Shown here: positions 1 to 64,000 of the stretch, piece by piece
How the letters are laid out: every line of letters begins with the position of its first letter
How positions within the stretch are numbered: position 1 is the first letter of the stretch
Assembly (NCBI GenBank): GCA_019744775.1
Contig: JAIETZ010000003.1
Location: 496,001 to 560,000, forward strand
Origin: Candidatus Obscuribacterales bacterium
Lineage (GTDB): Bacteria; Cyanobacteriota; Vampirovibrionia; Obscuribacterales; Obscuribacteraceae
DNA length: 64,000 nucleotides
Direction of reading: 5' to 3'
Made by a program: the position numbers and the translations under genes
The notes under the pieces: model-generated
The model's database searches: none
What the model was told of the DNA's origin: nothing
The model's input: only the letters and a program-made list of their open reading frames with translations

Positions 1-136
1 ACGACCAAGTAATGTTTGCCACCACAAAAATTGCGGTGACAATTACGACCGGCGATATGAAACCGCGCTCTTGCGTTTCATTTGCATGAGCAATCGGTTT
101 CTTACTGGCTGGCTTGGTGACGACTTTGGAAGACAT
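1..136 (-). CDS. membrane-anchored protein, N-terminal fragment
   Basis: An open frame on the minus strand starts at an ATG at 136-134 and runs off the window edge, giving 45 residues. It begins with a polar, lysine-rich stretch (MSSKVVTKPASKKP) followed from about residue 28 by a hydrophobic segment (SPVVIVTAIFVVANI). This short cytoplasmic tail plus one membrane anchor is the layout of the three SGNH-fold proteins in this window, and the anchor words resemble the one at 23275 (LFVVANI). It is divergent from the MBOAT gene at 367. It could be a fourth member of that family, but the catalytic part lies outside the window. Confidence 0.5.
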   Translation of the reverse strand, partial: MSSKVVTKPASKKPIAHANETQERGFISPVVIVTAIFVVANITWS

Positions 137-366
137 CTGGTTAGCTTTAATAATAAGTATTAGGATTTATGCTCTGGCAAGCTTACTGGCAACTGAGGTT
201 TATGCCAAGGCTATTGGCTTAACGTCCTCGTGACAAACATTTAAACTTGAGACATGCCTAAGCAAATTCCCTTACTACATATATTGATTCTCAAGAATGA
301 CAAGAGGGGTCATGCTACCATCTGCCAGTTCAAATATATATGTCCCCCAAGTAAGCGAGTGACAGC

Positions 367-1818
367 ATGCTCTTTACAAGCTTTCAATATCTGATTTTCT
401 TGCCGGCGGTTGTTCTTTTGTACTGGCTCCTGCCGGGCAAATGGCGCCTGCCGATGCTGCTAATTGCCAGCTGGGGCTTTTACATGACCTGGATGCCCAT
501 CTTCATTTTACTCATAGCGCCGATGACGCTCTTCAACTGGCTGTGGGGCAAGCTGCTGTTCAACGCGACAGACAAGAAGAAGCTAATTTTTGGCGTGGGC
601 GTGGCAGCCAACCTGCTCTGCTTAGGAGTATTTAAGTACGCCAACTTTGCTGTGCAGAGCATGGACTGGTTTATGAAGCTGGTCACACACCACAACCCTG
701 AGTGGGTAGTGAATATCATTTTGCCGTTGGGCATCTCTTTCTTCACCTTTGAATTCATCCATTACCTGTTTGAAATTTATCGTGGCAACAAACCAATTGA
801 CTCTTTTGTCTTGTTTGCATTGTTTGCAGCATTTTTTCCAACACAGATTGCCGGACCAATCAAACGCTATCCTGATTTCCAAGCTCAAATGGAAACAGTC
901 AAGAAAATTGAGCTCAGCTATTTTGACGATGGTGTGCCGCTGATTATTATTGGTTTTGCCAAAAAACTTTTGCTTGCCGACAACTTGTCGGTATTGGTGC
1001 AAATGGGATTGTCCGACCCGTCAGTATATGGCGCGCCGGAATTGTGGGTGTTTGCCTACGCATTTGCTTTTCAAATCTACTTCGATTTCTCGGGCTATAC
1101 CGACATCGCTCGTGGTTCGGCAATGCTCTTTGGCTATCACATTCCAATCAACTTCAACTTGCCGTACATCGCTGCTAACGCCTCTGACTTCTGGCGCCGT
1201 TGGCACATTTCGTTGTCTACCTGGTTGAGAGACTATCTCTTCATTCCTTTGGGTGGATCGCGTGGTGGACGTTGGATGACCAACCGCAACTTGTTTATCA
1301 CGATGGCGCTTGGTGGCTTGTGGCACGGCGCATCCTGGAACTTCGTTGTCTGGGGTGTCTACCACGGACTTCTGCTAATTGTGCATCGCGAGTATGCGGC
1401 GTTTGCTGAAGGCGTTGAGTGGTTGAAGAAGTTTTCGCAGACGAAGATATACAACACGTTGTCTATCGTGTTGACATTCCAAGCCGTTGTTATCGGCTGG
1501 GTCTTTTTCCGCATGACTGACATCGGCGCTGCTTTCAGTATGGTGAAGCGCATGGTGTTCTTGTCGCCGATGTATACGTCGGTTGAGAATCATCACTTCA
1601 TCATCATGAAGCAGGAATTGCCTGTTATCGTGCCGGTGGTGTTGATTATGGTTGCACTGTTGTTGTTGACAAACTTCCCGGTTAGCTTCTGTAATGAGAA
1701 TGGCATCTTCAAGAAAATGCCGGCTCCGCTGAAGGCAGCGTTTTGCTCGGTGCTTATCTTGGCGATGGTGACATTCTTGCCGGATAACTCTAAGCCATTT
1801 ATCTACTTCCAATTCTAG
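367..1818 (+). CDS. MBOAT family O-acyltransferase (AlgI-like), copy 1
   Basis: This 483-residue polytopic protein matches the AlgI/DltB-type membrane-bound O-acyltransferases, which move acyl groups across or at the cytoplasmic membrane onto extracytoplasmic polymers or lipids. Visible family blocks are FPTQIAGPIKRY, FQIYFDFSGYTDIARGSA, the region WHISLSTWLRDYLFIPLGG and LGGLWHGASWNF, whose His320 is the expected catalytic histidine. The C-terminus ends FIYFQF, as in the other two copies. Start: ATG at 367. The SGNH-like gene follows after 10 bp, so the two are probably co-transcribed. In characterised AlgI systems the MBOAT works with a periplasmic SGNH partner, and I infer the same here. 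The acceptor is unknown. Confidence 0.9.
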   Translation: MLFTSFQYLIFLPAVVLLYWLLPGKWRLPMLLIASWGFYMTWMPIFILLIAPMTLFNWLWGKLLFNATDKKKLIFGVGVAANLLCLGVFKYANFAVQSMDWFMKLVTHHNPEWVVNIILPLGISFFTFEFIHYLFEIYRGNKPIDSFVLFALFAAFFPTQIAGPIKRYPDFQAQMETVKKIELSYFDDGVPLIIIGFAKKLLLADNLSVLVQMGLSDPSVYGAPELWVFAYAFAFQIYFDFSGYTDIARGSAMLFGYHIPINFNLPYIAANASDFWRRWHISLSTWLRDYLFIPLGGSRGGRWMTNRNLFITMALGGLWHGASWNFVVWGVYHGLLLIVHREYAAFAEGVEWLKKFSQTKIYNTLSIVLTFQAVVIGWVFFRMTDIGAAFSMVKRMVFLSPMYTSVENHHFIIMKQELPVIVPVVLIMVALLLLTNFPVSFCNENGIFKKMPAPLKAAFCSVLILAMVTFLPDNSKPFIYFQF

Positions 1819-1828
1819 GTATCAGTCG

Positions 1829-3052
1829 ATGCCGGTTTTGACGAGCTTGGCAAAGAAACTAGCAAGCAGCACATTCGTGTGGATCTTGCTGATACTTGCC
1901 GTGCTTGATGTGGGAATTGTTGTCGTGAAGCCGTTGCGTCTGATGAACGCTTCCAACTTGACCGGTATCAACCAGAATCCAGTTGTGGCGAAGTTGCGAG
2001 AATTCTTGGATTCGTCGCGTAATCCGGATGTAGTAGTTGTCGGGTCTTCGTTGACCCTTGTGCCGGCTGTAAGGCTAGACGACCAATTTCATGGCGTGCG
2101 CACGCGCTATGACCACTGGTATGCGCGTAATCACGTGCTCGAGTATGACAAGGCTGATTTCCTTGCACACTTGCTGAGTGAGAAAGCTGGACGCGCCGTC
2201 GAAGTCGCAAACTTGGGCGTGGTGGGCAGCTTGATGTCGGACCACTTCCTTGTCGTGGACAAAGTGCTTGCTGCAGGCAAGAAGCCTCGTCTTATCGTGT
2301 GCATGGTGGCGCCACGTGACTTTATGGACAACACACGCAGCGAAATAGACAAGACACCGGTGTACAGCATCTTGGCTGACTTCACCGCTTTCAATGACTT
2401 GCTGGCGAAGAATCCAGCGCCGGATCGGATATTCGACTTTGTGGTCGGTAATTCGTGGAAGTTTTACAAGATGCGCGTTGATGTCAAAACAATTTTGACT
2501 ACATGGGCATGCCACACATTCGACAGACAAGCCTCGCTTTTCCTTGCTAACAAGTTTGCAGGGCAGAAGGCTAATCCGAATGACGTGTATTTGGCGGGGC
2601 CCATCGCCGGTGTGTTGGACGAGGTGAAGGCGGTGTACGACGTCAAGCCGAACACGTTGATCGACTTGGGTGAGTATAAGAGCGTCTACTTGCCCGTCAA
2701 CAAGAAAATGATTTCAGAACAGACACCGTATTTGGAGAGATTGTTGAAGCGAGCTGGTGAGGAGCAAGTGCCGGTGGTGCTTGTGGAGTCGCCGTTGACT
2801 CGTGAGAATTTAGCACTGCTACCGGCGGGTGAAATCGCGGAGTACCGTCTGCGTCTTCGTCGCGCAGCCGCGACTTACGGCGCTCTACTCATCAATCCGG
2901 TGGGAGATTACACGCTGGCGGATTTCGAAGATTCGTGTCACATGAATGCGCGTGGTGGTGGGAAATTCTACGATGCGCTGGTGAAGTCCATCGTAAGTGA
3001 CCCCGCGTTGGCGCAGAATTTAACGAGTGGGCGGTTGTTGGGGCAGCGATAA
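1829..3052 (+). CDS. membrane-anchored SGNH-fold protein, MBOAT partner, copy 1
   Basis: This 407-residue protein has one N-terminal membrane segment (about residues 14-34) and then a predicted extracytoplasmic domain. SGNH-type landmarks are visible: a block I strand-turn VVVVGSS with Ser74 at the usual nucleophile position, and a block V motif D368-S-C-H371 followed by MNARGGG. A VAPRDFMDN motif sits in the middle and recurs in both paralogues (23275, 45747). The pairing with an upstream MBOAT gene resembles AlgI-AlgJ/AlgX pairs, so a role in O-acyl transfer or acyl-ester handling outside the cell is likely. It may belong near the DUF1574 group, but I cannot confirm that. Substrate unknown. 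Confidence 0.75.
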   Translation: MPVLTSLAKKLASSTFVWILLILAVLDVGIVVVKPLRLMNASNLTGINQNPVVAKLREFLDSSRNPDVVVVGSSLTLVPAVRLDDQFHGVRTRYDHWYARNHVLEYDKADFLAHLLSEKAGRAVEVANLGVVGSLMSDHFLVVDKVLAAGKKPRLIVCMVAPRDFMDNTRSEIDKTPVYSILADFTAFNDLLAKNPAPDRIFDFVVGNSWKFYKMRVDVKTILTTWACHTFDRQASLFLANKFAGQKANPNDVYLAGPIAGVLDEVKAVYDVKPNTLIDLGEYKSVYLPVNKKMISEQTPYLERLLKRAGEEQVPVVLVESPLTRENLALLPAGEIAEYRLRLRRAAATYGALLINPVGDYTLADFEDSCHMNARGGGKFYDALVKSIVSDPALAQNLTSGRLLGQR

Positions 3053-3144
3053 CTTCTCTGAAAACAGCCTTTGATGTTCGTTATTTAAAAGAGGACGACT
3101 CCTTTCGAGAACCGTCCGCTTTCTAGCCGTTGAGCCAACTCACT

Positions 3145-3167
3145 AAGTCGACTTAAATAGTCGAGTT
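3145..3167. other. stem-loop downstream of SGNH copy 1
   Basis: An inverted repeat with 9-bp arms and one mismatch or wobble pair (AAGTCGACT / AGTCGAGTT) around a 5-base loop lies about 90 bp after the SGNH stop codon. It is followed by TAAAAT rather than a T-run, so it is at best a weak terminator for the first MBOAT/SGNH cassette. Confidence 0.25.
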
Positions 3168-3204
3168 AAAATCATAGTGATTGCGAGTGTGATTGTCATT
3201 GTAA

Positions 3205-3651
3205 TCAATTACGATCTTCTCCATTCGTGCTTTCTCGGAACTCGAGCAGCAGGGTTCTTATTGTTCTTTCGGAACCTTTGTAACCGTGCTTTTCTACAAG
3301 TAGAGTAAAGACACATTTCGCGGTGATTGGCTCGCCTGCGGATTGTGTGGAATGATACGACCAGATTTGTCTGGCCTTTTCACGCCACTCGTCGCGTACA
3401 GGTTGTGGTCGTCGATTACGTTGACCATCTGAGTTTACGTACTTCCTAATTGTGTTACGTGCAATGTTGAACTCTTTGGCAATCGATCTAAAGCTTTTGT
3501 TTTCTTTGACCGCGAGTGCTTTTAGAAGTTCCCAGTCCGCGTTGTAATAGGGTACGCCGGAGTATTTGTGATTCCATTCAGCGAGGGTTTCAGGTTCGCT
3601 GGTGGTGATACCGGATTCTCCAAATGTGATGTGAGTATTGTCGTTGTGCAT
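3205..3651 (-). CDS. helix-turn-helix protein resembling an IS21 IstA N-terminus
   Basis: The 148-residue product has a helix-turn-helix from about residue 45 to 70 (LKALAVKENKSFRSIAKE, then FNIARNTIRKYV). A second helical part contains CVFTLLVEKHGYKGSERTIR. The order 'SIAKEFNIARNTIRKY ... GYKGSERTIRTLL' resembles the DNA-binding N-terminus of IS21-type IstA transposases, but no DDE catalytic domain follows and no istB is nearby. It may be a domesticated or truncated transposase, or a stand-alone regulator. The start is ATG at 3651. Its upstream region carries the TTCCAAC palindromes at 3767-3810, possible binding sites, which is inference only. Confidence 0.6.
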   Translation of the reverse strand: MHNDNTHITFGESGITTSEPETLAEWNHKYSGVPYYNADWELLKALAVKENKSFRSIAKEFNIARNTIRKYVNSDGQRNRRPQPVRDEWREKARQIWSYHSTQSAGEPITAKCVFTLLVEKHGYKGSERTIRTLLLEFRESTNGEDRN

Positions 3652-3716
3652 TATTTTCGCTGCCTCGGTTTTTTGCTTTCCTGAGATCGAATATATGCAT
3701 CGAGCGTGGAGGATAT

Positions 3717-3881
3717 ATGGAAAAGAAATTGATTCCGTTTAACGTGGTGTCGTATATGGTGGCACTTTCCAACGGGCGTGTTGGAACACTTTCCAACGAA
3801 GGTGTTGGAAGGTGTTATTTGACACACGTCTCTGTCATTCTGAGGAGTAGCATTGCTGCGACGAAGAATCTCACGAGTTAA
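3717..3881 (+). CDS. short ORF with 8-residue tandem repeat, possibly truncated
   Basis: An ATG at 3717 lies 5-6 bases after a GGAGG ribosome-binding site and opens a 54-codon frame ending with TAA at 3879-3881. It begins MEKKLIPFNVVSYMVA and then contains LSNGRVGT and LSNEGVGR, an 8-residue repeat encoded by the two 24-bp palindromic units. The last third of the frame is the inverted-repeat element at 3834, which suggests an original gene interrupted by that element. A third copy of the palindrome at 3982 would also read SNTRVG in one frame before a stop. It could be a remnant or simply chance coding through repeats. No function is recognised. Confidence 0.3.
   Translation: MEKKLIPFNVVSYMVALSNGRVGTLSNEGVGRCYLTHVSVILRSSIAATKNLTS
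3767..3810. repeat. two tandem TTCCAAC-N6-GTTGGAA palindromes
   Basis: Two 20-bp imperfect palindromes, each TTCCAAC-N6-GTTGGAA, lie at 3767-3786 and 3791-3810 as a 24-bp direct repeat (CACTTTCCAACG... GTGTTGGAA). A third copy sits at 3982-4001. Spaced palindromes upstream of a helix-turn-helix gene look like operator sites, but they also fall inside a possible small reading frame. Confidence 0.5.
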
Positions 3882-3939
3882 AGGTGTGAGATTCTTCGCG
3901 AAGCCTGCCCTGAGCGAAGTCGAATGGGCTCAGAATGAC
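3834..3939. repeat. inverted-repeat intergenic element (GTCATTCTGAG ends)
   Basis: The element is bounded by exact 11-bp inverted ends, GTCATTCTGAG (3834-3844) and CTCAGAATGAC (3929-3939). It contains an internal perfect hairpin CGAAGAATCTCAC (3862-3874) / GTGAGATTCTTCG (3886-3898) and the segment CCTGAGCGAAGTCGAA. It has no coding capacity and looks like a MITE or extragenic palindromic element. Similar 'GAATGAC' intergenic repeats are widespread in bacterial genomes as far as I recall. A diverged relative is at 8035-8082. Confidence 0.65.
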
Positions 3940-3942
3940 AAA

Positions 3943-3965
3943 GGGCGCATGCAATGCGCCCCTAC
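3943..3965 (-). repeat. GGGCGCAT dispersed palindromic repeat, copy 1
   Basis: A REP-like unit with 8-bp perfect arms GGGCGCAT / ATGCGCCC and a 3-base loop, followed in minus orientation by the CCTAC tail. It is one of seven copies in the window, all between genes. Confidence 0.8.
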
Positions 3966-3971
3966 AATTCA

Positions 3972-4011
3972 GGAGTACAATTTCCAACACTCGTGTTGGA
4001 AATTGTACTCC
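3972..4011. repeat. 40-bp perfect palindrome
   Basis: Two 19-bp arms are exactly complementary around the central TC. They begin GGAGTACAATTT and contain the third TTCCAAC...GTTGGAA copy at their core. It can form a long hairpin or cruciform. No T-run follows, so it is not a standard terminator. Confidence 0.65.
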
Positions 4012-4083
4012 CTAGCATGACGGACTTTTCGGACCGCAATCTACGGTATATGAAAGCTTTGCCGAGTCTTACGCTGACGAGCA

Positions 4084-4110
4084 ATTTTTGCAGCAGGTTG
4101 CTGCAAAAAT
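4084..4110. repeat. 12-bp-arm palindrome (ATTTTTGCAGCA)
   Basis: The arms ATTTTTGCAGCA and TGCTGCAAAAAT are perfectly complementary around GGT. The T-run precedes rather than follows the GC part, so it is unlikely to act as an intrinsic terminator on either strand. Its role is unknown. Confidence 0.5.
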
Positions 4111-4156
4111 ACCTTGGTTTCACAACTGTGTTTTACTTGACCAGGACCAAAGTAAA

Positions 4157-4411
4157 CTAGTCGTCCGAAGGCTCTTTGGGCAATTGTGCCAGTCGTGCAA
4201 CAAAGCGATCAAGATTGAATTCCTTGCCGCTTTTTGTAATATCGAATATTTCGTGGGTTACTACTTGACCTATTAAGATCCGCGCATCCTCACCCGAGTA
4301 TCCGCTGGCGATCAATCGTTCGTACGCTACCTTTGTCTCCGGAGGGTTATTGTCTCGTAGTTGATTTTCTACCACGTCGAGTATCGCTGCTTTGACTATT
4401 TCGTTTGACAT
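4157..4411 (-). CDS. small conserved-type protein of unknown function
   Basis: The 84-residue acidic, helical protein starts at ATG 4411 and reads MSNEIVKAAILDVVENQLRD, followed by NNPPETKVAYERLIASGYS and a C-terminal part containing ARILIGQVVTHEIFDI. The pattern 'ENQLRDNNPPET...YERL...GYSGEDA...LIGQVV..EIFDI' looks like a conserved small family that I have seen as 'hypothetical protein', and I assign no function. It lies just upstream of, and on the same strand as, the glycosyltransferase gene at 4432, with a 20-bp gap between the two frames. Confidence 0.7.
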   Translation of the reverse strand: MSNEIVKAAILDVVENQLRDNNPPETKVAYERLIASGYSGEDARILIGQVVTHEIFDITKSGKEFNLDRFVARLAQLPKEPSDD

Positions 4412-4431
4412 TGGTTCGTTGTTCTATTTCT

Positions 4432-5304
4432 TTACTTGGAGGGTTGTGGGTTTGTTAACTGGTAGGCGGCTATGCGGAGATACGCGAGGGACATGAGTCC
4501 GGTGTACGCGATGCCGTCGAGGTACCAGCGATTCTCGCGGTAGTGTTTGTGCCAGAAGCGGTATAAGCCACGATGTGAAGACAAGATCATGGGGACTTTT
4601 ACTTGTTTAATAGATTGGCCGTAGTGGTGCATAACCTTAGCTTTTGGTGTAAACCAAATTTGCCATCCGGCTTTTTTGATGCGGTAGCACCAATCCACTT
4701 CTTCGAAGAGCATGAAGAAGCCCTCGTCTAGAGTGCCTACTTCTTCTATGACTTTGCGACGCAACAGCAAACACGCGCCTTCGGGTTGGTCTACTTGGCG
4801 CTCATCGTCGTGATTCCAGTCGAGCATTTTGTAGGCGCGGAATGTCGAGACATTAGGGAAGAACTTGCTGAGTCCGACTAGCTCGTAGAGCATATTCAAG
4901 AAAGTTGGGAATGCGCGGCATGAGCGTTGGATGCTGCCGTCGGAATTCAATAGTTGTGGTGCGACGACGCCGGCTTGTCTGTGCTCGGGGAGGAATTTGA
5001 GCAGCGTGTTAATCGAGCCGGGTTGCACTTCGGTGTCAGGGTTTAGTAAAAGAATGTAACTGCCTGTGGCTACTTTCATTGCTTGATTGTTTGCTTTGGC
5101 AAAGCCGAGATTGGCATCGTTTGCAGTGAGTTTCACCCATGGGTGTTCTGCGGCGACCATGGCGGCGGAGCCGTCGGCGGAATTGTTGTCCACGACGAAT
5201 ACTTCGACGTCTATGCCGGCTATCTCTTGCTTCAAGGCAACGAGACAGCGGCGAAGGAGTTCGCGGGTATTCCAGCTAACGATGATTACGGATAATTCGG
5301 TCAT
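4432..5304 (-). CDS. family 2 glycosyltransferase (rhamnosyltransferase-like)
   Basis: This 290-residue cytoplasmic enzyme has a GT-A fold N-terminus: VIIVSWNTRELLRRCL at residues 6-22, DNNSADGS around residue 41, and the metal-binding LLLNPDTEV around residue 90. The acceptor-side block GEGxCLLLRR...GxFDExFFMxxEEVDWCYR is visible as EGACLLLRRKV and LFEEVDWCYRIKKAGW. This subgroup adds sugars such as rhamnose to surface polysaccharide. It lies divergent from the initiating transferase and next to the dTDP-rhamnose genes, which supports a role in the same glycan. The start is ATG 5304. Confidence 0.88.
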   Translation of the reverse strand: MTELSVIIVSWNTRELLRRCLVALKQEIAGIDVEVFVVDNNSADGSAAMVAAEHPWVKLTANDANLGFAKANNQAMKVATGSYILLLNPDTEVQPGSINTLLKFLPEHRQAGVVAPQLLNSDGSIQRSCRAFPTFLNMLYELVGLSKFFPNVSTFRAYKMLDWNHDDERQVDQPEGACLLLRRKVIEEVGTLDEGFFMLFEEVDWCYRIKKAGWQIWFTPKAKVMHHYGQSIKQVKVPMILSSHRGLYRFWHKHYRENRWYLDGIAYTGLMSLAYLRIAAYQLTNPQPSK

Positions 5305-5433
5305 ATAAATAGGTTCAAGAATTTTTAACCGCGGTTAAGAAAATCAACCGGGTCTTAATGGCAACCGTCCAATATGATATTGCCTGTTGGACACAACTCC
5401 AAGTGTTTTCTGTTAAGTTCTAAGCGAAACCCA

Positions 5434-6057
5434 ATGAGCCGTTCGGTAAATCTAGAGTCCACCAAGCAGCTTTCGAGCATTCCTGAGATGGATCTCAGAT
5501 TGAAGCGTTTGACTGATTTTGTCCTGTCCCTGGCGGCTTTGATTGCTTTGGCGCCTGCGATGCTTGTCTGCGCGCTGGCTATTAAGTTGGATTCGCCGGG
5601 ACCTGTCATTTTCAAGCAGCGTCGTATTGGGCGCTTCGGCAAGCACTTTGAAATCTACAAATTCCGCACCATGCGTATAGGTACGCCGGACTTGTCGACC
5701 GAAGAAATGATGAAGTTGCCGTCGCCCGTGACAAGTGTTGGTCAAGTGCTGAGAAAGACCAGCCTGGATGAACTTCCGCAGTTGTTGAATGTTCTTAAGG
5801 GGGAGATGAGCATCGTTGGTCCCAGACCAGCCTTGTATAATCAAACCGAACTGACTGAAATGCGTCAGAGCCGTGGAGTCTTGAGAATGCCGCCGGGAGT
5901 TACCGGATGGGCGCAAGTCAACGGGCGTGATGAATTGGCGGACAGTGTAAAAGTTGATTTGGATACCTGGTATTGCGACAACTATCACTACATGCTCGAC
6001 TGGCAAATTATTTTTGCGACGTTCACAGCCATAGTAAGTAGACGCGGTGCAATTTGA
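5434..6057 (+). CDS. initiating sugar-phosphate transferase (WcaJ/PssY-like)
   Basis: The product transfers a sugar-1-phosphate onto undecaprenyl phosphate to start a surface glycan. From the ATG at 5434 it has 207 residues, with one hydrophobic segment (about residues 17-42, LTDFVLSLAALIALAPAML) followed by the PFAM bacterial sugar-transferase signature: SPGPVIFKQRRIG, YKFRTM, RKTSLDELPQLLNVLKGEMS and VGPRP. It is the short, single-hydrophobic-segment form without the N-terminal multi-pass domain of WcaJ. An in-frame ATG at 5374 exists, but the protein aligns better from 5434. The rmlA gene follows by 16 bp. Confidence 0.88.
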   Translation: MSRSVNLESTKQLSSIPEMDLRLKRLTDFVLSLAALIALAPAMLVCALAIKLDSPGPVIFKQRRIGRFGKHFEIYKFRTMRIGTPDLSTEEMMKLPSPVTSVGQVLRKTSLDELPQLLNVLKGEMSIVGPRPALYNQTELTEMRQSRGVLRMPPGVTGWAQVNGRDELADSVKVDLDTWYCDNYHYMLDWQIIFATFTAIVSRRGAI

Positions 6058-6073
6058 AAAAGGAAAGAATTCG

Positions 6074-7156
6074 ATGAGCTCGATGAAGGGATTGATTCTC
6101 AGTGGTGGTAAGGGTACGCGTATGCGTCCGATTACGCACACGGCGGCGAAGCAACTTTTGCCGGTGGCGAACAAGCCGATTCTTTTTTATGGCATTGAGG
6201 CTTTGATTTCTGCTGGTATCAAGGAAATTGGTATCATCATCAGCCCTGAGACTGGGGAAGATGTTAAAAAGACAGTTGGCGATGGTAGTCGCTGGGGAGT
6301 TAAGATCAGTTACATTTTGCAAGCTGAGCCCAAAGGACTTGCTCACGCTGTTAAGACCGGGCGCGACTTCTTGGGTGATTCGCCGTTTGTTATGTACTTG
6401 GGCGATAACTTGATCAAAGACGGCGTTGCTCCGTTGGTTGAGAAGTTCAACGCTGGTAAGGCTGACGCGTTTATTCTTCTGAAGGAAGTGGCCAACCCGA
6501 GTTCGTTTGGTGTGGCGCAACTGAATGGCAATGGACGCATTCTTTGCTTGGAGGAAAAACCAAAAGAGCCGAAATCGAATTTGGCGTTGGTTGGTGTTTA
6601 TCTCTTCAACAAAAATATTCACAAGGCTATTGATGAGATTCAACCTTCGAAGCGTGGTGAGTTGGAAATCACAGATGCGATTCAGCGTTTGATTGATACA
6701 AAATACCAAGTCGAGAGTCATATTCTTACTTCGTGGTGGTTGGATACCGGGAAGAAAGACGACATGCTCGAAGCAAATCGCGTTGTGTTGGATGAGATGA
6801 CTGATGTTTCTAACAATGGAAATATTGATCCGTCATCGAGAATTTCCGGACGTGTGCTGGTTGGAAAAAACACTGTGTTGAAAGATTGCACGGTGCGCGG
6901 ACCAGCTGTAATTGGTAGCGATTGTATTCTCGAGAATAGCTACGTTGGACCATTCACTTCTATTGGTGATGGCGCACGCGTTTCACAAGCGGAAATCGAG
7001 CACTCGATTCTGCGTGAGAATTGCAAAATCACCGACTTCAACGGACGTATCGTGGACAGTCTCATCGGCGTGAATGTCGAATTGACACGTAGCCAGACGA
7101 AGCCGGTCGCCTATCGATTGATGCTGGGTGATGATAGTAAGGTGGAAGTGGTTTAA
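6074..7156 (+). CDS. rmlA: glucose-1-phosphate thymidylyltransferase, long form
   Basis: RmlA joins dTTP and glucose-1-phosphate to dTDP-glucose, the first step of dTDP-rhamnose synthesis. The signature GLILSGGKGTRMRPITHTAAKQLLPV is seen near the N-terminus in pieces (GGKGTRMRP; AAKQLLPVANKP). The 360-residue length and the C-terminal half rich in hexapeptide-like turns (SRISGRVLVGKNTVLKDCTV, then GPAVIGSDCILE) mark the long RmlA/StrD type with a left-handed beta-helix tail. The ATG at 6074 follows AGGAAAG. An upstream ATG at 6047 overlaps the previous gene and is less likely. Confidence 0.9.
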   Translation: MSSMKGLILSGGKGTRMRPITHTAAKQLLPVANKPILFYGIEALISAGIKEIGIIISPETGEDVKKTVGDGSRWGVKISYILQAEPKGLAHAVKTGRDFLGDSPFVMYLGDNLIKDGVAPLVEKFNAGKADAFILLKEVANPSSFGVAQLNGNGRILCLEEKPKEPKSNLALVGVYLFNKNIHKAIDEIQPSKRGELEITDAIQRLIDTKYQVESHILTSWWLDTGKKDDMLEANRVVLDEMTDVSNNGNIDPSSRISGRVLVGKNTVLKDCTVRGPAVIGSDCILENSYVGPFTSIGDGARVSQAEIEHSILRENCKITDFNGRIVDSLIGVNVELTRSQTKPVAYRLMLGDDSKVEVV

Positions 7157-7184
7157 CACCACGAACGCTTCGTCTTTCTGATTT

Positions 7185-7207
7185 GTAGGGGCGCATTGCA
7201 TGCGCCC
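7185..7207 (+). repeat. GGGCGCAT dispersed palindromic repeat, copy 2
   Basis: An intact unit with perfect 8-bp arms lies 29 bp after the rmlA stop and upstream of the toxin-antitoxin pair. The stem may stabilise or end the rmlA transcript. Confidence 0.8.
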
Positions 7208-7290
7208 TGTTCTGCGCCGCCATTTTTAATCTGCAAAATTGAACTTTTTTGACCTCTTGACCGTATAGGAAGGAGAGGCAAAACTACGCC

Positions 7291-7319
7291 TTGACAGCCT
7301 GTGGGTTATAAACTACAAT
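7291..7319 (+). promoter_or_regulatory. sigma-70-like promoter of toxin-antitoxin pair 1
   Basis: A consensus -35 TTGACA (7291-7296) and a near-consensus -10 TACAAT (7314-7319) are separated by exactly 17 bp. The -10 box overlaps the ATG of the toxin frame at 7318, so the annotated ATG may lie upstream of the transcription start. An alternative -10 TATAAA (7307-7312) would make the message leaderless but leaves a poor spacing to TTGACA. Confidence 0.55.
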
Positions 7320-7668
7320 GTTTGGTGTAGAGTCAAAAACAGTAAGACTTTATCAATTGCCCGATGGGCGAGTTCCATATCGGATATGGATTGAAGGCTT
7401 GCGTGATCATCGTGCCAAGCAGAAAATCTATGCACGACTTTATCGAATACGCTCGGGGAATTTAGGAGATATACGCTCTGTCGGGGTAGGCGTTTGTGAA
7501 GTGAAAATAGACTACGGTCCCGGCTATCGAATTTATTTTGGGCAAGACGGCGACAAGATCATCATTTTTCTTTGTGGTGGAGACAAGAGTACGCAAGATG
7601 AAGACATCAAAAAAGCAAAAGAATACTGGCAAAACTACCAAAGGGATCGAACGTGGGTCGACAGTTGA
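7318..7668 (+). CDS. HigB/RelE-type toxin (Gp49-like family)
   Basis: The 116-residue basic protein matches the phage-derived Gp49-like / HI1419 toxin family (PF05973), ribosome-dependent mRNA interferases. Landmarks are the region PYRIWIEGLRDHRAKQKIYARLYRI, then GNLGDIRSVGVGVCEVKIDYGPGYRIYF in pieces, and a terminal CGGDKSTQDEDIKKAKEYW. In this family the toxin gene comes first and the antitoxin follows, as here. No ribosome-binding site precedes the ATG at 7318, and the predicted -10 box overlaps it, so an internal TTG at 7357 or leaderless translation is possible. The pair sits between rmlA and rmlB. Confidence 0.85.
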   Translation: MFGVESKTVRLYQLPDGRVPYRIWIEGLRDHRAKQKIYARLYRIRSGNLGDIRSVGVGVCEVKIDYGPGYRIYFGQDGDKIIIFLCGGDKSTQDEDIKKAKEYWQNYQRDRTWVDS

Positions 7669-7945
7669 TTACATGGATTATTTACTGAAAGATCTTCAAG
7701 ATCCCGAATTTGCTGCAGGTTATTTGACTGCGTGCTTTGAAGAGGATGAAGGGGCTTTTCTTCTTGCGTTGCGTGATGTTGTACAAGCGCAAGGAGGAAT
7801 GACTTCCGTATCTGTTGCTACAAAGTTAAATCGCGAAAACCTTTATGACATGCTTTCTAAATCTGGCAATCCACGTTTTTCAAGCATGACTGCACTGATT
7901 AGACATTTGGGCTTTTCGATACAATTTGTACCTCGTGGTAATTAG
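7598..7945 (+). CDS. HigA-type antitoxin (HI1420-like)
   Basis: The antitoxin neutralises the preceding toxin and normally represses the shared promoter through its helix-turn-helix. The core DYLLKDLQDPEFAAGYL, ALRDVVQAQGGMTSVSVAT and LNRENLYDMLS, then NPRFSSMTALIRHLGF is the conserved pattern of the HI1420 / TIGR02684 family. The start is uncertain. ATG 7598, with GGTGGAG upstream, gives 115 residues with a lysine-rich leader and overlaps the toxin by 71 bp. ATG 7673 gives a 90-residue protein starting MDYLL, just after the toxin stop, but has a weak ribosome-binding site. A strong hairpin follows its stop codon directly. Confidence 0.82.
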   Translation: MKTSKKQKNTGKTTKGIERGSTVDYMDYLLKDLQDPEFAAGYLTACFEEDEGAFLLALRDVVQAQGGMTSVSVATKLNRENLYDMLSKSGNPRFSSMTALIRHLGFSIQFVPRGN

Positions 7946-7965
7946 CGGCGCACGGAAGTGCGCCG
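7946..7965 (+). terminator. GC-rich hairpin right after antitoxin 1
   Basis: The arms CGGCGCAC (7946-7953) and GTGCGCCG (7958-7965) pair perfectly around a GGAA tetraloop of the GNRA type. The stem begins at the first base after the antitoxin stop. No T-run follows, so it may stabilise the 3' end rather than terminate transcription by itself. Confidence 0.45.
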
Positions 7966-8304
7966 AACTGGAGAGATCGCCCGTCGTTCAACTTGGACTA
8001 GGTCTTATGACTCGACCTTCTATTATTCGCGGCAGATTCCTCCATGCGCTGCGCTTGCAGCGCGCAGCTTGGTCGGAATGACAAAGTCGGGGTACGGCGT
8101 TCGCTGTGCTTTTGATGGCGGGAGCGCATGACAACGTTGATTTGGAGCGGATTTTGACGTTCTGAATTATTTTTAAGCGCTCTCAGGCAAATATCGGCGG
8201 GAAATTATATAGTCAGTGTTGATAGATGATCCTCGAATTGAGGACAATCTATTTGTTGAGCGGCCGGTCTCCGGCAGCGATTATTGTCAAGCGAGAGGTT
8301 TCCA
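7966..8304. other. intergenic stretch upstream of rmlB
   Basis: No gene is visible between the hairpin and rmlB. The stretch contains a diverged GAATGAC-type repeat (8035-8082) and otherwise unremarkable sequence. The rmlB ribosome-binding site GAGAGG lies at 8292-8297. Confidence 0.6.
8035..8082. repeat. diverged GATTCCTC...GAATGAC repeat
   Basis: The segment runs from GATTCCTCC to GGTCGGAATGAC and has an internal hairpin GCGCTGC (8046-8052) / GCAGCGC (8057-8063). Its ends and the trailing CAAAG resemble the right half of the element at 3834-3939, so the two probably belong to one family of intergenic elements. The assignment rests on short matches only. Confidence 0.4.
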
Positions 8305-9321
8305 ATGCAACTTCTAGTCACTGGTGGTTTGGGATTTATTGGCAGCAATTTGGTGCGCCACTTACTCAAGAATCATCCTGATTACAAAATCGTCAATTTA
8401 GACGCAGTCACATACGCCGGACATCCGGAAAACTTGCAAGACTTGAGCAACGAGTCGCGCTACAACTTCGTCAAAGGCAGAATCGAAGATAGAAATCTCG
8501 TTGGTGAGATTGTCTCCGGTAAGCGCTTTGGCAAGATTGATGGCATCATCAACGTCGCTGCTGAAACACACGTTGACCGCTCGATTGAAGATCCAGGCAT
8601 CTTCGTTAGCAGCAACATCTTCGGCACACAAGTATTGCTCGAAGCAGCTTTGAAGTACGGCAGCAAGGAAAAGCCTATTCGCTACCTGCAAGTTTCCACC
8701 GATGAAGTTTACGGTTCGCTTGGACCAACCGGTAAATTCACTGAAGAGACATCGCTTGCAGCAAATAGTCCTTATTCGGCAAGTAAAGCCGGCGCTGACA
8801 TGCTCTGCCGCGCTTACTTCCATACATTCGGATTGCCGACATTGATCACACGTTGTTCCAACAACTATGGTCCTTATCAGCACCCAGAGAAATTGATTCC
8901 GTTGTTCATCACCAATTTGATGAACGGCAAGCAAGTGCCGGTTTATGGTGACGGCAAAAACGTTCGTGACTGGTTACACGTTGAAGATCACTGCGCGGCT
9001 ATCGACACCGTATTCCACAAGGGTGTACCGGGCGAAGTTTACAACGTCGGCGGCAACAATGAGTGGAAGAACATCGACATCACCAAGCTCATCATCAAAG
9101 AATTGGGCAAGGGCGAAGAGATGATCAAGTACGTCGAAGACAGACTTGGTCACGACCGTCGTTATGCAATCGACAACACTAAGATAACCACTCAGTTGGG
9201 ATGGGCTCCGGCTCATACCTTCGAGAAGGGCATCAAGGAAACAATTGAGTGGTACAAGAAAAACGGCAGCTGGTTGACGGCAATTAGTGGTACCGCTGAG
9301 TTTGCCACCTGCGGCAAGTAA
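8305..9321 (+). CDS. rmlB: dTDP-glucose 4,6-dehydratase
   Basis: RmlB converts dTDP-glucose to dTDP-4-keto-6-deoxyglucose, with NAD bound in a Rossmann fold. The 338-residue protein shows the nucleotide motif VTGGLGFIGSNLVRHLL, NVAAETHVDRSI, the active-site block STDEVYGSLG and the catalytic YSASKAGAD (YxxxK), then TRCSNNYGPYQHPEKLIPL, all characteristic of the family. The ATG at 8305 lies 7 bases after GAGAGG and gives the usual start MQLLVTGG. A TTG at 8284 is in frame but not needed. It opens a gene run with rmlD and the rmlC-like gene. Confidence 0.95.
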   Translation: MQLLVTGGLGFIGSNLVRHLLKNHPDYKIVNLDAVTYAGHPENLQDLSNESRYNFVKGRIEDRNLVGEIVSGKRFGKIDGIINVAAETHVDRSIEDPGIFVSSNIFGTQVLLEAALKYGSKEKPIRYLQVSTDEVYGSLGPTGKFTEETSLAANSPYSASKAGADMLCRAYFHTFGLPTLITRCSNNYGPYQHPEKLIPLFITNLMNGKQVPVYGDGKNVRDWLHVEDHCAAIDTVFHKGVPGEVYNVGGNNEWKNIDITKLIIKELGKGEEMIKYVEDRLGHDRRYAIDNTKITTQLGWAPAHTFEKGIKETIEWYKKNGSWLTAISGTAEFATCGK

Positions 9322-9333
9322 AGGAATAAAGGC

Positions 9334-10218
9334 ATGGTCCGTGATAAGATTTCTGCCATGAAGATATTGGTCACTGGAGCTGGTGGCATGTTGGGGCAAG
9401 CGCTTTTGCCCTGCCTCGACTCGAGGGGACATCTCGTAAAGGGTGTCGACAAGCAAGAAATTGATGTCACCAACTTCGACCAGTGCATGGAAATCATGGA
9501 CCATGCCAGACCTGACCTTGTCATTCACTCTGCTGCGTATACCAATGTCGATCAAGCCGAATCCGAGCCGGATTTGGCTTATTTGATTAATGGCTATGGT
9601 GCAGAAAATGTTGCTATCGCTTGTGAGAAGTTTGATGTGCCGATGATGTACATCAGCACGGATTATGTGTTTGACGGTGAGCAAAACCGCCCTTACACGA
9701 CCTGGGATCGCACAAGACCATTGTCTATCTACGGCAAGAGCAAACTTGCCGGTGAGAAAGCAGTACAGCGTATTCTCAAGCATTTCTACATTCTGCGCAC
9801 GAGCTGGTTGTATGGACCGCATGGACGCAACTTTGTGGACACCATTTTGAGACTTGCTGATGAGCACAAGCCATTGCGTGTGGTAGCTGATCAATACGGT
9901 TCACCGACATGCACATTGACTCTATCAGAGACCATTGCTGATTTGATTGAAACAGAACGCTGGGGTGTTTATCACGCAACTGATGGTGGCGTAACCAGCT
10001 GGTATGAATTTGCAAAAGCTATTGTTGCTAACCGCCCAGATGTTCGGGTAGAAGCAATCGAAACAAAGGACATGCCTCGTCCTGCTACTCGTCCGAAGTA
10101 CTCGGTGCTCGATAAGACGACACTGGTACACACAATTGGCAGGGAGTTGGTTCCCTGGCAAGAAGCGCTTGCGGGCTATCTGCAATTGCGCGGGCAAAAA
10201 ACAGAGGCATTAAGGTAG
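9334..10218 (+). CDS. rmlD: dTDP-4-dehydrorhamnose reductase
   Basis: RmlD reduces dTDP-4-keto-rhamnose to dTDP-L-rhamnose. The product shows KILVTGAGGMLGQALLP, a Rossmann motif, then INGYGAENVAIAC, STDYVFDGEQNRPY and the catalytic YGKSKLAGE (YxxxK). The length of about 290 residues is normal. ATG 9334 has a good AAGGAATAAAGG upstream, while the family's usual first residues (MKILVTGAGG) begin at ATG 9358, so the true start could be either. It lies 12 bp after rmlB. Confidence 0.93.
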   Translation: MVRDKISAMKILVTGAGGMLGQALLPCLDSRGHLVKGVDKQEIDVTNFDQCMEIMDHARPDLVIHSAAYTNVDQAESEPDLAYLINGYGAENVAIACEKFDVPMMYISTDYVFDGEQNRPYTTWDRTRPLSIYGKSKLAGEKAVQRILKHFYILRTSWLYGPHGRNFVDTILRLADEHKPLRVVADQYGSPTCTLTLSETIADLIETERWGVYHATDGGVTSWYEFAKAIVANRPDVRVEAIETKDMPRPATRPKYSVLDKTTLVHTIGRELVPWQEALAGYLQLRGQKTEALR

Positions 10219-10234
10219 AAGTTAAAGGAGTCGT

Positions 10235-10801
10235 ATGAGTTCCGTCATGATTAAGCGTTTGTCCCAAGAAGAGATTGGTTCTGAATATTCCAAGGAACTT
10301 TCCATTCAGGACTACAGTAAGAAGACCACCATTGAAGGTGTTCAACTAATTAATCTGAACATGTTCTACGACGACGGCGGAATGCTCGCTGAAATCGCGC
10401 GCTTCAACGATAACGGTTTTTGCAAGGTGCTGCCGGAATTCCAAATCAAGCAGGCGACCTTCTCGCAGATAATGCCTGGTGTCATCAAGGCGTATCACTT
10501 GCACTACAACCAAGAAGATTTGTGGTTCGTGTTACCGACAGACCGCATCCTCGTTGGTCTATTCGATGCACGTAAGGGCTCACCCACCTACCAAAAGACA
10601 ATGCGCTTCGTATTAGGCGCCGGTCGCGCACAAGCGTTGTACATTCCACGCGGAGTAGCACATGGTATGGCGAATCTCTGGCAGAAGCCGTCCAACTTGA
10701 TCTACTTCGTAAACCAAGCCTTCGACCCCGAAAACCCAGACGAGCACCGCCTCCCCTGGGACATCATCGGCGCCGACTTCTGGGAAATTAAGAAGGGTTA
10801 G
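10235..10801 (+). CDS. rmlC: dTDP-4-dehydrorhamnose 3,5-epimerase-like protein
   Basis: The 188-residue cupin-fold protein sits where RmlC is expected, directly after rmlD with an AAGGAG ribosome-binding site 5 bases before ATG 10235. Cupin blocks are seen: FSQIMPGVIKAYHLHYNQED with the likely catalytic histidine, WFVLPTDRILVGLFDAR, and ALYIPRGVAHGMANL. The sequence is a divergent member, because the typical N-terminal 'DxRGxFxE' of RmlC is replaced by FYDDGGMLAEIARF. Context strongly supports the 3,5-epimerase role. A related dTDP-sugar epimerase is possible. Confidence 0.8.
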   Translation: MSSVMIKRLSQEEIGSEYSKELSIQDYSKKTTIEGVQLINLNMFYDDGGMLAEIARFNDNGFCKVLPEFQIKQATFSQIMPGVIKAYHLHYNQEDLWFVLPTDRILVGLFDARKGSPTYQKTMRFVLGAGRAQALYIPRGVAHGMANLWQKPSNLIYFVNQAFDPENPDEHRLPWDIIGADFWEIKKG

Positions 10802-10814
10802 GACAAGTTACTAA

Positions 10815-12134
10815 CTAGTGTTCTTCGTTCCATGCACGCTCAACGGCATTGGCTACTTCTTGGTGGACGGTGCGGTCGAGGATACTCGGCACGATGTCTT
10901 TCGCGCGGGTTTGGTCGGCGATGGCGTGGGCGGCGGCTGTCTTCATTTTGTGGGTGAAGTGTTTGGCGCCGGCGGTTAGTGCGCCGCGGAAGAGGCCGGG
11001 GAAGGCGAGGGCATTATTTATAGTCCGGCCGTCGGCGGCGAAACTCGCGCCGTTTTCGAGCGCGACTTCGGGGATGATTTCGGGGTCGGGGTTGGATAAC
11101 GCCAAAATTACTTGGCCTTTACGGACCATTTGTGGAGTGATAAGACCGGGGCAGCCGGTGGTGGCGATTACTATGTCGGCTTTGGACATCAGGTCGGGGA
11201 TTGTTGTCGGGGTGCCACCGTCGGCTTTTAGTCTATCTAGTGCGTCTTGTCGGAGATCGGCGCCGAGTATTTCTTTGACGCCGAAAGGCATGAGCAATCT
11301 GGCAATGCCTGTGCCTGCTGCTCCGAGTCCGATTAGTCCGATACGAGAAGTGTTGAGATTGAGATCTACTCGACGAGCAATTGTGATTAGTGCCGCTAAA
11401 ACAGCTATAGCTGTACCGTGTTGGTCGTCATGCAAAACAGGGATGTCCAGCGCTTTTTGCAACTTATCTTCAATGTCAAAACATTCCGGCGCAGCAATAT
11501 CTTCCAGTTGAATCGCTCCGAAAGTGGTGGCAATTGATTTTATGGTGTCAATTACTTCGTTGGTTTTGGTGCTGTCGATTAAGATGGGAACGCCACTTAT
11601 GCCTACAAGTTGTTCAAATAAAACAGACTTGCCTTCCATAACAGGCATGCCGGCGACAGGTCCGATTTGACCGAGTCCTAAAATTGCTGTTCCGTTGGTA
11701 ATGATTCCAACTGTGTTGGAAATGCCTGTAAATCGTTTGCTTAATTCGGGTTCTTTCTGTATCAGTTTGCAGATTTGCGCAACTCCCGGTGTGTATATCT
11801 TACGCATTTCGTTGATGTTGTTGAGCGGGACGCGGCTTTTCATGCCTATTTTGCCGCCTTCGTGCAATAGCTCAACTGGATCAATTACGTCATCAATAGT
11901 GACACCATCGAGTTTTTCGATACTGCAGACGATCTTCTTTAAGTGGTCTTCGTCTTTTAGTTGCAGACTAATTTCACGGACGATGTAGTCCGGTCCTTGC
12001 GAGAAGATTGATATTTCGCCGATGTTTGCATCGAGTTCGCCAAGAATGGTGGCAATCTTTGCCAGGTATCCTGGCTTGTCGGTAACTTGTAGGCGCAAAA
12101 TGCGCAGAATTTTTTGTTCGTTGCTGACAGGCAT
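10815..12134 (-). CDS. NAD(P)-dependent malic enzyme with N-terminal ACT domain
   Basis: The enzyme decarboxylates malate to pyruvate with NAD(P) reduction. From ATG 12134 it has 439 residues. An ACT-type regulatory domain (about residues 8-85, LRLQVTDKPGYLAKIATIL) is followed by malic-enzyme blocks MRKIYTPGVA, NGTAILGLGQIGPVAGMPVM and EGKSVLFEQLVGI, then VLHDDQHGTAIAVLA and the NAD motif IGLIGLGAAGTGIARLL. An in-frame TTG at 12173 is an alternative. The ACT domain suggests allosteric control by an amino acid or other small ligand. It converges on the rmlC-like gene with 13 bp between them. Confidence 0.93.
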   Translation of the reverse strand: MPVSNEQKILRILRLQVTDKPGYLAKIATILGELDANIGEISIFSQGPDYIVREISLQLKDEDHLKKIVCSIEKLDGVTIDDVIDPVELLHEGGKIGMKSRVPLNNINEMRKIYTPGVAQICKLIQKEPELSKRFTGISNTVGIITNGTAILGLGQIGPVAGMPVMEGKSVLFEQLVGISGVPILIDSTKTNEVIDTIKSIATTFGAIQLEDIAAPECFDIEDKLQKALDIPVLHDDQHGTAIAVLAALITIARRVDLNLNTSRIGLIGLGAAGTGIARLLMPFGVKEILGADLRQDALDRLKADGGTPTTIPDLMSKADIVIATTGCPGLITPQMVRKGQVILALSNPDPEIIPEVALENGASFAADGRTINNALAFPGLFRGALTAGAKHFTHKMKTAAAHAIADQTRAKDIVPSILDRTVHQEVANAVERAWNEEH

Positions 12135-12211
12135 GTCTGTGTTGTTTCCGCTGTTTTTTTGATTCCGAATCAACAGTGTAACCGACGCAGTATTAACTGC
12201 AATAAAGCTAA

Positions 12212-12233
12212 AAACGGCTTAACAAGCCCGTTT
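12212..12233. other. hairpin in the malic enzyme upstream region
   Basis: An AAACGGCTT-AAC-AAGCCCGTTT inverted repeat with one bulged base lies 78 bp upstream of the malic enzyme start and before the small gene at 12294. It could be a binding site or part of an untranslated leader. Confidence 0.25.
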
Positions 12234-12293
12234 CAGTGTTATTTCTAGATCTAGCAGGGGCACATATCAATTGGATTAGTGGAGCCCATGCAC

Positions 12294-12653
12294 ATGTTTA
12301 CTTTCATCAGACTGGCCGCCATACAGGCCTTGGGTGGCACCCCACGCCACATTCAGAACGAAGAACCGGAGGAAGTGCTAGAAGAACTAGAAGAGAGCGA
12401 ATTGCACCCGTGGCAACGAGAACTTGATCGACTTGCACATGACGGTCAAGGATCGACCCCTACGAGACGAAGACCGACTGGTTCTTATCTACCAAAGCCC
12501 GGACCTCAACGTAAAGCTCTGCCAAAAGCGGGCACGATTGCAGATCTGAAAGTATGGTGGGGAAAAGCGACAACGACATACAGACCGCCGTCAGTCGACG
12601 TGAAGCATTTCACGCCGCAGGTGGAAAGAAAGCGGAATCGCTGGTATCCATAA
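12294..12653 (+). CDS. hypothetical protein, 119 residues
   Basis: The frame begins at ATG 12294, 9 bases after TGGAG, and reads MFTFIRLAAIQALGG followed by a glutamate-rich helix (EEPEEVLEELEESELHP) and a basic, proline-rich tail. There is no signal peptide, membrane segment or motif I recognise. Alternative starts are ATG 12288 and GTG 12279. It lies alone between the malic enzyme (divergent) and the small exported protein at 12774. A hairpin downstream suggests it is its own transcription unit. Confidence 0.5.
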   Translation: MFTFIRLAAIQALGGTPRHIQNEEPEEVLEELEESELHPWQRELDRLAHDGQGSTPTRRRPTGSYLPKPGPQRKALPKAGTIADLKVWWGKATTTYRPPSVDVKHFTPQVERKRNRWYP

Positions 12654-12691
12654 TCAAAGTTTTGCCTCGAACCCTCCCATGCCAGAAGCAC

Positions 12692-12717
12692 AAGGGCCTC
12701 CATAAAAAGAGGCTCTT
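12692..12717 (+). terminator. possible terminator hairpin
   Basis: AAGGGCCTC and GAGGCTCTT pair, with one mismatch or wobble, around an 8-base A-rich loop, 39 bp after the hypothetical gene's stop codon. A pronounced T-run is missing, so termination is only suggested. Confidence 0.4.
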
Positions 12718-12773
12718 GCGTTCATTAAACGGAGTAAATGCTACAATGCGGGATGAGGAGGATTTAAGGTCCC

Positions 12774-13073
12774 TTGAGAACAAAAAGTAATATTGCTCTT
12801 CTAGTTCTGATTCTGTTGGCGACGGCGATTAGTCTAGACCTTCAATTTTCCGGCGAGGCGCTTGCGAAGCCTCGGACTGTGAAGAAGCGTTCGCGTAATT
12901 ATTTAGTGCCACCACCGCCACCGGTTGTTCTGCCTGCGGCGTATTCGATGGGGCATGGAATTTATCAGGCACCGGTGAAGAAGAATCCGTATAAGAAGTA
13001 CGTGTATTGTCGGGAGGGCTACGAAGACCCGACGCCGACGAAGGTCAATAAGCACGTTACTTATTGGAATTAG
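12774..13073 (+). CDS. small exported protein, proline-rich
   Basis: The 99-residue product starts at a TTG (12774) preceded by GAGGAGGATTTAAGG. It carries a signal peptide (basic MRTKSN, hydrophobic IALLVLILLATAIS, then cleavage near GEALA-KP). The mature part is short and basic, with a PPPPPVVLP run and many tyrosines. I recognise no family. It ends within the last 4 bp of the convergent thiolase gene. Confidence 0.6.
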   Translation: MRTKSNIALLVLILLATAISLDLQFSGEALAKPRTVKKRSRNYLVPPPPPVVLPAAYSMGHGIYQAPVKKNPYKKYVYCREGYEDPTPTKVNKHVTYWN

Positions 13074-14248
13074 ATTTTTTCCAGCACCATAGCGATGCCC
13101 ATGCCGGAGCCGACGCACAAGCTGACGAGACCGTAGCGCAAGTTGCGGGCTTGGAGTTCCTTACCGAGTGTAAGTATCAAGCGTGTGCCGGACGCGCCGA
13201 ATGGATGGCCGACGGCAATCGCGCCACCATTTACGTTTACCTTGTTGCGGTCGAGACCTAGCTCTTTCTCACAGGCGAGGTATTGGACGGCGAAGGCTTC
13301 GTTTATCTCGATCAAGTCGATATCGTCGAGAGTTAGCTTGGCGCGACGGAGTGCGAGTGGTATCGCGTACACAGGTCCGATACCCATAATTTCTGGTGGC
13401 ACACCAGTAACTGCCCACGATACGACGCGGCACATCGGCTTCAAGTTCAACTTCTCGGCGTAGTCCATCGATGTGACCATAACAGCGGCAGCACCATCGA
13501 CGATACCGCAGGCATTGCCGGCTGTTACTGAGCCGTCTTTCTTGAAGACGGGGCGCAACTTGCCGAGCGCTTCCATATTTGTTTCGCGTGCATGTTCGTC
13601 TTTGTCGATGATTGTCGTTTTGCCTTTTTTGTCGGTCAAAGTAATCGGCACAATTTCCTGCGCCCAACGACCAGCATCAACTGCTTTTTTAAATCGTGAT
13701 TGACTCAAACAAGCAAATTCATCTTGCGCTTCTCTGCTGATGTTGAATTTGGTTTGCAAATTCTCAGCTGTTTCGCCCATTGATGCATTCGGCAACGTGT
13801 CGCGAATATCCAAGCCGTCGAACAACTCCGCATGACCCATGCGCTGTCCCCAACGCGTGCTCCAGCTCAAGTAGGGCGTCATCGACAAAGCGTCCGTGCC
13901 GACGGCGACCGACATCGTTGCCTGGTCCGAGTTGATTAACATGCCCGACTGCGCGACGGCATAAACTCCTGATCCACATAGCAAGTTGAGCGACAAACCT
14001 GGTGTTTCCATCTCTAAGCCCGAGCGCAATGCCACGTGGCGTCCAATGTAAATCGTGTCTTTCCCGCTGTGAATGACGTTGCCGACCACTACCTGGTCGA
14101 CCAGCTGCGGGTCGACGCCCGAGCGCTCAATGGCGCCGCGTGTGGCGTAGACAGCAAGGTCCGTTGCGCTCTGGTTGGCGAGACTGCCGCCGAAAGCCCC
14201 AAAGGCTGTGCGTGCGCCGTCAATAATCACAATTTCTTTCTGATTCAT
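13070..14248 (-). CDS. acetyl-CoA acetyltransferase (thiolase)
   Basis: This cytoplasmic enzyme condenses two acetyl-CoA molecules or thiolytically cleaves 3-ketoacyl-CoA. From ATG 14248 (MNQKEIVIIDGARTAFGAFGG) it has 392 residues, the usual thiolase length. The nucleophilic cysteine is in LNLLCGSGVYAV, the catalytic histidine in NVNGGAIAVGHPFGASG and the second cysteine in LVSLCVGSGMGIAM. Upstream in-frame starts at 14326 and 14257 add only non-conserved residues. It is transcribed divergently from alanine dehydrogenase. A short-chain acetoacetyl-CoA thiolase is the likely type. Confidence 0.93.
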   Translation of the reverse strand: MNQKEIVIIDGARTAFGAFGGSLANQSATDLAVYATRGAIERSGVDPQLVDQVVVGNVIHSGKDTIYIGRHVALRSGLEMETPGLSLNLLCGSGVYAVAQSGMLINSDQATMSVAVGTDALSMTPYLSWSTRWGQRMGHAELFDGLDIRDTLPNASMGETAENLQTKFNISREAQDEFACLSQSRFKKAVDAGRWAQEIVPITLTDKKGKTTIIDKDEHARETNMEALGKLRPVFKKDGSVTAGNACGIVDGAAAVMVTSMDYAEKLNLKPMCRVVSWAVTGVPPEIMGIGPVYAIPLALRRAKLTLDDIDLIEINEAFAVQYLACEKELGLDRNKVNVNGGAIAVGHPFGASGTRLILTLGKELQARNLRYGLVSLCVGSGMGIAMVLEKI

Positions 14249-14385
14249 TTTTAACATCCGGGTGGTAAAAGATTTAGACAATTCTAAAACAAGTATCAAT
14301 GGACATCTTGTATCCATAATTGTCACGCTAAAATGAGCGATCTGCTTAGTATTGCAGAATTATGTAGCAATTGGAGGGTCTAGCC

Positions 14386-15486
14386 TTGGCTAAAGTTGGT
14401 GTTCCGAAAGAAATATTGGACAACGAGTACAGAGTCGCTCTAACCACCGCAGGCACAGCCGCCCTGGTTGCTAATAACCACACCGTCTACATTCAAAGTG
14501 GAGCCGGTCTTGGCAGTGGCATCACAGACGACGAGTTCAAGAAAGCCGGCGCCAAGATATTGCCGGATGCTCAGTCCGTGTTTGGTGAGTCCGACCTCAT
14601 CTTGAAGGTCAAAGAGCCGCAAGCCTCCGAAGTAGCCATGCTCCGCAAGGGACAGCTTCTCTTCACGTACCTCCACCTGGCTGCTCACCCGAAACTAACC
14701 AACGACCTCTGCAAGACAGGCGCAACCTGTATTGCTTACGAAACAGTTCAAACAGCAAATGGCGCATTGCCATTGCTCACACCAATGAGTGAGATTGCTG
14801 GAAGACTAGCTACACAAATCGGTGCCAGCTATTTGGAAAAACCAATGGGTGGTCGCGGTGTTCTTCTCGGCGGCGTTCCTGGTGTTGACCCAGGCGAAGT
14901 GATCATCATCGGTGCTGGTATCGTCGGAACCAACGCAGCGAAGATCGCTCTTGGTCTTGGCGCTCGCGTAACAATGTTTGATCTCTCACTCGATCGTCTG
15001 CGCTACTTGGATGATATTTTCCACGGTCAAGTAAAAACAGTATTCTCGACAGGTCACTACCTCGATAACTTGCTGCCATCTGCAGATCTCGTTATCGGTG
15101 CAGTACTTATCCCAGGCAAACAAGCTCCACGCATCGTCACAGCCGACATGGTTAAGAAGATGAAGCCGGGCGCTGTCATCGTCGACGTATCTGTCGACCA
15201 AGGCGGTTGCATCGAGACAATCAAGTCCACCACACACTCCGCACCAACCTATGTTTGGGAAGGCGTCGTACACTACGGCGTCGCCAACATTCCAGGTGCA
15301 GTACCGTGGACATCGACTCGTGCATTGACCAACGCTACATTGCCATACGCAATCAAGTTGGCTAACTTTGGCTACCAAGCTACATTGGATGATCCGGCAC
15401 TCGCTAAGGGCGTCAACATCCACGAAGGCAAGATTACCCACCCAGCTGTTGCTGAAGCAGTTGGTGCCTCGATGGCAACAGCCTAA
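14386..15486 (+). CDS. ald: alanine dehydrogenase
   Basis: Ald interconverts L-alanine and pyruvate plus ammonia with NAD(H). The 366-residue protein starts at a TTG (14386) placed 7 bases after GGAGGG and reads MAKVGVPKEILDNEYRVAL. Conserved parts include ITDDEFKKAGA, LILKVKEPQ, LFTYLHLAAHP with the catalytic histidine, the NAD motif VIIIGAGIVGTNAAKIALGLGA, and GGCIET. It runs 6 bp ahead of exonuclease III in the same direction. Confidence 0.95.
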   Translation: MAKVGVPKEILDNEYRVALTTAGTAALVANNHTVYIQSGAGLGSGITDDEFKKAGAKILPDAQSVFGESDLILKVKEPQASEVAMLRKGQLLFTYLHLAAHPKLTNDLCKTGATCIAYETVQTANGALPLLTPMSEIAGRLATQIGASYLEKPMGGRGVLLGGVPGVDPGEVIIIGAGIVGTNAAKIALGLGARVTMFDLSLDRLRYLDDIFHGQVKTVFSTGHYLDNLLPSADLVIGAVLIPGKQAPRIVTADMVKKMKPGAVIVDVSVDQGGCIETIKSTTHSAPTYVWEGVVHYGVANIPGAVPWTSTRALTNATLPYAIKLANFGYQATLDDPALAKGVNIHEGKITHPAVAEAVGASMATA

Positions 15487-15492
15487 GACCTG

Positions 15493-16266
15493 ATGGCAAA
15501 ACTAAAACTCTCTTGCTGGAACGTTAACGGCATCCGTGCGGTAGCCAAAAAAGGCTTCTTCGAATGGATGGAAAAAGACAAAGCCGATATCGTTTGCCTG
15601 CAGGAAAACAAAATCTCGGAAGATCAACTCACGCCTGAGTTGTTGAAGCCGAAGGGTTATGCCTCGTATTGGAATCACGCATCAAAGCGTGGCTACAGTG
15701 GTACGACTATCTACACGAAGGAAGAACCACTCTCAGTCGCCTACGGCATGGGCAAGCCACGCTTTGACAGTGAAGGTCGCATGCTCGTTGCGGAGTACGC
15801 GGACTTCTATCTGCTCAACGTCTACTTCCCCAACGGCAAGAAAAACGAAGAGCGTCTGCAATTCAAACTCGACTTCTATGACGAGTTTTTGAAATTCTGC
15901 GGCAAGTTGAAGAAGAAGGGCAAAGGAATTATCGTGTGCGGCGACTTCAACACCGCGCACAAAGAAATTGATCTTGCTCGTCCTAAGGACAATGTAGATG
16001 TCTCCGGCTTCTTACCGAGCGAGCGCGCCTGGATGGATGAATTCGTCGAAGCCGGATTCATCGACACATTCCGCGCGTATGACAAAGAACCACACAAGTA
16101 TTCTTGGTGGCATATGCGTACCGCTGCTCGTGAAAGAAATGTCGGTTGGCGCATTGACTACTTCTTTGCTGAAGACAAGTTGGAGAAGATGCTAAACAAT
16201 GCGACAATAGAGCATCAAATCCTCGGCTCAGATCACTGCCCTGTAACCCTAACGCTGAAAATCTAG
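15493..16266 (+). CDS. xthA: exodeoxyribonuclease III / AP endonuclease
   Basis: The 257-residue enzyme of the ExoIII/APE1 family cuts DNA at abasic sites and removes 3' blocks in base excision repair. Motifs in order: SCWNVNGIRA, VCLQENKI with the metal-binding glutamate, RGYSGTTIYT, GDFNTAHKEIDLARP, GWRIDYFF and SDHCPVTL with the catalytic Asp-His. The Nudix gene starts 2 bp after its stop, so the two are co-transcribed, a plausible pairing of DNA and nucleotide upkeep. Confidence 0.95.
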   Translation: MAKLKLSCWNVNGIRAVAKKGFFEWMEKDKADIVCLQENKISEDQLTPELLKPKGYASYWNHASKRGYSGTTIYTKEEPLSVAYGMGKPRFDSEGRMLVAEYADFYLLNVYFPNGKKNEERLQFKLDFYDEFLKFCGKLKKKGKGIIVCGDFNTAHKEIDLARPKDNVDVSGFLPSERAWMDEFVEAGFIDTFRAYDKEPHKYSWWHMRTAARERNVGWRIDYFFAEDKLEKMLNNATIEHQILGSDHCPVTLTLKI

Positions 16267-16268
16267 AA

Positions 16269-16820
16269 ATGACACATTCACAATACTGGAGTCTCTTAGA
16301 AAGCGAGCAAGTCGCCGACTGTCGAGTCTTCACCGTCAAGCGCAATCTTTCACGCAACGAAGGCAGAAAGAAAGGCACCGAATTCAGCTTCTACGTCATC
16401 AAGCCGCACAACTGGATCAACATAATCCCTGTGACGCCGGAAGGCAACGTGATCATGGTGAAGCAATTCCGCCACGGCATTCGTGAGTTAACACTCGAAG
16501 TCCCCGGCGGCATGGTAGATCCAGGTGAAGAATCAATGGTGGCTGCGACTCGCGAGCTACTAGAAGAAACCGGATATGTTGCTGAAGAAGTCATTCACCT
16601 GGGCACCAATCACCCGAATCCTGCATTGCAAGATAATGTCTGCGATTCTTATGTAGCTCTCAATGTTCGCAAAGTGCAAGATCCTGTGTTTGATACGACC
16701 GAAGATATTGAAATCGTGCAAATTCCTTTGAAAGACATTCCAGAGATGATTCGCAAAGGCGAAATCATGCATGCCTTGGTTATCACCGCATTTCACATGC
16801 TGGATTTGCACAAGAAATGA
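16269..16820 (+). CDS. Nudix hydrolase (ADP-ribose pyrophosphatase-like)
   Basis: The 183-residue protein holds a complete Nudix box, GGMVDPGEESMVAATRELLEETGY (read as GX5EX7REUXEEXGU, about residues 78-101). The surrounding sequence, with NIIPVTPEGNVIMVKQFRHG before the box and ALVITAFHMLDLH at the end, matches the ADP-ribose/NDP-sugar pyrophosphatase subgroup. The reaction would split a nucleoside diphosphate linked to another moiety. The exact substrate cannot be read from sequence. Confidence 0.9.
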   Translation: MTHSQYWSLLESEQVADCRVFTVKRNLSRNEGRKKGTEFSFYVIKPHNWINIIPVTPEGNVIMVKQFRHGIRELTLEVPGGMVDPGEESMVAATRELLEETGYVAEEVIHLGTNHPNPALQDNVCDSYVALNVRKVQDPVFDTTEDIEIVQIPLKDIPEMIRKGEIMHALVITAFHMLDLHKK

Positions 16821-16850
16821 AGCTTCCGGTAGGTGTTGTCAGTCTGACCC

Positions 16851-16873
16851 GTAGGGGCGCATTGCATGCGCCC
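16851..16873 (+). repeat. GGGCGCAT dispersed palindromic repeat, copy 3
   Basis: An intact unit with perfect arms, 30 bp after the Nudix stop codon. A short T-rich stretch (CCCTTTTCATT) follows, so this copy could also serve as a terminator. Confidence 0.8.
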
Positions 16874-16950
16874 TTTTCATTAATCGAAGCTGGGGTTTAC
16901 TCAGGAACCTAACCCGTTCATAATACGTTTTGATTAACGGGGATTCGTCG

Positions 16951-17937
16951 ATGCTAATAAGCCAAGAAGAGATTAAAGCAGCTGCCGCCCGTTTAGCTCC
17001 GTACCTGGAGCCCACGCCGGTAATTCGCTCTCGCCGTCTCAGTAAGGCTCTTGATGCCGAAGTATTTCTAAAACTCGAAATCTTTCAACCTACGCACTCA
17101 TTTAAAGTACGTGGCGCCTTCAATGCAATTCTCGCTCTTCCTGAAGACGTTCGCAAGAAAGGTGTTGTCACCGCATCTGGTGGCAATCATGGACTGGGTG
17201 TCGCGCTTGCCTGTTCAACTCTCAATATTCCCTGCAAGGTTTACTTGCCCACTGGCACTCCCAACGTAAAAGTAAACGCCATCAACCAGTTGCAAGCGCA
17301 AGTAACTCTACACGGTCAAGTGTGGGATGACGCCAACAAGTTAGCTCAGGATGTCGCGCGCAAAGATGGCAAAGCTTACATCCACCCATTCAACGATCCC
17401 AAAGTAATGGCTGGTCAAGCAACTATTGCCACAGAGTTATTTGATCAAGTGAAAAACATTGATGTAATCATCGCCTCCATCGGTGGTGGTGGACTCATCT
17501 CCGGCATCATCTCCGCGGTCAAACACTTTAGCCCCAAGACTCGTGTCTACGGCGTAGAAACACAAGGTGCCGACTCCATGTCCTGCAGCTGGAAAGCCGG
17601 CAAAATTGTCGAACTCCCCGCTATAACATCCGTAGCCGAAAGCATCGGCGCTAAGCGTACCGAACAACCTCAATTTGACATTATCTACAACAACATCGAA
17701 GACATCGCCGTCGTATCCGATCAATCCGCAATCGCTTCACTACTCGAACTTCTCGCCGAAGACAAAATACTTGTCGAGCCCGCAACATCATGCTCCGTCG
17801 CCGCGCTTACAGGTGTCCTCATTCCAATTAAGGAAGGTGAACGAGTAGCCGTAATTATGTGTGGTGGCAACGTCAATCCGGATAAAGTATTTGCCTGGGC
17901 TAGTGAATATTCAAAAGATAGAAATTCACTGATGTAG
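16951..17937 (+). CDS. threonine/serine dehydratase, PLP-dependent
   Basis: This fold-type II PLP enzyme deaminates threonine (or serine) to the 2-oxo acid. From ATG 16951 (after ACGGGGA) it has 328 residues. The PLP lysine lies in HSFKVRGAFNA, the phosphate-binding loop is SGGNHGLGVALA (usual SxGNHxQ form) and the glycine loop is IASIGGGGLISGI. No C-terminal ACT regulatory domain is present, so it is the short, catabolic-like type rather than full-length IlvA. The DUF1311 protein follows 8 bp later. Confidence 0.9.
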   Translation: MLISQEEIKAAAARLAPYLEPTPVIRSRRLSKALDAEVFLKLEIFQPTHSFKVRGAFNAILALPEDVRKKGVVTASGGNHGLGVALACSTLNIPCKVYLPTGTPNVKVNAINQLQAQVTLHGQVWDDANKLAQDVARKDGKAYIHPFNDPKVMAGQATIATELFDQVKNIDVIIASIGGGGLISGIISAVKHFSPKTRVYGVETQGADSMSCSWKAGKIVELPAITSVAESIGAKRTEQPQFDIIYNNIEDIAVVSDQSAIASLLELLAEDKILVEPATSCSVAALTGVLIPIKEGERVAVIMCGGNVNPDKVFAWASEYSKDRNSLM

Positions 17938-17945
17938 GAGTCGTG

Positions 17946-18635
17946 ATGAAAAAATCCAACTTAATCGTCCTTGGTGTAACGTTGCTATTGGCGACTCCCG
18001 TTACTGCACAGGATCAAATGCAGCTAGGCAATATGGCGGCCAAAGATTCACGCAGCGCGGATAAAGCTTTAAACAAGACGTATCAGCTAGTCTTGCTGAA
18101 ATATTCAGACAATAGTCAATTCATCTCAAAGCTCAAACAAGCGGAGCTTGCCTGGATCAAATTTCGAGACGCATACACGGACTCCGTCTTCCCAGAAGCA
18201 AAAACCAACCCCGATTACTACGGCTCTGCATTTGATATGTGTTGGTCCGCTACGGTCGCTCAGCAAACGACACAACGTACTAGCGATCTGAAAAAGCTTC
18301 TTGGCGGTCCTCCGGCAATTGTTACTGACACAAAGAACAAGCTAGCCGCGGCAAGCGCTGAAGTCGGTAGGTTGTATCAATCAGCCGTGAAAGTAAAACA
18401 CGACGATGAACCTTCATTCGCCGCCAAATTCAAGAAAGCCCAAGACGCCTGGTCCGCATTCGCCAATGCTGATGCCGACGCATGGTCTGCCCTCGCTTCT
18501 GCTACAGGTAAGGACGCAACGAAGTTGTCCCGCTTGTGCGAGTTAAATCAGCTCCGTGCCAAATCTTTGAATGAATGGATAAAAGGCATACCCGAAGGCG
18601 ACGTCTGCACCGGCAGCCGCAAAGTACAAGAATAG
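17946..18635 (+). CDS. exported protein with two LprI-type (DUF1311) domains
   Basis: The 229-residue protein starts at ATG 17946 (GTG 17943 is also possible) after AGGAG. A signal peptide (KKSNLIVLGVTLLLATPVTAQ) is followed by two helical repeats. The first contains the LprI pattern of LNKTYQLVLLKY, LKQAELAWIKFRDAYTD and a single cysteine in FDMCWSATV. The second repeats it as FKKAQDAWSAFANADADAW and LCELNQLRAKSL. DUF1311/LprI proteins are periplasmic or lipoproteins, and some inhibit lysozyme. The function here is unproven. Confidence 0.75.
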   Translation: MKKSNLIVLGVTLLLATPVTAQDQMQLGNMAAKDSRSADKALNKTYQLVLLKYSDNSQFISKLKQAELAWIKFRDAYTDSVFPEAKTNPDYYGSAFDMCWSATVAQQTTQRTSDLKKLLGGPPAIVTDTKNKLAAASAEVGRLYQSAVKVKHDDEPSFAAKFKKAQDAWSAFANADADAWSALASATGKDATKLSRLCELNQLRAKSLNEWIKGIPEGDVCTGSRKVQE

Positions 18636-18756
18636 AACTCAAGTCGCCCGCTTTGATTCAAAGAGATAAAGTCCGAAAATATAATCTCGTCGCATTGAAC
18701 TTTTTGAACGTTTTTCCGTAATTAAAGTAACGGGGGAGCGTAAGTTTTGGCGGAGG

Positions 18757-18785
18757 TTGACAGTATGCCAAAACTGGCATAATAT
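18757..18785 (+). promoter_or_regulatory. promoter of toxin-antitoxin pair 2 with embedded operator
   Basis: The -35 TTGACA (18757-18762) and -10 TAATAT (18780-18785) are 17 bp apart. A perfect palindrome TATGCCA-AAAC-TGGCATA (18764-18781) fills the spacer and touches the -10 box. That is the expected position for autorepression by the helix-turn-helix antitoxin. The toxin ATG at 18790 falls at about the predicted transcription start, with no ribosome-binding site. Confidence 0.7.
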
Positions 18786-18789
18786 TGAA

Positions 18790-19137
18790 ATGAGAAAGCC
18801 TGCAAAATGGGTCAATGATTCGGTTAAGTCGGAGGTTAGAAGCTGGACTTCTTCTGCGAGAAAAAAGGTTGGAAGACAACTAGCCACGGTTCAAAAAGGT
18901 GAACAGCCTGATCACTATCGCGAAATGCCAAGCATTGGTCTTGGTGTCAGAGAGATCAAAGTAATTGATGATGGCGATCAATACAGGCTTATTTATGTAG
19001 CTAAGTTTGTAGAGGCAGTCTACGTTCTCCATGCAATTACACGAAAGAAAACTCAAAAAACTTCCAAGAACGACATTGATCTAGCTAGAGTTCGATATAT
19101 AGCGCTAATTGAACTAAGAAAAGGACTATTGCCATGA
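18790..19137 (+). CDS. RelE/HigB-type toxin, pair 2
   Basis: From ATG 18790 the product has 115 residues and is strongly basic. The order SVKSEVRSWTSSARKKVGRQL, MPSIGLGVREIKVIDDGDQYRLIYVAKF in pieces, and VYVLHAITRKKTQKTSKNDIDLARVRY in pieces is typical of the Gp49-like/HigB mRNA-interferase family (PF05973), with the characteristic 'LHAFxKKTxKTPxxDIxxAxxR' ending. An in-frame start at 18757 would begin inside the -35 box and is rejected. It overlaps the antitoxin gene by 4 bp (ATGA). Confidence 0.88.
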   Translation: MRKPAKWVNDSVKSEVRSWTSSARKKVGRQLATVQKGEQPDHYREMPSIGLGVREIKVIDDGDQYRLIYVAKFVEAVYVLHAITRKKTQKTSKNDIDLARVRYIALIELRKGLLP

Positions 19138-19514
19138 AAAAAGAAGAATTGCAGATTAGCGGAAGTGGAGATGTATTTATCGATTTGGGTTTTTCAGAGG
19201 AAGAAGCTGCTGAATTAAACATCCATACCTATTTGACTTGGGCAATTCGAGATGCGGTAAAGACAAATGGCAGCAGGCAAGCTGTCATAGCTAAAAAGCT
19301 GGGAATTGATCAACCAAAGGTATCCAAAATACGCAATGGCAACACTGATGAATTTTCTATTGGACGCTTGGCTGGGTTTTTGCTTAACATGGGATATGAC
19401 ATACATATCGGCATAACACCACCGAACGTAGATACTGATTCGCGCGGAAAAATTCGGCTGATTGATCCGAAGAAGCGCCGGAAGCCAACAAAAAAGCACC
19501 ACGCAACAGCCTAA
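19134..19514 (+). CDS. XRE-family antitoxin, pair 2
   Basis: The 126-residue protein has an XRE-type helix-turn-helix (about residues 47-75: GSRQAVIAKKLGIDQPKVSKI with RNGNTDEFSIGRLAGFL). The IDQPKVSKIRNG recognition region is typical of HigA/HTH_37 antitoxins partnered with Gp49-like toxins. It starts within the toxin's stop codon (ATGA), giving translational coupling. It probably binds the TATGCCA palindrome at 18764. The lysine-rich tail (KKRRKPTKKHH) is unusual and may add DNA affinity. Confidence 0.88.
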   Translation: MKKEELQISGSGDVFIDLGFSEEEAAELNIHTYLTWAIRDAVKTNGSRQAVIAKKLGIDQPKVSKIRNGNTDEFSIGRLAGFLLNMGYDIHIGITPPNVDTDSRGKIRLIDPKKRRKPTKKHHATA

Positions 19515-19518
19515 GACT

Positions 19519-20727
19519 TTATTTCTTCGGCAACGCCTTCACCAATGACACGAAATCCGGAAAGTCGTCTTCAGCGCTTTTGTTACTAGTAGCCTCGATT
19601 TGCCGCACGGCGACCAGCTGGTCAGCCGGGAAAACAACTAGAGATTGTCCCAAGTATCCGTTGGCGCTATAGCCGACTGCTGGTCCTTGAATGGTGTTGG
19701 CTGGCGGCATCTGTTTGGATGCGCGTGCTTGTTTCCATTTTTGGTAGTCGGATTCGCCTAAAGTATCTTTGACGATAGTTTGGTATTCGTCAGAAGTCCA
19801 ACTGCCACCACGCAATGTGCCTAGTCGCGCCACGAGATCCGGCAAAACTCTTGTGCTCTGCCATCTCTGAATTGTCGCATCGTCGATTGTTACTTTGGTC
19901 CAATCCGGTATTAGCCACCAGAGAAGTCCGCATGATTTATCCATGGCTTGCCCAGGTTGGGTCGAGTCATTTACCCAGCGCTCGCTAATTATCTGAACAC
20001 CATTCCACTTACCCTTATTGAGCATAAGTTGTCCAAGCTTGGCTAAGTCCATTGCCTTAATCTGCAGTCCGGACATCGCATGAGGATTGCCGCCCTTGTC
20101 GTGATCCCAGGCAAAATTGGCAATGCCGAGTGGCGCAAAAATTTCCTGAGCGAAGTATTGATCCATTCTTAAACCGGAAGATCTTTTGATGACGCCGGCA
20201 AGCAAGTTAACAGCTTTGTTGTTGTATCGAAAAACCGTGCCCGGCTCTTCGACAACTTCTGCTGCTATTGCTAGTTGCAAGAAATTTGGACTACGATAAA
20301 TCTCCTCTGTTGTCGGTTCGGACTGCAGTCCGGATGTGTGGTTGAGCAAATGTCTAACTGTTATGCGCTCTTTGCGTCCTTGCCACCACTCGGGATAAAA
20401 CCTATAAACCCGCTCATCGAGCGATTGGATTTTGCCTTGATCAATTAGTCTGCCGATGCCCATACTAACAATGGATTTAGTAATGGACATTGATTCAATT
20501 GGTTTGGCTTGTTTGCCGAAATACCATTCTCCAACCACTTTGCCATTTTTCAAAACTACCATTGCATCCGTGTGAGTTTCTCTGGCGCGCGTTACTAAAG
20601 TATTTAGAGCATCAGCATCTATGCCCTCCTGGGCTGGATCTCCGACTGGCAGCGTGATGGCACTCAGCGCTGTTGCCGGTGAAGAAAATGCAACCAGAGC
20701 TGCGAGGACGCTAAGTATTCTTTTCAT
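19519..20727 (-). CDS. exported serine hydrolase, beta-lactamase class C fold
   Basis: The 402-residue protein begins with a signal peptide (KRILSVLAALVAFSSPATALS). The SxxK nucleophile motif appears as SITK in ESMSITKSIVSMGIG, the YxN motif as YNN in VFRYNNKAVNLL, and RHLLNHTSGL marks the PF00144 family. Members are periplasmic esterases, D-amino-acid amidases or carboxypeptidases, and beta-lactamase activity cannot be assumed. It is coupled to the upstream epimerase gene by a 4-bp ATGA overlap. Confidence 0.9.
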   Translation of the reverse strand: MKRILSVLAALVAFSSPATALSAITLPVGDPAQEGIDADALNTLVTRARETHTDAMVVLKNGKVVGEWYFGKQAKPIESMSITKSIVSMGIGRLIDQGKIQSLDERVYRFYPEWWQGRKERITVRHLLNHTSGLQSEPTTEEIYRSPNFLQLAIAAEVVEEPGTVFRYNNKAVNLLAGVIKRSSGLRMDQYFAQEIFAPLGIANFAWDHDKGGNPHAMSGLQIKAMDLAKLGQLMLNKGKWNGVQIISERWVNDSTQPGQAMDKSCGLLWWLIPDWTKVTIDDATIQRWQSTRVLPDLVARLGTLRGGSWTSDEYQTIVKDTLGESDYQKWKQARASKQMPPANTIQGPAVGYSANGYLGQSLVVFPADQLVAVRQIEATSNKSAEDDFPDFVSLVKALPKK

Positions 20728-21620
20728 TTTGCCTTTCCTAGTAAGTGCCGTAAGGATTGTTCGAGAGTCGGATACTGAAATTGGAAGCCATTTTCTTCAA
20801 GCTTAGCCGGCTGGAGACGTTGGCTGGATAGTAGCAATTCATCGGCCATTTCTCCCATCATCAACCGTGCTGCCGGCGCTGGTAGTGGCAACAAAGTTGG
20901 TCGCATAAGCACCTTGCCGAGCACTTTCGTGAATTCTGCATTGGTTACCGGATGCGGTGCCGCCGTGTTGATTGGGCCTTCTAGGTTCGAAGACATAATT
21001 GCGCGATGAAACGCCCGCGCTACATCTTCCAAGTCGATCCAAGACATGTACTGCTTGCCCGAGCCAAGAATGCCGCCACCGCCCATTTGAAATATCGGCA
21101 GCAAACGTGACATTGCTCCGCCTTTAGGACTCAATACAACCCCGATACGCATCAGCGCAACACGAATGCCCTTAGAAGATGCGGGCTCAGTTGCCGCCTC
21201 CCATTCCTGCACTACATTAGCCAAAAATCCAGTACCAATAGTAGATGACTCTGTAAGTACTTCGTCGCCACGATTGCCGTAATATCCGAGTGCCGATGCG
21301 TTTACTAAAACTGAAGGTGGTGAGGAAAGCGTCGCAAGCGTTGATGATAAAAGACGCGTGCTATTAACTCGACTATCACGAATCAGCTTTTTCTTTGCAT
21401 CAGTCCATCTGTCTGACGCGATATTTTCACCAGCTAAATTGACGACAGCATCAAATCCTTCAAGCTGGGCCGAATCAAGCACATTTTCCTCAGGACTCCA
21501 AAAGAGTTCGCCGGCTTTCTTAACACGAAGAAGCCGTGACACCTGGTGACCGCCGGCAGTCAGTATATCTGTCAGCGCAGTCCCGACGAGTCCCGTCGCA
21601 CCTGCTATAGCGATTTTCAT
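20724..21620 (-). CDS. TIGR01777 family epimerase (YfcH-like)
   Basis: The 298-residue SDR-type protein begins MKIAIAGATGLVGTAL, the NAD(P)-binding glycine motif. It continues with VVNLAGENIASDRWTDAKK and LVNASALGYYGNRGDEVLTE, then GILGSGKQYMSWIDLEDVA and NTAAPHPVTNAEFTK, the standard TIGR01777 pattern. The C-terminus carries the DUF1731-like LPLPAPAARLMMGEMADELLLSSQR region. The biochemical role of this widespread family is not settled. Start ATG 21620 with GGGGACA upstream. Confidence 0.92.
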   Translation of the reverse strand: MKIAIAGATGLVGTALTDILTAGGHQVSRLLRVKKAGELFWSPEENVLDSAQLEGFDAVVNLAGENIASDRWTDAKKKLIRDSRVNSTRLLSSTLATLSSPPSVLVNASALGYYGNRGDEVLTESSTIGTGFLANVVQEWEAATEPASSKGIRVALMRIGVVLSPKGGAMSRLLPIFQMGGGGILGSGKQYMSWIDLEDVARAFHRAIMSSNLEGPINTAAPHPVTNAEFTKVLGKVLMRPTLLPLPAPAARLMMGEMADELLLSSQRLQPAKLEENGFQFQYPTLEQSLRHLLGKAK

Positions 21621-21800
21621 AGTCTGTCCCCGGTTATTGCCCTGCCAATTACATCATCGCCCAAGTGAAAGCGGCAAATCCCGGTCCCGTGATGAAAGTT
21701 TAAAAAGATTCATGATTGCCAAATTGCCAAGCGGCAAATTATGCCCGTAAAACTTGACGGGCTTAAGGCTGGCAAGGGCTTCAAACGGTAAAATTTGGGG

Positions 21801-23267
21801 ATGCTTTTCAACAGCTTTTCCTATCTGTTGTTTTTGCCGATTGTGGTCGCGCTCTTTTGGCTGTGCCCACAGCGCTTTCGGCCGTTCTTGCTGTTGATTG
21901 CGAGCTATGTCTTCTACATGACTTGGAAGCCAATTTACGGTCTGCTCATTTTGGGGCTGACTGTAATGAACTTCGCTTTCGGGTTCTTCATCAATAAAAG
22001 TTCGAAGTATCGCAAGCTCTTGCTTGGTTTTGCCGTTGCAGCCAATTTATTGGTGCTCGCATATTACAAGTACGCATACTTTGCTATTGAAGTTGCTAAT
22101 GACCTCTTAAAACCGTTAGGCAAAAGTCTGCCAGACCTCACAATGCAAATTCTTTTGCCACTGGGGATCTCATTTTTCGTATTTGAATTCATCCATTACG
22201 TGACTGATGTCTACAAGGGCAGTCAACCGGTTAAATCATTTGTTGACTTCGCGTTGTTTGCAAGTTTCTTCCCGACGCAGATAGCCGGACCGATCAAACG
22301 CTATCAAGATTTCATCCCACAGCTTTCCGCAAAACTGAAATTCGATTGGGCAAACGTAGACGAAGGCATCAACTTAATTGTCTTTGGTTTGTTCAAGAAA
22401 GTAATTTTTGCGGACAACTTATCTGCAGTGGTACAGAGCGCATTTCAAACTCCGCAGTTGCTTTCTAGTGTCGATGCCTGGATGGCTGTCTACGCATTTG
22501 CTTTCCAGATTTACTTCGACTTCTCCGGTTACACGGATATCGCTCGTGGCTCCGCCCAGCTATTCGGCTACAAAGTACCGCTCAACTTCAACCTGCCATA
22601 TCTAGCTTCGTCAATTGCCGACTTCTGGCATCGCTGGCATATTTCATTGTCCACGTGGTTGCGCGACTATCTCTTCATTCCTTTAGGTGGCAGCCGCTGC
22701 TCTAAGATTTTCAACTACCGCAACTTATTCATTACGATGGTTCTTGGTGGTCTCTGGCACGGTGCGGCAATGCACTTTGTGGCTTGGGGTGCATATCAGG
22801 GCATTATGCTTATTGCTCATAAAGAATTCCAAAGTATGATGAAAAACTTTGCTTGGTGGCAGCAAGTTGTTAAATCAAAAGCGTTTCACATCTTCTCTAT
22901 CGTATTGACCTTCCATGTAGTGTGTATCGGCTGGGTATTTTTTCGCGCCGACAACATGAGTATCGCAATGGAAATCATCAAGAGACTTTTCTTCCTTGGT
23001 CAGTATCCTGCCGGTGTTACAGCATGGAGTTTGTCGCTGCCGAGTGTGCATGACCCGGTTGTATTCTTGCTCTTGCCGGTAATTCTTGTTGTGCTGTTTA
23101 TTGGACAACTTATCGCCGGTAAACTTGCATCACTTGGTCTTGCAAGTCCGTATAAGGCGCCGACATTGCCGCGCGGTTGGCAAGCCGTTTATTTGACGGT
23201 GATGATTTGTTTGTTGATAGCATTTTCGCCGGATGGTTCGCCAAAGTTTATTTATTTCCAGTTCTAA
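21801..23267 (+). CDS. MBOAT family O-acyltransferase (AlgI-like), copy 2
   Basis: The 488-residue polytopic protein is paralogous to the genes at 367 and 44217, with the same blocks (FPTQIAGPIKRYQDF, FQIYFDFSGYTDIARGSA, WHISLSTWLRDYLFIPLGG, LGGLWHGAAMHF) and the catalytic histidine again at residue 320. The end FSPDGSPKFIYFQF is also shared. ATG 21801 follows GGGG. This copy opens a five-gene operon of lipid enzymes (to 28812), so its acceptor may be a lipid-linked molecule made by that operon rather than a polysaccharide. That is inference. Confidence 0.9.
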   Translation: MLFNSFSYLLFLPIVVALFWLCPQRFRPFLLLIASYVFYMTWKPIYGLLILGLTVMNFAFGFFINKSSKYRKLLLGFAVAANLLVLAYYKYAYFAIEVANDLLKPLGKSLPDLTMQILLPLGISFFVFEFIHYVTDVYKGSQPVKSFVDFALFASFFPTQIAGPIKRYQDFIPQLSAKLKFDWANVDEGINLIVFGLFKKVIFADNLSAVVQSAFQTPQLLSSVDAWMAVYAFAFQIYFDFSGYTDIARGSAQLFGYKVPLNFNLPYLASSIADFWHRWHISLSTWLRDYLFIPLGGSRCSKIFNYRNLFITMVLGGLWHGAAMHFVAWGAYQGIMLIAHKEFQSMMKNFAWWQQVVKSKAFHIFSIVLTFHVVCIGWVFFRADNMSIAMEIIKRLFFLGQYPAGVTAWSLSLPSVHDPVVFLLLPVILVVLFIGQLIAGKLASLGLASPYKAPTLPRGWQAVYLTVMICLLIAFSPDGSPKFIYFQF

Positions 23268-23274
23268 GGACGCA

Positions 23275-24525
23275 ATGACCGAAAACGAGACGAGCGCTAA
23301 ATCAAAAATTACGATTCGCACAAGCCAATTGGTATGGGCGCTCGGGCTTTTTGTCGTCGCAAACATTGCGTTGCTTAAGTGGCAGCCTCTGTCAAAAGTT
23401 GATCCTGAAAGTTTGCCTGCTGCTCACACATGGATATGGTGGGCAGCAAAAGAGCTGGCTCAGCAACAGCAAGGTCCCGACATTGCATTGATGGGTTCAT
23501 CCTTTATGATGCATCCGCTTGCACTTAGAGATGCGGACTACCTGAAGAAAGACTTCGACTTCGTTCACCATCACTACTCTTCCTATTTGGAAGATTCGCT
23601 CAAGCAGCATCTCGGCGTTCGCAAAGCCCAGTGCTTCAACTTCGCCATGCCCGGCGGCATGATTTCCGATCATTACATGATTACGCGTACTCTTTTAAGC
23701 GGTAGCAAAAAGCCGCGCGTCATAGTCATTGGTGCAGGTGTTCGTGACTTCATGGATAAGCACGTAAGCTGTGCCGCAGCCACGCGCCCATTTAAATATC
23801 TTCAGCGCTATACAGAAATCGATGATCTCGTTGGAATCGCCATGCCGCAAATCTGGCAACAAGCCGATTACTGGCAAGGTCGCGGTATCTACCTCTGGGG
23901 CAAGAAAATGGACTTCCAGGTTGTTGCTTGTGACTGGGCAAGAAAAGTTTTCAACCCGTTGTTGGACAAATACTGCGTTAAGAGTCCACTTAATGACATA
24001 GATCAAACTCGCAATGCTCCATCAAATATGCGCATGGAAGCGGAAGAAGGTCTCTACATCGTCAAGGCAGATGCTCCTTATAAATTTGACGACAACACGC
24101 GCGAATACATGAGCCGTTACGGCAACGGCAATGACAAATTATTGGAAAACCAAAAGCTCTGGCTGGATAAACTCTTGCAATTAGCAAGAGATCAAAACAT
24201 CGAAGTTCTCCTCGTAAGCATGCCCGCCACTCCAGCCAATATGCAATTGATGCCGCCAGGCGCATACAACAAATTCATCACCGCCATGCGTGAAGCCAGC
24301 CAAAAATGGAATGTGCAACTAGTCGACTTGAATGGTGGCACAGGCTTCGGAGACAAGTTTGACAAGTTGGATTTCTCGGACACTGCTCACATGAACGGTC
24401 GCGGTGGTAAGAAGCTGATTGATGCTATTAATGTTGCAATTTGTCGCGATAAGCGACTGGCAAATGCGCTAAACCAGGATAATAACGCTAATATCCAACT
24501 GGCAGGCAGCAACAAGACGCATTAA
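23275..24525 (+). CDS. membrane-anchored SGNH-fold protein, MBOAT partner, copy 2
   Basis: From ATG 23275 the protein has 416 residues, with a short polar tail, one membrane helix (about residues 19-36, LVWALGLFVVANIALL) and an outer domain. The nucleophile turn is IALMGSS with Ser76, the middle motif is VRDFMDK, and block V is D369-T-A-H372 in LDFSDTAHMNGRGGKK. It begins 7 bp after the MBOAT stop and abuts the next gene directly (stop 24525, ATG 24526). By analogy with AlgJ/AlgX-type partners it may transfer or remove the acyl group outside the membrane. Confidence 0.78.
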   Translation: MTENETSAKSKITIRTSQLVWALGLFVVANIALLKWQPLSKVDPESLPAAHTWIWWAAKELAQQQQGPDIALMGSSFMMHPLALRDADYLKKDFDFVHHHYSSYLEDSLKQHLGVRKAQCFNFAMPGGMISDHYMITRTLLSGSKKPRVIVIGAGVRDFMDKHVSCAAATRPFKYLQRYTEIDDLVGIAMPQIWQQADYWQGRGIYLWGKKMDFQVVACDWARKVFNPLLDKYCVKSPLNDIDQTRNAPSNMRMEAEEGLYIVKADAPYKFDDNTREYMSRYGNGNDKLLENQKLWLDKLLQLARDQNIEVLLVSMPATPANMQLMPPGAYNKFITAMREASQKWNVQLVDLNGGTGFGDKFDKLDFSDTAHMNGRGGKKLIDAINVAICRDKRLANALNQDNNANIQLAGSNKTH

Positions 24526-25146
24526 ATGGGCATTTACGGTATAAAACCCTGGTTTCGCCAACAACTGCAACCGCTTATCAAACTTCTTTGGAACGTGCAT
24601 CCCGACGTTCTGACGTGGGCAGCGCTATTCTTGTCATGTGTCGCCGGCGATCTTTTCTACTTGTCTGATGATGAACCCTGGTATGCGTTAGTGGCTGCGG
24701 TATTATTATTTATCCGATTGGCATTGAATGCTTTGGATGGACTGCTCGCGCAACAAACCGGCAAAGCAAGAGTTGCAGGTGAAGTTCTCAATGAGATGAC
24801 CGATCGTTTTGCTGATCTGGCAATCTTTGCCGGTCTGATACTTTGCCCTCTTACAGACAAGACAATTGGCGTGGCTGCACTAATTCTAATTTTGCTAGTC
24901 AGTTACACAGGCATTCTAGGCAAAGCAGTTGGAGCAGAACGTGTTTATTCCGGCATCCTGGGAAAAGCCGACCGCATGATTTATCTTATGATTGCTTGTA
25001 TCGCATATGATATTGAGCCGCATTTGCATATTGGTGGTTATACGATTTACACAGTCCTGATGCTTATCTTTATACCGATGGCAATAATAACAATTGCACA
25101 GCGTTTGCAACGCATACTCTTCTTGGTTAAGGAGAGGAAGGCTTGA
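24526..25146 (+). CDS. CDP-alcohol phosphatidyltransferase family protein, variant motif
   Basis: The 206-residue membrane protein has about six hydrophobic segments and a CDP-alcohol phosphotransferase motif at residues 68-93: N68-x2-D71-G72-x2-A75-Q76-x8-G85-x3-N89-x3-D93. The canonical form is DxxDGxxAR-x8-GxxxDxxxD, so the first and third aspartates are Asn and the Arg is Gln. E. coli YnbA has a comparable variant as I remember it, and like ynbA this gene is followed by a CdsA-like gene. The reaction would join a CDP-activated lipid or alcohol to a second alcohol, releasing CMP. Substrates are unknown. Confidence 0.82.
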   Translation: MGIYGIKPWFRQQLQPLIKLLWNVHPDVLTWAALFLSCVAGDLFYLSDDEPWYALVAAVLLFIRLALNALDGLLAQQTGKARVAGEVLNEMTDRFADLAIFAGLILCPLTDKTIGVAALILILLVSYTGILGKAVGAERVYSGILGKADRMIYLMIACIAYDIEPHLHIGGYTIYTVLMLIFIPMAIITIAQRLQRILFLVKERKA

Positions 25147-26096
25147 CTCTTGATCCAATTGTGCAGCGCACGCTTATCATTGTTGCCGGTTTCTTTATTG
25201 CAGCAGGACTAGGTGTATTTGGAGCTGAACTCAAAGGTGGAAAGCCGGATGAAAATTTGCGCAAGCGTTATTTCGCTTGGTACATGATTGCGCCGGTTGT
25301 CCTTATCCCTTCATACTTTGGTGGATTGCCATTTGCTGTTTTGGTTTGCACGTTAGCATTGTGGTGCCTGCGTGAATTCTTTGGTGTCGTCAACTTGTCT
25401 GACACACCGGCTTTTCGTTGGGTGGGACGACTAGGCGGCATTGCACTTATTCTTGCCGCATTTCTTGAGACAACACCGAATTTGATTAGCCTTGAAGCAT
25501 TGGGCTTTGGACGACCATTTTTCTTTTATGTGCTGCCTGTATTTATCATCATGCTTGTCTTGAGCACGCCCGTATTATTACAACGCTACGAAGGCATGTT
25601 AGCCAAAGAAGCATTCACGATATTCGGCATTCTCTACTTCGGATGGTTCTTGGGACACTTGGTATTTCTCCGTAATTTGAACGATGGTTTTGGATGCATC
25701 ATTTACTTGACTATGTCTGTTGCCCTCAATGATGTCATGGCATATACCGTGGGACGCATTTGTGGCAAGCACAAACTAGCACCGCTCATCAGCCCGAAAA
25801 AGACAGTGGAAGGCGCCATCGGCGGTCTTGTTGGTTCGTTAATAGCAGCCGCAATTTTCGGCTACGCCGTGCCGACACTCAACGCTTGGCAGTTGGTCGG
25901 TGCCGCCGTCTCGATAAGCATTGCCGCACCTCTTGGAGATCTAATTATTTCAGTCATAAAACGTGATATGTCCGTAAAGGATTCTGGTAACCTTATTCCA
26001 GGGCACGGTGGGTTATTAGATAGATGCGACAGCATCATCTTTGCTACTCCGGTATTCTATTATTACGTCTTGTTCATCGAGGTTTTTTCTCACTAG
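25143..26096 (+). CDS. CdsA-like phosphatidate cytidylyltransferase (YnbB-like)
   Basis: The 317-residue, roughly eight-helix membrane protein carries the full CDP-diacylglycerol synthase signature near its C-terminus: SVIKRDMSVKDSGNLIPGHGG, read in two overlapping parts (SVIKRDMSVKDSGN; IPGHGGLLDRCDS). Such enzymes make a CDP-activated lipid from CTP and a phosphatidate. It starts with TTG at 25143, overlapping the previous stop by 4 bp, behind AAGGAGAGGAAGG. Pairing with the variant phosphotransferase recalls ynbA-ynbB of E. coli. It is likely a specialised second CdsA rather than the housekeeping one. Confidence 0.9.
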   Translation: MTLDPIVQRTLIIVAGFFIAAGLGVFGAELKGGKPDENLRKRYFAWYMIAPVVLIPSYFGGLPFAVLVCTLALWCLREFFGVVNLSDTPAFRWVGRLGGIALILAAFLETTPNLISLEALGFGRPFFFYVLPVFIIMLVLSTPVLLQRYEGMLAKEAFTIFGILYFGWFLGHLVFLRNLNDGFGCIIYLTMSVALNDVMAYTVGRICGKHKLAPLISPKKTVEGAIGGLVGSLIAAAIFGYAVPTLNAWQLVGAAVSISIAAPLGDLIISVIKRDMSVKDSGNLIPGHGGLLDRCDSIIFATPVFYYYVLFIEVFSH

Positions 26097-26121
26097 TTTT
26101 TGGCAATAGCCCGGAGCTTGT

Positions 26122-28812
26122 ATGACTAAATTCAGTAACCTGCAGGAACTCTTTTTAGCTGCCAGTGCGCGTTGGAAAAAGAAACCTGCGTTTCGTCACA
26201 TCATCAACGGCAGAGTTCGTGAATACAAGTACGAAGACCTGACGAAGCTTTCTTATCGTGGAGCGCAGAATTTAGCAGCACGTGGGCTGAAAGCCGGCGA
26301 TTACATTTCTATCTGGTCGGAGAATTGCCCCGAGTGGTTGATTGCCGCGTTGTCCGCATTTCGTCTTGGACTGGTGTTGGTGCCGCTCGACGCACGCTCA
26401 AAAATAAGCGAAGTCCTGCCCGTAATCGAAAGGGCAAAACCAAAGCTTGTGCTCTGCGGGCGTAAACAATTTGTGCGAATCTCGGACAAATTACCTGCTG
26501 AGCAAGTAGCTGTTTTGGAAAGTGTGCTTGCTGAACACAATGAGTCTATTACACCTAAACTTCATACTTCATTGCCGTCAGACCCAGCACTGATTGTTTT
26601 TACGTCAGGAACATCAGGTGCATCTAAGGGTGTAGTGCTCACTCACAACAATATTGTTTCAAACATCAAATCAGTCTGCGCAAGCTATGACGTGAGCGAT
26701 GAAGATAGATTGTTGTCTATACTCCCGTTGTCCCACATGCTCGAATTTACAGGCGGTTGCTTGGGACCACTCAACAATGGCTCGACTATTATTTACAGCC
26801 AGTTGAAAGGACCAGCCCATCTCAAGGCGCTGCTTAAGACGGAAAAGATATCCGTGCTTATGGGAACACCGATGGTGTTTCAAATGTTGCTCAATGCAAT
26901 TGAAGCCGAAATTGAAAAACAACCGCGTTCCAAACAAATTGCAATACAGGCAGCTAAGCAAATAATCAAAGTCAGACCAAAAATGGCGTCTGTGCTTTTC
27001 AAGGAAATTCACAAGGAGCTCGGTGGCAAAATCAAATTCTGGTTGTCCGGTGGAGCGCCGACACCGCCTGAAGTTATCACTGGGCTTGGCTCTTACGGCA
27101 TCAATTTGCTGACCGGCTACGGTCTAACAGAAGCGGCTCCAATTGTTGCTGCCAATCGCACTTACAGTAAAAAATCCGATACAGTCGGACTACCTATCAA
27201 TGGTGTTGAAGTAAGAATTCACGAACCAAACGCCGAAGGTATTGGCGAAATAATTGTGCGTGGTCCAAACGTCATGTCGCACTATTTCGAAAATCCGGAA
27301 GAGACGGACAAAGCTTTACGCAATGGTTGGTTGCACACGGGCGACAGCGGCTTCATCGACAAAGATGGACATTTGCACATTACCGGTCGATTGAAATTCA
27401 TGATCGTCACCGCTGGTGGCTACAATGTCTATCCGGAAGAAATTGAAGATGCGCTCCTCAAGAGCCCACTTATTAAAGAAGCTTGTGTCTTTGGACGCAA
27501 AGGGCCACAGGGCGAAAAACCATTTGCGGTTGTTGTGATCAACGACAACGCGAAAGCTTGGCCGGATGGTGAAGAGAAGGTGAGACAAGCTATCACCCAG
27601 TGCATGTCTGAGCTTGCTGATTACAAAGCCTTGGCTGGATTCCAAATTTGGGATCATGATCTGCCGCGTACTGCTACGACAAAAGTGAAGCGCGGCGAAG
27701 TGCAGAGGCTATTTGAACTCAATCAGCAAAAGGATGAATCAGGTGTTCCTGAACAACCAATTGATTGGGATGAAGACGGACTTATCGTTTGCCGTCAAAT
27801 AGGCGATGTAATGGATCCAAACGTATTGCGTGCCATAAGTCCATCGGACTCTCGTGAGTTTCTACCGACAGCCAATCTCGAAGGGGATTTTGGACTAGAC
27901 TCATTTGCTCGTCTTGAACTTGCATGCCGTCTTGAAGAGAAATTCTCCATCAATCTGCCTGAAGACTCTCTGCAAGATGTGCAGACCGTCGACGATCTTG
28001 TCGTCCTGGTGAAGAGCGTCAAAGGACACCAAGCTGCCGGCGAAACAAGTAGCGACCCAACTGCAGAAGTCGAGCCGCTTGTACCAAGTGAGCCGTGGCC
28101 GAGAAAATGGGTGGAAGTCAAAAACCTTCCATTTAGAGACGAGCCAATCCTCGCTCATGCTCGCCGTGCAATGGGCATTGGTCTCAAAGCATTCGTTAAA
28201 ATCTACAACCAGCACGAAACAGAAGGCGCTGACCGCTTATTGTTAGATCCGCCATTCATCGTCGCGGCAAATCACACCAGCCACTATGACACTTTGGCTG
28301 TGTTGATGAGCTTCCCATCAAGCCATCTAAGATATGTTCACCCGGTTGCCGCCGCCGATTACTTCTTCGGCAATCAATTCATGGCGACTTTCTCATCGTA
28401 TGTAATCAATGCTGTACCATTCGAAAGATTTGGCAACTTCGAAGAAAGCCTGAAAGAATGCGAAGCCTTGCTGAAGCAAGGACGCATTTTGGTTATCTTC
28501 CCCGAAGGCACACGCTCCATGACTGGCGAACTAGGCGTCTTCAAACCAGGCGCTGCCAAACTGGCAATTGCAACAGGAGCGCCAATTGTCCCTGCCTACA
28601 TTCACGGTGCTTATGATGTCCTGCCAAAAGGCAGCCACATGATCCACCCAGCACACGTCAAAGTCTCCTTCGGTTTGCCCATCTACCCCGAAGCCGGTCG
28701 CGCCGACTTACGCGCCAGCCAAGAATTGACTAAGCGCGTGCGTCAAGCCATAGCTGACTTAGCTGAAGGTGTCAAAGCCGAAGAAGCTGAACGGTCAGCT
28801 GCTAAGGCGTGA
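26122..28812 (+). CDS. trimodular acyl-AMP ligase - ACP - PlsC acyltransferase
   Basis: One 896-residue protein contains three enzymes. Residues about 10-540 are an adenylate-forming fatty acyl ligase: P-loop VFTSGTSGASKGVVLTH starting at residue 159, LLTGYGLTEAAP, and GWLHTGDSGFID. Residues about 560-635 are an acyl carrier protein with the attachment site Ser594 in DFGLDSFARLEL. Residues about 690-880 are a PlsC domain with H718-x4-D723 (NHTSHYD) and FPEGTRS (793-799). The protein could activate a fatty acid, load it on its own ACP and transfer it to a glycerol-phosphate-type acceptor. E. coli Aas has the opposite domain order and no ACP inside. It is the last gene of the operon that starts at 21801. 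Confidence 0.9.
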   Translation: MTKFSNLQELFLAASARWKKKPAFRHIINGRVREYKYEDLTKLSYRGAQNLAARGLKAGDYISIWSENCPEWLIAALSAFRLGLVLVPLDARSKISEVLPVIERAKPKLVLCGRKQFVRISDKLPAEQVAVLESVLAEHNESITPKLHTSLPSDPALIVFTSGTSGASKGVVLTHNNIVSNIKSVCASYDVSDEDRLLSILPLSHMLEFTGGCLGPLNNGSTIIYSQLKGPAHLKALLKTEKISVLMGTPMVFQMLLNAIEAEIEKQPRSKQIAIQAAKQIIKVRPKMASVLFKEIHKELGGKIKFWLSGGAPTPPEVITGLGSYGINLLTGYGLTEAAPIVAANRTYSKKSDTVGLPINGVEVRIHEPNAEGIGEIIVRGPNVMSHYFENPEETDKALRNGWLHTGDSGFIDKDGHLHITGRLKFMIVTAGGYNVYPEEIEDALLKSPLIKEACVFGRKGPQGEKPFAVVVINDNAKAWPDGEEKVRQAITQCMSELADYKALAGFQIWDHDLPRTATTKVKRGEVQRLFELNQQKDESGVPEQPIDWDEDGLIVCRQIGDVMDPNVLRAISPSDSREFLPTANLEGDFGLDSFARLELACRLEEKFSINLPEDSLQDVQTVDDLVVLVKSVKGHQAAGETSSDPTAEVEPLVPSEPWPRKWVEVKNLPFRDEPILAHARRAMGIGLKAFVKIYNQHETEGADRLLLDPPFIVAANHTSHYDTLAVLMSFPSSHLRYVHPVAAADYFFGNQFMATFSSYVINAVPFERFGNFEESLKECEALLKQGRILVIFPEGTRSMTGELGVFKPGAAKLAIATGAPIVPAYIHGAYDVLPKGSHMIHPAHVKVSFGLPIYPEAGRADLRASQELTKRVRQAIADLAEGVKAEEAERSAAKA

Positions 28813-28815
28813 TAA

Positions 28816-30183
28816 CTAATCTGTTGATCGTTTCAAATTGAACAGTTGGTGTTCCCAAGGTTCAGGTTTATAACAAAGTCTGCTTGCTTTTAATTGATCA
28901 CTGCTGATTTCGTTTTCTTTTCCTAGTTGAGAAAGTATGCCGGCTCTGTGATAGTAGAAAGCTCCGTCGTCCTTTTTCAGCCCGATAGCTGTGTTGACGG
29001 CTTCAAGCGCAGCTTGATAGCGGCCAAGTCCAAAAAGAACTACAGCTCTTGTATCGTGCGATGTCGGCAGGTTTTTGTCCAAGGCAATTGCCTTATTAAT
29101 ATCTGTCAGCGCCTTGTCATATTCTTTGAGTGCTGCATAACTCCATGCACGGTTGTTATAGGCAAGAGCCTTTTCTGGATTTAGCTTGATAGCTATATCT
29201 AGGTCTAGGATGGCAGCTCTTTCATTGCCCAGATGGTGATTGGCAATTGAGCGTGTCAAAAGAATTGCTTGGTCATTGTTTTCAACTGCGAGGACTTTGT
29301 TGCAGTCGTCTATTACTTCGGGAAATTGTTTGAGCTCCATCAATATCGGAGCCCGTGTACCAAGCAATGAAACCGTCTCCGGATATTTTTTAAGAGCAGC
29401 ATTTATCAAATTGAGAGCTTCGTCATTCTTGTGAGCAGCAGCAAGAGTTGCCGCTTGTTGTTCGATTGCTAATACATGCAATCTACTGCTTGATGAAAGA
29501 GTTTTGGTTTCCCAGAGAAAGAGTCCAACTGGTATCGAGAAGCCTAAAAGGAGAGATATAGTGGCGAGATGTTGCCATTTTTTAGTTTGCATCGGTGACA
29601 GTGCGCACCATGAGCCAAGTATCATGCCGATTTGTAGTCCGCCAATGTGGTTGGCATTGTCCGTACCAGGTGTTACGACTCCTAGCAGAACTGCATACAT
29701 GGCGACAGCGATTACAACTATGCTGGATAACGATTTCTTTTGCGTGGCATCTAGTTTGCCGCGCATCCATGTGCAGATGGCATAACAACCAAGCATCCCG
29801 AAAATGCCACCGGAAATACCGCATGAAATTACTGTGGGATCCCAGAGTATGCTCGCAAGCGATCCACCAAGGATTGAAAGTAAAAGCGTGACGAGGTATC
29901 TCTTCGAGCCGATAAGTTCTTGTAGCATCGGGCCTAGTACCGCTAGAGCCCATAAGTTCATAGAAAGGTGAATAGGACCTCTATGAATAAATGCCGCACT
30001 AAAAATTCTCCAGTATTGCTCAAGGACAATTGTGTAAGGCGCAAAGTTAGCTCCAAACTTAAGTAGAAGTGGAGGCTTTAGTAATAAGACAGAAGTGAAG
30101 TGCGTAGATGCAACCGCTGCAAAATAGACTGCCAAGTTGGCAGCGATAATCGCTAGCGTTGTTTTGCTATCTATGAGTTTCAT
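28816..30183 (-). CDS. rhomboid intramembrane protease with C-terminal TPR repeats
   Basis: The 455-residue protein has an N-terminal rhomboid domain (about residues 1-215). His72 and Asn76 lie in IHLSMN, the nucleophile Ser124 in CGISGGIFG and the catalytic His179 in NANHIGG, giving a complete Ser-His dyad. Residues about 240-430 form TPR repeats (ALNLINAALKKYPE, AYNNRAWSYAALKEYDKAL, FYYHRAGILSQLGKE). Rhomboids cut membrane-embedded segments of other proteins, and the TPR part probably recruits partners or substrates. It converges on the trimodular ligase gene with 3 bp between them. Confidence 0.92.
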   Translation of the reverse strand: MKLIDSKTTLAIIAANLAVYFAAVASTHFTSVLLLKPPLLLKFGANFAPYTIVLEQYWRIFSAAFIHRGPIHLSMNLWALAVLGPMLQELIGSKRYLVTLLLSILGGSLASILWDPTVISCGISGGIFGMLGCYAICTWMRGKLDATQKKSLSSIVVIAVAMYAVLLGVVTPGTDNANHIGGLQIGMILGSWCALSPMQTKKWQHLATISLLLGFSIPVGLFLWETKTLSSSSRLHVLAIEQQAATLAAAHKNDEALNLINAALKKYPETVSLLGTRAPILMELKQFPEVIDDCNKVLAVENNDQAILLTRSIANHHLGNERAAILDLDIAIKLNPEKALAYNNRAWSYAALKEYDKALTDINKAIALDKNLPTSHDTRAVVLFGLGRYQAALEAVNTAIGLKKDDGAFYYHRAGILSQLGKENEISSDQLKASRLCYKPEPWEHQLFNLKRSTD

Positions 30184-30414
30184 TGTGTTAGTCTATCTCA
30201 TCTTTTGCGCTTGTCGAGAGAAAAGTGTGCGTCGTCGGGAAACCCCACTGAAGACGGAAAATTGTTGTTGCATTAAGCCATTTTCAAGCGCATAATTTCA
30301 ACCCCTCAAAACTCAATCGCAGATATGAATAGTTGCACTTGATGCGAAATGTATGGAATAGAGTAAATCTGTTCTGTAGCGATGCATTTCAATTTCGGTG
30401 ACAGCTATTTAGAG
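30184..30414. other. intergenic stretch between rhomboid and acyltransferase genes
   Basis: No gene, repeat copy or convincing promoter is seen here. It must hold the promoter of the rhomboid gene's leftward transcription. Confidence 0.5.
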
Positions 30415-30438
30415 CTGGGTCATCGAAAGATGATCCAG
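30415..30438 (-). terminator. hairpin directly after the PlsC-like gene
   Basis: CTGGGTCATC and GATGATCCAG pair over 10 bp with one G-T wobble, closing a 4-base loop. On the minus strand the stem begins immediately after the stop codon of the acyltransferase gene. The downstream sequence is only mildly T-rich, so efficiency is uncertain. Confidence 0.45.
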
Positions 30439-31656
30439 TTAGCTTTTGCCATTTAGTTTTTTCGCAAGCGTACTGACCAGTGATTGAATTTCGTGTTGTA
30501 GGCGTTCACTTATCGAGTGGCGGACAGTGTGTGGGTCTTTGATGTAATCGTCGACGTGTTTTCCCATGTCTATTGGATGGGCGATTTTGACGGAGACACT
30601 TCTAGTCGCGATCTGCTTGGGGCGTTGGATTTTGTAGATTTCCCGTTCTAGCTTTAGGACAACTTCGGCAAGTCTGTCGGCGTTGGGGTCTTTGGTGTAG
30701 TAGTGTGGATGCCAACTTGTTAGTTGGGCAACTTCTTTCAATGCTTTGAGATCTAATTCGAGATCTTTCCTTTTGACTGGATCCTTTTCGTTGCTGATCG
30801 ACTTTCGAAGCTCAGCTTCAATTTGCCAGGCTTTGTCGATTGTGGCTCCGTCGTCACGTACTTTTACTTCGGGGTGCTTGTCCAACACCTCAGCTAGAAT
30901 GTCGTGTTCGGCGGTGATGATTTCTTCTCGCAGCTCTTTGGCTGTCTCGGCATTTTCACCGACTTTGTATAGGCGCTCTTCGCTCTGAAGCATGGCTTTT
31001 TGAAGTTCGAGTACTCTATCCGGAAGTGTTGCGCCGGATTCGGGCAGTATGGACATCGCCGTTTCCATTTTGGCGATGCGCTTTTCTAATTCGGGACCAA
31101 TGGATTGATCGTAATGGTATTTAATTGCCATCGGCACGATAAACGCTGTCCATTCCGGATCAGTTTTTCTCTTTTCGATAATTGCCTTCAGGCATATATC
31201 AACCGCGCCATGGTGGAAAGGTTGAATCTTTTCATTCAGATAGTAAATTTCGCCTTCTGGAAAAATGACGAGAACGTCCTCACCTTGTTTGACGACGTCC
31301 TGGGCATAAGTGACTGCTGCCGAATCGCGAGCACCGCGCTTGACTGAAAATACGCCTAAGCGCGGTAGAACGAATTTGGGAATGCCGAATGCCTCGTCAA
31401 ATGCTTCTCTATTGCACATGGTGATGAAGCGCTTGTTTGCCCGGCGCGATAGCTCGAAGCATACTTGCGGATCGGCTTCATCGGCATGGTTGGAGGTCAG
31501 GATGACTCCTGAGCCCGGTGGGATTCTGTGGAAGTGCAATAAGTCTTGCTCAGCCAGCTGTATCTTATTCTTGAGGAATAGATTGAAGCGAGCTAGTTCC
31601 TGGACGATCTTAATAGCCCAAGTTGCTGGTTTGGCAGGTATGAAGTCTTTTGACAT
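30439..31656 (-). CDS. PlsC-like 1-acylglycerol-3-phosphate acyltransferase
   Basis: The 405-residue protein has an acyltransferase domain (about residues 20-200) with the catalytic NHADEAD (H-x4-D), a LPRLGVFSVKRG block and FPEGEIYYLNE in place of the usual FPEGTRS. The remaining 200 residues are charged and helical, with coiled-coil character (RVLELQKAMLQSEERLYKV; REEIITAEHDILAEVLDK), an extension not found in standard PlsC. It may acylate lysophosphatidate or another lysolipid. No signal peptide is present. Confidence 0.82.
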   Translation of the reverse strand: MSKDFIPAKPATWAIKIVQELARFNLFLKNKIQLAEQDLLHFHRIPPGSGVILTSNHADEADPQVCFELSRRANKRFITMCNREAFDEAFGIPKFVLPRLGVFSVKRGARDSAAVTYAQDVVKQGEDVLVIFPEGEIYYLNEKIQPFHHGAVDICLKAIIEKRKTDPEWTAFIVPMAIKYHYDQSIGPELEKRIAKMETAMSILPESGATLPDRVLELQKAMLQSEERLYKVGENAETAKELREEIITAEHDILAEVLDKHPEVKVRDDGATIDKAWQIEAELRKSISNEKDPVKRKDLELDLKALKEVAQLTSWHPHYYTKDPNADRLAEVVLKLEREIYKIQRPKQIATRSVSVKIAHPIDMGKHVDDYIKDPHTVRHSISERLQHEIQSLVSTLAKKLNGKS

Positions 31657-31766
31657 CCGGGTATCCAGGTTGGCCGTGCCAGTAGAAATCTAGCACAGTG
31701 GATGATCAACTTTCCATAGCTCTAAGCAACCAGTTGCTTGGAGTGATTTTAAGGAGTTTCTGTCTT

Positions 31767-31789
31767 GTAGGGGCGCATTGCATGCGCTC
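31767..31789 (+). repeat. GGGCGCAT dispersed palindromic repeat, copy 4
   Basis: One arm base differs (GCGCTC instead of GCGCCC). The unit lies 3 bp beyond the 3' end of mutS, between two leftward genes. Confidence 0.75.
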
Positions 31790-31792
31790 TGT

Positions 31793-34345
31793 CTACTTAA
31801 ATAACGACAATTGCATCGCCTCTTCAAGCGCGCTGACATCGCGGCTTTGAGGGATGTTCTTGGTGCTGTCGAGAAGTTTGGCTGCGCCGCTCTTGCGTTC
31901 CATTTGGGACATGAGGAATTGGGCGCGGTCGATGATTGATGGTGGTAGTCCTGCCATGCGCGCGACGTGGATTCCGTAGCTGCGGCTGGCGCCACCTGGG
32001 GCAAGTCGGCGCATGAATTCGACGTGTCCTTCGTATTCGCGGACCATTACTTGGTAGTTTGTTATCTGAGCGTAGTAGTTACTCAACGCATTTAGTTCGT
32101 GATAGTGGGTGGCGAATATGGTTCGTGCTTTCACCTGAGTTGCAAGAAATTCGGCTACTGACCATGCGATGGATACGCCGTCGTAGGTGCTCGTGCCGCG
32201 ACCAACTTCGTCTAAGAGAATAAGTGAACGGTTGGTAGCTGATAGACAACATTGAGTTGTTTCGCTCATCTCGACTAAGAATGTTGATTGACCTTGAGTC
32301 AAGTCATCAACTGCGCCGATGCGTGTAAAGATGCGATCAACAAGTCCGACATGCGCGCTATCGGCAGGTACAAAGCTGCCGATTTGAGCAAGTAAAACTA
32401 TGTGAGCAACTTGACGAAGCAGACTGGATTTGCCGGACATGTTTGGTCCGGTCAAGATAATCAATTGGTGATCATCGCTTGAGCCATAGAGTCTAGTGTC
32501 GTTGGGTACGAATTTACCCATTGGCAGCAAGCGTTCTAAAACAGGGTGGCGACCGTTGTTTATTTCCAATTTTGTTGAATCATCAACAATTGGTTTTACA
32601 TACTTGTACTGGCTGGCGGCATCTGCCAATGACAATAGCGCATCGATAGATGCTAATTGATGAGCAAGGTGCGTTAGCTCTGCGCCGCATCCGGCAATTG
32701 TCTGACGGAATTCGAGGAAGAGTTTGTATTCAATGTCGCCTTGGTTTTTCTCGGCATTGAGAATCTTCGCTTCGTATTCTTTTAGTTCAGGTGTTATGAA
32801 ACGCTCGGCATTGGTCAGCGTCTGCTTGCGAATGTAATCGGCAGGTACAGCATCTTTATTAGCGTGTGTGATTTCAATGTAATAACCAAATGTGCTGTTG
32901 AAGCTTACTTTCAGTGAGCTGACGCCTGTGCGTTCGCGCTCTTGCTTCTGGAAGTCCTCTATCCATTGCTTGCCGCCGCCGAGCAGGCTGCGGACTTCGT
33001 CGACTTCTGCGCAGTAGCCCAGATTGAAAATGCCACCTTCGGTTAGTTCTCTTGGTGCTTCAGGTGAAATTACGCGAGCTAGTTCATCATTGAGGCGTAA
33101 GAGATTTGCTGGGATTTGTCCGAGACAGGATAAATACTTGCTTGAGCAACTACCAACAATTGTCGCTAAATTAGGAATCGCCTCTAGCGACTGTTGAATG
33201 GCAACCAAATCTTTTGGACAGGCAGTTGCCGATGTCAGTTTGACAGCAAGGCGTTCAAGATCAGACAGACCCATTAAGCAATTGCCTAATGACTGACGCA
33301 GATCAAAACTTGCAACAAGTTCGCTAACCGCTTTTTGACGCTCAAGAATTTCCGGCACGGAAAATAGTGGAGCAAGCAACCACTTGCGCAACATGCGGCT
33401 GCCCATTGCTGTTCTTGTTTTATCAATTGCCCAGAGAAGGCTGCCTTCGAAGTTGCGATCACGTACTGTCTCTGTCAGTTCAAGATTGCGTCTCGTGTTT
33501 GCATCTAAAACCAAATATCCATTTGTGTTGTAAGTCGAAATGCCGGCAAATTTTGGCATTTGCCCAGCTTGTGTATGTTCTAAATATTCAAGCGCCGCAC
33601 CGGCTGCTCCAATTGCACCAGGCATTGATTGGCATCCGAAGCCGTCGAGTGTTGTGACAGCAAACACTTGCATGACGCGACGTTGTGCCGGCTCCAATTG
33701 GAAATACATTGATGGACGACCGGTGAAGCGATACTGCCCTTCGAGTCCTGCCGGAATATCGAGAATTTCTTCTGGTATCACTTGGTCTGGCGTTTTCTTG
33801 CCGACACGTTTGGCGACAAGCACTTCACGCGGATTGAGACGTGCCAATTCTTGCGACAGTTGTTGTTCGGTTACTTGCGTGACGATAAATTCGCCGCATG
33901 ACGCATCAACGCAGGCTAGTCCCCATGTATCGCCTGCGCGATTCAAGGCGACAAGATAATTGTTTTCTTTGTTGGGTAATAAGTTCGATTCAAGCACGGT
34001 ACCCGGCGTCAAAACGCGCGTGACTTTTCTTTCAACAGGACCTTTGCCTTGTCCGACTTGACCAACTTGTTCGCAAATTGCGACTGAATAACCTTTGGCA
34101 ATAAGACGCGCCAGATAAAGCTCGGCTGCACGAAATGGCACGCCGGCCATCGGCACACGTCCGTTTGGCGAGCTTGGCTCAGGTCTGCCGGTGAGAGTTA
34201 TATCCAACTCGCGAGCAGCAACTTGCGCGTCCGCTTCAAAGAGTTCATAAAAATCACCAAGCCGGAAAAATAAAAGCGCATCTGGATATTGAGATTTGAT
34301 GTCCCAATACTGGCGCATCATCGGCGATAGCTCAGAGCTTGTCAC
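31793..34345 (-). CDS. mutS: DNA mismatch repair protein MutS
   Basis: MutS recognises mispairs and starts mismatch repair. The 850-residue protein has the mismatch-binding FYE motif in LFFRLGDFYELFEADA near residue 33, the connector and lever domains, and the ABC-type ATPase with Walker A TGPNMSGKSSLLRQ, Walker B SLILLDEVGRGTSTYDG and a final FATHYHEL. The 'VPMAGVPFRAAELYLARL' block is also conserved. Length and domain order are those of bacterial MutS1. No mutL is in the window. Confidence 0.97.
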   Translation of the reverse strand: MTSSELSPMMRQYWDIKSQYPDALLFFRLGDFYELFEADAQVAARELDITLTGRPEPSSPNGRVPMAGVPFRAAELYLARLIAKGYSVAICEQVGQVGQGKGPVERKVTRVLTPGTVLESNLLPNKENNYLVALNRAGDTWGLACVDASCGEFIVTQVTEQQLSQELARLNPREVLVAKRVGKKTPDQVIPEEILDIPAGLEGQYRFTGRPSMYFQLEPAQRRVMQVFAVTTLDGFGCQSMPGAIGAAGAALEYLEHTQAGQMPKFAGISTYNTNGYLVLDANTRRNLELTETVRDRNFEGSLLWAIDKTRTAMGSRMLRKWLLAPLFSVPEILERQKAVSELVASFDLRQSLGNCLMGLSDLERLAVKLTSATACPKDLVAIQQSLEAIPNLATIVGSCSSKYLSCLGQIPANLLRLNDELARVISPEAPRELTEGGIFNLGYCAEVDEVRSLLGGGKQWIEDFQKQERERTGVSSLKVSFNSTFGYYIEITHANKDAVPADYIRKQTLTNAERFITPELKEYEAKILNAEKNQGDIEYKLFLEFRQTIAGCGAELTHLAHQLASIDALLSLADAASQYKYVKPIVDDSTKLEINNGRHPVLERLLPMGKFVPNDTRLYGSSDDHQLIILTGPNMSGKSSLLRQVAHIVLLAQIGSFVPADSAHVGLVDRIFTRIGAVDDLTQGQSTFLVEMSETTQCCLSATNRSLILLDEVGRGTSTYDGVSIAWSVAEFLATQVKARTIFATHYHELNALSNYYAQITNYQVMVREYEGHVEFMRRLAPGGASRSYGIHVARMAGLPPSIIDRAQFLMSQMERKSGAAKLLDSTKNIPQSRDVSALEEAMQLSLFK

Positions 34346-34459
34346 GGAAGTGCCTCGTTGTGTCAGAAGACGAATAATATCGCTTTCTAAGGGCTAAGTC
34401 GCGTAAGCTTCTGCTAATATGAGAGCCAGTGAAAATAGTTTCTTTAAAGGTTTGAATTT

Positions 34460-35347
34460 ATGCTGACAAACAGGCAGTTGGGAATCACTTTGTCATTGAC
34501 TTTGATGATTGCTGTTGGCCAGATTGGCGCAGTAGGCGCTGCTCCGACAAAAGCACCAGCCAAGACTCCGGCAAGACCGGCAGCGAAACCGGCTGCAGCT
34601 CCTGCGAAAAAGCCGGAAACTCCAACTACTGCTGTCAAGACTGAGCCGCCCAAAGTTGAACCTGTCCTGGAAAATGTCATGGATGTAACTCCTGATGATT
34701 TGGTCAACAAGCCGCATGAATATTTGAATAAAAACGTCAAATTTCAAGGTGATTTTTCCAGCTTCAGTAGCCTGGCTCTCGATTACAAACCAGCGATGAA
34801 GCCATCTAAGAGCTTTTTGTCTTTCTTGATTTTCAAAAAAGATACACACGTCCCTCTGTCTGAACTAAAGATGGCAATGGCGATTCCAAAAGAGAAAGAC
34901 CCAGACAACACATTGCTCGCCACCTTGAAGGAAGGCGACCAGTTGGAGCTTGTTGGAAAAGTATTCAGCGCTGCTCTTGACGATCCGTGGGTGGAAATCT
35001 TTAAAGTCAAGAAGTTGAACGCAAAACCTGACGAGCCGAAGGAAGGCGAAAGAAAAGCAGCTGCTGATGGACAGCCCCCTTCTCCCGATGTAGCCAAGGA
35101 TAAGGAAAAGAACGCCCAAGACGAAGCGAAAAAGCGCTCGGATGTGAAGCCTTCGGAAACGAAGAATAAGGGTGGAGAACATGTCTACTCCGGTAAGCCT
35201 GGAATAAAGGTGGCTCCTGGTAACCCGGCAATTAATCCAATTCCAGCTGATGTTGTTGATGGTAAGAAGCCAGCAGTTCTTGACAAGAATGCCCCGCCTG
35301 CCGTGCGTCCATCGCATACAATTAAGGCACCCGTTAAGGTAAAGTAA
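34460..35347 (+). CDS. exported Ala/Pro/Lys-rich protein
   Basis: The 295-residue product has a signal peptide (TNRQLGITLSLTLMIAVGQIGAVGAA) and a low-complexity linker of alanine, proline and lysine (about residues 30-70). A folded middle part (residues 75-190) contains DVTPDDLVNKPHEYLNKNVK and KEGDQLELVGKVFSAALDDP. That middle part has the look of an OB-like fold that handles 'a modification of a property', but I cannot name the family. A charged tail follows. It is divergent from mutS. Confidence 0.6.
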   Translation: MLTNRQLGITLSLTLMIAVGQIGAVGAAPTKAPAKTPARPAAKPAAAPAKKPETPTTAVKTEPPKVEPVLENVMDVTPDDLVNKPHEYLNKNVKFQGDFSSFSSLALDYKPAMKPSKSFLSFLIFKKDTHVPLSELKMAMAIPKEKDPDNTLLATLKEGDQLELVGKVFSAALDDPWVEIFKVKKLNAKPDEPKEGERKAAADGQPPSPDVAKDKEKNAQDEAKKRSDVKPSETKNKGGEHVYSGKPGIKVAPGNPAINPIPADVVDGKKPAVLDKNAPPAVRPSHTIKAPVKVK

Positions 35348-35415
35348 GCGTAGCAAGAGCTGCGGCGAGCAGGTCGCAGCGAAGTGAAGTTGGTATGCCG
35401 GAAGGCAAGCGAAGG

Positions 35416-35454
35416 CGGAGCGAAGCGAAACCGGAGCGAAGCGAAACCGGAGCG
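35416..35454 (+). repeat. 16-bp tandem repeat, 2.4 copies
   Basis: The unit CGGAGCGAAGCGAAAC occurs twice in full (35416-35431, 35432-35447) and then partly. It lies between the exported protein and the roadblock gene, 30 bp before the latter's ribosome-binding site. The purpose is unknown. Slippage could make the copy number vary between strains. Confidence 0.7.
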
Positions 35455-35485
35455 TTAAAAAGGTCAAATAACCGAGGAGATCTAC

Positions 35486-35854
35486 ATGAGCAATGAAGCT
35501 AAGGCTAAAGAGCTGTTAGATGCCCTCAATGGTAAGCACGGCATTTTGGGTGGCGTACTCATCAACAACGAAGGTGCAGTAATATCCTCATCGCTTCCTG
35601 CGGAGATGGATGTTTCTACTCTTGGATCGCTCTGCGCGACGCTTTTTTCCAACAACGACATTTCGATTCAGCGAATGAATCGCGGCAGTTTGTTGCAGAT
35701 GACGTTGCTCACTGACCAAGGCATTTTGCACTTCTATCAAGTGCCCGGTCATATCCTTGTCGTACTAACCGCCAAGGGTCAGAAGATTAACCTTGAAGGG
35801 CTGATTACCAGCGTTGAGCAGCAAGGCACTGCCATGAGCCAAGTATTTACGTAG
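35486..35854 (+). CDS. roadblock/LC7 domain protein
   Basis: The 122-residue protein is a single roadblock/LC7 domain: ELLDALNGKHGILGGVLINNEGAVISSSL in pieces, a middle helix VSTLGSLCATLFSNND and ILVVLTAKGQKINLEGLIT. Such proteins bind small Ras-like GTPases of the MglA type or act as longin-like scaffolds. No MglA gene is in the window. ATG 35486 follows GAGGAG. The extended dispersed repeat begins 14 bp after the stop codon. Confidence 0.8.
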   Translation: MSNEAKAKELLDALNGKHGILGGVLINNEGAVISSSLPAEMDVSTLGSLCATLFSNNDISIQRMNRGSLLQMTLLTDQGILHFYQVPGHILVVLTAKGQKINLEGLITSVEQQGTAMSQVFT

Positions 35855-35867
35855 GTTCCCAATCTTT

Positions 35868-35912
35868 ACGTGGGCTCCTGGTCCTCCGTAGGGGCGCATT
35901 GCATGCGCCCGC
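35868..35912 (+). repeat. extended dispersed repeat, copy 5 (core 35888-35910)
   Basis: The GGGCGCAT core is intact and preceded by ACGTGGGCTCCTGGTCCTCC, a flank that recurs in inverted orientation at 45674-45721 with small differences. The shared flank shows that at least two copies moved as a module larger than the hairpin itself. Confidence 0.75.
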
Positions 35913-36053
35913 TTCCGTAGATTCTTGATAACGCCTTAGCAATTGCTTATCTTCGGCATCCCGTCAGCGTTTTAAGCATTTTCGGGTTACTATGTACTTC
36001 GTAGGGCGGCTACGGCGAACTTGTGTGTCGCCTTAGTTCAAGAGGTTATAAAA

Positions 36054-37118
36054 ATGCGTCAATTTCGAGTGCCTAGTTTGTCGTTAGCAGTAGCTTTGGT
36101 TTTTACAGCTCTGCCGGCCAATTGCCAGATGATGGCCCAACAAGATTACGGTCAACCACAACAAAGTTATGGTCAGCCACCACAATTGCCGCAAGGTCAG
36201 GGCATGCAACAAGGTTATGCGCAAACTGAGCAGCCGGCGTACATGCAATCACCGTATGGTCAATCATTTGATGCACCACAACAGCCTCAGCAAGGTTATT
36301 CACAGCAGGGTGCATATGGTGGCGGTGGTTATCCGCAAATGCAACAACAGCAACCGCAATATGCTCCGCAACAGCCGCAGTATCAACAACAAATGCCACC
36401 ACAGTACTCGCAGCGTCCCAACTTCTATCAAGGCTACGTAGCAACAGTTGCTGCCGGTACACAATTTTCGGCGACGTTGAAGAATTCGATTAACTCAGAA
36501 ACAACACAAGTTGGCGAGCAAGTACAAGGTACAATCTCGCAACCTATTTATTCGGGATCGGAATTGGTTATTCCATCCGGTTCGACAATCATTGGACAAG
36601 TGACCAATGTAGTGCCGGCGAAACATCTAAAGTTTGGTGCCAATGGCAGCGTTGAGATAACTTTCAATCAAATTCAAACACCAGATGGTCGTAGTTTTCC
36701 GATGACTGCAAAGATCAACACTGATCAATTGCGTCTAACTGGTGGCACAGGAATGGGCCGCGTTGGACACAGTTTACTTGCTACAGGTGTTGGAGCAGGC
36801 GGTGGTGCTGCACTTGGTACAGGATTGGGAGCTATCGTCGGCGGCATGTCCGGCGGACGCATGGGCATGGCGACAGGTATGGGTGCCGTGTTCGGCACAG
36901 CGATGGGTGGTGGCGTTGGATTACTTGATGCCGCGTATCGCAAAGGCAACGAGATACAAATTCCCGCTGGCACCAATTTGCCTATCGTCTTGCAGTCGAA
37001 TTTGCAGATAGCTGCAGGAGCCGCACCTTCCATGATGCCGATGCAACCCATGCAGCCGATGCAACAAATGCCATACGGCGGCGGTTACAGCCAAGCACCT
37101 GGTGGGCAGTATCAGTAA
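36054..37118 (+). CDS. exported Gln/Pro-rich protein with TrbI-like and glycine-zipper parts
   Basis: From ATG 36054 the protein has 354 residues. A signal peptide (FRVPSLSLAVALVFTALPANC) is followed by a Gln/Pro/Tyr-rich low-complexity stretch to about residue 125. A beta-rich domain (YVATVAAGTQFSATLKNSI; SELVIPSGSTIIGQVTNVV) recalls the VirB10/TrbI-type beta-barrel pattern. A glycine-zipper segment (GVGAGGGAALGTGLGAIVGG and on to residue 300) could insert into a membrane. No other secretion genes are nearby. An envelope role is likely, otherwise unknown. Confidence 0.6.
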   Translation: MRQFRVPSLSLAVALVFTALPANCQMMAQQDYGQPQQSYGQPPQLPQGQGMQQGYAQTEQPAYMQSPYGQSFDAPQQPQQGYSQQGAYGGGGYPQMQQQQPQYAPQQPQYQQQMPPQYSQRPNFYQGYVATVAAGTQFSATLKNSINSETTQVGEQVQGTISQPIYSGSELVIPSGSTIIGQVTNVVPAKHLKFGANGSVEITFNQIQTPDGRSFPMTAKINTDQLRLTGGTGMGRVGHSLLATGVGAGGGAALGTGLGAIVGGMSGGRMGMATGMGAVFGTAMGGGVGLLDAAYRKGNEIQIPAGTNLPIVLQSNLQIAAGAAPSMMPMQPMQPMQQMPYGGGYSQAPGGQYQ

Positions 37119-37871
37119 TTAAAGACCCCAGCGTCTCTCGCGCACAGCGAATTCGGAGACGGCTTTGTCGTATTCTTCTGGGCTGAAGTCGGGCCACAGT
37201 TGTGGTGTCACGTATAGCTCTGAATACGCGGCTTGCCATAACAAGTAATTCGACAAGCGCATTTCGCCGCCTGTTCTAATGATCAAGTCAGGGTCCGGGA
37301 TTTCGCGGGTGTATAACTTGGAGCTGATTAACTGCTCGTCGATGTCGCTGATGCTTATTTTGCCTGCTTGTAAGTCACCTGCAATCGACTGCATAGCCTG
37401 CGCTAGTTCCAAGCGCGATCCGTAGTTAAGTGCCACCTGCAACGACAGTCCCTTATTCTCTTTCGTTTTTTCAATAGCTGTCGCGAAGTGCTTCTGCAAA
37501 TCTGCCGGCATGCCTGCGGTGTCGCCGATAAAACGAAGTCGCACGTTATTCTGCGCAAGTTCATCAAGTTCATCTGTCACAACTTTGCCGAAGAGCTTCA
37601 TCAGGTAATCGACTTCTTCGTTGCTGCGATTCCAGTTTTCTGATGAGAAAGCGTAGACGGTTAAATACTTCAGCCCGGCAGCAGCTACGTGCTTGACTAG
37701 ATTCTTCAGGGTTTTTACACCTTCCTGGTGTCCGCTTAAGCGCGGCAAGCCACGGTTGTCTGCCCAGCGGCGGTTGCCATCCATTATTATGGCGACGTGC
37801 GTTAATTGAGTGCCCTGGTCTCTGGCGCTCGTTCTTTCTTTTTGTCGCGATTGTCTGGTGAAGCTAAACAC
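37119..37871 (-). CDS. uppS: undecaprenyl diphosphate synthase
   Basis: This cis-prenyltransferase makes the C55 carrier lipid for peptidoglycan and surface glycans. The 250-residue protein shows HVAIIMDGNRRWA with the catalytic aspartate, GHQEGVKTLKNLVK, YAFSSENWNRS and the C-terminal DLIIRTGGEMRLSNYLLWQ and AYSELYVTPQLWPDF blocks, all diagnostic. It ends directly against the convergent exported-protein gene with no gap. In many bacteria it precedes cdsA, but here no cdsA follows. Confidence 0.96.
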   Translation of the reverse strand: MFSFTRQSRQKERTSARDQGTQLTHVAIIMDGNRRWADNRGLPRLSGHQEGVKTLKNLVKHVAAAGLKYLTVYAFSSENWNRSNEEVDYLMKLFGKVVTDELDELAQNNVRLRFIGDTAGMPADLQKHFATAIEKTKENKGLSLQVALNYGSRLELAQAMQSIAGDLQAGKISISDIDEQLISSKLYTREIPDPDLIIRTGGEMRLSNYLLWQAAYSELYVTPQLWPDFSPEEYDKAVSEFAVRERRWGL

Positions 37872-37991
37872 AGGTTGCCATTTTAACCAAAGGAAATGAT
37901 CTAATCGCTCGGGAATGAGAGGATTGCTACAAGAGTAGACAAAAATTTGTACTCTTAGTGTAGTGGAATCATACTTGTTGTATGGGTGAAA

Positions 37992-38477
37992 ATGGTATTA
38001 CTTAAGCCAACTTATATTATCGATGGAGATATAACAGATATAAATCTGGATCATCTTCGTGATGCTGGAGTGCGCGGCATCATTTTTGATCTCGACAGTA
38101 CCTTGCTGGCGCCCAAGTCCAATGTGGTTTCCACAGAAGTTCAAGCATGGCTGAAGAAAGTTCACGAGAATTTTCGCGTCGTTATTTTGAGCAATAACAA
38201 GAAAGATGACTACGTAAAACAAGCCGAAAAGTTGTTCGGAATGCCGGCTATCGCAAGAGCTGCAAAGCCGCGCCGGTGGGGCTTTCAGAGATCTCTTGAG
38301 ATCTTAAAATTGCCTGCTGAGCAAGTCGTTGTTGTCGGCGATCGGCCGTTGACCGATGTGCTCGGTGGACATCGTGCTGGTATCAAAACGGTGCTTGTCC
38401 GAGCACTCAAAACAATCGAAGAACCGGCCTGGAAAACATTCTTTAGGAACTTAGAGCGTTGCTTTATCAAAAACTAA
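37992..38477 (+). CDS. YqeG-family HAD phosphatase
   Basis: The 161-residue HAD IIIA-type protein shows the nucleophile motif IIFDLDSTLLAP (DxDxT), motif II in VVILSNNKK and motif III/IV in VVVGDRPLTDVLGGHRAG. YqeG-type proteins occur across Firmicutes and Cyanobacteria and, in cyanobacteria and plants, are linked to phosphatidylglycerol-phosphate dephosphorylation (PGP phosphatase-like GEP4). That role would fit lipid metabolism but is not proven here. GTG 37986 is an alternative start. Confidence 0.88.
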   Translation: MVLLKPTYIIDGDITDINLDHLRDAGVRGIIFDLDSTLLAPKSNVVSTEVQAWLKKVHENFRVVILSNNKKDDYVKQAEKLFGMPAIARAAKPRRWGFQRSLEILKLPAEQVVVVGDRPLTDVLGGHRAGIKTVLVRALKTIEEPAWKTFFRNLERCFIKN

Positions 38478-38524
38478 GGTAATATATCGCTTAGTTCTAT
38501 CTAATCTATTTGCTATGCACTCAT

Positions 38525-38538
38525 CCGGTAATTACCGG
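38525..38538. promoter_or_regulatory. 14-bp perfect palindrome CCGGTAATTACCGG
   Basis: The palindrome lies just ahead of the ribosome-binding site GAAAGGAC and the ATG at 38552. A dyad this exact in a leader is a candidate repressor site or small mRNA hairpin for the TPR protein. Confidence 0.4.
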
Positions 38539-38551
38539 CAGAAAGGACAAA

Positions 38552-40276
38552 ATGAAGAGAAGGGCAATTCCAGTGATTCTGGCTTTGACCGTCGTTTTGC
38601 CTGTATGCGCTCAGCCACGAAAGGCGACGGTACCAATTCCTCCGGCTAACTTAGCCATGCACACGCAGATGGTGGTACCAAGCGTGGTGCCGGGTCCAAG
38701 CAGGGAAAAACTACAAAATTTAGCCAAGAGCAGATTCCCGCGTTCGCATTACGAACTCGGCATGTATCTCAAAGAGCATGATGCGGTTGATGCAGCACTT
38801 GTTGAATTTTTGAAGGCAACCCAAGACAATCCGAAGGACGCCAAAGCTTTTTACGAGCAAGCGGTTATTTTCCAAAGTCGCGGTTTCTTGAAATTAGCCG
38901 AGTCGGCGCTGCAACAAGCTATTGTTGCTGACGCCGATGTGAAACACAACTGGCAAGCACGTATATTGCTGGCTACTGTTCGTGTGCAGCAAGGTAATTT
39001 GGAGCAAGCGCTGGGTGAGTTGTCCGAGATTCTCGGAATTACACCACCCAAGGCACTTCCTTATAAGGTAGTTCGCACGGAAAATGAAGCTCAGCATGAC
39101 GATACGGAAAAACTTCTTTCGAGTATTCCTGTTATGCAGATGCCTCATGGTGTTCTGCCTGTGCCGGTAGTTGAAGCAGTCTCTGAAGCTGTGCTTGAGC
39201 CACCGCCATCCAGCGAAATCTTAAAGGGGAAATCGACTCGCACGGTTGTGACGCATCACAGCCATGACGAAGCCGGCAAAATGATCGCTGATGCTTCATC
39301 CTCTTATACAGAAGATGCAGTCGAGCGAATTCTTGCTGAAACTCGTGCTGAAGCTAAGCGCGCACAAGAGCAAAAGTCCGGTGGCTTAATGTCCTTCTTC
39401 AAGCGCGAGCCTGAACAAAAGCATGAGGATGATCCTGTTGCTGCGCGTCAAAAGGCAGTTGACCAAGTAATTCGTGAGCAAGCAGCGAAACTAAATGAAA
39501 GACTTGCTCGCCAACAAGTACCAGCAGCACAACCAACCAAGCGTCGCCGTAGTTTTATGGGTGGATTGCTTGCGTGGCGGAATTCTGAACCACAGCCGGA
39601 AACCGAAACCAAAGTTGTTGTTAAGCACAGCAGCATGCCGGATGTTGCATTGAGTGCTCATCACTCTTTGCCGGCAGAGACAACCTACACCAGCACATCG
39701 AGTATATCGAAAATCTTGCCGGTGGAAGCACCAGCTAAGATTACGCAAATAGAAGCAGCACCGATTGTGCCTACCTATACACTGCCACCTGCGCAACCAA
39801 AACCAGCAGTTGCGAAAAGCACGGGTACGCGCCCAAAAAAGCCACCGGCGAGCCAGCCCGGATCGCTGGCTCTAAGTTATCACCAACAACGTACCGCTGA
39901 GCAAGAAGCTCGGTATGAATCTGAACTGAATCAGATACATAAGAGCAATGACCCGTGGACGATGAGGTTGAACTACTTAGCCAAGCACGGCACTTCGACT
40001 CTGAAAGAAGGCGAAGCGTTCATGATGTCCGAAGAGACTGGTGAAGCGACGTTATTCCTTACTGACGGGCAAGTGATTACTCGTCATATTGGTGATAGTC
40101 ATCAGGCGGAAGATGTTGCCTTGATGCGCCGTCCGGATGTGATGATGCCGGAAGACAACACCTACAATATTTCATTGCTTGGAAAAATCTTGCCGAAGAA
40201 AACAGCAGCAAAACCTGCTGCTGATGATCCCGTGGGCGGATTTGTCAAAAGCGTCAAAGGCGTTTTCGGACTCTAA
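38552..40276 (+). CDS. exported TPR protein with long disordered linker
   Basis: From ATG 38552 the protein has 574 residues. A signal peptide (KRRAIPVILALTVVLPVCAQ) is followed by TPR helices at about residues 65-155 (HYELGMYLKEHDAVDAAL; AKAFYEQAVIFQSRGFLKL; AESALQQAIVADADVKHNWQ). A long charged, Pro/Glu-rich linker (160-440) includes a basic KRRRSFMGGLLAWR. The C-terminal region contains RLNYLAKHGTSTLKEGEAFM. No enzyme motif is seen. It is probably a periplasmic or envelope scaffold. Confidence 0.7.
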   Translation: MKRRAIPVILALTVVLPVCAQPRKATVPIPPANLAMHTQMVVPSVVPGPSREKLQNLAKSRFPRSHYELGMYLKEHDAVDAALVEFLKATQDNPKDAKAFYEQAVIFQSRGFLKLAESALQQAIVADADVKHNWQARILLATVRVQQGNLEQALGELSEILGITPPKALPYKVVRTENEAQHDDTEKLLSSIPVMQMPHGVLPVPVVEAVSEAVLEPPPSSEILKGKSTRTVVTHHSHDEAGKMIADASSSYTEDAVERILAETRAEAKRAQEQKSGGLMSFFKREPEQKHEDDPVAARQKAVDQVIREQAAKLNERLARQQVPAAQPTKRRRSFMGGLLAWRNSEPQPETETKVVVKHSSMPDVALSAHHSLPAETTYTSTSSISKILPVEAPAKITQIEAAPIVPTYTLPPAQPKPAVAKSTGTRPKKPPASQPGSLALSYHQQRTAEQEARYESELNQIHKSNDPWTMRLNYLAKHGTSTLKEGEAFMMSEETGEATLFLTDGQVITRHIGDSHQAEDVALMRRPDVMMPEDNTYNISLLGKILPKKTAAKPAADDPVGGFVKSVKGVFGL

Positions 40277-40298
40277 CCGTGTAATGTTATTCGCATTT

Positions 40299-40321
40299 GT
40301 GAGGGCACATTGCATGCGCCC
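40299..40321 (+). repeat. GGGCGCAT dispersed palindromic repeat, copy 6 (diverged)
   Basis: Two differences from the consensus (GTGAGGG for GTAGGGG, GCAC for GCGC) break one arm pair. It sits between two convergent genes. Confidence 0.7.
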
Positions 40322-40333
40322 GTTCGATTAACC

Positions 40334-41077
40334 TTAACGTGGATGACGAGTGACTTTATCGAGCATCCAAGTTTTAAATTGATCGGGTCTGTCATCCATT
40401 GGATTGTGTCCGGACCATTCAAAAATTTCCAGTGTAGAATTCGGCGTTGCTTTGTGAAGGCGTTGGCCATAGAAATATGGTGCTACTACGTCGAAGCGAC
40501 CATAGGCAAGATGCACGGGTGCTGGAATATCTTTCACATGGTGTGTTAGATCAAGCGGACCAAAGTGTTTGAGTATTTGGCTCAAGCTATGCCACTCTGC
40601 TTCAAGCAAAGCCTGTTCACGAATAGGTAAGCGATTTTTGATCAGGCTCTTTTTTAAGCCATGATAAACGCCAAGGTTTAAAAACCAATTGAATGCGCTT
40701 GAGGTTAACTTCGGTACTTTGATAGGCAATGAAACAGCAAGACACTGGCCAATTAATTCAGGGAATTTACCGGCAATCTGCACAGAAATAATGGCACCCA
40801 GTGAATGACCAATGAAAATTGCCGGGAAACGAATGTCTTCGTTTTGCAAAGTCTCAACCATGTCATTTACATGAACACTGAGATCAGCTTCTTCGCCCGG
40901 CTCTGATGTAGAGCCGTGTCCGCGCAATTCCGGCACATAACAGCGAAAACCCATATCAACCAGAGGTTTAACCTGCTCCGTCCAGAGGCTTGCGTTGCCG
41001 CCTGTACCATGGATGAGGATAACGTCCGGTTTATTGGACGAATTCTCAACCCCGAATTTTTGCACTTGTAATTGCAT
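40334..41077 (-). CDS. alpha/beta hydrolase
   Basis: The 247-residue cytoplasmic protein shows the oxyanion strand ILIHGTGGNASLW, the nucleophile elbow IGHSLGAIIS and the catalytic histidine in EWSGHNPMDDRP. No signal peptide is present. The family includes esterases, lipases and haloalkane dehalogenases, and the substrate cannot be deduced. The phosphatase-like gene at 41097 lies upstream on the same strand with 19 bp between, suggesting co-transcription. Confidence 0.9.
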   Translation of the reverse strand: MQLQVQKFGVENSSNKPDVILIHGTGGNASLWTEQVKPLVDMGFRCYVPELRGHGSTSEPGEEADLSVHVNDMVETLQNEDIRFPAIFIGHSLGAIISVQIAGKFPELIGQCLAVSLPIKVPKLTSSAFNWFLNLGVYHGLKKSLIKNRLPIREQALLEAEWHSLSQILKHFGPLDLTHHVKDIPAPVHLAYGRFDVVAPYFYGQRLHKATPNSTLEIFEWSGHNPMDDRPDQFKTWMLDKVTRHPR

Positions 41078-41096
41078 TGGTTGTTTTTTAGTTAAC

Positions 41097-41819
41097 TTAG
41101 AGCTTGAATTTGCTGCCCAGTACTGGTCCCATTTTACTGTTAATTCGCTGTTTTATGTCGTCATAAACATAAGCCATAGAAGGCGCTTCTTCTCGATGTC
41201 CCAGGAGTTGTCCATAACCCCAAAGGGCATTAACGAGGGGAATTAAGAATGGTTTGAATCCCAAGCTGATTGCTTCTTCAAAGGCTTTTTGCGTTGACCA
41301 GCCGTCCTTGTGCATGCGATATGAAGCGCACATTAAGCCGGTGCGGTCTTCGCCGAGCATGCAGTGAACGTATACCGGCTGACTGGAAGGACCCAACGCA
41401 TGGCGCAAGAATTCATCAATTGCTTCTTGGGGAATTGTATTAAATGAACTAAGCGGGATGCTTACGTATTTGAGTCCGAGTTTTTGAGAGAGTGTGCGCT
41501 CGCTTCTAATCCACTTCTCTTCATTGCGCAAGTTGACGATTGTTTTTACGCCGGCTTGTTTTAGAAGCTGCAATCCCTTATAGCTTGGTTGTGCGCCGCG
41601 CACTAAATCCGAGCTTACGATGTGCAGATTCTTAATTTCGCTTTGTGCTGATTTGAGAGTGTCTACGTTTAACTTTGTCTGGTTTTCTAAAGAGGATTCC
41701 TGAAGAACTAAAGGCTCGCTATTGCCTGCCCAAGCAAACTGTATGGAAGTTGCGCCCGCAGCAAAACTGAGCAAAATTGGAAGCCAAAGTCGCGCATTGC
41801 GCCGCACTAAATTGATCAC
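41097..41819 (-). CDS. exported dual-specificity/tyrosine phosphatase-like protein
   Basis: The 240-residue protein has an N-terminal signal or anchor (RLWLPILLSFAAGATSIQFAWA). The phosphatase domain begins SSDLVRGAQPSYKGLQLLKQ and GVKTIVNLRNEEKW, and the P-loop is YVHCMLGEDRTG, a complete C-x5-R-T signature. Bacterial members of this Siw14/DSP-like group act on phosphotyrosine, phosphoinositide or inositol phosphates. Export suggests an extracytoplasmic substrate. The Asp general acid cannot be placed with certainty. Confidence 0.85.
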   Translation of the reverse strand: MINLVRRNARLWLPILLSFAAGATSIQFAWAGNSEPLVLQESSLENQTKLNVDTLKSAQSEIKNLHIVSSDLVRGAQPSYKGLQLLKQAGVKTIVNLRNEEKWIRSERTLSQKLGLKYVSIPLSSFNTIPQEAIDEFLRHALGPSSQPVYVHCMLGEDRTGLMCASYRMHKDGWSTQKAFEEAISLGFKPFLIPLVNALWGYGQLLGHREEAPSMAYVYDDIKQRINSKMGPVLGSKFKL

Positions 41820-41902
41820 GTCACCTAACTCCTGAGCGTCTGACCTAATATGCCACTTATTAAATGACGGACGCGCGTCTGGTAATTATGTTCCCTCAAT
41901 TA

Positions 41903-43105
41903 TTAGAGTTGTGCCGACAACAGATTGAGGAATAGCCCTACGTCTGTCACTATGCCCAACGCATGGGCTGAGCCGCGATCGGATAATTTGGTGACAACAG
42001 CCGGATTAATGTCCACACAAACGGTGGTAACCCAGCCGGGCAACATATTACCCACTCCTATTGAATGTAACATGGATGACAGACACAAAACCAATCCGGC
42101 GTCCTTAATTGCCTCGGAATACTGATTCTGAGCGGTAATTAAGTCCATTTCCGTCTCAGGCAAGGGTCCGTCGTCGCGGATTGAACCGGCCAAGACAAAT
42201 GGCGTTTTGTTTTTGATGCACTCATACATAACGCCGGATTTTAATACTCCTATCTCTACAGCCTTTGCTATGCCACCAGCGCGAATTATTGTATTAATCG
42301 CCTTCATGTGGTGCTTGTGACCTTCGTGAATCGGCAGTCCTTTCTCTAGGTCTACACCTAAGGACGTGCCGAACAAAGCATTTTCTATGTCGTGAACTGC
42401 CAAAGCATTACCGCTGAGCAAAACATCAACATAGTCTTTGCGAATTAATTTGCATAAGTGCTCGACGCCGCCTGTGTGAACGACGACGGGACCGGCAACA
42501 AAAACAATTTTTTCACCTGCGGCTTTCTTCTCCTTCATTAACTCGGCGACTTTTTTAACGGCGGTTTCGACGCGTCTTTCGGAGGAGACTTCCGACGACA
42601 TGAAGGCGAAGCCCATGCGGTCGCGTGCTTTAAATTCCGGCATTACACGAATGCCTTCGTGCCCACAGACTATCTGGTCACCCTTGCGGATGTCTCTCAA
42701 CTTGAGGCAAGTTGCCGTGCCGTCGGTGAGACGAATGACGGCGTCCATGCGTTGGTTTTCGACGGGGATCCAATTTTGCTTGTGTCTGACGACGGTGCGT
42801 TGATTGGTGCTTGAGTAGAATTCTTTTGGTGCGCAGCCGTCCATGTCGGCTTTGATTATCTGGCAGTCGGCTTCATCAACGGGATAACAGCCGAGCATCA
42901 TGAGACTCGATAATGTCTGGTCGAGCTTTTCTTTTGTGTCGGCGTAGACCTTGAGCTGCAGCTTGGAGAATTCGTCGTTAGTGCGCCCGATGGTGAACTC
43001 CATCACCTCGTAGGATGCCTGGCAGGCGATGATCGTGTCGAAGATGTCCGTCAGAATCTGCGAATCAACAAGGTGCCCCGTCGCCGCGACTATTTCCGAG
43101 TGCAT
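41903..43105 (-). CDS. LOR/SDH-domain ornithine cyclodeaminase-type enzyme (TIGR00300)
   Basis: The 400-residue protein begins at ATG 43105, 8 bases after GGAGG (MHSEIVAATGHLVDSQILTD). It matches the TIGR00300 'LOR/SDH bifunctional enzyme conserved region', the C-terminal module of cyanobacterial ArgZ/AgrE, where it converts ornithine to proline. Visible blocks are VRHKQNWIPVENQRMDAVIRL in pieces, VFVAGPVVVHTGG, LSGNALAVHDIENALFGTSLG in pieces and VLCLSSMLHSIGVGNMLPG. The N-terminal arginine dihydrolase domain is absent. An upstream in-frame start at 43165 has no support. Confidence 0.85.
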   Translation of the reverse strand: MHSEIVAATGHLVDSQILTDIFDTIIACQASYEVMEFTIGRTNDEFSKLQLKVYADTKEKLDQTLSSLMMLGCYPVDEADCQIIKADMDGCAPKEFYSSTNQRTVVRHKQNWIPVENQRMDAVIRLTDGTATCLKLRDIRKGDQIVCGHEGIRVMPEFKARDRMGFAFMSSEVSSERRVETAVKKVAELMKEKKAAGEKIVFVAGPVVVHTGGVEHLCKLIRKDYVDVLLSGNALAVHDIENALFGTSLGVDLEKGLPIHEGHKHHMKAINTIIRAGGIAKAVEIGVLKSGVMYECIKNKTPFVLAGSIRDDGPLPETEMDLITAQNQYSEAIKDAGLVLCLSSMLHSIGVGNMLPGWVTTVCVDINPAVVTKLSDRGSAHALGIVTDVGLFLNLLSAQL

Positions 43106-43330
43106 TTCCCGCCTCCGTCCTACCTGCCAGTAACACAGTACATTCCCGGGATTGGGACCTAACACGGCCTCCGGGTTTTAAAATCGACGTGAACGGGTAT
43201 AAATATTAAGCATTGTGAAGTTGCCAAACTGCCCGATGTCCATAAAATGGATTCCAAGGATAGTCTTCATTATTCCTTAACGTTTGTGGTGGTCACGCCA
43301 CGGTTTCCATGGCAGCAATTAAGTACAGAT

Positions 43331-43344
43331 GCCTGAAATCAGGC
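43331..43344 (+). promoter_or_regulatory. leader hairpin GCCTGA-AA-TCAGGC
   Basis: Six-base perfect arms lie 7 bp ahead of the GAGGAGG ribosome-binding site of the gene at 43361. It is too small to be assigned a role. Confidence 0.25.
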
Positions 43345-43360
43345 GGACGAGGAGGTATAG

Positions 43361-43642
43361 ATGAGAGTGGAATTGATGTACGAACCGGGCAGTTCGATAC
43401 GCCGTGTATTAGATATCCTGGAAACAGCAATCGCCGAAGAGCGCTTGCCGGTGCCGGTTGAGCTTATTGAGTTGAGCGAACAACCGCGCCGTGCGCCTGT
43501 CGTGCGTATCGAAGGGCAGGAATTTAGCTGCCTGCAACTAACACCAGTTGGACCTGCTCATGGTCGCAACGAGGTTTCTTCCTTCATTGATCAAGTTCGC
43601 CGCGTGCTGGCTGAAAAGTGGAGCGAATTGCACAAAATTTAA
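43361..43642 (+). CDS. small protein, probable thioredoxin-like fold lacking CxxC
   Basis: The 93-residue product starts at ATG 43361 behind a strong GAGGAGG. It reads MRVELMYEPGSSIRRVLDIL, continues with LPVPVELIELSEQPRRAPVV and then RIEGQEFSCL. The order 'strand - EPGxxxRRxxxxLE - strand - xPVVRIxGQEF' is that of glutaredoxin-like proteins, but the CxxC position is occupied by GSSI. The only cysteine is in EFSCLQL. Function is unknown, and the fold is inference. Confidence 0.6.
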   Translation: MRVELMYEPGSSIRRVLDILETAIAEERLPVPVELIELSEQPRRAPVVRIEGQEFSCLQLTPVGPAHGRNEVSSFIDQVRRVLAEKWSELHKI

Positions 43643-43729
43643 ATCCCTGAACTAGGGAATAGATTTACAGACGAAATGCTGACAAAATAATCATGTTGTG
43701 TGGTTTGAATTAGGAAGTGTCGGTTATTT

Positions 43730-44137
43730 ATGTCTAAAAATCTAACACTGATTCTTTTGGTCGTAGCTCTTGTCGGTCTTGTAGCTCTGATCCGTATTTA
43801 CTACGGCGGTGACCAAGGCGTCATGTGCGTCTGGAAAGCCCAGCCAAGCTTTGTTGATACGGTTGTGTTCATTCCAGAAGTTACAGCTCTGCCGAAAGAA
43901 GATCTTGTCAAGGATCATCCTGGAGTCTGGGAACAACTGGTAGTAATGGATTTGGTCAATGAAGAGCACGAAGCTAAGCTTGAGCAAATTCGCAATAAGC
44001 GCATGCATCGTTTCGTCAAAACTGCCAAAGTGGCTGATGCCAAGAAGGCAGTAATCAAGGAAACTGAAGCTGCTTCAACAGCCAAAGAGGACGGAGCAAC
44101 GAAAGCTGCGACGACTCCTGCGAAGGAAACTCATTAG
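43730..44137 (+). CDS. small membrane-anchored protein of unknown function
   Basis: The 135-residue protein begins MSKNLTLILLVVALVGLVAL, one membrane helix followed by a soluble part (GVMCVWKAQPSFVDTVVFIP and onward) and a charged Lys/Ala/Thr-rich tail. ATG 43730 follows GGAAG. It precedes the third MBOAT gene on the same strand, but a strong hairpin separates them, so they may or may not share a transcript. No family is recognised. Confidence 0.6.
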   Translation: MSKNLTLILLVVALVGLVALIRIYYGGDQGVMCVWKAQPSFVDTVVFIPEVTALPKEDLVKDHPGVWEQLVVMDLVNEEHEAKLEQIRNKRMHRFVKTAKVADAKKAVIKETEAASTAKEDGATKAATTPAKETH

Positions 44138-44156
44138 TTTTTCCTCGTGGATCTTA

Positions 44157-44207
44157 CAAAACAACCTGGTTATCATTAATGGACCTGTTGATAACTAGGT
44201 TGTTTTG
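44157..44207 (+). terminator. 19-bp-arm hairpin between the small protein and MBOAT copy 3
   Basis: The arms at 44157-44175 and 44189-44207 pair with a single G-T wobble around a 13-base loop. The right arm ends in GTTGTTTTG, giving a T-rich end. It lies 10 bp before the MBOAT start codon, so it could end the upstream transcript or affect translation of the MBOAT gene. The very long stem is unusual for a simple terminator. Confidence 0.55.
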
Positions 44208-44216
44208 GCGTAGGCG

Positions 44217-45668
44217 ATGCTTTTTAACTCTATTCAGTACGCAATTTTTCTGCCCATCGTTGTGGCGCTCTTCTGGGTAATTCCCCAGCGCTTCCGCGTG
44301 TACTTACTGCTTGCTGCCAGCTACATCTTCTACATGAGCTGGAGACCGATTTACATATTCCTGATCATCGGGCTAACGGTCTTCAACTATTTTCTTGGTC
44401 TGGCAATTGCCAAATCAGAAACCCGCAAGAAGTTGTGGCTGACGATAAGCGTGGTCGGCAACTTAGCGACGCTGGCATTCTACAAATACGCTTTCTTCCT
44501 GGACGACACTATTGCGTCTGCGCTGAAACCATTTGGCATCACCTTCCCGAAAATTCCTTTCGACATTATTTTGCCGTTGGGAATTTCATTCTTTGTATTC
44601 GAATTCATTCATTACGTAGTTGATGTCTATCGCGGCGGACAACCTGTTAGGTCATTTCCGGGCTTTGCACTGTTCGCTTCCTTCTTTCCGACACAAATTG
44701 CCGGACCAATTAAGCGTTATCAAGATTTTGTGCCGCAGTTTCTTGCTGTTCCCAAATTCTGTATGTCGCATTTTGATGATGGTATTGCACTCATATTGCT
44801 TGGGCTATTCAAGAAAGTGCTGATCGCAGATAACCTGACATTTTTTGTGCAAGGTGGTTTTGCGCATCCAAAGCTGTTTACGGGGATGGATCTCTGGATA
44901 TTTGCTTACGCATTTGCTTTCCAAATTTACTTCGACTTCTCCGGCTACACGGATGTTGCTCGTGGCTCGGCAGCGCTATTCGGCTACAAGGTTCCAATCA
45001 ACTTCAACCTGCCGTACCTGGCCAACAACATCGCCAACTTCTGGCATCGCTGGCATATTTCACTTTCAACCTGGTTGCGTGATTACCTCTACATTCCTTT
45101 GGGTGGTTCGCGTTGTGGGCGTTGGCTCAACTATCGCAATTTGTTTTTGACGATGGCGCTTGGTGGTCTCTGGCACGGAGCAGCCATGCATTTCCTTCTC
45201 TGGGGTGTTTTTCATGGAGTCGCGCTTGTTGTGCACAAAGAATTTCAACGTCTTACAGAAGGCTTCAAGGCTTTCACGGCGTTTCTTGCCAGCAAGCCGG
45301 GTAATCTTCTGTCCATGCTTTTCACTTTCCATGTTGTTTGCATCGGCTGGGTGTTGTTCCGTGCTGAAACAACTGAAATTGCAATGACGATGTTGCAGAA
45401 GATGTTCTTCTTTGAAGCAGCAACTAAGGGTGCTCAGGCGTTCGCGTTGACGCTGACTTCAATCAACTACCCGCTAATCTACCCGTCAATTTTCTTGCTG
45501 TTGCCGATATTGGCAGTGACGCATATCGTGATGGGTTATCTGAACAAGACTCAGTGGGTTGCGAAAACACCGATACCGCTGAAGGTAGCCTATTGCGTCG
45601 TCATGATGTTTTTGGTTCTTGTGTTTTCTCCGGATAAATCACCACGATTCATTTACTTCCAGTTTTAA
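44217..45668 (+). CDS. MBOAT family O-acyltransferase (AlgI-like), copy 3
   Basis: The 483-residue polytopic protein has the same blocks as the copies at 367 and 21801: FPTQIAGPIKRYQDFVPQF, FQIYFDFSGYTDVARGSA, WHISLSTWLRDYLYIPLGG and LGGLWHGAAMHFLLWG, with the catalytic His again at residue 320 and the C-terminus FSPDKSPRFIYFQF. It reads closer to copy 2 than to copy 1 in the LWHGAAMHF region. The SGNH-like partner begins 78 bp downstream, with a copy of the dispersed repeat between them. Confidence 0.9.
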   Translation: MLFNSIQYAIFLPIVVALFWVIPQRFRVYLLLAASYIFYMSWRPIYIFLIIGLTVFNYFLGLAIAKSETRKKLWLTISVVGNLATLAFYKYAFFLDDTIASALKPFGITFPKIPFDIILPLGISFFVFEFIHYVVDVYRGGQPVRSFPGFALFASFFPTQIAGPIKRYQDFVPQFLAVPKFCMSHFDDGIALILLGLFKKVLIADNLTFFVQGGFAHPKLFTGMDLWIFAYAFAFQIYFDFSGYTDVARGSAALFGYKVPINFNLPYLANNIANFWHRWHISLSTWLRDYLYIPLGGSRCGRWLNYRNLFLTMALGGLWHGAAMHFLLWGVFHGVALVVHKEFQRLTEGFKAFTAFLASKPGNLLSMLFTFHVVCIGWVLFRAETTEIAMTMLQKMFFFEAATKGAQAFALTLTSINYPLIYPSIFLLLPILAVTHIVMGYLNKTQWVAKTPIPLKVAYCVVMMFLVLVFSPDKSPRFIYFQF

Positions 45669-45673
45669 CGATT

Positions 45674-45721
45674 GCGGGCGCATGCAATGCGCCCCTACGA
45701 AGGACCAGGATTCACCCACGT
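45674..45721 (-). repeat. extended dispersed repeat, copy 7 (core 45676-45698)
   Basis: An intact GGGCGCAT core in inverted orientation with the same ACGTGGG...CCTGGTCC flank as the copy at 35868. It lies inside the third MBOAT/SGNH cassette and would be part of any joint transcript as a hairpin. Confidence 0.8.
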
Positions 45722-45746
45722 TGACCGAAGGACCAAATAGCCCGCG

Positions 45747-46943
45747 ATGACAGAATCGAGAGAGCCGAATAAGAAGACAGTGAGCAGAACCAAAGTTCTG
45801 AGCTATGTCGTAATTGGAATTGCGCTTCTTGCACTTCTCGATGTCGGTGCGCGCCTAACTTGGAATTACTGGCCAATCGATCACTACAATTCGCCAAATC
45901 GTAGTTGGGTGTGGTGGGCGATAAAAGATTTTCGCCGGCAGAAGCAGGCCCCCGATGTCGTCTTGCTGGGTTCTTCATTGATGATGAATGCCCTGCACGG
46001 TGGTGATTCGACTCACTACAACAGACCGGAAAATGCTGCCTTCCACCACCGCTCTTTTTATTTTGAAGAGTTGATGAGGAAGAAAGATCAAGACATTCGT
46101 ACATTTGCTTTTGCAATTGGCGGGCAAATGGCGTCTGATGCTTACGTTATCTGTTCGCGATTACTCACCGGCAACATGAAACCGAAAACCATTGTCTACG
46201 GCATTGCTCCGCGTGACTTTATGGACAATACACTTGCGAGCCCTGCAAGTACGGAGACGTTCCGCTATGTGGGACGTATTAGAGACTTGTCCGACGAGGA
46301 ATGGGATGCACGCAAAGGATTTTGGGAGCGCGTTGAGCATGTGCTTACAAAGGCAAGCTTCCTCTATCAAAAGCGTCTTGATTTTGTATATTTGCAAAAC
46401 GAAGGCATGAAACAGTTGCTGACCAGCCTTGGTATCAAGATGGATCTCAATCATGCACCGTTTGAATTGAGAGGAATTGCTCTTGTGCAATTACCTGAAG
46501 ATACCGGCCCGTCTGATCTTTGCTTCACGCCTTACGATAAGAAGCAAGCGAAGTACGCAGATAATCTGGATCAGTACCGCTATCGCTATCTGCCGTTCAA
46601 ACCAAAAGTCTATTACACGCAATTGAGTTACCTTGAGAAGCTTATGAAGTTTGCGCACGACAACGGCATTGAGATGGTTCTTGTGAATATGCCCATTACG
46701 AAAGACAACATGGACATCATGCCGGCCAACTTCTACAACATATATAAGAAGGACGTGCTCGCGCTGGTTGGAAAATACGACGCGCAGATTATTGACCTGA
46801 ATGATCAGAAGAGATTTCCCAAAGAGTATTTCGAAGACTCCGTTCACTTGAATGGACTTGGTGCTGTAAATTTCTTTGAAGTACTTGCCGATAAGTTTTC
46901 GAGCAAATCTGCGATCGCCCATACTAAGAACACGAACATATAG
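45747..46943 (+). CDS. membrane-anchored SGNH-fold protein, MBOAT partner, copy 3
   Basis: The 398-residue protein has an N-terminal membrane segment (about residues 13-30, VLSYVVIGIALLALLDVG) and an outer SGNH-like domain. Landmarks are the nucleophile turn VVLLGSS with Ser77, IAPRDFMDN in the middle, and block V D364-S-V-H367 in YFEDSVHLNGLG. The loop SWVWWAIKDFRRQKQAPD before the first strand matches SWIWWAAKELAQQQQGPD-type sequence in copy 2, so copies 2 and 3 are closest. It is the likely extracytoplasmic partner of the MBOAT at 44217. Confidence 0.78.
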   Translation: MTESREPNKKTVSRTKVLSYVVIGIALLALLDVGARLTWNYWPIDHYNSPNRSWVWWAIKDFRRQKQAPDVVLLGSSLMMNALHGGDSTHYNRPENAAFHHRSFYFEELMRKKDQDIRTFAFAIGGQMASDAYVICSRLLTGNMKPKTIVYGIAPRDFMDNTLASPASTETFRYVGRIRDLSDEEWDARKGFWERVEHVLTKASFLYQKRLDFVYLQNEGMKQLLTSLGIKMDLNHAPFELRGIALVQLPEDTGPSDLCFTPYDKKQAKYADNLDQYRYRYLPFKPKVYYTQLSYLEKLMKFAHDNGIEMVLVNMPITKDNMDIMPANFYNIYKKDVLALVGKYDAQIIDLNDQKRFPKEYFEDSVHLNGLGAVNFFEVLADKFSSKSAIAHTKNTNI

Positions 46944-47041
46944 AACGCACGTTGCTTAACTGCTGCTAATGCCCCTGGCTTTCCCTATTGAGTTAGGGGG
47001 TGCCGGTAAAGTCAAGTACAGTTTTTCCTTAGCGTGTTGGC

Positions 47042-47047
47042 TATAAT
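47042..47047 (+). promoter_or_regulatory. consensus -10 box upstream of the TPR gene
   Basis: A perfect TATAAT lies about 80 bp ahead of the GTG at 47129. No convincing -35 hexamer stands at the right distance, so the assignment is tentative. Confidence 0.3.
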
Positions 47048-47128
47048 CCTCACGTCTGGACAAATGAGTATCCGGGGTTAGGGAGTTCGGTATTCAGATA
47101 TCAATTAACTACCGCTGGGAGAAACACA

Positions 47129-47524
47129 GTGTCTATTGATGTAAGGTTGCTGACCGGAGTCGAAATTCTCGAGGAATCGGGACACCTGAATGACCTTGCC
47201 GACAAGGCAATTGAAGCAGGTGAGTATGAGAAAGCCGAGAAGCTTGCCCAGCGTGCTCTTTGTATTAAAGAAGCCGAACTTGGTGCCGTTCATCCGGTCG
47301 TTGCTTGTGACCTATTCAATGTAGGACTTTTGTGTCAAGCTCTCGGCAATTATTCCGAGGCGTTTGCCCTGTTGCGACGTGCTTTATTGATCGAACAAGC
47401 TTCAATGGGATTAGACCACCCAACGGTGTGGGAAACTCAAATGGCAATTGGCGAATTGCTTGATGAGATCGATGAGCGCGCGTGTTTAGACTCACCTGCG
47501 GAATTCTTACTTAAGGGTGCTTGA
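47129..47524 (+). CDS. TPR-repeat protein, 131 residues
   Basis: The protein starts at GTG 47129 after TGGGAGA and contains three TPR-like helical hairpins: NDLADKAIEAGEYEKAEKLA, ALCIKEAELGAVHPVVACDL with FNVGLLCQALGNYSEAFALL, and RRALLIEQASMGLDHPTVWE. The 'GxxHPxVA' link between repeats is that of the kinesin-light-chain/NB-ARC type TPR group. It has no signal peptide and is probably a cytoplasmic protein-binding module. Confidence 0.75.
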   Translation: MSIDVRLLTGVEILEESGHLNDLADKAIEAGEYEKAEKLAQRALCIKEAELGAVHPVVACDLFNVGLLCQALGNYSEAFALLRRALLIEQASMGLDHPTVWETQMAIGELLDEIDERACLDSPAEFLLKGA

Positions 47525-47561
47525 TTCTGGTTGACACGCAGTCCGAAACGTTGGCGGCTAA

Positions 47562-48533
47562 TTAGTTAAGCAGTCCGGAAGCTTTTGCCCAGGCAATTTC
47601 GTTGGACAATGCATTTGTCAGCGAAAAGGTCGGTTGGAAATTTGTTGTATCTGTTAGTTTGGCTACCGAGCAGGTTGTGGTTGTGGTTAGTTTGTCTAAC
47701 TTGGAGTTACTCACTGGTGCTTTGTTGCCGAGGACGCCTTGCAACACTGAAGCCCCAGCACGTAGAAGTGGCTCAGGCACGGAGACAAGTTTGTTGTTTT
47801 TCTTCAAGCAAAGGGCTATTTGGTTGGAAAGTTCGGTGACCGAAATTGTCTCAGGATTGGCAACATTGTATTCCTGGTATCCTGCAGCGGATTTTTCGAG
47901 CAATAGGGCTATGGCTTCGGCGACATCCGCTGCGTAAATTAGACTTTTCTCTGCTTTGTTGCCGCCGATATTGAAGTATTTTCCGGTGTTGATCTGTCGA
48001 ATGAGGCTTATTAAATTACCTCTGTCTCCTTCACCAAAAACAAGCGCGGGACGAATTACGATTGTACGCTCGAATGTTCCTAGATTTTTCAAGAATTGCT
48101 CACAGCGCAATTTTGATACCGCATAGGGGGTTTCCGCTTTCAGTGGAGCTGATTCGGAAATGTTTTCGAACGGACCTGAGCCGTAGACGGCGCTGGTGCT
48201 TAAAAATACAAATGTTTTTACGCCGGCTTTGGCTGCAAGAGTGGCAATTTGTTCTGTTGCTCTGACATTTAAAAGTTCGTATTCGCCGTAGCCGGCCTCC
48301 GGCTTGTGCACTAATCCAGCCGAATGAATGACTGTATCTGCTCCTTGCAGAATTGCTGAGATGGAATTATCGCTGCAGGATTCGAAGTCAATTTCCTTGA
48401 CTTGAACGTTGCTGACGGCAATTTCAGGAGATAATCTTGCTCGTCGGCGTACTTGCAGTCTAAGCGGATGACTGGACAGTCTTTTGGTAAGGGCCGTGCC
48501 GATTAGTCCTGAGGCTCCAGTAATTACTATCAT
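47562..48533 (-). CDS. NAD-dependent sugar epimerase/dehydratase
   Basis: The 323-residue extended SDR protein shows [41 protein letters not shown] and the catalytic YAVSKLRCEQFL (YxxxK), then IRPALVFGEGDRGNLISLI. It resembles UDP-sugar 4-epimerases and reductases of polysaccharide loci. Its start overlaps the stop of the upstream glycosyltransferase by 4 bp, so both act in the same surface-glycan step. The sugar cannot be deduced. Confidence 0.88.
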   Translation of the reverse strand: MIVITGASGLIGTALTKRLSSHPLRLQVRRRARLSPEIAVSNVQVKEIDFESCSDNSISAILQGADTVIHSAGLVHKPEAGYGEYELLNVRATEQIATLAAKAGVKTFVFLSTSAVYGSGPFENISESAPLKAETPYAVSKLRCEQFLKNLGTFERTIVIRPALVFGEGDRGNLISLIRQINTGKYFNIGGNKAEKSLIYAADVAEAIALLLEKSAAGYQEYNVANPETISVTELSNQIALCLKKNNKLVSVPEPLLRAGASVLQGVLGNKAPVSNSKLDKLTTTTTCSVAKLTDTTNFQPTFSLTNALSNEIAWAKASGLLN

Positions 48534-49459
48534 TTGCTCTGCGCTTTTTGTGTTTCCAGAACACTATCTGGAACTTGCGATTCTGAAGGCAGCAATTGTC
48601 TAAGCGTGCCGAGAATCATGAATATAAAACAGCGGATCCAAATGCCTGCATACACAAGCCAATTGAATGGCGCCCAGTATTTTTTGGACAGGTGCTTCTC
48701 ATAAAAGACGTGCATGCCGCGATGCAAATTGATGGTGGCACCAACAGGACGCAGGCGACTTGATGCGCCGTGGTAGTGGTAGACGACGGCGTCTGGTATG
48801 TATGTGACGGTGAAGCCGGCTTCTTTGATGCGCCAGCACCAATCTATGTCTTCGCCGTACATGAAGATGTCTTCGTCCATTAGTCCAACGGAATCAATAA
48901 GACTATTGCGAACCATCATGCAGGAACCAGACAATGCGTCGACTTCGAGAACCTGTTTTGGGTCGGCGAAGGTCATGTTGTATTTGGCTAATGTTTTGTT
49001 GTTGGGGAATAGTCTGCTTAAGTAAGTTAGACGGAAAAATGCTGCCCAAGGATCTGGGAAGGAACGCCTACAGGCAAGTTGTAGTGTGCCATCGGGGTTC
49101 AGTACTTGCGGACCGGCAGCACCACATTCCGGATGCGCGTCCATGTAATCGGCCATCTTAGATATGGCGGAGTCAGTGACGATCGTGTCCGGGTTGAGAA
49201 GGAGGACGTACTTTCCTTCGGCATGTGGGATTATCTGGTTGCAAGCTTTAGCGAAGCCGACATTTTCCGTATTCGCGATGAGGTTAACGCCGGGATAGTC
49301 GCGCTTGAGCATCTCGACGGACTCGTCTTCCGAGTTGTTGTCGGCAACCCAGACTTCAAATTCTTTGTGGCGATCGTCTTTTAGTATGGAGTCGAGGCAA
49401 GCCGCAAGTAAACGCGGTGTTTTCCAGTTGACGATGACGATGGATACTATGGGGTTCAC
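48530..49459 (-). CDS. family 2 glycosyltransferase
   Basis: From GTG 49459, which overlaps the preceding mutase stop (GTGA), the protein has 309 residues. It shows [60 protein letters not shown] and [14 protein letters not shown], the pattern of rhamnosyl-type GT2 enzymes like the one at 4432. A hydrophobic segment near the C-terminus ([14 protein letters not shown]) may attach it to the membrane. Upstream in-frame starts as far as 49534 lie inside the mutase gene and are unlikely. Confidence 0.88.
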
Positions 49460-51027
49460 AGCGTCACCACCGGTCTGTATTTGCCGAAGGCATCGCGTAG
49501 CGTGTTGCTTATTTCGCCCAGTGTGGCGTAGCACTCCACGCAGTCGGAGATGTAGGGGATTAAGTTGTCTGTACCTTGAGCGGCGGTGTTCAACGCTTTC
49601 AACGTCTTCTCAACTTTGGCGTTGTCGCGTGTGGAGCGCAACTTCTTCAGGCGTTCCACCTGAGCAGTTTCAATCTTTGGGTTGACTTTGAGAATCGGAA
49701 TAGGTTCACCATGGTCGTCGATGAATTTGTTGACGCCGACAATTACCTTGTCACCTGATTCGACAGCCTGGTGGAATTTGTACGCCGACTCCTGTATCTC
49801 TTTTTGAATGAATCCCGACTCGACCGCCTTCATCGCTCCGCCCAACTCGTCTATTTTCTTCAGATACTCGCGCGTGCCTTCCTCAATCTTGTCCGTGAGT
49901 TCCTCCACGAAGTAAGAACCGCCGAAAGGATCCGTGACGTTGGCTATGCCACTTTCGTAGGCGATTATTTGTTGAGTGCGCAGCGCCGTTAAAGCCGATG
50001 CTTCCGATGGCAAGGACAACGCCTCATCCTTGGAGTTCGTGTGTAGCGACTGCGCGCCGCCTAAGACTGCCGACATCGCTTCAAGTGAAGTGCGGATTAT
50101 GTTGTTATCCGGCTGTTGCTGCGTTAGCGATGAACCCGCTGTCTGCACGTGGAAGCGTAACATCATGGACTTCGGATTCGTCGCTCCGAATTTGTCCTTC
50201 ATTAAGGAAGCCCAAATTCTACGCGCGGCACGAAACTTCGCTACTTCTTCAAAGAGATTCATCTGCGCCACAAAGAAGAAGCTCAGCTGCGGGGCAAAGT
50301 CGTCTATCTTCAAGCCGCGACTCAAGGCAGCCTTCACATACTCAATGCCATTGGCGAATGTAAATGCCAATTCCTGCACAGCCGTCGCGCCGGCTTCACG
50401 AATGTGATATCCGGAAATAGAAATCGTATTAAAGCGCGGCATGTCCTTAGCGCAGTATTCAAAAATATCCGTGATGATTCTCATCGACGCATGCGGCGGA
50501 TAGATGTATGTGTTACGTGCTTCGTACTCTTTGAGAATGTCGTTCTGAATAGTTCCGCTCAATTCTTTTGGATCGACACCCTGTTTGACACCAACTGCTC
50601 TGTACATCATCAGCAGAATTGCAGCAGTGGCATTGATGGTCATTGATGTGGAGACTTTTGAAAGATCAATTCCTTCAAAGAGTCTTTCCATGTCAGCAAG
50701 ACTGTCTATTGCTACGCCGGTGCGTCCCACTTCGCCCAGGGCTAATGGATCATCACTGTCATAGCCCATTTGTGTAGGCAGATCAAAAGCAGTCGACAAG
50801 CCGGTTTGACCGTTTGCCAAGAGATAGCGAAAGCGCTGATTGGTTTCTTCAGCCGTGCCAAAGCCCGCGTACTGGCGCATCGTCCAGAGCTTGGCGCGGT
50901 ACATCTTCTCGTGAATTCCGCGCGTGAAAGGATACTTACCAGGCTCGCCCAACTGATTGGTTATCTTCCAGTTGGCAAGATCTTCTGGCTTCCAGATGTA
51001 TTTTCGCTTAGTAATGTCGTCCAACAT
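49456..51027 (-). CDS. methylmalonyl-CoA mutase, large (substrate-binding) subunit
   Basis: The 523-residue protein is the (beta/alpha)8-barrel, substrate-binding part of an acyl-CoA mutase. Seen are [64 protein letters not shown] and [19 protein letters not shown]. It lacks the C-terminal cobalamin-binding domain (no DxHxxG), so it must be the 'A1'-type subunit that needs a separate B12 subunit, which is not in the window. Methylmalonyl-CoA is the likely substrate, though isobutyryl- or ethylmalonyl-CoA mutases share this layout. It heads an operon with the glycosyltransferase and epimerase, an odd pairing. Confidence 0.9.
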
Positions 51028-51034
51028 ATTGGAA

Positions 51035-51040
51035 TATAAT
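51035..51040 (+). promoter_or_regulatory. consensus -10 box in the mutase/CBS divergent region
   Basis: A perfect TATAAT lies about 42 bp before the CBS start codon in the 54-bp gap between two divergent genes. A matching -35 is not obvious. Confidence 0.3.
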
Positions 51041-51081
51041 TGACCTTTGCGATTTACCTAATTGTACGGGAGCGAGCCAGG

Positions 51082-52482
51082 ATGCGGTACAAAAACACCA
51101 TCCTCGAAACAGTAGGTGCTACACCTCTTGTTAAGTTGAATAAGATTGTAGCTGGTCTAGAGCCATTGATACTAGCGAAGGTTGAAGCATTCAATCCGGG
51201 CGGATCAATTAAGGACAGACCGGCACTTGCCATGATTGAAGAGGCGGAAAAGCAGGGGCTTTTGCGTCCAGGCGGCACTATTGTTGAGCCGACGTCAGGC
51301 AACACCGGCACAGGGCTGGCGCAGATAGCAGCAGTCAAGGGTTATCGCTGTATTCTCGTAGTGCCTGACAAAGTGGCCGTCGAGAAGATAAATCTACTCA
51401 AAGCTTACGGTGCAGAGGTTGTAGTTGTGCCGACCTCAGTATCAGCTAGCTCTCATGAAAGCTACTACTCGGTGGCGAACAAATTGACGATGGAGATTCC
51501 TGGGGCATTCCAGCCGAATCAATTTGCAAATCCCTTTAATCCACAGGCTCACTACGACACGACTGGTCCGGAAATCTGGGAAGCAACCGAAGGCAAGATA
51601 ACTTGCTTGGTTGCAGGCTTGGGAACAGGCGGAACAATTTCGGGTACTGCAAGATACTTGAAAGAAAAGAATCCGAAGATAAAGGTTATTGGTGTTGATC
51701 CTGAAGGGTCTATCTATTCAGGCGACATGGCGCAGCCATATAAAGTCGAAGGCATTGGCGAAGACTTTATTCCGCGTAACGTGAATTTGAAACTTATTGA
51801 CGAGATTATTCGCGTCAGTGACAAAGAATCATTCACGATGGCTCGTCGTCTGTCACATGAAGAAGGCATTCTTGTAGGTGGTTCATCGGGGACTGCAACA
51901 GCGGCTGCCATGCGTGTGGCGAAAAACATGACTAAAGACGATGTAATTGTCGTCATCTTGCCGGATGGTGGACGTGGTTATTTGAGCAAGATGTTCTCTG
52001 ATGACTGGATGCGTGAGAATGGCTTCATGCCGGCACCGGGTGTCACCTACTACGTGTCTGACTTGTTCAAGCGCAAAATAGCTCATTCAAGAATCCCGGA
52101 AATGATTGTCTTGCGTCCCAATGACACTATCCAAAAGGCAATTGATTTGATGGAAGAATATCAAATCGACCAATTGCCGGTTGTGTCTGAAGATGGACAA
52201 AACGTCGGATCTATTAACGACATCATTGCCATGCAAGTTGTCTACGAGCGCAAGCATCCTGAATCCGTGCAAGTCACGCAAGTGATGGGTCGCGCATTCC
52301 CGCAATTTGAACAAACGTCGGAAATCGATCAGGTGTATAAAGCATTCAGGCTGGGTTCTGCCATGGTTGTAATAACAGAGAATGGCAAAGCAATAGGAGT
52401 ACTCACCAAGTACGACTTGATGACCCACCTTCAAGAAACAATCGAGAGCGGAATGGCTGGCAAAGTCACCGCCAAGAAGTAG
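51082..52482 (+). CDS. cystathionine beta-synthase with CBS domain pair
   Basis: The enzyme joins homocysteine and serine to cystathionine, the first step of reverse transsulfuration. From ATG 51082 (after GGGAGCGAGCCAGG) it has 466 residues. The PLP lysine is in GGSIKDRPALAMIEEAE, the loop in PTSGNTGTGLAQIAA and the phosphate clamp in GLGTGGTISGTARYL. Residues about 335-455 form two CBS domains (IVLRPNDTIQKAIDLMEEYQ; AIGVLTKYDLMTHL) that sense adenosyl ligands in other members. O-acetylserine sulfhydrylase is less likely, given these domains and the gene that follows. Confidence 0.92.
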   Translation: MRYKNTILETVGATPLVKLNKIVAGLEPLILAKVEAFNPGGSIKDRPALAMIEEAEKQGLLRPGGTIVEPTSGNTGTGLAQIAAVKGYRCILVVPDKVAVEKINLLKAYGAEVVVVPTSVSASSHESYYSVANKLTMEIPGAFQPNQFANPFNPQAHYDTTGPEIWEATEGKITCLVAGLGTGGTISGTARYLKEKNPKIKVIGVDPEGSIYSGDMAQPYKVEGIGEDFIPRNVNLKLIDEIIRVSDKESFTMARRLSHEEGILVGGSSGTATAAAMRVAKNMTKDDVIVVILPDGGRGYLSKMFSDDWMRENGFMPAPGVTYYVSDLFKRKIAHSRIPEMIVLRPNDTIQKAIDLMEEYQIDQLPVVSEDGQNVGSINDIIAMQVVYERKHPESVQVTQVMGRAFPQFEQTSEIDQVYKAFRLGSAMVVITENGKAIGVLTKYDLMTHLQETIESGMAGKVTAKK

Positions 52483-52491
52483 GAGTTAACA

Positions 52492-53667
52492 GTGAAATTT
52501 TCAACTAAAGCAATCCACGTTGGCGGTGAGCCTGATCCATCGACGGGGGCGATTATTACTCCCGTATTCCAGACATCCACGTATGTCCAGGAAGGCATAG
52601 GCAAGCACAAAGGCTATGAGTATTCGCGCACAGGCAATCCGACACGCGCGGCACTTGAGGCTTGCATAGCTTCACTTGAAGGTGGCAAGTACGGACTAGC
52701 TTTTTCCTCGGGCTCGGGCGCGATGGCCACGGTGATGAACTTGTTGAACGCGGGCGACCACGTTGTAGTCGGCGAAGATGTTTACGGGGGCACGTACCGT
52801 CTCTTCACGAAGGTGTTGAGTCGGTATAACTTGGAATTTACTTTCGTGGATTCGCGCGATTCCAAAAAGGTAGAAGCGGCGATTAAACCAAACACGAAAA
52901 TTCTTTGGATGGAAACACCGACTAATCCATTGTTGAACTTGGCTGATTTGAAGACACTTACTGATCTTGCCAAATCACGCAAACTCATAAGTGTTGTAGA
53001 CAACACCTTTGCCAGCCCATACTTCCAGCAACCGCTGGCATTGGGCGCTGACATTGTTGTCCACAGCACAACCAAGTACATGGGCGGACACAGCGACGTC
53101 GTCGGTGGTGCCGTTGTTACAAGCAACGAAGAATACTATGAGCGTATCAAGTTCCACCAGAACGCAGTTGGAGCAATTCCGGGTCCATTTGACTGCTGGC
53201 TTGTGCAACGCGGCTTGAAGACACTTGCTGTCCGAATGCGCGAGCACGAGAAGAATGCAATGATGGTCGCCAAATTCCTCGAAGGTCATCCGGCTATCGA
53301 GAAGACGATTTATCCAGGATTACCGTCTCACCCGCAACATGATTTAGCGAAAAGACAAATGTCCGGCTTTTCCGGCATGGTGTCTTGCGTCATTAAAGGC
53401 GGCATGGAAAAAGCTGACATCTTCATGCAAAACACGAAGCTCTTCGCGCTTGCGGAAAGCCTTGGCGGTGTGGAGTCGCTGTTGTGCCATCCGGCATCGA
53501 TGACCCACGGCTCCATTCCAAAGGAAGAACGTGATGCACGCGGCATAGTCGAAGGCATGGTAAGACTCTCCTGCGGTATCGAAGACGGCGATGACCTCAT
53601 TGCTGACCTAGAGAAGGCGTTGTCGAAAGTATCGTCGTCGAGCACGGCCAAAGTTGGAAGTAGGTAA
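52492..53667 (+). CDS. cystathionine gamma-lyase/synthase
   Basis: This Cys/Met-metabolism PLP enzyme of 391 residues begins at GTG 52492 behind AGGAGTTAACA. It shows TKAIHVGGEPDPSTGAIITP, YEYSRTGNPTRAALE, AFSSGSGAMATVMNLL, the PLP-lysine block HSTTKYMGGHSDVVGG and GVESLLCHPASMTHGSIP. Coming 9 bp after cystathionine beta-synthase, it most likely splits cystathionine to cysteine (gamma-lyase), although sequence alone does not separate gamma-lyase from gamma-synthase. Confidence 0.92.
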   Translation: MKFSTKAIHVGGEPDPSTGAIITPVFQTSTYVQEGIGKHKGYEYSRTGNPTRAALEACIASLEGGKYGLAFSSGSGAMATVMNLLNAGDHVVVGEDVYGGTYRLFTKVLSRYNLEFTFVDSRDSKKVEAAIKPNTKILWMETPTNPLLNLADLKTLTDLAKSRKLISVVDNTFASPYFQQPLALGADIVVHSTTKYMGGHSDVVGGAVVTSNEEYYERIKFHQNAVGAIPGPFDCWLVQRGLKTLAVRMREHEKNAMMVAKFLEGHPAIEKTIYPGLPSHPQHDLAKRQMSGFSGMVSCVIKGGMEKADIFMQNTKLFALAESLGGVESLLCHPASMTHGSIPKEERDARGIVEGMVRLSCGIEDGDDLIADLEKALSKVSSSSTAKVGSR

Positions 53668-53670
53668 CAA

Positions 53671-54474
53671 ATGAAGTCACTTAGAAAACTCTGCCTCGCG
53701 GTAACTACAGCACTTATCTGCGTGTCGCCAGCGTTGGCCCAAGTAAACGTCGTCAACTCGGTCGTTATGGGCAACCGCCCAGCCACATTTGAAGGCGACC
53801 CATATGCTGGCGCTGCAATTCTAACTACTGCCGGTGACTTCACTGCGAAGCCGGAAGTTGCTGGTTCGTCGTTTGCCATCATGGCGCCCAACAACAACTG
53901 CGTCTTTACCGCCTACGGCAAACAAGCCTGGTTGTGGAATCTAACTAACGGCGTCTGCATCGCTCCCATCCCCCAAGGTTCAAACGTCAACTTCGCTGCC
54001 TTCAGCCCCAGCGGCAACATTGTTGTCGTTTCCAGTTCCAGCAATGCAAAAATTTGGGCTGTCCCCTCGGGTGAATTCCTTGGGGAGATGACCGAAGGCG
54101 ACTACATTCGCTCAATCGTAATTAGTCGCGATGGTCGCTATATCGCCACAATTACAAACCAAGGTTACAGTCTCTGGAATGGCTCCAATGGTGGGCCCCT
54201 GCTACGCGCCCCAATGAACGGCACAGTATCGCAACTGGTATTCAGCCCCGATTGCAAACGAATGTTAATCATTGCCGGTGGTGCTGCCGGACTCTGGCAA
54301 ATTTCAGATGGCGCCGAACTTGGTAAAATTCCTGTTGGAGGTACTGCTCGCGGCGGCGCATTTAGTCCAGACGGACGTTATGTGATTGTTTGTACCAGCG
54401 ACCGTGTGCACATATGGGATGCAATTGAGTACCGTAATGTCTCCAATGTTCCATTCGGCGGTTCGGGCCAGTAA
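53671..54474 (+). CDS. exported WD40-like beta-propeller protein
   Basis: The 267-residue protein has a signal peptide (KSLRKLCLAVTTALICVSPALA) and then WD40-type repeats: AFSPSGNIVVVSSSSNAKIW, VISRDGRYIATITNQGYSLW, VFSPDCKRMLIIAGGAAGLW and AFSPDGRYVIVCTSDRVHIW. Five or so blades are visible, fewer than a closed seven-blade propeller. It follows the cystathionine gamma-lyase stop by 3 bp and overlaps the VWA gene by 29 bp, so it is co-translated with both. It is probably a periplasmic protein-binding platform. Confidence 0.8.
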   Translation: MKSLRKLCLAVTTALICVSPALAQVNVVNSVVMGNRPATFEGDPYAGAAILTTAGDFTAKPEVAGSSFAIMAPNNNCVFTAYGKQAWLWNLTNGVCIAPIPQGSNVNFAAFSPSGNIVVVSSSSNAKIWAVPSGEFLGEMTEGDYIRSIVISRDGRYIATITNQGYSLWNGSNGGPLLRAPMNGTVSQLVFSPDCKRMLIIAGGAAGLWQISDGAELGKIPVGGTARGGAFSPDGRYVIVCTSDRVHIWDAIEYRNVSNVPFGGSGQ

Positions 54475-55189
54475 ACTCGGGCTTGCTCTCGCGATAGCTT
54501 TGTCGTTACCTCTTTGCGCAAAAGAGGTGACTATCGACGCCGGTGTGAAAACCGTCGAGCTAAACGCTGCGGCGACTGTTTTGTCGACGCGTAAGATTAT
54601 TCTGTTTATCGATGAGTCCGGCTCGATGAAAAAGACCGATTGTCCGGGTGATCTAAGTCGTTGGGAGTGGTGCGCGCAACAGTCTGAGCAGTTGGCGCGA
54701 ATACTTGTGCCGTTTGCGCATGATAATTTGACGATTGTGCCTTTTGCGACAGAATACACAGTTTATGAGAATTGCACGCCTGCGGCCGTGGCGAAGATAT
54801 TTAAGACGGAGAGTCCCAAGGGTACTACGAATCTTTTGAATCCGCTTATCGGACAATTGGCACATCATTTAGCCAACAAAGATCCGAACAGGCGCCCTGT
54901 GGTCATAGCCATCATTAGTGATGGGCGACCGGACAAAGAAATGGAAGTGGCAGATGCGATAATTACCGCCACCAAACGCATGCGTCATCCCAAGGAAGTT
55001 TCGATTGTATTCCTGCAGGTCGGCGATGCCTTCAACGGCAAGAAATTCTTAGCTGATGTTGATGAACACTTAGTCGAACGCGGCGCCAAATACGATGCTG
55101 TCACCGTGCGCATGTTTGATCAGTTGGTCCAGCTTGGGCTAGCGCGTACACTTGCGAACGCGATTCAGGAAATAGATAAAGCGAAATAA
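54446..55189 (+). CDS. exported von Willebrand factor A domain protein
   Basis: From ATG 54446 the protein has 247 residues. A signal peptide (HSAVRASKLGLALAIALSLPLCA) leads into a VWA domain with the MIDAS motif D56-E-S-G-S60 in ILFIDESGSMKK, a threonine site in KGTTNLLNPL and VVIAIISDGRPD. VWA domains bind ligands through a metal ion. Its frame begins inside the WD40-like gene, so the two proteins are probably partners. Earlier in-frame starts exist back to 54386. Confidence 0.82.
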   Translation: MFHSAVRASKLGLALAIALSLPLCAKEVTIDAGVKTVELNAAATVLSTRKIILFIDESGSMKKTDCPGDLSRWEWCAQQSEQLARILVPFAHDNLTIVPFATEYTVYENCTPAAVAKIFKTESPKGTTNLLNPLIGQLAHHLANKDPNRRPVVIAIISDGRPDKEMEVADAIITATKRMRHPKEVSIVFLQVGDAFNGKKFLADVDEHLVERGAKYDAVTVRMFDQLVQLGLARTLANAIQEIDKAK

Positions 55190-55195
55190 CTGGGG

Positions 55196-56146
55196 CTACT
55201 TCTCCGCGTTTTCGGCGTCGACGCCCATTTGTTCTAGTTGCTTCATGAATTCTTTGGCGTCATTCTTGGATTTCGCGCCGCTGTGCGGAGCTTTGCCCGC
55301 CTTCAACTCGCTGTTAACGCTGTCCATGTAATTGGCGGCGGCGTCACCGGCTTTGAAGAGGTCCTTCGTTCCTTTTTGCGTCTCTGGTTTAGCGAACTCG
55401 TTGAATAGACTTTCCATAGCTTGTCCTGCGCCTTCGCCCATTAAGACTTCCATGTCGTTTTTGACACGCTTGTAGCCAGTCGGCGCAGCGAAAGTATCGG
55501 GAGGAAGATCTTGTCTTTCAAAGCTTGTTGTGTCGAGCGCGGTGACTTTCTCTCCATCACCTGTTGTCACAACCATGCGAAGAAGCACGCCTTTGTTTTC
55601 CGGCAAACTCATCGACTTATGTGATACCAAATGAAATGCCTCAGGCACGGAAATGTCGTTAGCGAAATACAGTTCCGAATCTTGCTTCGCAGTAGGCTGC
55701 AGTCCCAGCCCACCTGGTTTTGCCGGTGGCGGTGTGCCGCCTTCTTCGGTATATTGCGTGGCTTTGATGCCGGCTATTTCCAACTCGCCAGTTTTCTTCA
55801 GTGTCTTTTGCGGCGGGTCACCCATTACTTTTGCAATGCCGTCGATACCGGCTTTGCGCTTTGCTAAATTTGCTTTCCACTCATCAATTGTTTGTTCGGA
55901 ATAAACTTTAGTCTGATCATTGAAGTAAATGATCTTCGGATTGTCGGCACGAACAATGCAAGTAATGTGCATTGTTGGATTGACGCTCTTTACGCCGTCA
56001 CGAGAAATGTATGCGATTTGCTCGCCGGCAAATGGACTTGTTTGGTGCAGTATCCAACCTTTTTCCGGTACCATGCTGCAACTCGATAGACACATTGCCA
56101 CGCCAATTAACGCGCCTGATAGGGTGCTCAGGTTTATTTTCAACAT
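55196..56146 (-). CDS. lipoprotein of LolA/DUF4412-like appearance
   Basis: The 316-residue protein has a lipoprotein signal (INLSTLSGALIGVAMCLSSC) with the acylated cysteine after LSS at residue 23. The mature part reads as an antiparallel beta half-barrel: THITCIVRADNPKIIYFNDQ-type strands, KTGELEIAGIKATQYTEEGG and the terminal DLPPDTFAAPTGYKRV, a pattern common in DUF4412 or LolA-fold proteins. The tail is charged. The function is not known. It converges on the VWA gene with 6 bp between. Confidence 0.65.
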   Translation of the reverse strand: MLKINLSTLSGALIGVAMCLSSCSMVPEKGWILHQTSPFAGEQIAYISRDGVKSVNPTMHITCIVRADNPKIIYFNDQTKVYSEQTIDEWKANLAKRKAGIDGIAKVMGDPPQKTLKKTGELEIAGIKATQYTEEGGTPPPAKPGGLGLQPTAKQDSELYFANDISVPEAFHLVSHKSMSLPENKGVLLRMVVTTGDGEKVTALDTTSFERQDLPPDTFAAPTGYKRVKNDMEVLMGEGAGQAMESLFNEFAKPETQKGTKDLFKAGDAAANYMDSVNSELKAGKAPHSGAKSKNDAKEFMKQLEQMGVDAENAEK

Positions 56147-56164
56147 TGTCGCCCGCCTTCTTGT

Positions 56165-57265
56165 TTACTTGCCAGACTCTGTCTTCAGCGTGTCCAGAAT
56201 ATCATGAGCGCGAGAGTCCAGTTTGTCGGCGGCGTCATCCTTGCCAACCTTGTGGAGAAACTTGGCATAGTCAGTAAGTGTTTCAGCAATTGGTTTTTCA
56301 ACAGGCTTGTTATCGAACAAGCTCTTTTCTTCAGAAAACTGTTCGCGTGCTTCGAGGGCATCTTTGTAGTACTTCTCGGCTTTTTCGTTATTGCCTGAGG
56401 CTTCGTAAAAATGTGCCATTTTATTGAAAGTACTACCGCGCTTGTCGAGACCGGCTTCGGATTGCTCTAGAATGGCTTCTGCTTTTTCAAAATACTTTTG
56501 TGCTTCTTCCATATTGCCTTTGTGCTGATACAAAGAAGCAAGGTCGGTATAGCGTTCAGCAGCAGCTGCATCTTTTGGTTCTTTTAGTGGATCTGCCGAT
56601 TGTTTATAGAGTTCTTCCGCTTGTGCATACTTACCTTGTTCGCGGTAGAAGTCACCAATCTTATTGAGGTGTTCGGCTGAATCCGGATGATCAGCCCCGA
56701 GCTTTTTCTCAATATTCTCCGCTTGGTTGGTTACATGCTTTGGTACTACTTCGTCTTTTTCAGCTCCGTTAGAAAGCCAATTTACAATATCGGATTGATG
56801 ACGCGCGGTGTAGCCCGTGCCCATTTCCTTATCAATAATCACTCCGGCTTTATTGTATTGTTCAGCAGCTAAATCATATTTGCGCTCGCTCTCGTACATG
56901 CGTGCCAAGTTGACCATTGAGCGGGCAGTAGTTAGGTCATCGCCTACCACGTCCTGGCGCAGACCTATGGCTTCTTTGTAGTAAGCCTCGGCTTCAGCAT
57001 GTTTTCCCTGCTTCTCATAAACTTCTGCCATGTGACCTTTGACGGTGGCGAGGTCCTTATCCTGATGCCCGGCTTCGACTAGTTTTTCTTCCGTTTCCTT
57101 GAGAATGGTCTCAGCCTCATCGAGCCTGCCGTCCCTCAGCGCTTGAACCCCTTGCTCATTCGATTTTTCCCATTCAACATCTTCGGCGAAAGCCGGAATA
57201 GCGTAGCTAAACAGGCAAGCGCTCAAGGTGAGAGCAAGCTTTAGGTGGTTGGTTATGAAAGCCAT
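56165..57265 (-). CDS. exported TPR protein
   Basis: From ATG 57265, 8 bases after GAGGAG, the protein has 366 residues with a signal peptide (AFITNHLKLALTLSACLFSYAIPAFA). At least six TPR hairpins follow: GVQALRDGRLDEAETILKE, HMAEVYEKQGKHAEAEAYYK, LARMYESERKYDLAAEQYNK, IGDFYREQGKYAQAEELYKQ, LASLYQHKGNMEEAQKYFEK and MAHFYEASGNNEKAEKYYKD. The 'GxDHPD...LNKIG' pattern is of the kinesin-light-chain type. The lipoprotein gene follows by 18 bp, suggesting a joint envelope function. Confidence 0.8.
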   Translation of the reverse strand: MAFITNHLKLALTLSACLFSYAIPAFAEDVEWEKSNEQGVQALRDGRLDEAETILKETEEKLVEAGHQDKDLATVKGHMAEVYEKQGKHAEAEAYYKEAIGLRQDVVGDDLTTARSMVNLARMYESERKYDLAAEQYNKAGVIIDKEMGTGYTARHQSDIVNWLSNGAEKDEVVPKHVTNQAENIEKKLGADHPDSAEHLNKIGDFYREQGKYAQAEELYKQSADPLKEPKDAAAAERYTDLASLYQHKGNMEEAQKYFEKAEAILEQSEAGLDKRGSTFNKMAHFYEASGNNEKAEKYYKDALEAREQFSEEKSLFDNKPVEKPIAETLTDYAKFLHKVGKDDAADKLDSRAHDILDTLKTESGK

Positions 57266-57432
57266 ACAAATGCTCCTCATATATTCCATTTTCCCACATG
57301 CACTTTGCAAGCTGGGCTTAAGCGGTCTAGTTTTACAGAAGTTAATTCTGACGCAATAGATGGCAACTGTGTGGCTGGACTAGCGCCAATTGACTTAAGA
57401 TTATTGCCTGTAGGCGCAGGTGGATATTTGCC

Positions 57433-60400
57433 GTGAACCATTTCTTGGATGCCCTTAAGGAACGGATCCTCATCTTTGATGGGGCTATGGGCACGTCCAT
57501 CCACAAATACGATCTGACGCTTGATGACTACAAAGGCTATGAAAACTGCCCGGAAATCCTCGTTGAAAGCAGACCGGATGTTATACGAGAAATTCACGGC
57601 TCATTCTATGAGGTTGGCTGTGACGTAGTTGAAACAGATACCTTTGGCGGATCACCAATTGTATTGGCTGAGTTTGATTTAGCACCGCGTGCCTACGAAC
57701 TAAATCGTAAGGCTGCTGAATTAGCCAGAAGCGTTGCCGATGACTATTCCAAAAAAGGTCACAAGAGATTTGTTTCCGGCTCAATTGGTCCAACTACTAA
57801 GTTGCCGTCGTTAGGACACGTCACGCTGCAGCAAATGTATGAAGCGTACAGCGTGCAGGTTGCCGGATTAGTTGATGGCGGAGTCGACTGTCTGCAGTTT
57901 GAAACAGGTCAGGATTTGTTGCAGGCAAAGGCGGCAGTAATTGCAGCGCTGGACTATTTCAAAAAATCCGGCAAGCGCGTTCCTATCATTACGCAGGTAA
58001 CTATCGAGGCGCCACCCATTTCCACAATGTTGGTTGGGTCGGATATTTCTGCTGCACTAGCGACACTGTCGGCGTATCCAATTGATGTAATTGGAATCAA
58101 TTGCGCAACCGGACCGCAGGAAATGATTGATCACATTGGCTTCCTTTGCGCAAATTCCCCAACATTCGTGTCCGTGTTGCCTAATGCTGGGCTGCCGGAG
58201 AACGTGAATGGGGAGACGGTGTACAAGCTAACGCCGGATGATCTGGCACACTGGTTGGAGTACTTCGTCGTTGAACATGGAGTCAACATTGTTGGTGGTT
58301 GCTGCGGTACGACACCGGCACACTTGAAGCGAGTCGTAGAAAAAATCAGCGGACTGGCTCCTAAGAAGAGAAAGATCGAGGAGACGGCATGCGTTGCAAG
58401 TCTCTACACCGCTGCACCGATGCATGTTGATCCGGCTCCCTTGATTATTGGTGAACGGACAAATACAAACGGTTCGCGGAAGTTCAAACAGCTGCTGGAA
58501 AAAGAAGATTGGGACGGCATGGTCTCAATGGCGCGCGACCAGGAAAAAGAAGGCGCACATTATTTAGATGTCTGTACGGCTTACGTTGGACGCGACGAAA
58601 TTCGTGACATGTCCATTTATCTCAAGCGTCTCAACACGGACTTGCAGATTCCCATCGTCATTGATACTACGGAATTCCCTGTGTTGGAAGCTTCGTTGCC
58701 GCTTCTGGCAGGGCGTGCCGTAGTCAACTCGATCAACCTGGAAGATGGCGAAGAGAAGATGATTCGCAAGGTTGAATTGATCAAACGCTATGGCGCCGCA
58801 ACAATTGCATTGACTATTGACGAAGCCGGCATGGCTAAGACTGCCGAAAAGAAGTTTGAGATTGCCAAACGGATTTATGACATTTGTTTGCAACATGGAC
58901 TTAAGGGCGAAGATATCATCTTTGACGATCTTACTTTTACCCTTTCCACGGGAAATGAAGATGATCGTAGACTTGGACTGGCAACCTTGGAAGGTATCAA
59001 GCTCATCAAAGAGAAGCTGCCTGGCGTTAAGACAAGTCTTGGCGTCAGCAATATCTCATTCGGTTTCGATCCACATATTCGTCAGATTTTGAATTCAGTA
59101 TTCCTGCACTATGCAGTTGAATATGGACTTGATATGGCTATTGTAAATGCCGCTAAGATTCTTCCTCTGTACAAGATTGACGAGGCAGAAAGAGAGTTGC
59201 ATCGCAAGCTTATTTTTGACGAACGCACACCTGAGTATGATCCGTTATTTGTACTTTTAGACTATTACAAGAAAAAGGGAGCTTCCGGAGCCAAGGAAGA
59301 GAAGAGGCAGGCGCCTAAAGAAGTAGAAGAAGCATTAAAACAGCGAATCATCGATGGCAATCGTGTCGGTCTGGAAAAAGATCTGGAAAAAGCGCTGAAG
59401 AAATACACGCCATTAGACATCATCAACACAATTCTGTTGGATGGCATGAAGGTCGTGGGCGACTTATTCGGCGCCGGGAAAATGCAATTACCTTTCGTGC
59501 TTCAGTCAGCTGAAACTATGAAAGCAGCTGTTTCTTACCTTGAACCGTTTATGGAAAAGGTCGAGGGAATGACCAAGGGAATTATGGTTTTGGCGACTGT
59601 CAAAGGTGACGTGCATGACATCGGCAAAAACCTAGTTGATATTATTCTGAGCAATAATGGTTTCAAGGTCGTTAACCTCGGTATCAAGCAACCAATCGAT
59701 AACATCATTCAGGCAGCAGTCGAACACAAAGCAAACTGCATCGGCATGAGTGGACTGTTGGTTAAATCAACCGTGATCATGAAAGAGAATTTGGAGATTC
59801 TCAATCAAAGAGAAATCAATACACCCGTTATTCTGGGTGGCGCCGCACTTACACGTCGTTATGTGGAAGATGACTGCCGTGCCGTTTACAAAGGACAGCT
59901 ATTCTACGGACAAGATGCTTTCGATGATTTGAAAATCATGAATGCTCTTTCGAACAATGACAGTGAAGCACTGGCAAAACTTGCCGGTTTGAACAACGGT
60001 GCCGAGCCAAAGGTACAACCGGCACCTCCTATTGCTGCCTGCGCGAGAATGGGCGGAGGACAGGCAGAAGTCGCCCAAGGCAGTAAGAAATCATCTGTTG
60101 GTACAGCCATTCGCCGCTCGGATGTGGCAAGAGATGTGCCGATTCCAAAGCCGCCTTTCTGGGGTTCGAAAGTCATCAACGACATTCCATTGAAAGAAGT
60201 CTTTAAGTATCTCAATGAGACTGTTCTTGTTCGTGGACAATGGCAAGTGCGCCAGCGCGACATGTCGCATGCCGACTACGAAAAATTATTGAATGAACAA
60301 ATACGCCCAGTCATCAAAGCCTTGGAAGAACAATGTATCAATGAAAAGTTATTGATACCGCAAGCTGTGTATGGCTTCTTTCCTTGTCAGTCTGCCGGCA

Positions 60401-60963
60401 ATGACCTGATTGTTTACAAGGAAGATCAAAAAACCGAATGGGTTCGTTTTAATTTTCCGCGCCAAGATCATGGACGTCACTTGTGCATAGCCGATTTCTT
60501 TGCGTCTGTAGATGAGGGGCGGATGGATGTGTTGCCGGCGCAGATTGTCACCATGGGTGCGCAAGCCACAGAACACAGTCAGATGCTTTTTAAGTCAAAT
60601 CAATACAGCGACTACTTGTATTTCCACGGCTTGTCGGTGGAATCCGCTGAAGCCATGGCTGAGGTCGTGCACAAGCGAATAAGGGCCGAACTAGGATTTT
60701 CGCTGGAAGATGCCGGCGACATGAAGAAATTCCTCAATCAAGGATTCCGTGGTACGCGCTATAGCTTTGGTTATCCGGCTTGTCCGAATTTAGAAGATCA
60801 GCGACAGTTGTTTGAACTTTTGCAGCCTGAACGTATCGGCGTAACGTTGACAGAAGAATTTCAACTTGTGCCCGAGCAGAGTACTTCGGCAGTTGTAGTC
60901 GTGCATCCTGAAGCAAAATACTTCAACATCAATAGCGCCGTAAATACTGAGGACTCGGAATGA
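57433..60963 (+). CDS. metH: cobalamin-dependent methionine synthase
   Basis: MetH moves a methyl group from methyltetrahydrofolate via cobalamin to homocysteine. The 1176-residue protein has all four modules. The homocysteine domain has zinc cysteines Cys224 (GINCATG) and Cys290-Cys291 (GGCCGTT). The pterin domain includes IIGERTNTNGSRKF. The B12 domain has the lower axial ligand His728 in DVHDIGKN. The C-terminal activation domain (about 890-1170) includes SVESAEAMAEVVHKRIR and RGTRYSFGYPACPNLEDQ. GTG 57433 follows AGGTGG. I see no cobalamin or SAM riboswitch in the 122-bp leader. The next gene overlaps by 4 bp. Confidence 0.96.
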   Translation: MNHFLDALKERILIFDGAMGTSIHKYDLTLDDYKGYENCPEILVESRPDVIREIHGSFYEVGCDVVETDTFGGSPIVLAEFDLAPRAYELNRKAAELARSVADDYSKKGHKRFVSGSIGPTTKLPSLGHVTLQQMYEAYSVQVAGLVDGGVDCLQFETGQDLLQAKAAVIAALDYFKKSGKRVPIITQVTIEAPPISTMLVGSDISAALATLSAYPIDVIGINCATGPQEMIDHIGFLCANSPTFVSVLPNAGLPENVNGETVYKLTPDDLAHWLEYFVVEHGVNIVGGCCGTTPAHLKRVVEKISGLAPKKRKIEETACVASLYTAAPMHVDPAPLIIGERTNTNGSRKFKQLLEKEDWDGMVSMARDQEKEGAHYLDVCTAYVGRDEIRDMSIYLKRLNTDLQIPIVIDTTEFPVLEASLPLLAGRAVVNSINLEDGEEKMIRKVELIKRYGAATIALTIDEAGMAKTAEKKFEIAKRIYDICLQHGLKGEDIIFDDLTFTLSTGNEDDRRLGLATLEGIKLIKEKLPGVKTSLGVSNISFGFDPHIRQILNSVFLHYAVEYGLDMAIVNAAKILPLYKIDEAERELHRKLIFDERTPEYDPLFVLLDYYKKKGASGAKEEKRQAPKEVEEALKQRIIDGNRVGLEKDLEKALKKYTPLDIINTILLDGMKVVGDLFGAGKMQLPFVLQSAETMKAAVSYLEPFMEKVEGMTKGIMVLATVKGDVHDIGKNLVDIILSNNGFKVVNLGIKQPIDNIIQAAVEHKANCIGMSGLLVKSTVIMKENLEILNQREINTPVILGGAALTRRYVEDDCRAVYKGQLFYGQDAFDDLKIMNALSNNDSEALAKLAGLNNGAEPKVQPAPPIAACARMGGGQAEVAQGSKKSSVGTAIRRSDVARDVPIPKPPFWGSKVINDIPLKEVFKYLNETVLVRGQWQVRQRDMSHADYEKLLNEQIRPVIKALEEQCINEKLLIPQAVYGFFPCQSAGNDLIVYKEDQKTEWVRFNFPRQDHGRHLCIADFFASVDEGRMDVLPAQIVTMGAQATEHSQMLFKSNQYSDYLYFHGLSVESAEAMAEVVHKRIRAELGFSLEDAGDMKKFLNQGFRGTRYSFGYPACPNLEDQRQLFELLQPERIGVTLTEEFQLVPEQSTSAVVVVHPEAKYFNINSAVNTEDSE

Positions 60964-61610
60964 AGTTGTTGGAAAATATCGCCAGATGTCTTCCCTTCGT
61001 CGTAATTTCGTGTCTGTCCATTGTGCCAATACTTGCTCAGCCATACTTGGGTGGTGAGCATACGAAAGTCAGAACTAATTGGCGGGTACCTGATAAGTTG
61101 CGCATTGGCGATGCCGCTCCTGATTTCAAACTCAAGACTAAGGACTTTACTCGCGAAGTCGAACTTTCATCCTTCAAAGGAAAGCGCCCCGTTGTATTGA
61201 TATTCGGAAGTTATAGTTGCCCATCGTTTCGCAGTCAGGCTGGACTCTTTGAAGAGATGTTCGGTGATTACAAAGATAGAGCCGAATTTTTCATTGTTTA
61301 CATCAGAGAGTCAAATGCAATAGGTGGTGCGGCTTCCTCTATAAATGAGCGTGAAGGAATTGCGGTTAAAGATCCACAGGACTACTTGCAACGAACCGAG
61401 GTGGCAAAGCTTGGGTGTTCAGCTCTAAATATTCAGACACCTTGTCTAGTAGATAGAATCGACGATGCGGTGGCAGAAGCTTACTCGGCATGGCCTGACC
61501 GAATCTACATAGTTGATACTGATGGGAAAATTGCCTACGTTGGAAAACCCGGACCATCGGGATTTGCACAGGCTGTGCAGTTCGTCGATGCCTGGCTCGA
61601 CAGAAGGTAA
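60960..61610 (+). CDS. iodothyronine deiodinase-like redoxin with Cys
   Basis: The 216-residue protein has an N-terminal signal or anchor (LPFVVISCLSIVPILAQP) and a thioredoxin-like fold. PVVLIFGSYSCPSFRSQAGLF matches the deiodinase active-site block 'FGS-x-(T/S)-U/C-P-x-F', with Cys87 at the selenocysteine position. FIVYIRESNAIGG and AWPDRIYIVDTDGKIAYVGK followed by GPSGF also match vertebrate deiodinases, where the family was defined (PF00837). The codon is TGC, not TGA, so no selenium is used. It overlaps the metH stop by 4 bp. The substrate is unknown, and a thiol-disulfide or peroxide role is as likely as dehalogenation. Confidence 0.82.
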   Translation: MKLLENIARCLPFVVISCLSIVPILAQPYLGGEHTKVRTNWRVPDKLRIGDAAPDFKLKTKDFTREVELSSFKGKRPVVLIFGSYSCPSFRSQAGLFEEMFGDYKDRAEFFIVYIRESNAIGGAASSINEREGIAVKDPQDYLQRTEVAKLGCSALNIQTPCLVDRIDDAVAEAYSAWPDRIYIVDTDGKIAYVGKPGPSGFAQAVQFVDAWLDRR

Positions 61611-61611
61611 C

Positions 61612-62562
61612 CTAAAGGCGCTGGTCTTTAATTTTGTTGAGAGCAGTAATTAATTCCTGGTATCCCACATCGTCCGGATCGCGCTCTAAGATGCCGTTAT
61701 CCGTCAGCTTGAGCCCCACAGCCCGGAAAATTATTTGTTCCAGCGCTGGGTCTAAGTCGGGATTCATGTCGGTTGGGCGTTTAACATTGCGAAGCGGGCT
61801 TAGAAAATACTGTCCGACGCTCTCGTAGGCTGCTATCCATTCTTCGAGCGAATCGCCGATAATGGACTGGTTGGTTTGTGGAAATTGTAATGGGTGGCTT
61901 TTGACGGCTGCTTCCCAGAGCATTATCCCGAAAGCCATTCTGTCATTGGGTTCTAGGCAGGGATAGTAAAAGCAATTGGTGATTGCGCAATCTAGATCTG
62001 GACCTTCTTCGCAGTTGAGCATGCCAAAGTAACCGGAGTCGGCTAGTTTGATGCCTGTATCGGTAATTAGAATATTGTCTGGTCTAATGTCGCCATGATA
62101 TTCATAGGTGGTTCTAGATAGCTCGTCCAAATGGCCGGCGATTTCGATGAATGTGCTAATGGGCAGCTCTGAAGACTTAATCAAATCTCTCAGAGTAAGT
62201 CCCTCTAGAAATTCCATCTGGAGAAAACAAACACCCGGTTCGTCAACAATGGATTCAATTTTAATTAGGGCAGGGTGGTGGCACTCTTGCATTTTGTCAT
62301 AGTGAGTAAGAAGTACTTCTCGTGCATCAGGAAGTACATCGGCAACTCCACCTTCAAAAATGGTTGTAGCTTGTGTGCGTTCAAGGACATCACCGGTGTT
62401 AATCTCCAAGCTCTCATTCGGCTTGGCTACCTTGAAGGCAGCACTAGGTCCGCCATCTAGATCAGTGCCCTTATAAACCCAGGAGAAGGGACCATCATTG
62501 ATCATTGAGTCAATTAGGTAATTGCCGACTTTTAGTCCAACCCATGTAAGTTCTTGTGTCAT
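61612..62562 (-). CDS. Hanks-type serine/threonine protein kinase
   Basis: The 316-residue protein is a bare kinase domain without a membrane segment. The glycine-rich loop is INDGPFSWVYKG (shortened from GxGxxGxVYKG), the ATP-binding lysine is Lys44 in AAFKVAK, the catalytic loop is H156-G-D158-IRPDN163 and the metal-binding motif is D175-S-G. So the HRD arginine is Gly and DFG is DSG. All strictly needed residues (K44, D158, N163, D175) are present, so it can be active. An EGG-containing insert near residue 70 is unusual. It may phosphorylate neighbours, but the target is unknown. Confidence 0.85.
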   Translation of the reverse strand: MTQELTWVGLKVGNYLIDSMINDGPFSWVYKGTDLDGGPSAAFKVAKPNESLEINTGDVLERTQATTIFEGGVADVLPDAREVLLTHYDKMQECHHPALIKIESIVDEPGVCFLQMEFLEGLTLRDLIKSSELPISTFIEIAGHLDELSRTTYEYHGDIRPDNILITDTGIKLADSGYFGMLNCEEGPDLDCAITNCFYYPCLEPNDRMAFGIMLWEAAVKSHPLQFPQTNQSIIGDSLEEWIAAYESVGQYFLSPLRNVKRPTDMNPDLDPALEQIIFRAVGLKLTDNGILERDPDDVGYQELITALNKIKDQRL

Positions 62563-62573
62563 TGGTTCTCTAA

Positions 62574-63635
62574 TTAGTTCAGGCTGACTTCTTCAATAGA
62601 AGGCTCAGCTTGTCCAACATGATGATTCGGCACTGAAACCGCGTGGTGGTATTGAGGTGCTGATTTGGAATGTGTATCCAGCCAGTGTCCTAATACTTCA
62701 AGCACTTCCGGACGCAATACAGGTGTTTCAACCAGCAAGTGACCGCGCTTAGGGATTACAGCAAAGGTTTTGTCCTGTGCGGGAATTTTTGCAAATAGTC
62801 TTTTTGTGGACCAAAGCGCGCAAAGTTTGTCACGCTCGCCGTGGATCATCAAGACTGAAGAGTCAGCCGGAATAGTTGTGGCAAAGTGTTTTCCATGACG
62901 ATTAACATTCATGCTCTGAAACATTTCTTTCATCGTCTGGTGATCTCTGGCCATTGGATCAGCTAGGTGCTGTAGAGAAAATTGCTTTGTGTCCGAAAGG
63001 CGGGATTTGATGTACGGCACCATGCTCTGCTGGCTGAATGGATGATGCAAAAACTGCAGGGCGCTGAGTATCATGTAGGGTCTAAAGTACAAACTCGGCA
63101 GCGAATAAGTGCTGCACAGAATGGCGCCGTCTGCTAAGTGTTTGTAATCGCCAATCATGTGCAAGCTCATGTTGGCACCAAGGCTTTCACCAATAAAGTA
63201 AACCGGTACGCCGGGATAAGCTTCTTTGAGTCTCGTTACTATTAAGGCTAAATCTTTTTTGCTTTGCTTATAATGGAATGTCTTGTTGTACTGTCCACCA
63301 AAATCTTCGTAGTACCATTTGCCGTAACCGCGTAAGTCGGTTGATACAACCATTACGTTCTTGGCTGACAAAGCTTCGCCTAGTGCTTCGAAAGTTTTGC
63401 CGTGTAAACAGCCACCGTGTATTGCCACAACAATGGCGTTTGGGTCGCTAATCCCTTTTGACCAAACATACATCGGTAAGTGAAGATCGCCGAAAAGTGA
63501 TTCGTTAATCTCGCCGCGAATTGGACTGTATGCAGCCATTGCATCTGGTGCAAGGTATTGTGCACCGATTAAAGAGATAAGAGTGACACCAGCTGCTAGT
63601 AAGTTTTTCAAATTGAATGTGTTGATTATCTTCAT
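62574..63635 (-). CDS. exported alpha/beta hydrolase (lysophospholipase-like)
   Basis: From ATG 63635 the protein has 353 residues with a signal peptide (INTFNLKNLLAAGVTLISLI, then cleavage near APDAMA). The hydrolase domain shows the oxyanion strand IVVAIHGGCLHGKT, DLRGYGKWY, the nucleophile elbow YFIGESLGANMS (GESLG), and a late IHGERDKLC and PKRGHLLVE with the acid and histidine. It resembles monoacylglycerol lipase/lysophospholipase-type enzymes. An upstream ATG at 63680 would extend it by 15 residues. The kinase gene follows 11 bp downstream on the same strand. Confidence 0.88.
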   Translation of the reverse strand: MKIINTFNLKNLLAAGVTLISLIGAQYLAPDAMAAYSPIRGEINESLFGDLHLPMYVWSKGISDPNAIVVAIHGGCLHGKTFEALGEALSAKNVMVVSTDLRGYGKWYYEDFGGQYNKTFHYKQSKKDLALIVTRLKEAYPGVPVYFIGESLGANMSLHMIGDYKHLADGAILCSTYSLPSLYFRPYMILSALQFLHHPFSQQSMVPYIKSRLSDTKQFSLQHLADPMARDHQTMKEMFQSMNVNRHGKHFATTIPADSSVLMIHGERDKLCALWSTKRLFAKIPAQDKTFAVIPKRGHLLVETPVLRPEVLEVLGHWLDTHSKSAPQYHHAVSVPNHHVGQAEPSIEEVSLN

Positions 63636-63683
63636 AGTGATTCCATGAAAAGTAAAAAAGTTCTGACGCTTTTGTTTCATTCC

Positions 63684-63717
63684 ACGACCGAAGTTGCTAT
63701 ATGCACTAGTCGGTCGT
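63684..63717. promoter_or_regulatory. inverted repeat ACGACCGA-N18-TCGGTCGT
   Basis: Perfect 8-bp half-sites 18 bp apart lie between the divergent hydrolase and dehydrogenase genes. The arrangement suits a dimeric repressor, but no regulator gene is in view to pair with it. Confidence 0.4.
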
Positions 63718-63868
63718 ATGTATCAAAGATTGTTTCGTTATCCGACATAGTGGGAATGAGAAGAGATAGAATGAAGATGCAGGGTGACAATCAACGCTGT
63801 CAATATGTCGATAAATGCCTGCAGGTGACACCAGTAGTAATTGGCTGTTGAGCCTGTCAGGAGATCGC

Positions 63869-64000
63869 ATGAACAAAACAGTATTAATCACAGGTGCTTC
63901 CTCCGGGATAGGGAAAGAACTGGCTAAACTGTTTGCAGGGGATAATTGTAACCTAGTTTTAGTCGCTCGCCGAGTGGATGTCTTGGAAGAGCTGGCGTCG
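63869..64000 (+). CDS. short-chain dehydrogenase/reductase, N-terminal fragment
   Basis: The frame begins at ATG 63869, 6 bases after CAGGAG, and runs out of the window after 44 codons. It reads [19 protein letters not shown], the classical SDR cofactor motif TGxxxGIG, followed by a second strand [16 protein letters not shown] whose arginines after 'LVAR' suggest NADP(H) preference. The catalytic YxxxK lies outside the window, so the substrate cannot be judged. Confidence 0.88.

Follow-up and report, generated by a model that had tools for sequence, protein, structure and literature searches.

Gene Content of the Locus

The locus lies in the genome of Candidatus Obscuribacterales (G000), an uncultured cyanobacterial relative, and consists of a nearly gapless, co-directional run of five genes, A–E (Table 1). 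According to the ORF coordinates, 7 nt separate A and B, 0 nt B and C, and 25 nt D and E, and genes C and D overlap by 4 nt. The run is flanked by a divergent gene upstream and a convergent gene downstream, and a scan for promoters and terminators gave a signal no higher than that in shuffled sequence. The G+C content of the five genes was 0.45–0.49, compared with 0.48 for the window (i.e., the whole 64-kb stretch of DNA that was analyzed), which is no sign for or against a recent island. Catalytic motifs are present in all five genes, with a variant form in gene C. The first-pass annotation had described a contiguous run of named families, and the ORFs, the Pfam and fold matches, and the spacings, from the 4-nt overlap to 25 nt, confirm this description; the identities that it gave to the genes were likewise upheld by the Pfam domains, folds, and motifs. 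Judged by their sequences, the five genes are two modules of different standing: an acylation pair (A–B) and a cassette (C–D–E).

Table 1. Genes of the A–E run and domains of gene E, with positions in the window.
Feature	Description	Position	Strand	Evidence
Gene A	MBOAT O-acyltransferase, AlgI/DltB/PatA kind	21801..23267	+	PF03062, E 4.8e-30
Gene B	SGNH-fold acyltransferase, AlgJ/PatB/DltD kind, N-terminal helix	23275..24525	+	AF2 model, fold matches
Gene C	YnbA-type CDP-alcohol phosphotransferase	24526..25146	+	PF01066 barely over cut-off; PIP-synthase fold
Gene D	CdsA/YnbB-type phosphatidate cytidylyltransferase	25143..26096	+	PF01148, E 5.7e-62; CdsA signature
Gene E	Acyl-AMP ligase-ACP-PlsC fusion, 896 aa	26122..28812	+	PF00501, PF13193, PF00550, PF01553
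Gene E, AMP-binding ligase domain	aa 16-521	26167..27684	+	Pfam; nearest solved structures are fatty-acyl-CoA ligases
Gene E, carrier (PP-binding) domain	aa 580-627	27859..28002	+	Pfam; Ser of GLDSF
Gene E, PlsC domain	aa 701-827	28222..28602	+	Pfam; NHTSHYD, FPEGTRS

The MBOAT–SGNH Pair

Genes A and B are a genuine MBOAT–SGNH pair. Gene A contains the catalytic His motif GLWHG and the C-terminal acyl-Tyr shuttle motif FIYFQF, which is of the FXYXXF form carried by the MBOAT PatA (PMC12148441); FIYFQF formed the C-terminal end of all 20 MBOATs examined, and GLWHG was present in 19 of the 20. Its best matches among solved structures were DltB (6bug/8jem, E 6.5e-28), and its best NCBIfam match was LTA_dltB (189 bits against a cut-off of 375). 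For gene B, Pfam gave only sub-threshold GDSL/DUF1574 matches and a sequence search of the PDB gave no useful match, but its AF2 model (pLDDT 84) matched SGNH folds in the PDB, including PatB (8tlb) and DltD (3bma). Gene B also has the motifs GSS and DTAH, and residues G73, S75, D368, and H371 were invariant in 20 homologues. The pair therefore resembles PatA/PatB, AlgI/AlgJ, and DltB/DltD in its GLWHG and C-terminal FXYXXF motifs and in its SGNH fold with Ser and Asp/His, and differs from them in its surroundings, because A–B adjoin phospholipid genes and not polysaccharide genes.

Such pairs are multi-copy: there were 13 SGNH matches in the source genome, and three MBOAT–SGNH pairs within the window. 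The orthologous A–B pair occupies the same chromosomal place without C–D–E in three relatives (G019, G021, and G008), and was found without an orthologue of gene E in many genomes. On this comparative evidence, A–B is a general surface-acylation pair that is usually found without the cassette. These observations leave the first-pass view of a complete, dedicated five-gene set unsupported.

The full order A–E is contiguous in only one genus, represented by G000, G001 (split over two contigs), and G002 (truncated at a contig end), and four further genera show it in a less compact or incomplete form. G018 retains A-B-C-E without gene D, and the motif of its gene C has decayed; its B–C junction is also close, and its gene C is only 48% identical to that studied here. 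An LRR gene separates the two modules in G023, as do TrpRS and other genes in G010. However, A–B adjoin or lie near the E orthologue in most genomes that have one, and in this clade A–B are probably expressed together with C–D–E, as far as gene arrangement can indicate. As to conservation of the order in relatives, on which the first-pass annotation had made its proposal depend, the order is kept within the genus and largely lost outside it, where the three relatives named above have A–B at this place without C–D–E.

The C–D–E Cassette

The active site of gene C reads N..DG...G...N...D, in which the metal ligands D1 and D3 are replaced by Asn68 and Asn89, and D2 (Asp71) and the catalytic D4 (Asp93) are kept. 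It thus departs from the canonical D1xxD2G...G...D3xxxD4 of the PI-phosphate and archaetidylinositol-phosphate synthases, and because of the two Asn residues its chemistry could differ from that of canonical members. The same site is present in E. coli YnbA, which gene C resembles, whereas an archaeal relative from Natrinema has Asp/Asp at these positions. The best structural match of gene C was PIPS (TM 0.72), and its best NCBIfam matches were the AIP synthases, scoring 100 (cut-off 180), and the PIP synthases, scoring 62 (cut-off 170). The phosphate pocket of MtPIPS is formed by S132/R155/R195 (PMC4634129, PMC6506517), and these residues align to Ser126/Arg150/Arg193 of gene C, which were invariant in 13 aligned rows; the ring-contacting K135 aligns to an invariant Gly (G129). 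Gene C therefore shares its fold, the Ser/Arg/Arg pocket, and D4 with MtPIPS/RsPIPS, and differs from them at D1, D3, and K135 and in belonging to a genome without inositol-phosphate synthase. That enzyme (Ino1) was found in 0 of 50 genomes of the family, and a control was positive in 6, although inositol might be taken up. The retained pocket, the Gly at the K135 position, and the lack of Ino1 in these 50 genomes point to a phosphorylated alcohol as the acceptor and make inositol phosphate an improbable one. We also considered gene C as a PS synthase feeding PE, and rejected this because the source genome has no PS decarboxylase.

Gene D is 41% identical to YnbB over 153 aa and carries the CdsA signature SxxKR....KD...GHGG..DR.D. 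The same genome contains a second CdsA (C6:294-1163) and a second CDP-alcohol transferase (C1:340927), both housekeeping-type paralogues, so genes C and D are not the sole housekeeping copies, which the first-pass annotation had named as a finding that would refute its proposal.

Gene E contains the motifs TSGTSGASK, YGLTE, GLDSF, NHTSHYD, and FPEGTRS. It resembles Aas/LplT-Aas, the acyl-ACP:phospholipid O-acyltransferase, in combining PlsC with an acyl ligase in a single protein, and the MFS-PlsC-ligase form adjoins C–D in Gastranaerophilales-type genomes. Unlike Aas, gene E has the order ligase-ACP-PlsC, with its own carrier domain and no MFS domain, and it falls below the NCBIfam cut-offs (190 bits against 1221 for NF006386, which has the MFS-PlsC-ligase order). 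It and the remaining ligase-ACP-PlsC fusions of the family fall into separate clades, and we therefore rejected the idea that they are one protein; E-type fusions also occur without C–D.

Comparison with other bacteria indicates that C–D–E is an elaborated form of a widespread ynbA-ynbB-plsC cassette of the E. coli ynbA/ynbB type: the locus has a YnbA-type site, an adjacent CdsA/YnbB paralogue in addition to the second CdsA elsewhere, and PlsC within the run. Genes C and D lie together with PlsC in Burkholderia, Sinorhizobium, Shinella, and Citrobacter, and also in Obscuribacterales, other Cyanobacteriota, and gut Gastranaerophilales-type genomes. In the last group, the MFS-PlsC-AMP-ligase protein beside the C–D genes has a ligase from a separate clade than that of gene E, and no MBOAT–SGNH genes were found beside these ligase-bearing cassettes within the stretches read. 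As regards the core, the first-pass remark that such a gene set was unfamiliar therefore goes too far. In E. coli ynbABCD and its PlsC-containing counterparts among Pseudomonadota, a CDP-alcohol transferase with the same site lies close to a CdsA paralogue, and in most cases PlsC is there too; the present locus differs in that PlsC is the C-terminal part of a protein that starts with an acyl ligase followed by ACP, and in that MBOAT–SGNH genes precede the cassette. The YnbC hydrolase/methyltransferase and the YnbD phosphatase of E. coli and several Pseudomonadota are absent from the run and the scanned neighbors. The Sinorhizobium B11 cassette likewise has no annotated YnbC/YnbD beside it, and we treated these two as optional.

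The gene C motif was intact wherever CdsA lay nearby (31 of 31 loci), whereas 10 of the 12 loci without CdsA had lost it (Fisher p 3e-8, uncorrected for kinship), the two exceptions being G017:C43 and G208:C1. This test left out G037 and G055, where the gene is near a contig end, and G008 and the weaker class-level matches, which aligned poorly. Together with the separate joining of ligase-PlsC proteins to C–D and the housekeeping-type paralogues elsewhere, this co-conservation suggests that C–D–E act in one pathway.

Proposed Pathway and Alternative Explanations

With moderate confidence, we propose that C–D–E suffice as a pathway to a single special phospholipid, and that A–B are an envelope pair for which the lipid head group is one possible acceptor. 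From their families, the ligase of gene E would activate a free fatty acid as acyl-AMP and load its own ACP domain, which would hand the acyl group to PlsC to convert a lysophosphatidate-type acceptor to phosphatidate. Gene D would convert this to CDP-diacylglycerol, and gene C would move the phosphatidyl group onto the phosphorylated, probably non-inositol, alcohol to yield a phosphatidyl-X-phosphate. The phospholipid route through the third to fifth genes, as proposed in the first-pass annotation, thus gains family-based support. With the C-terminal Tyr as the shuttle, A–B would pass an acyl group across the membrane to an envelope acceptor, possibly the head group of the C–D–E product. The fuller proposal, a new phospholipid class in which the Asn/Asn transferase, fed by ligase-ACP-PlsC, makes a phosphatidyl-(non-inositol) alcohol phosphate whose head group is acylated outside the cytoplasm by MBOAT–SGNH, seems rather doubtful to us.

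A plausible though less probable explanation is that the modules are unlinked neighbors, with A–B O-acylating exopolysaccharide or peptidoglycan and C–D–E, in the same lipid role, having landed downstream by chance. The multi-copy state of A–B, its persistence at the same place without C–D–E, and the genes parting the modules in G023 and G010 are consistent with this. However, the 0-nt B/C junction, the close junction in G018 despite the divergence of its gene C, and the proximity of A–B to most E orthologues argue for a link.

It is unlikely that the ligase and ACP of gene E, as counterparts of DltA/DltC, feed the MBOAT–SGNH pair, as counterparts of DltB/DltD, to acylate the outer head group of the PlsC-D-C lipid. 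All four Dlt-type activities do occur within one run, the best matches of gene A are DltB structures and LTA_dltB, and in the case of DltB a carrier protein is the acyl donor (PMC12148441). However, the LTA_dltB score is far under the cut-off, the ligase of gene E is nearest to the fatty-acyl ligase 8weu (E 2e-52) with DltA (3l8c, E 3e-22) ranking far lower, the orthologous pair often lacks an E orthologue, and the Gastranaerophilales-type ligase cassettes lack the pair in the stretches read.

In E. coli, YnbB was unable to take the place of CdsA, and cells that overproduced it had more of the glycolipid MPIase (PMC6362211), so gene D can be read in ways other than as a source of CDP-DAG for phospholipid synthesis. 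It might instead make CDP-DAG for a pyrophosphate-linked glycolipid like MPIase, whose sugars A–B would O-acetylate, as AlgI/PatA-type pairs acetylate sugars (PMC12148441). We regard this as very improbable, because the MPIase level was unchanged in a ynbB knockout (PMC6362211), the run has no glycosyltransferase, and gene C belongs to the CDP-alcohol transferases and has a phosphate pocket. Least probable is a phosphatidylinositol-type lipid made by gene C as an ordinary PI-phosphate synthase, which its best matches and conserved pocket would suit, and its sub-cut-off scores, the replacements at D1, D3, and K135, and the lack of Ino1 oppose.

Under the proposed C–D–E route, the locus bears on a cassette that spans distant bacteria, yet to which the papers found assign no product; the literature search on ynbA/ynbC/ynbD or the PlsC-containing cassette found nothing relevant. 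It offers two clues: the fatty-acid-activating protein that is joined to the cassette comes in two different architectures, and the transferase of the cassette retains the phosphate pocket and not the inositol contact. Based on these clues, a testable product, a phosphatidyl-X-phosphate made from recycled or exogenous fatty acids, would be expected. If A–B act on this product, a mechanism for acylating polymers would be extended to a lipid substrate.

Gene run and setting

The window (G000:C3:496001-560000) lies within a 4.1 Mb Ca. Obscuribacterales genome. ORF calling and a Pfam scan identified five co-directional ORFs, A (MBOAT), B (SGNH-like), C (CDP-alcohol transferase), D (CdsA-like), and E (acyl ligase-ACP-PlsC), in that order, flanked by a divergent epimerase gene on one side and a convergent rhomboid-TPR gene on the other. 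According to the ORF coordinates, the spacing is 7 nt for A/B, 0 nt for B/C, a 4-nt overlap for C/D, and 25 nt for D/E, with the ATG of gene B at 23275; the first-pass annotation was correct in describing a contiguous, overlapping run. Among named records, the nearest to gene C come from Obscuribacterales or Obscuribacter MAGs (93, 62, and 55% identity), and a match at 72% identity is in a record labelled Chloroflexi. The genomes compared are mostly fragmented assemblies.

Locations of the features (plain coordinates, window; L, fetched loci; G, genomes; C, contigs)
Location	Strand	Feature
21801-28812		Five-gene run A-B-C-D-E
367-3052		MBOAT-SGNH pair, part of a large paralogous expansion
44217-46943		MBOAT-SGNH pair, same expansion
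18757-19514		Two overlapping 126-aa ORFs, by eye resembling a HigB/HigA-type toxin-antitoxin pair
30439-31656	-	Further 405-aa PlsC-family protein with a long C-terminal extension, near mutS
L046:9813-10430, L048:9770-10414, L047:4370-5011, L049:1378-1983, L113:1981-2589, L193, L196-L198		Motif-lost gene C homologues, no CdsA nearby
G018, G013, G030, G065:C13, G028:C43, G035:C314, G352, G250, G147, G292		Motif-lost loci without CdsA near
G017:C43, G208:C1		Motif-intact loci without CdsA near
L184:5137-11691; similar, L185-L189, L199		Gastranaerophilales-type run: MFS-PlsC-acyl-ligase, CDP-alcohol transferase, CdsA, PlsC
L118-L125		Ligase-ACP-PlsC fusions of the same family that form a second clade and do not lie near CdsA or CDP-alcohol transferase genes

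Gene C: active site and proposed dependence on CdsA

In sequence, gene C is of the YnbA type, sharing 27% identity with E. coli YnbA across 205 residues (E 6e-23). Its nearest solved relatives, by fold match and profile, are PI-phosphate synthases. In canonical CDP-alcohol transferases, D1-D3 bind the metal, and D4 acts as the base (PMC4634129). In gene C, the D1xxD2G...G2xxxD3xxxD4 site is N68..D71 G72...G85...N89...D93; this Asn/Asn site is common to YnbA and to Burkholderia, Sinorhizobium, Shinella, and Citrobacter members, whereas an archaeal relative has Asp/Asp. In the comparison enzyme MtPIPS, the phosphate of inositol phosphate is held by S132, R155, and R195, and K135 may contact the ring. 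A profile alignment maps these four residues to S126, R150, R193, and G129 of gene C, none of which varies in the 13-row alignment A1; E. coli YnbA departs from gene C at S126. Inositol-phosphate synthase was found in none of 50 family genomes (controls positive in 6 genomes). Because of the phosphate-pocket mapping, G129, and this absence, we infer that the acceptor is a phosphorylated alcohol, probably other than inositol phosphate.

Where CdsA was near (inside the fetched stretches, mostly 1.5 kb on each side, wider for exceptions), the gene C-type motif was intact at all 17 Obscuribacterales loci and all 14 others, namely 11 gut Gastranaerophilales-type (family f5) and 3 "photosynthetic" or "other Cyanobacteriota" (G351, G259, G302), labels inferred from kinship. 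Where it was not, the motif was lost at 10 of 12 loci (Fisher p 3e-8, although the loci are not independent and p ignores kinship). The losses seem to reflect no fewer than two or three events, and R150 and R193 are retained even in decayed copies. As the site decays only without CdsA near, gene C may be read as depending on CDP-DAG from gene D. The motif-lost homologues are conserved, fall into two separate groups, and are apparent pseudoenzymes; in three genomes, they lie a few kb from the MBOAT-SGNH pair.

Proposed link of gene E to C-D

Gene D carries the CdsA signature, and gene E has the P-loop and YGLTE in its ligase part, the two PlsC motifs, and a serine for the carrier in GLDSF. The E orthologue, present in six genomes, adjoins C or lies within several kb of it in G000, G010, G023, G017, and G018, and follows the CdsA end on a contig apart in G001. 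Seven Gastranaerophilales-type genomes (G220, G183, G196, G208, G084, G214, G246) have a 1158-1197 aa PlsC and AMP-ligase protein beside CdsA, PlsC, and C; all three such fusions scanned with Pfam were MFS-PlsC-AMP-ligase. In a tree with a weak deep root, this ligase forms a clade of its own, separate from E and the remaining ligase-ACP-PlsC fusions of the family. That two architectures join the same activities argues for a single pathway. Against E being exclusive to C-D, the family also has such fusions away from C-D, and similar near-full-length matches occur on Fusobacteria and Rubrobacter plasmids. In some Gastranaerophilales-type runs there is also a second transferase, or a Methyltransf_20 gene that recalls the methyltransferase portion of YnbC.

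Comparison with known systems

The C-D-E core belongs to the ynbA-ynbB(-plsC) cassette; what sets it apart is the fused ligase-ACP part and the MBOAT-SGNH pair next to it. E. coli YnbB is unable to replace CdsA, and the glycolipid MPIase rises on YnbB overproduction and is unchanged in the knockout (PMC6362211); YnbB is also dispensable for phosphoglyceride-linked ECA (PMC8609368). In the literature searched, no paper was found that gives a product to YnbA or to a PlsC-containing cassette. Gene E resembles Aas in its activities but differs in domain order. With ligase, carrier, MBOAT, and SGNH together in one run, a Dlt-type system is an attractive analogy, but the defining Dlt features were not found in the run.

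Relation of A-B to C-D-E

Gene A contains GLWHG and ends in FIYFQF, which fits the FXYXXF motif of PatA, whose tyrosine carries the acyl group (PMC12148441). Gene B gave weak matches only in the Pfam scan; its AF2 model (pLDDT 84) matched SGNH hydrolases, including PatB (8tlb) and DltD (3bma), although the TM-scores normalised to full-length B are low (~0.3), as B exceeds its matches in size. G73, S75, D368, and H371 (numbered without the initiator Met) are invariant across 20 homologues.

The chief rival to the best explanation is that A-B and C-D-E are unlinked neighbours. SGNH homologues number 13 in the window's genome and 3-14 in each of the 50 family genomes, and the 64-kb window itself holds three MBOAT-SGNH pairs. 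The orthologous A-B pair keeps its chromosomal place in G019, G021, and G008, which are without a close C; the place was recognised by an epimerase-like and/or MutS-like neighbour, itself assigned from its length and first residues. A-B adjoins C in G000-G002 and G018; an LRR gene intervenes in G023, and TrpRS and other genes in G010. Because such pairs are multi-copy and keep their place without a close C, A-B is best regarded as an acylation pair of general function, and its membership in the C-D-E pathway is weakly supported. A-B is probably co-transcribed with C-D-E in the window's clade, and acylation of the C-D-E product is a candidate role. Our confidence in the best explanation overlaps with that in unlinked neighbours, and a C-D-E route to one special phospholipid would be common to both.
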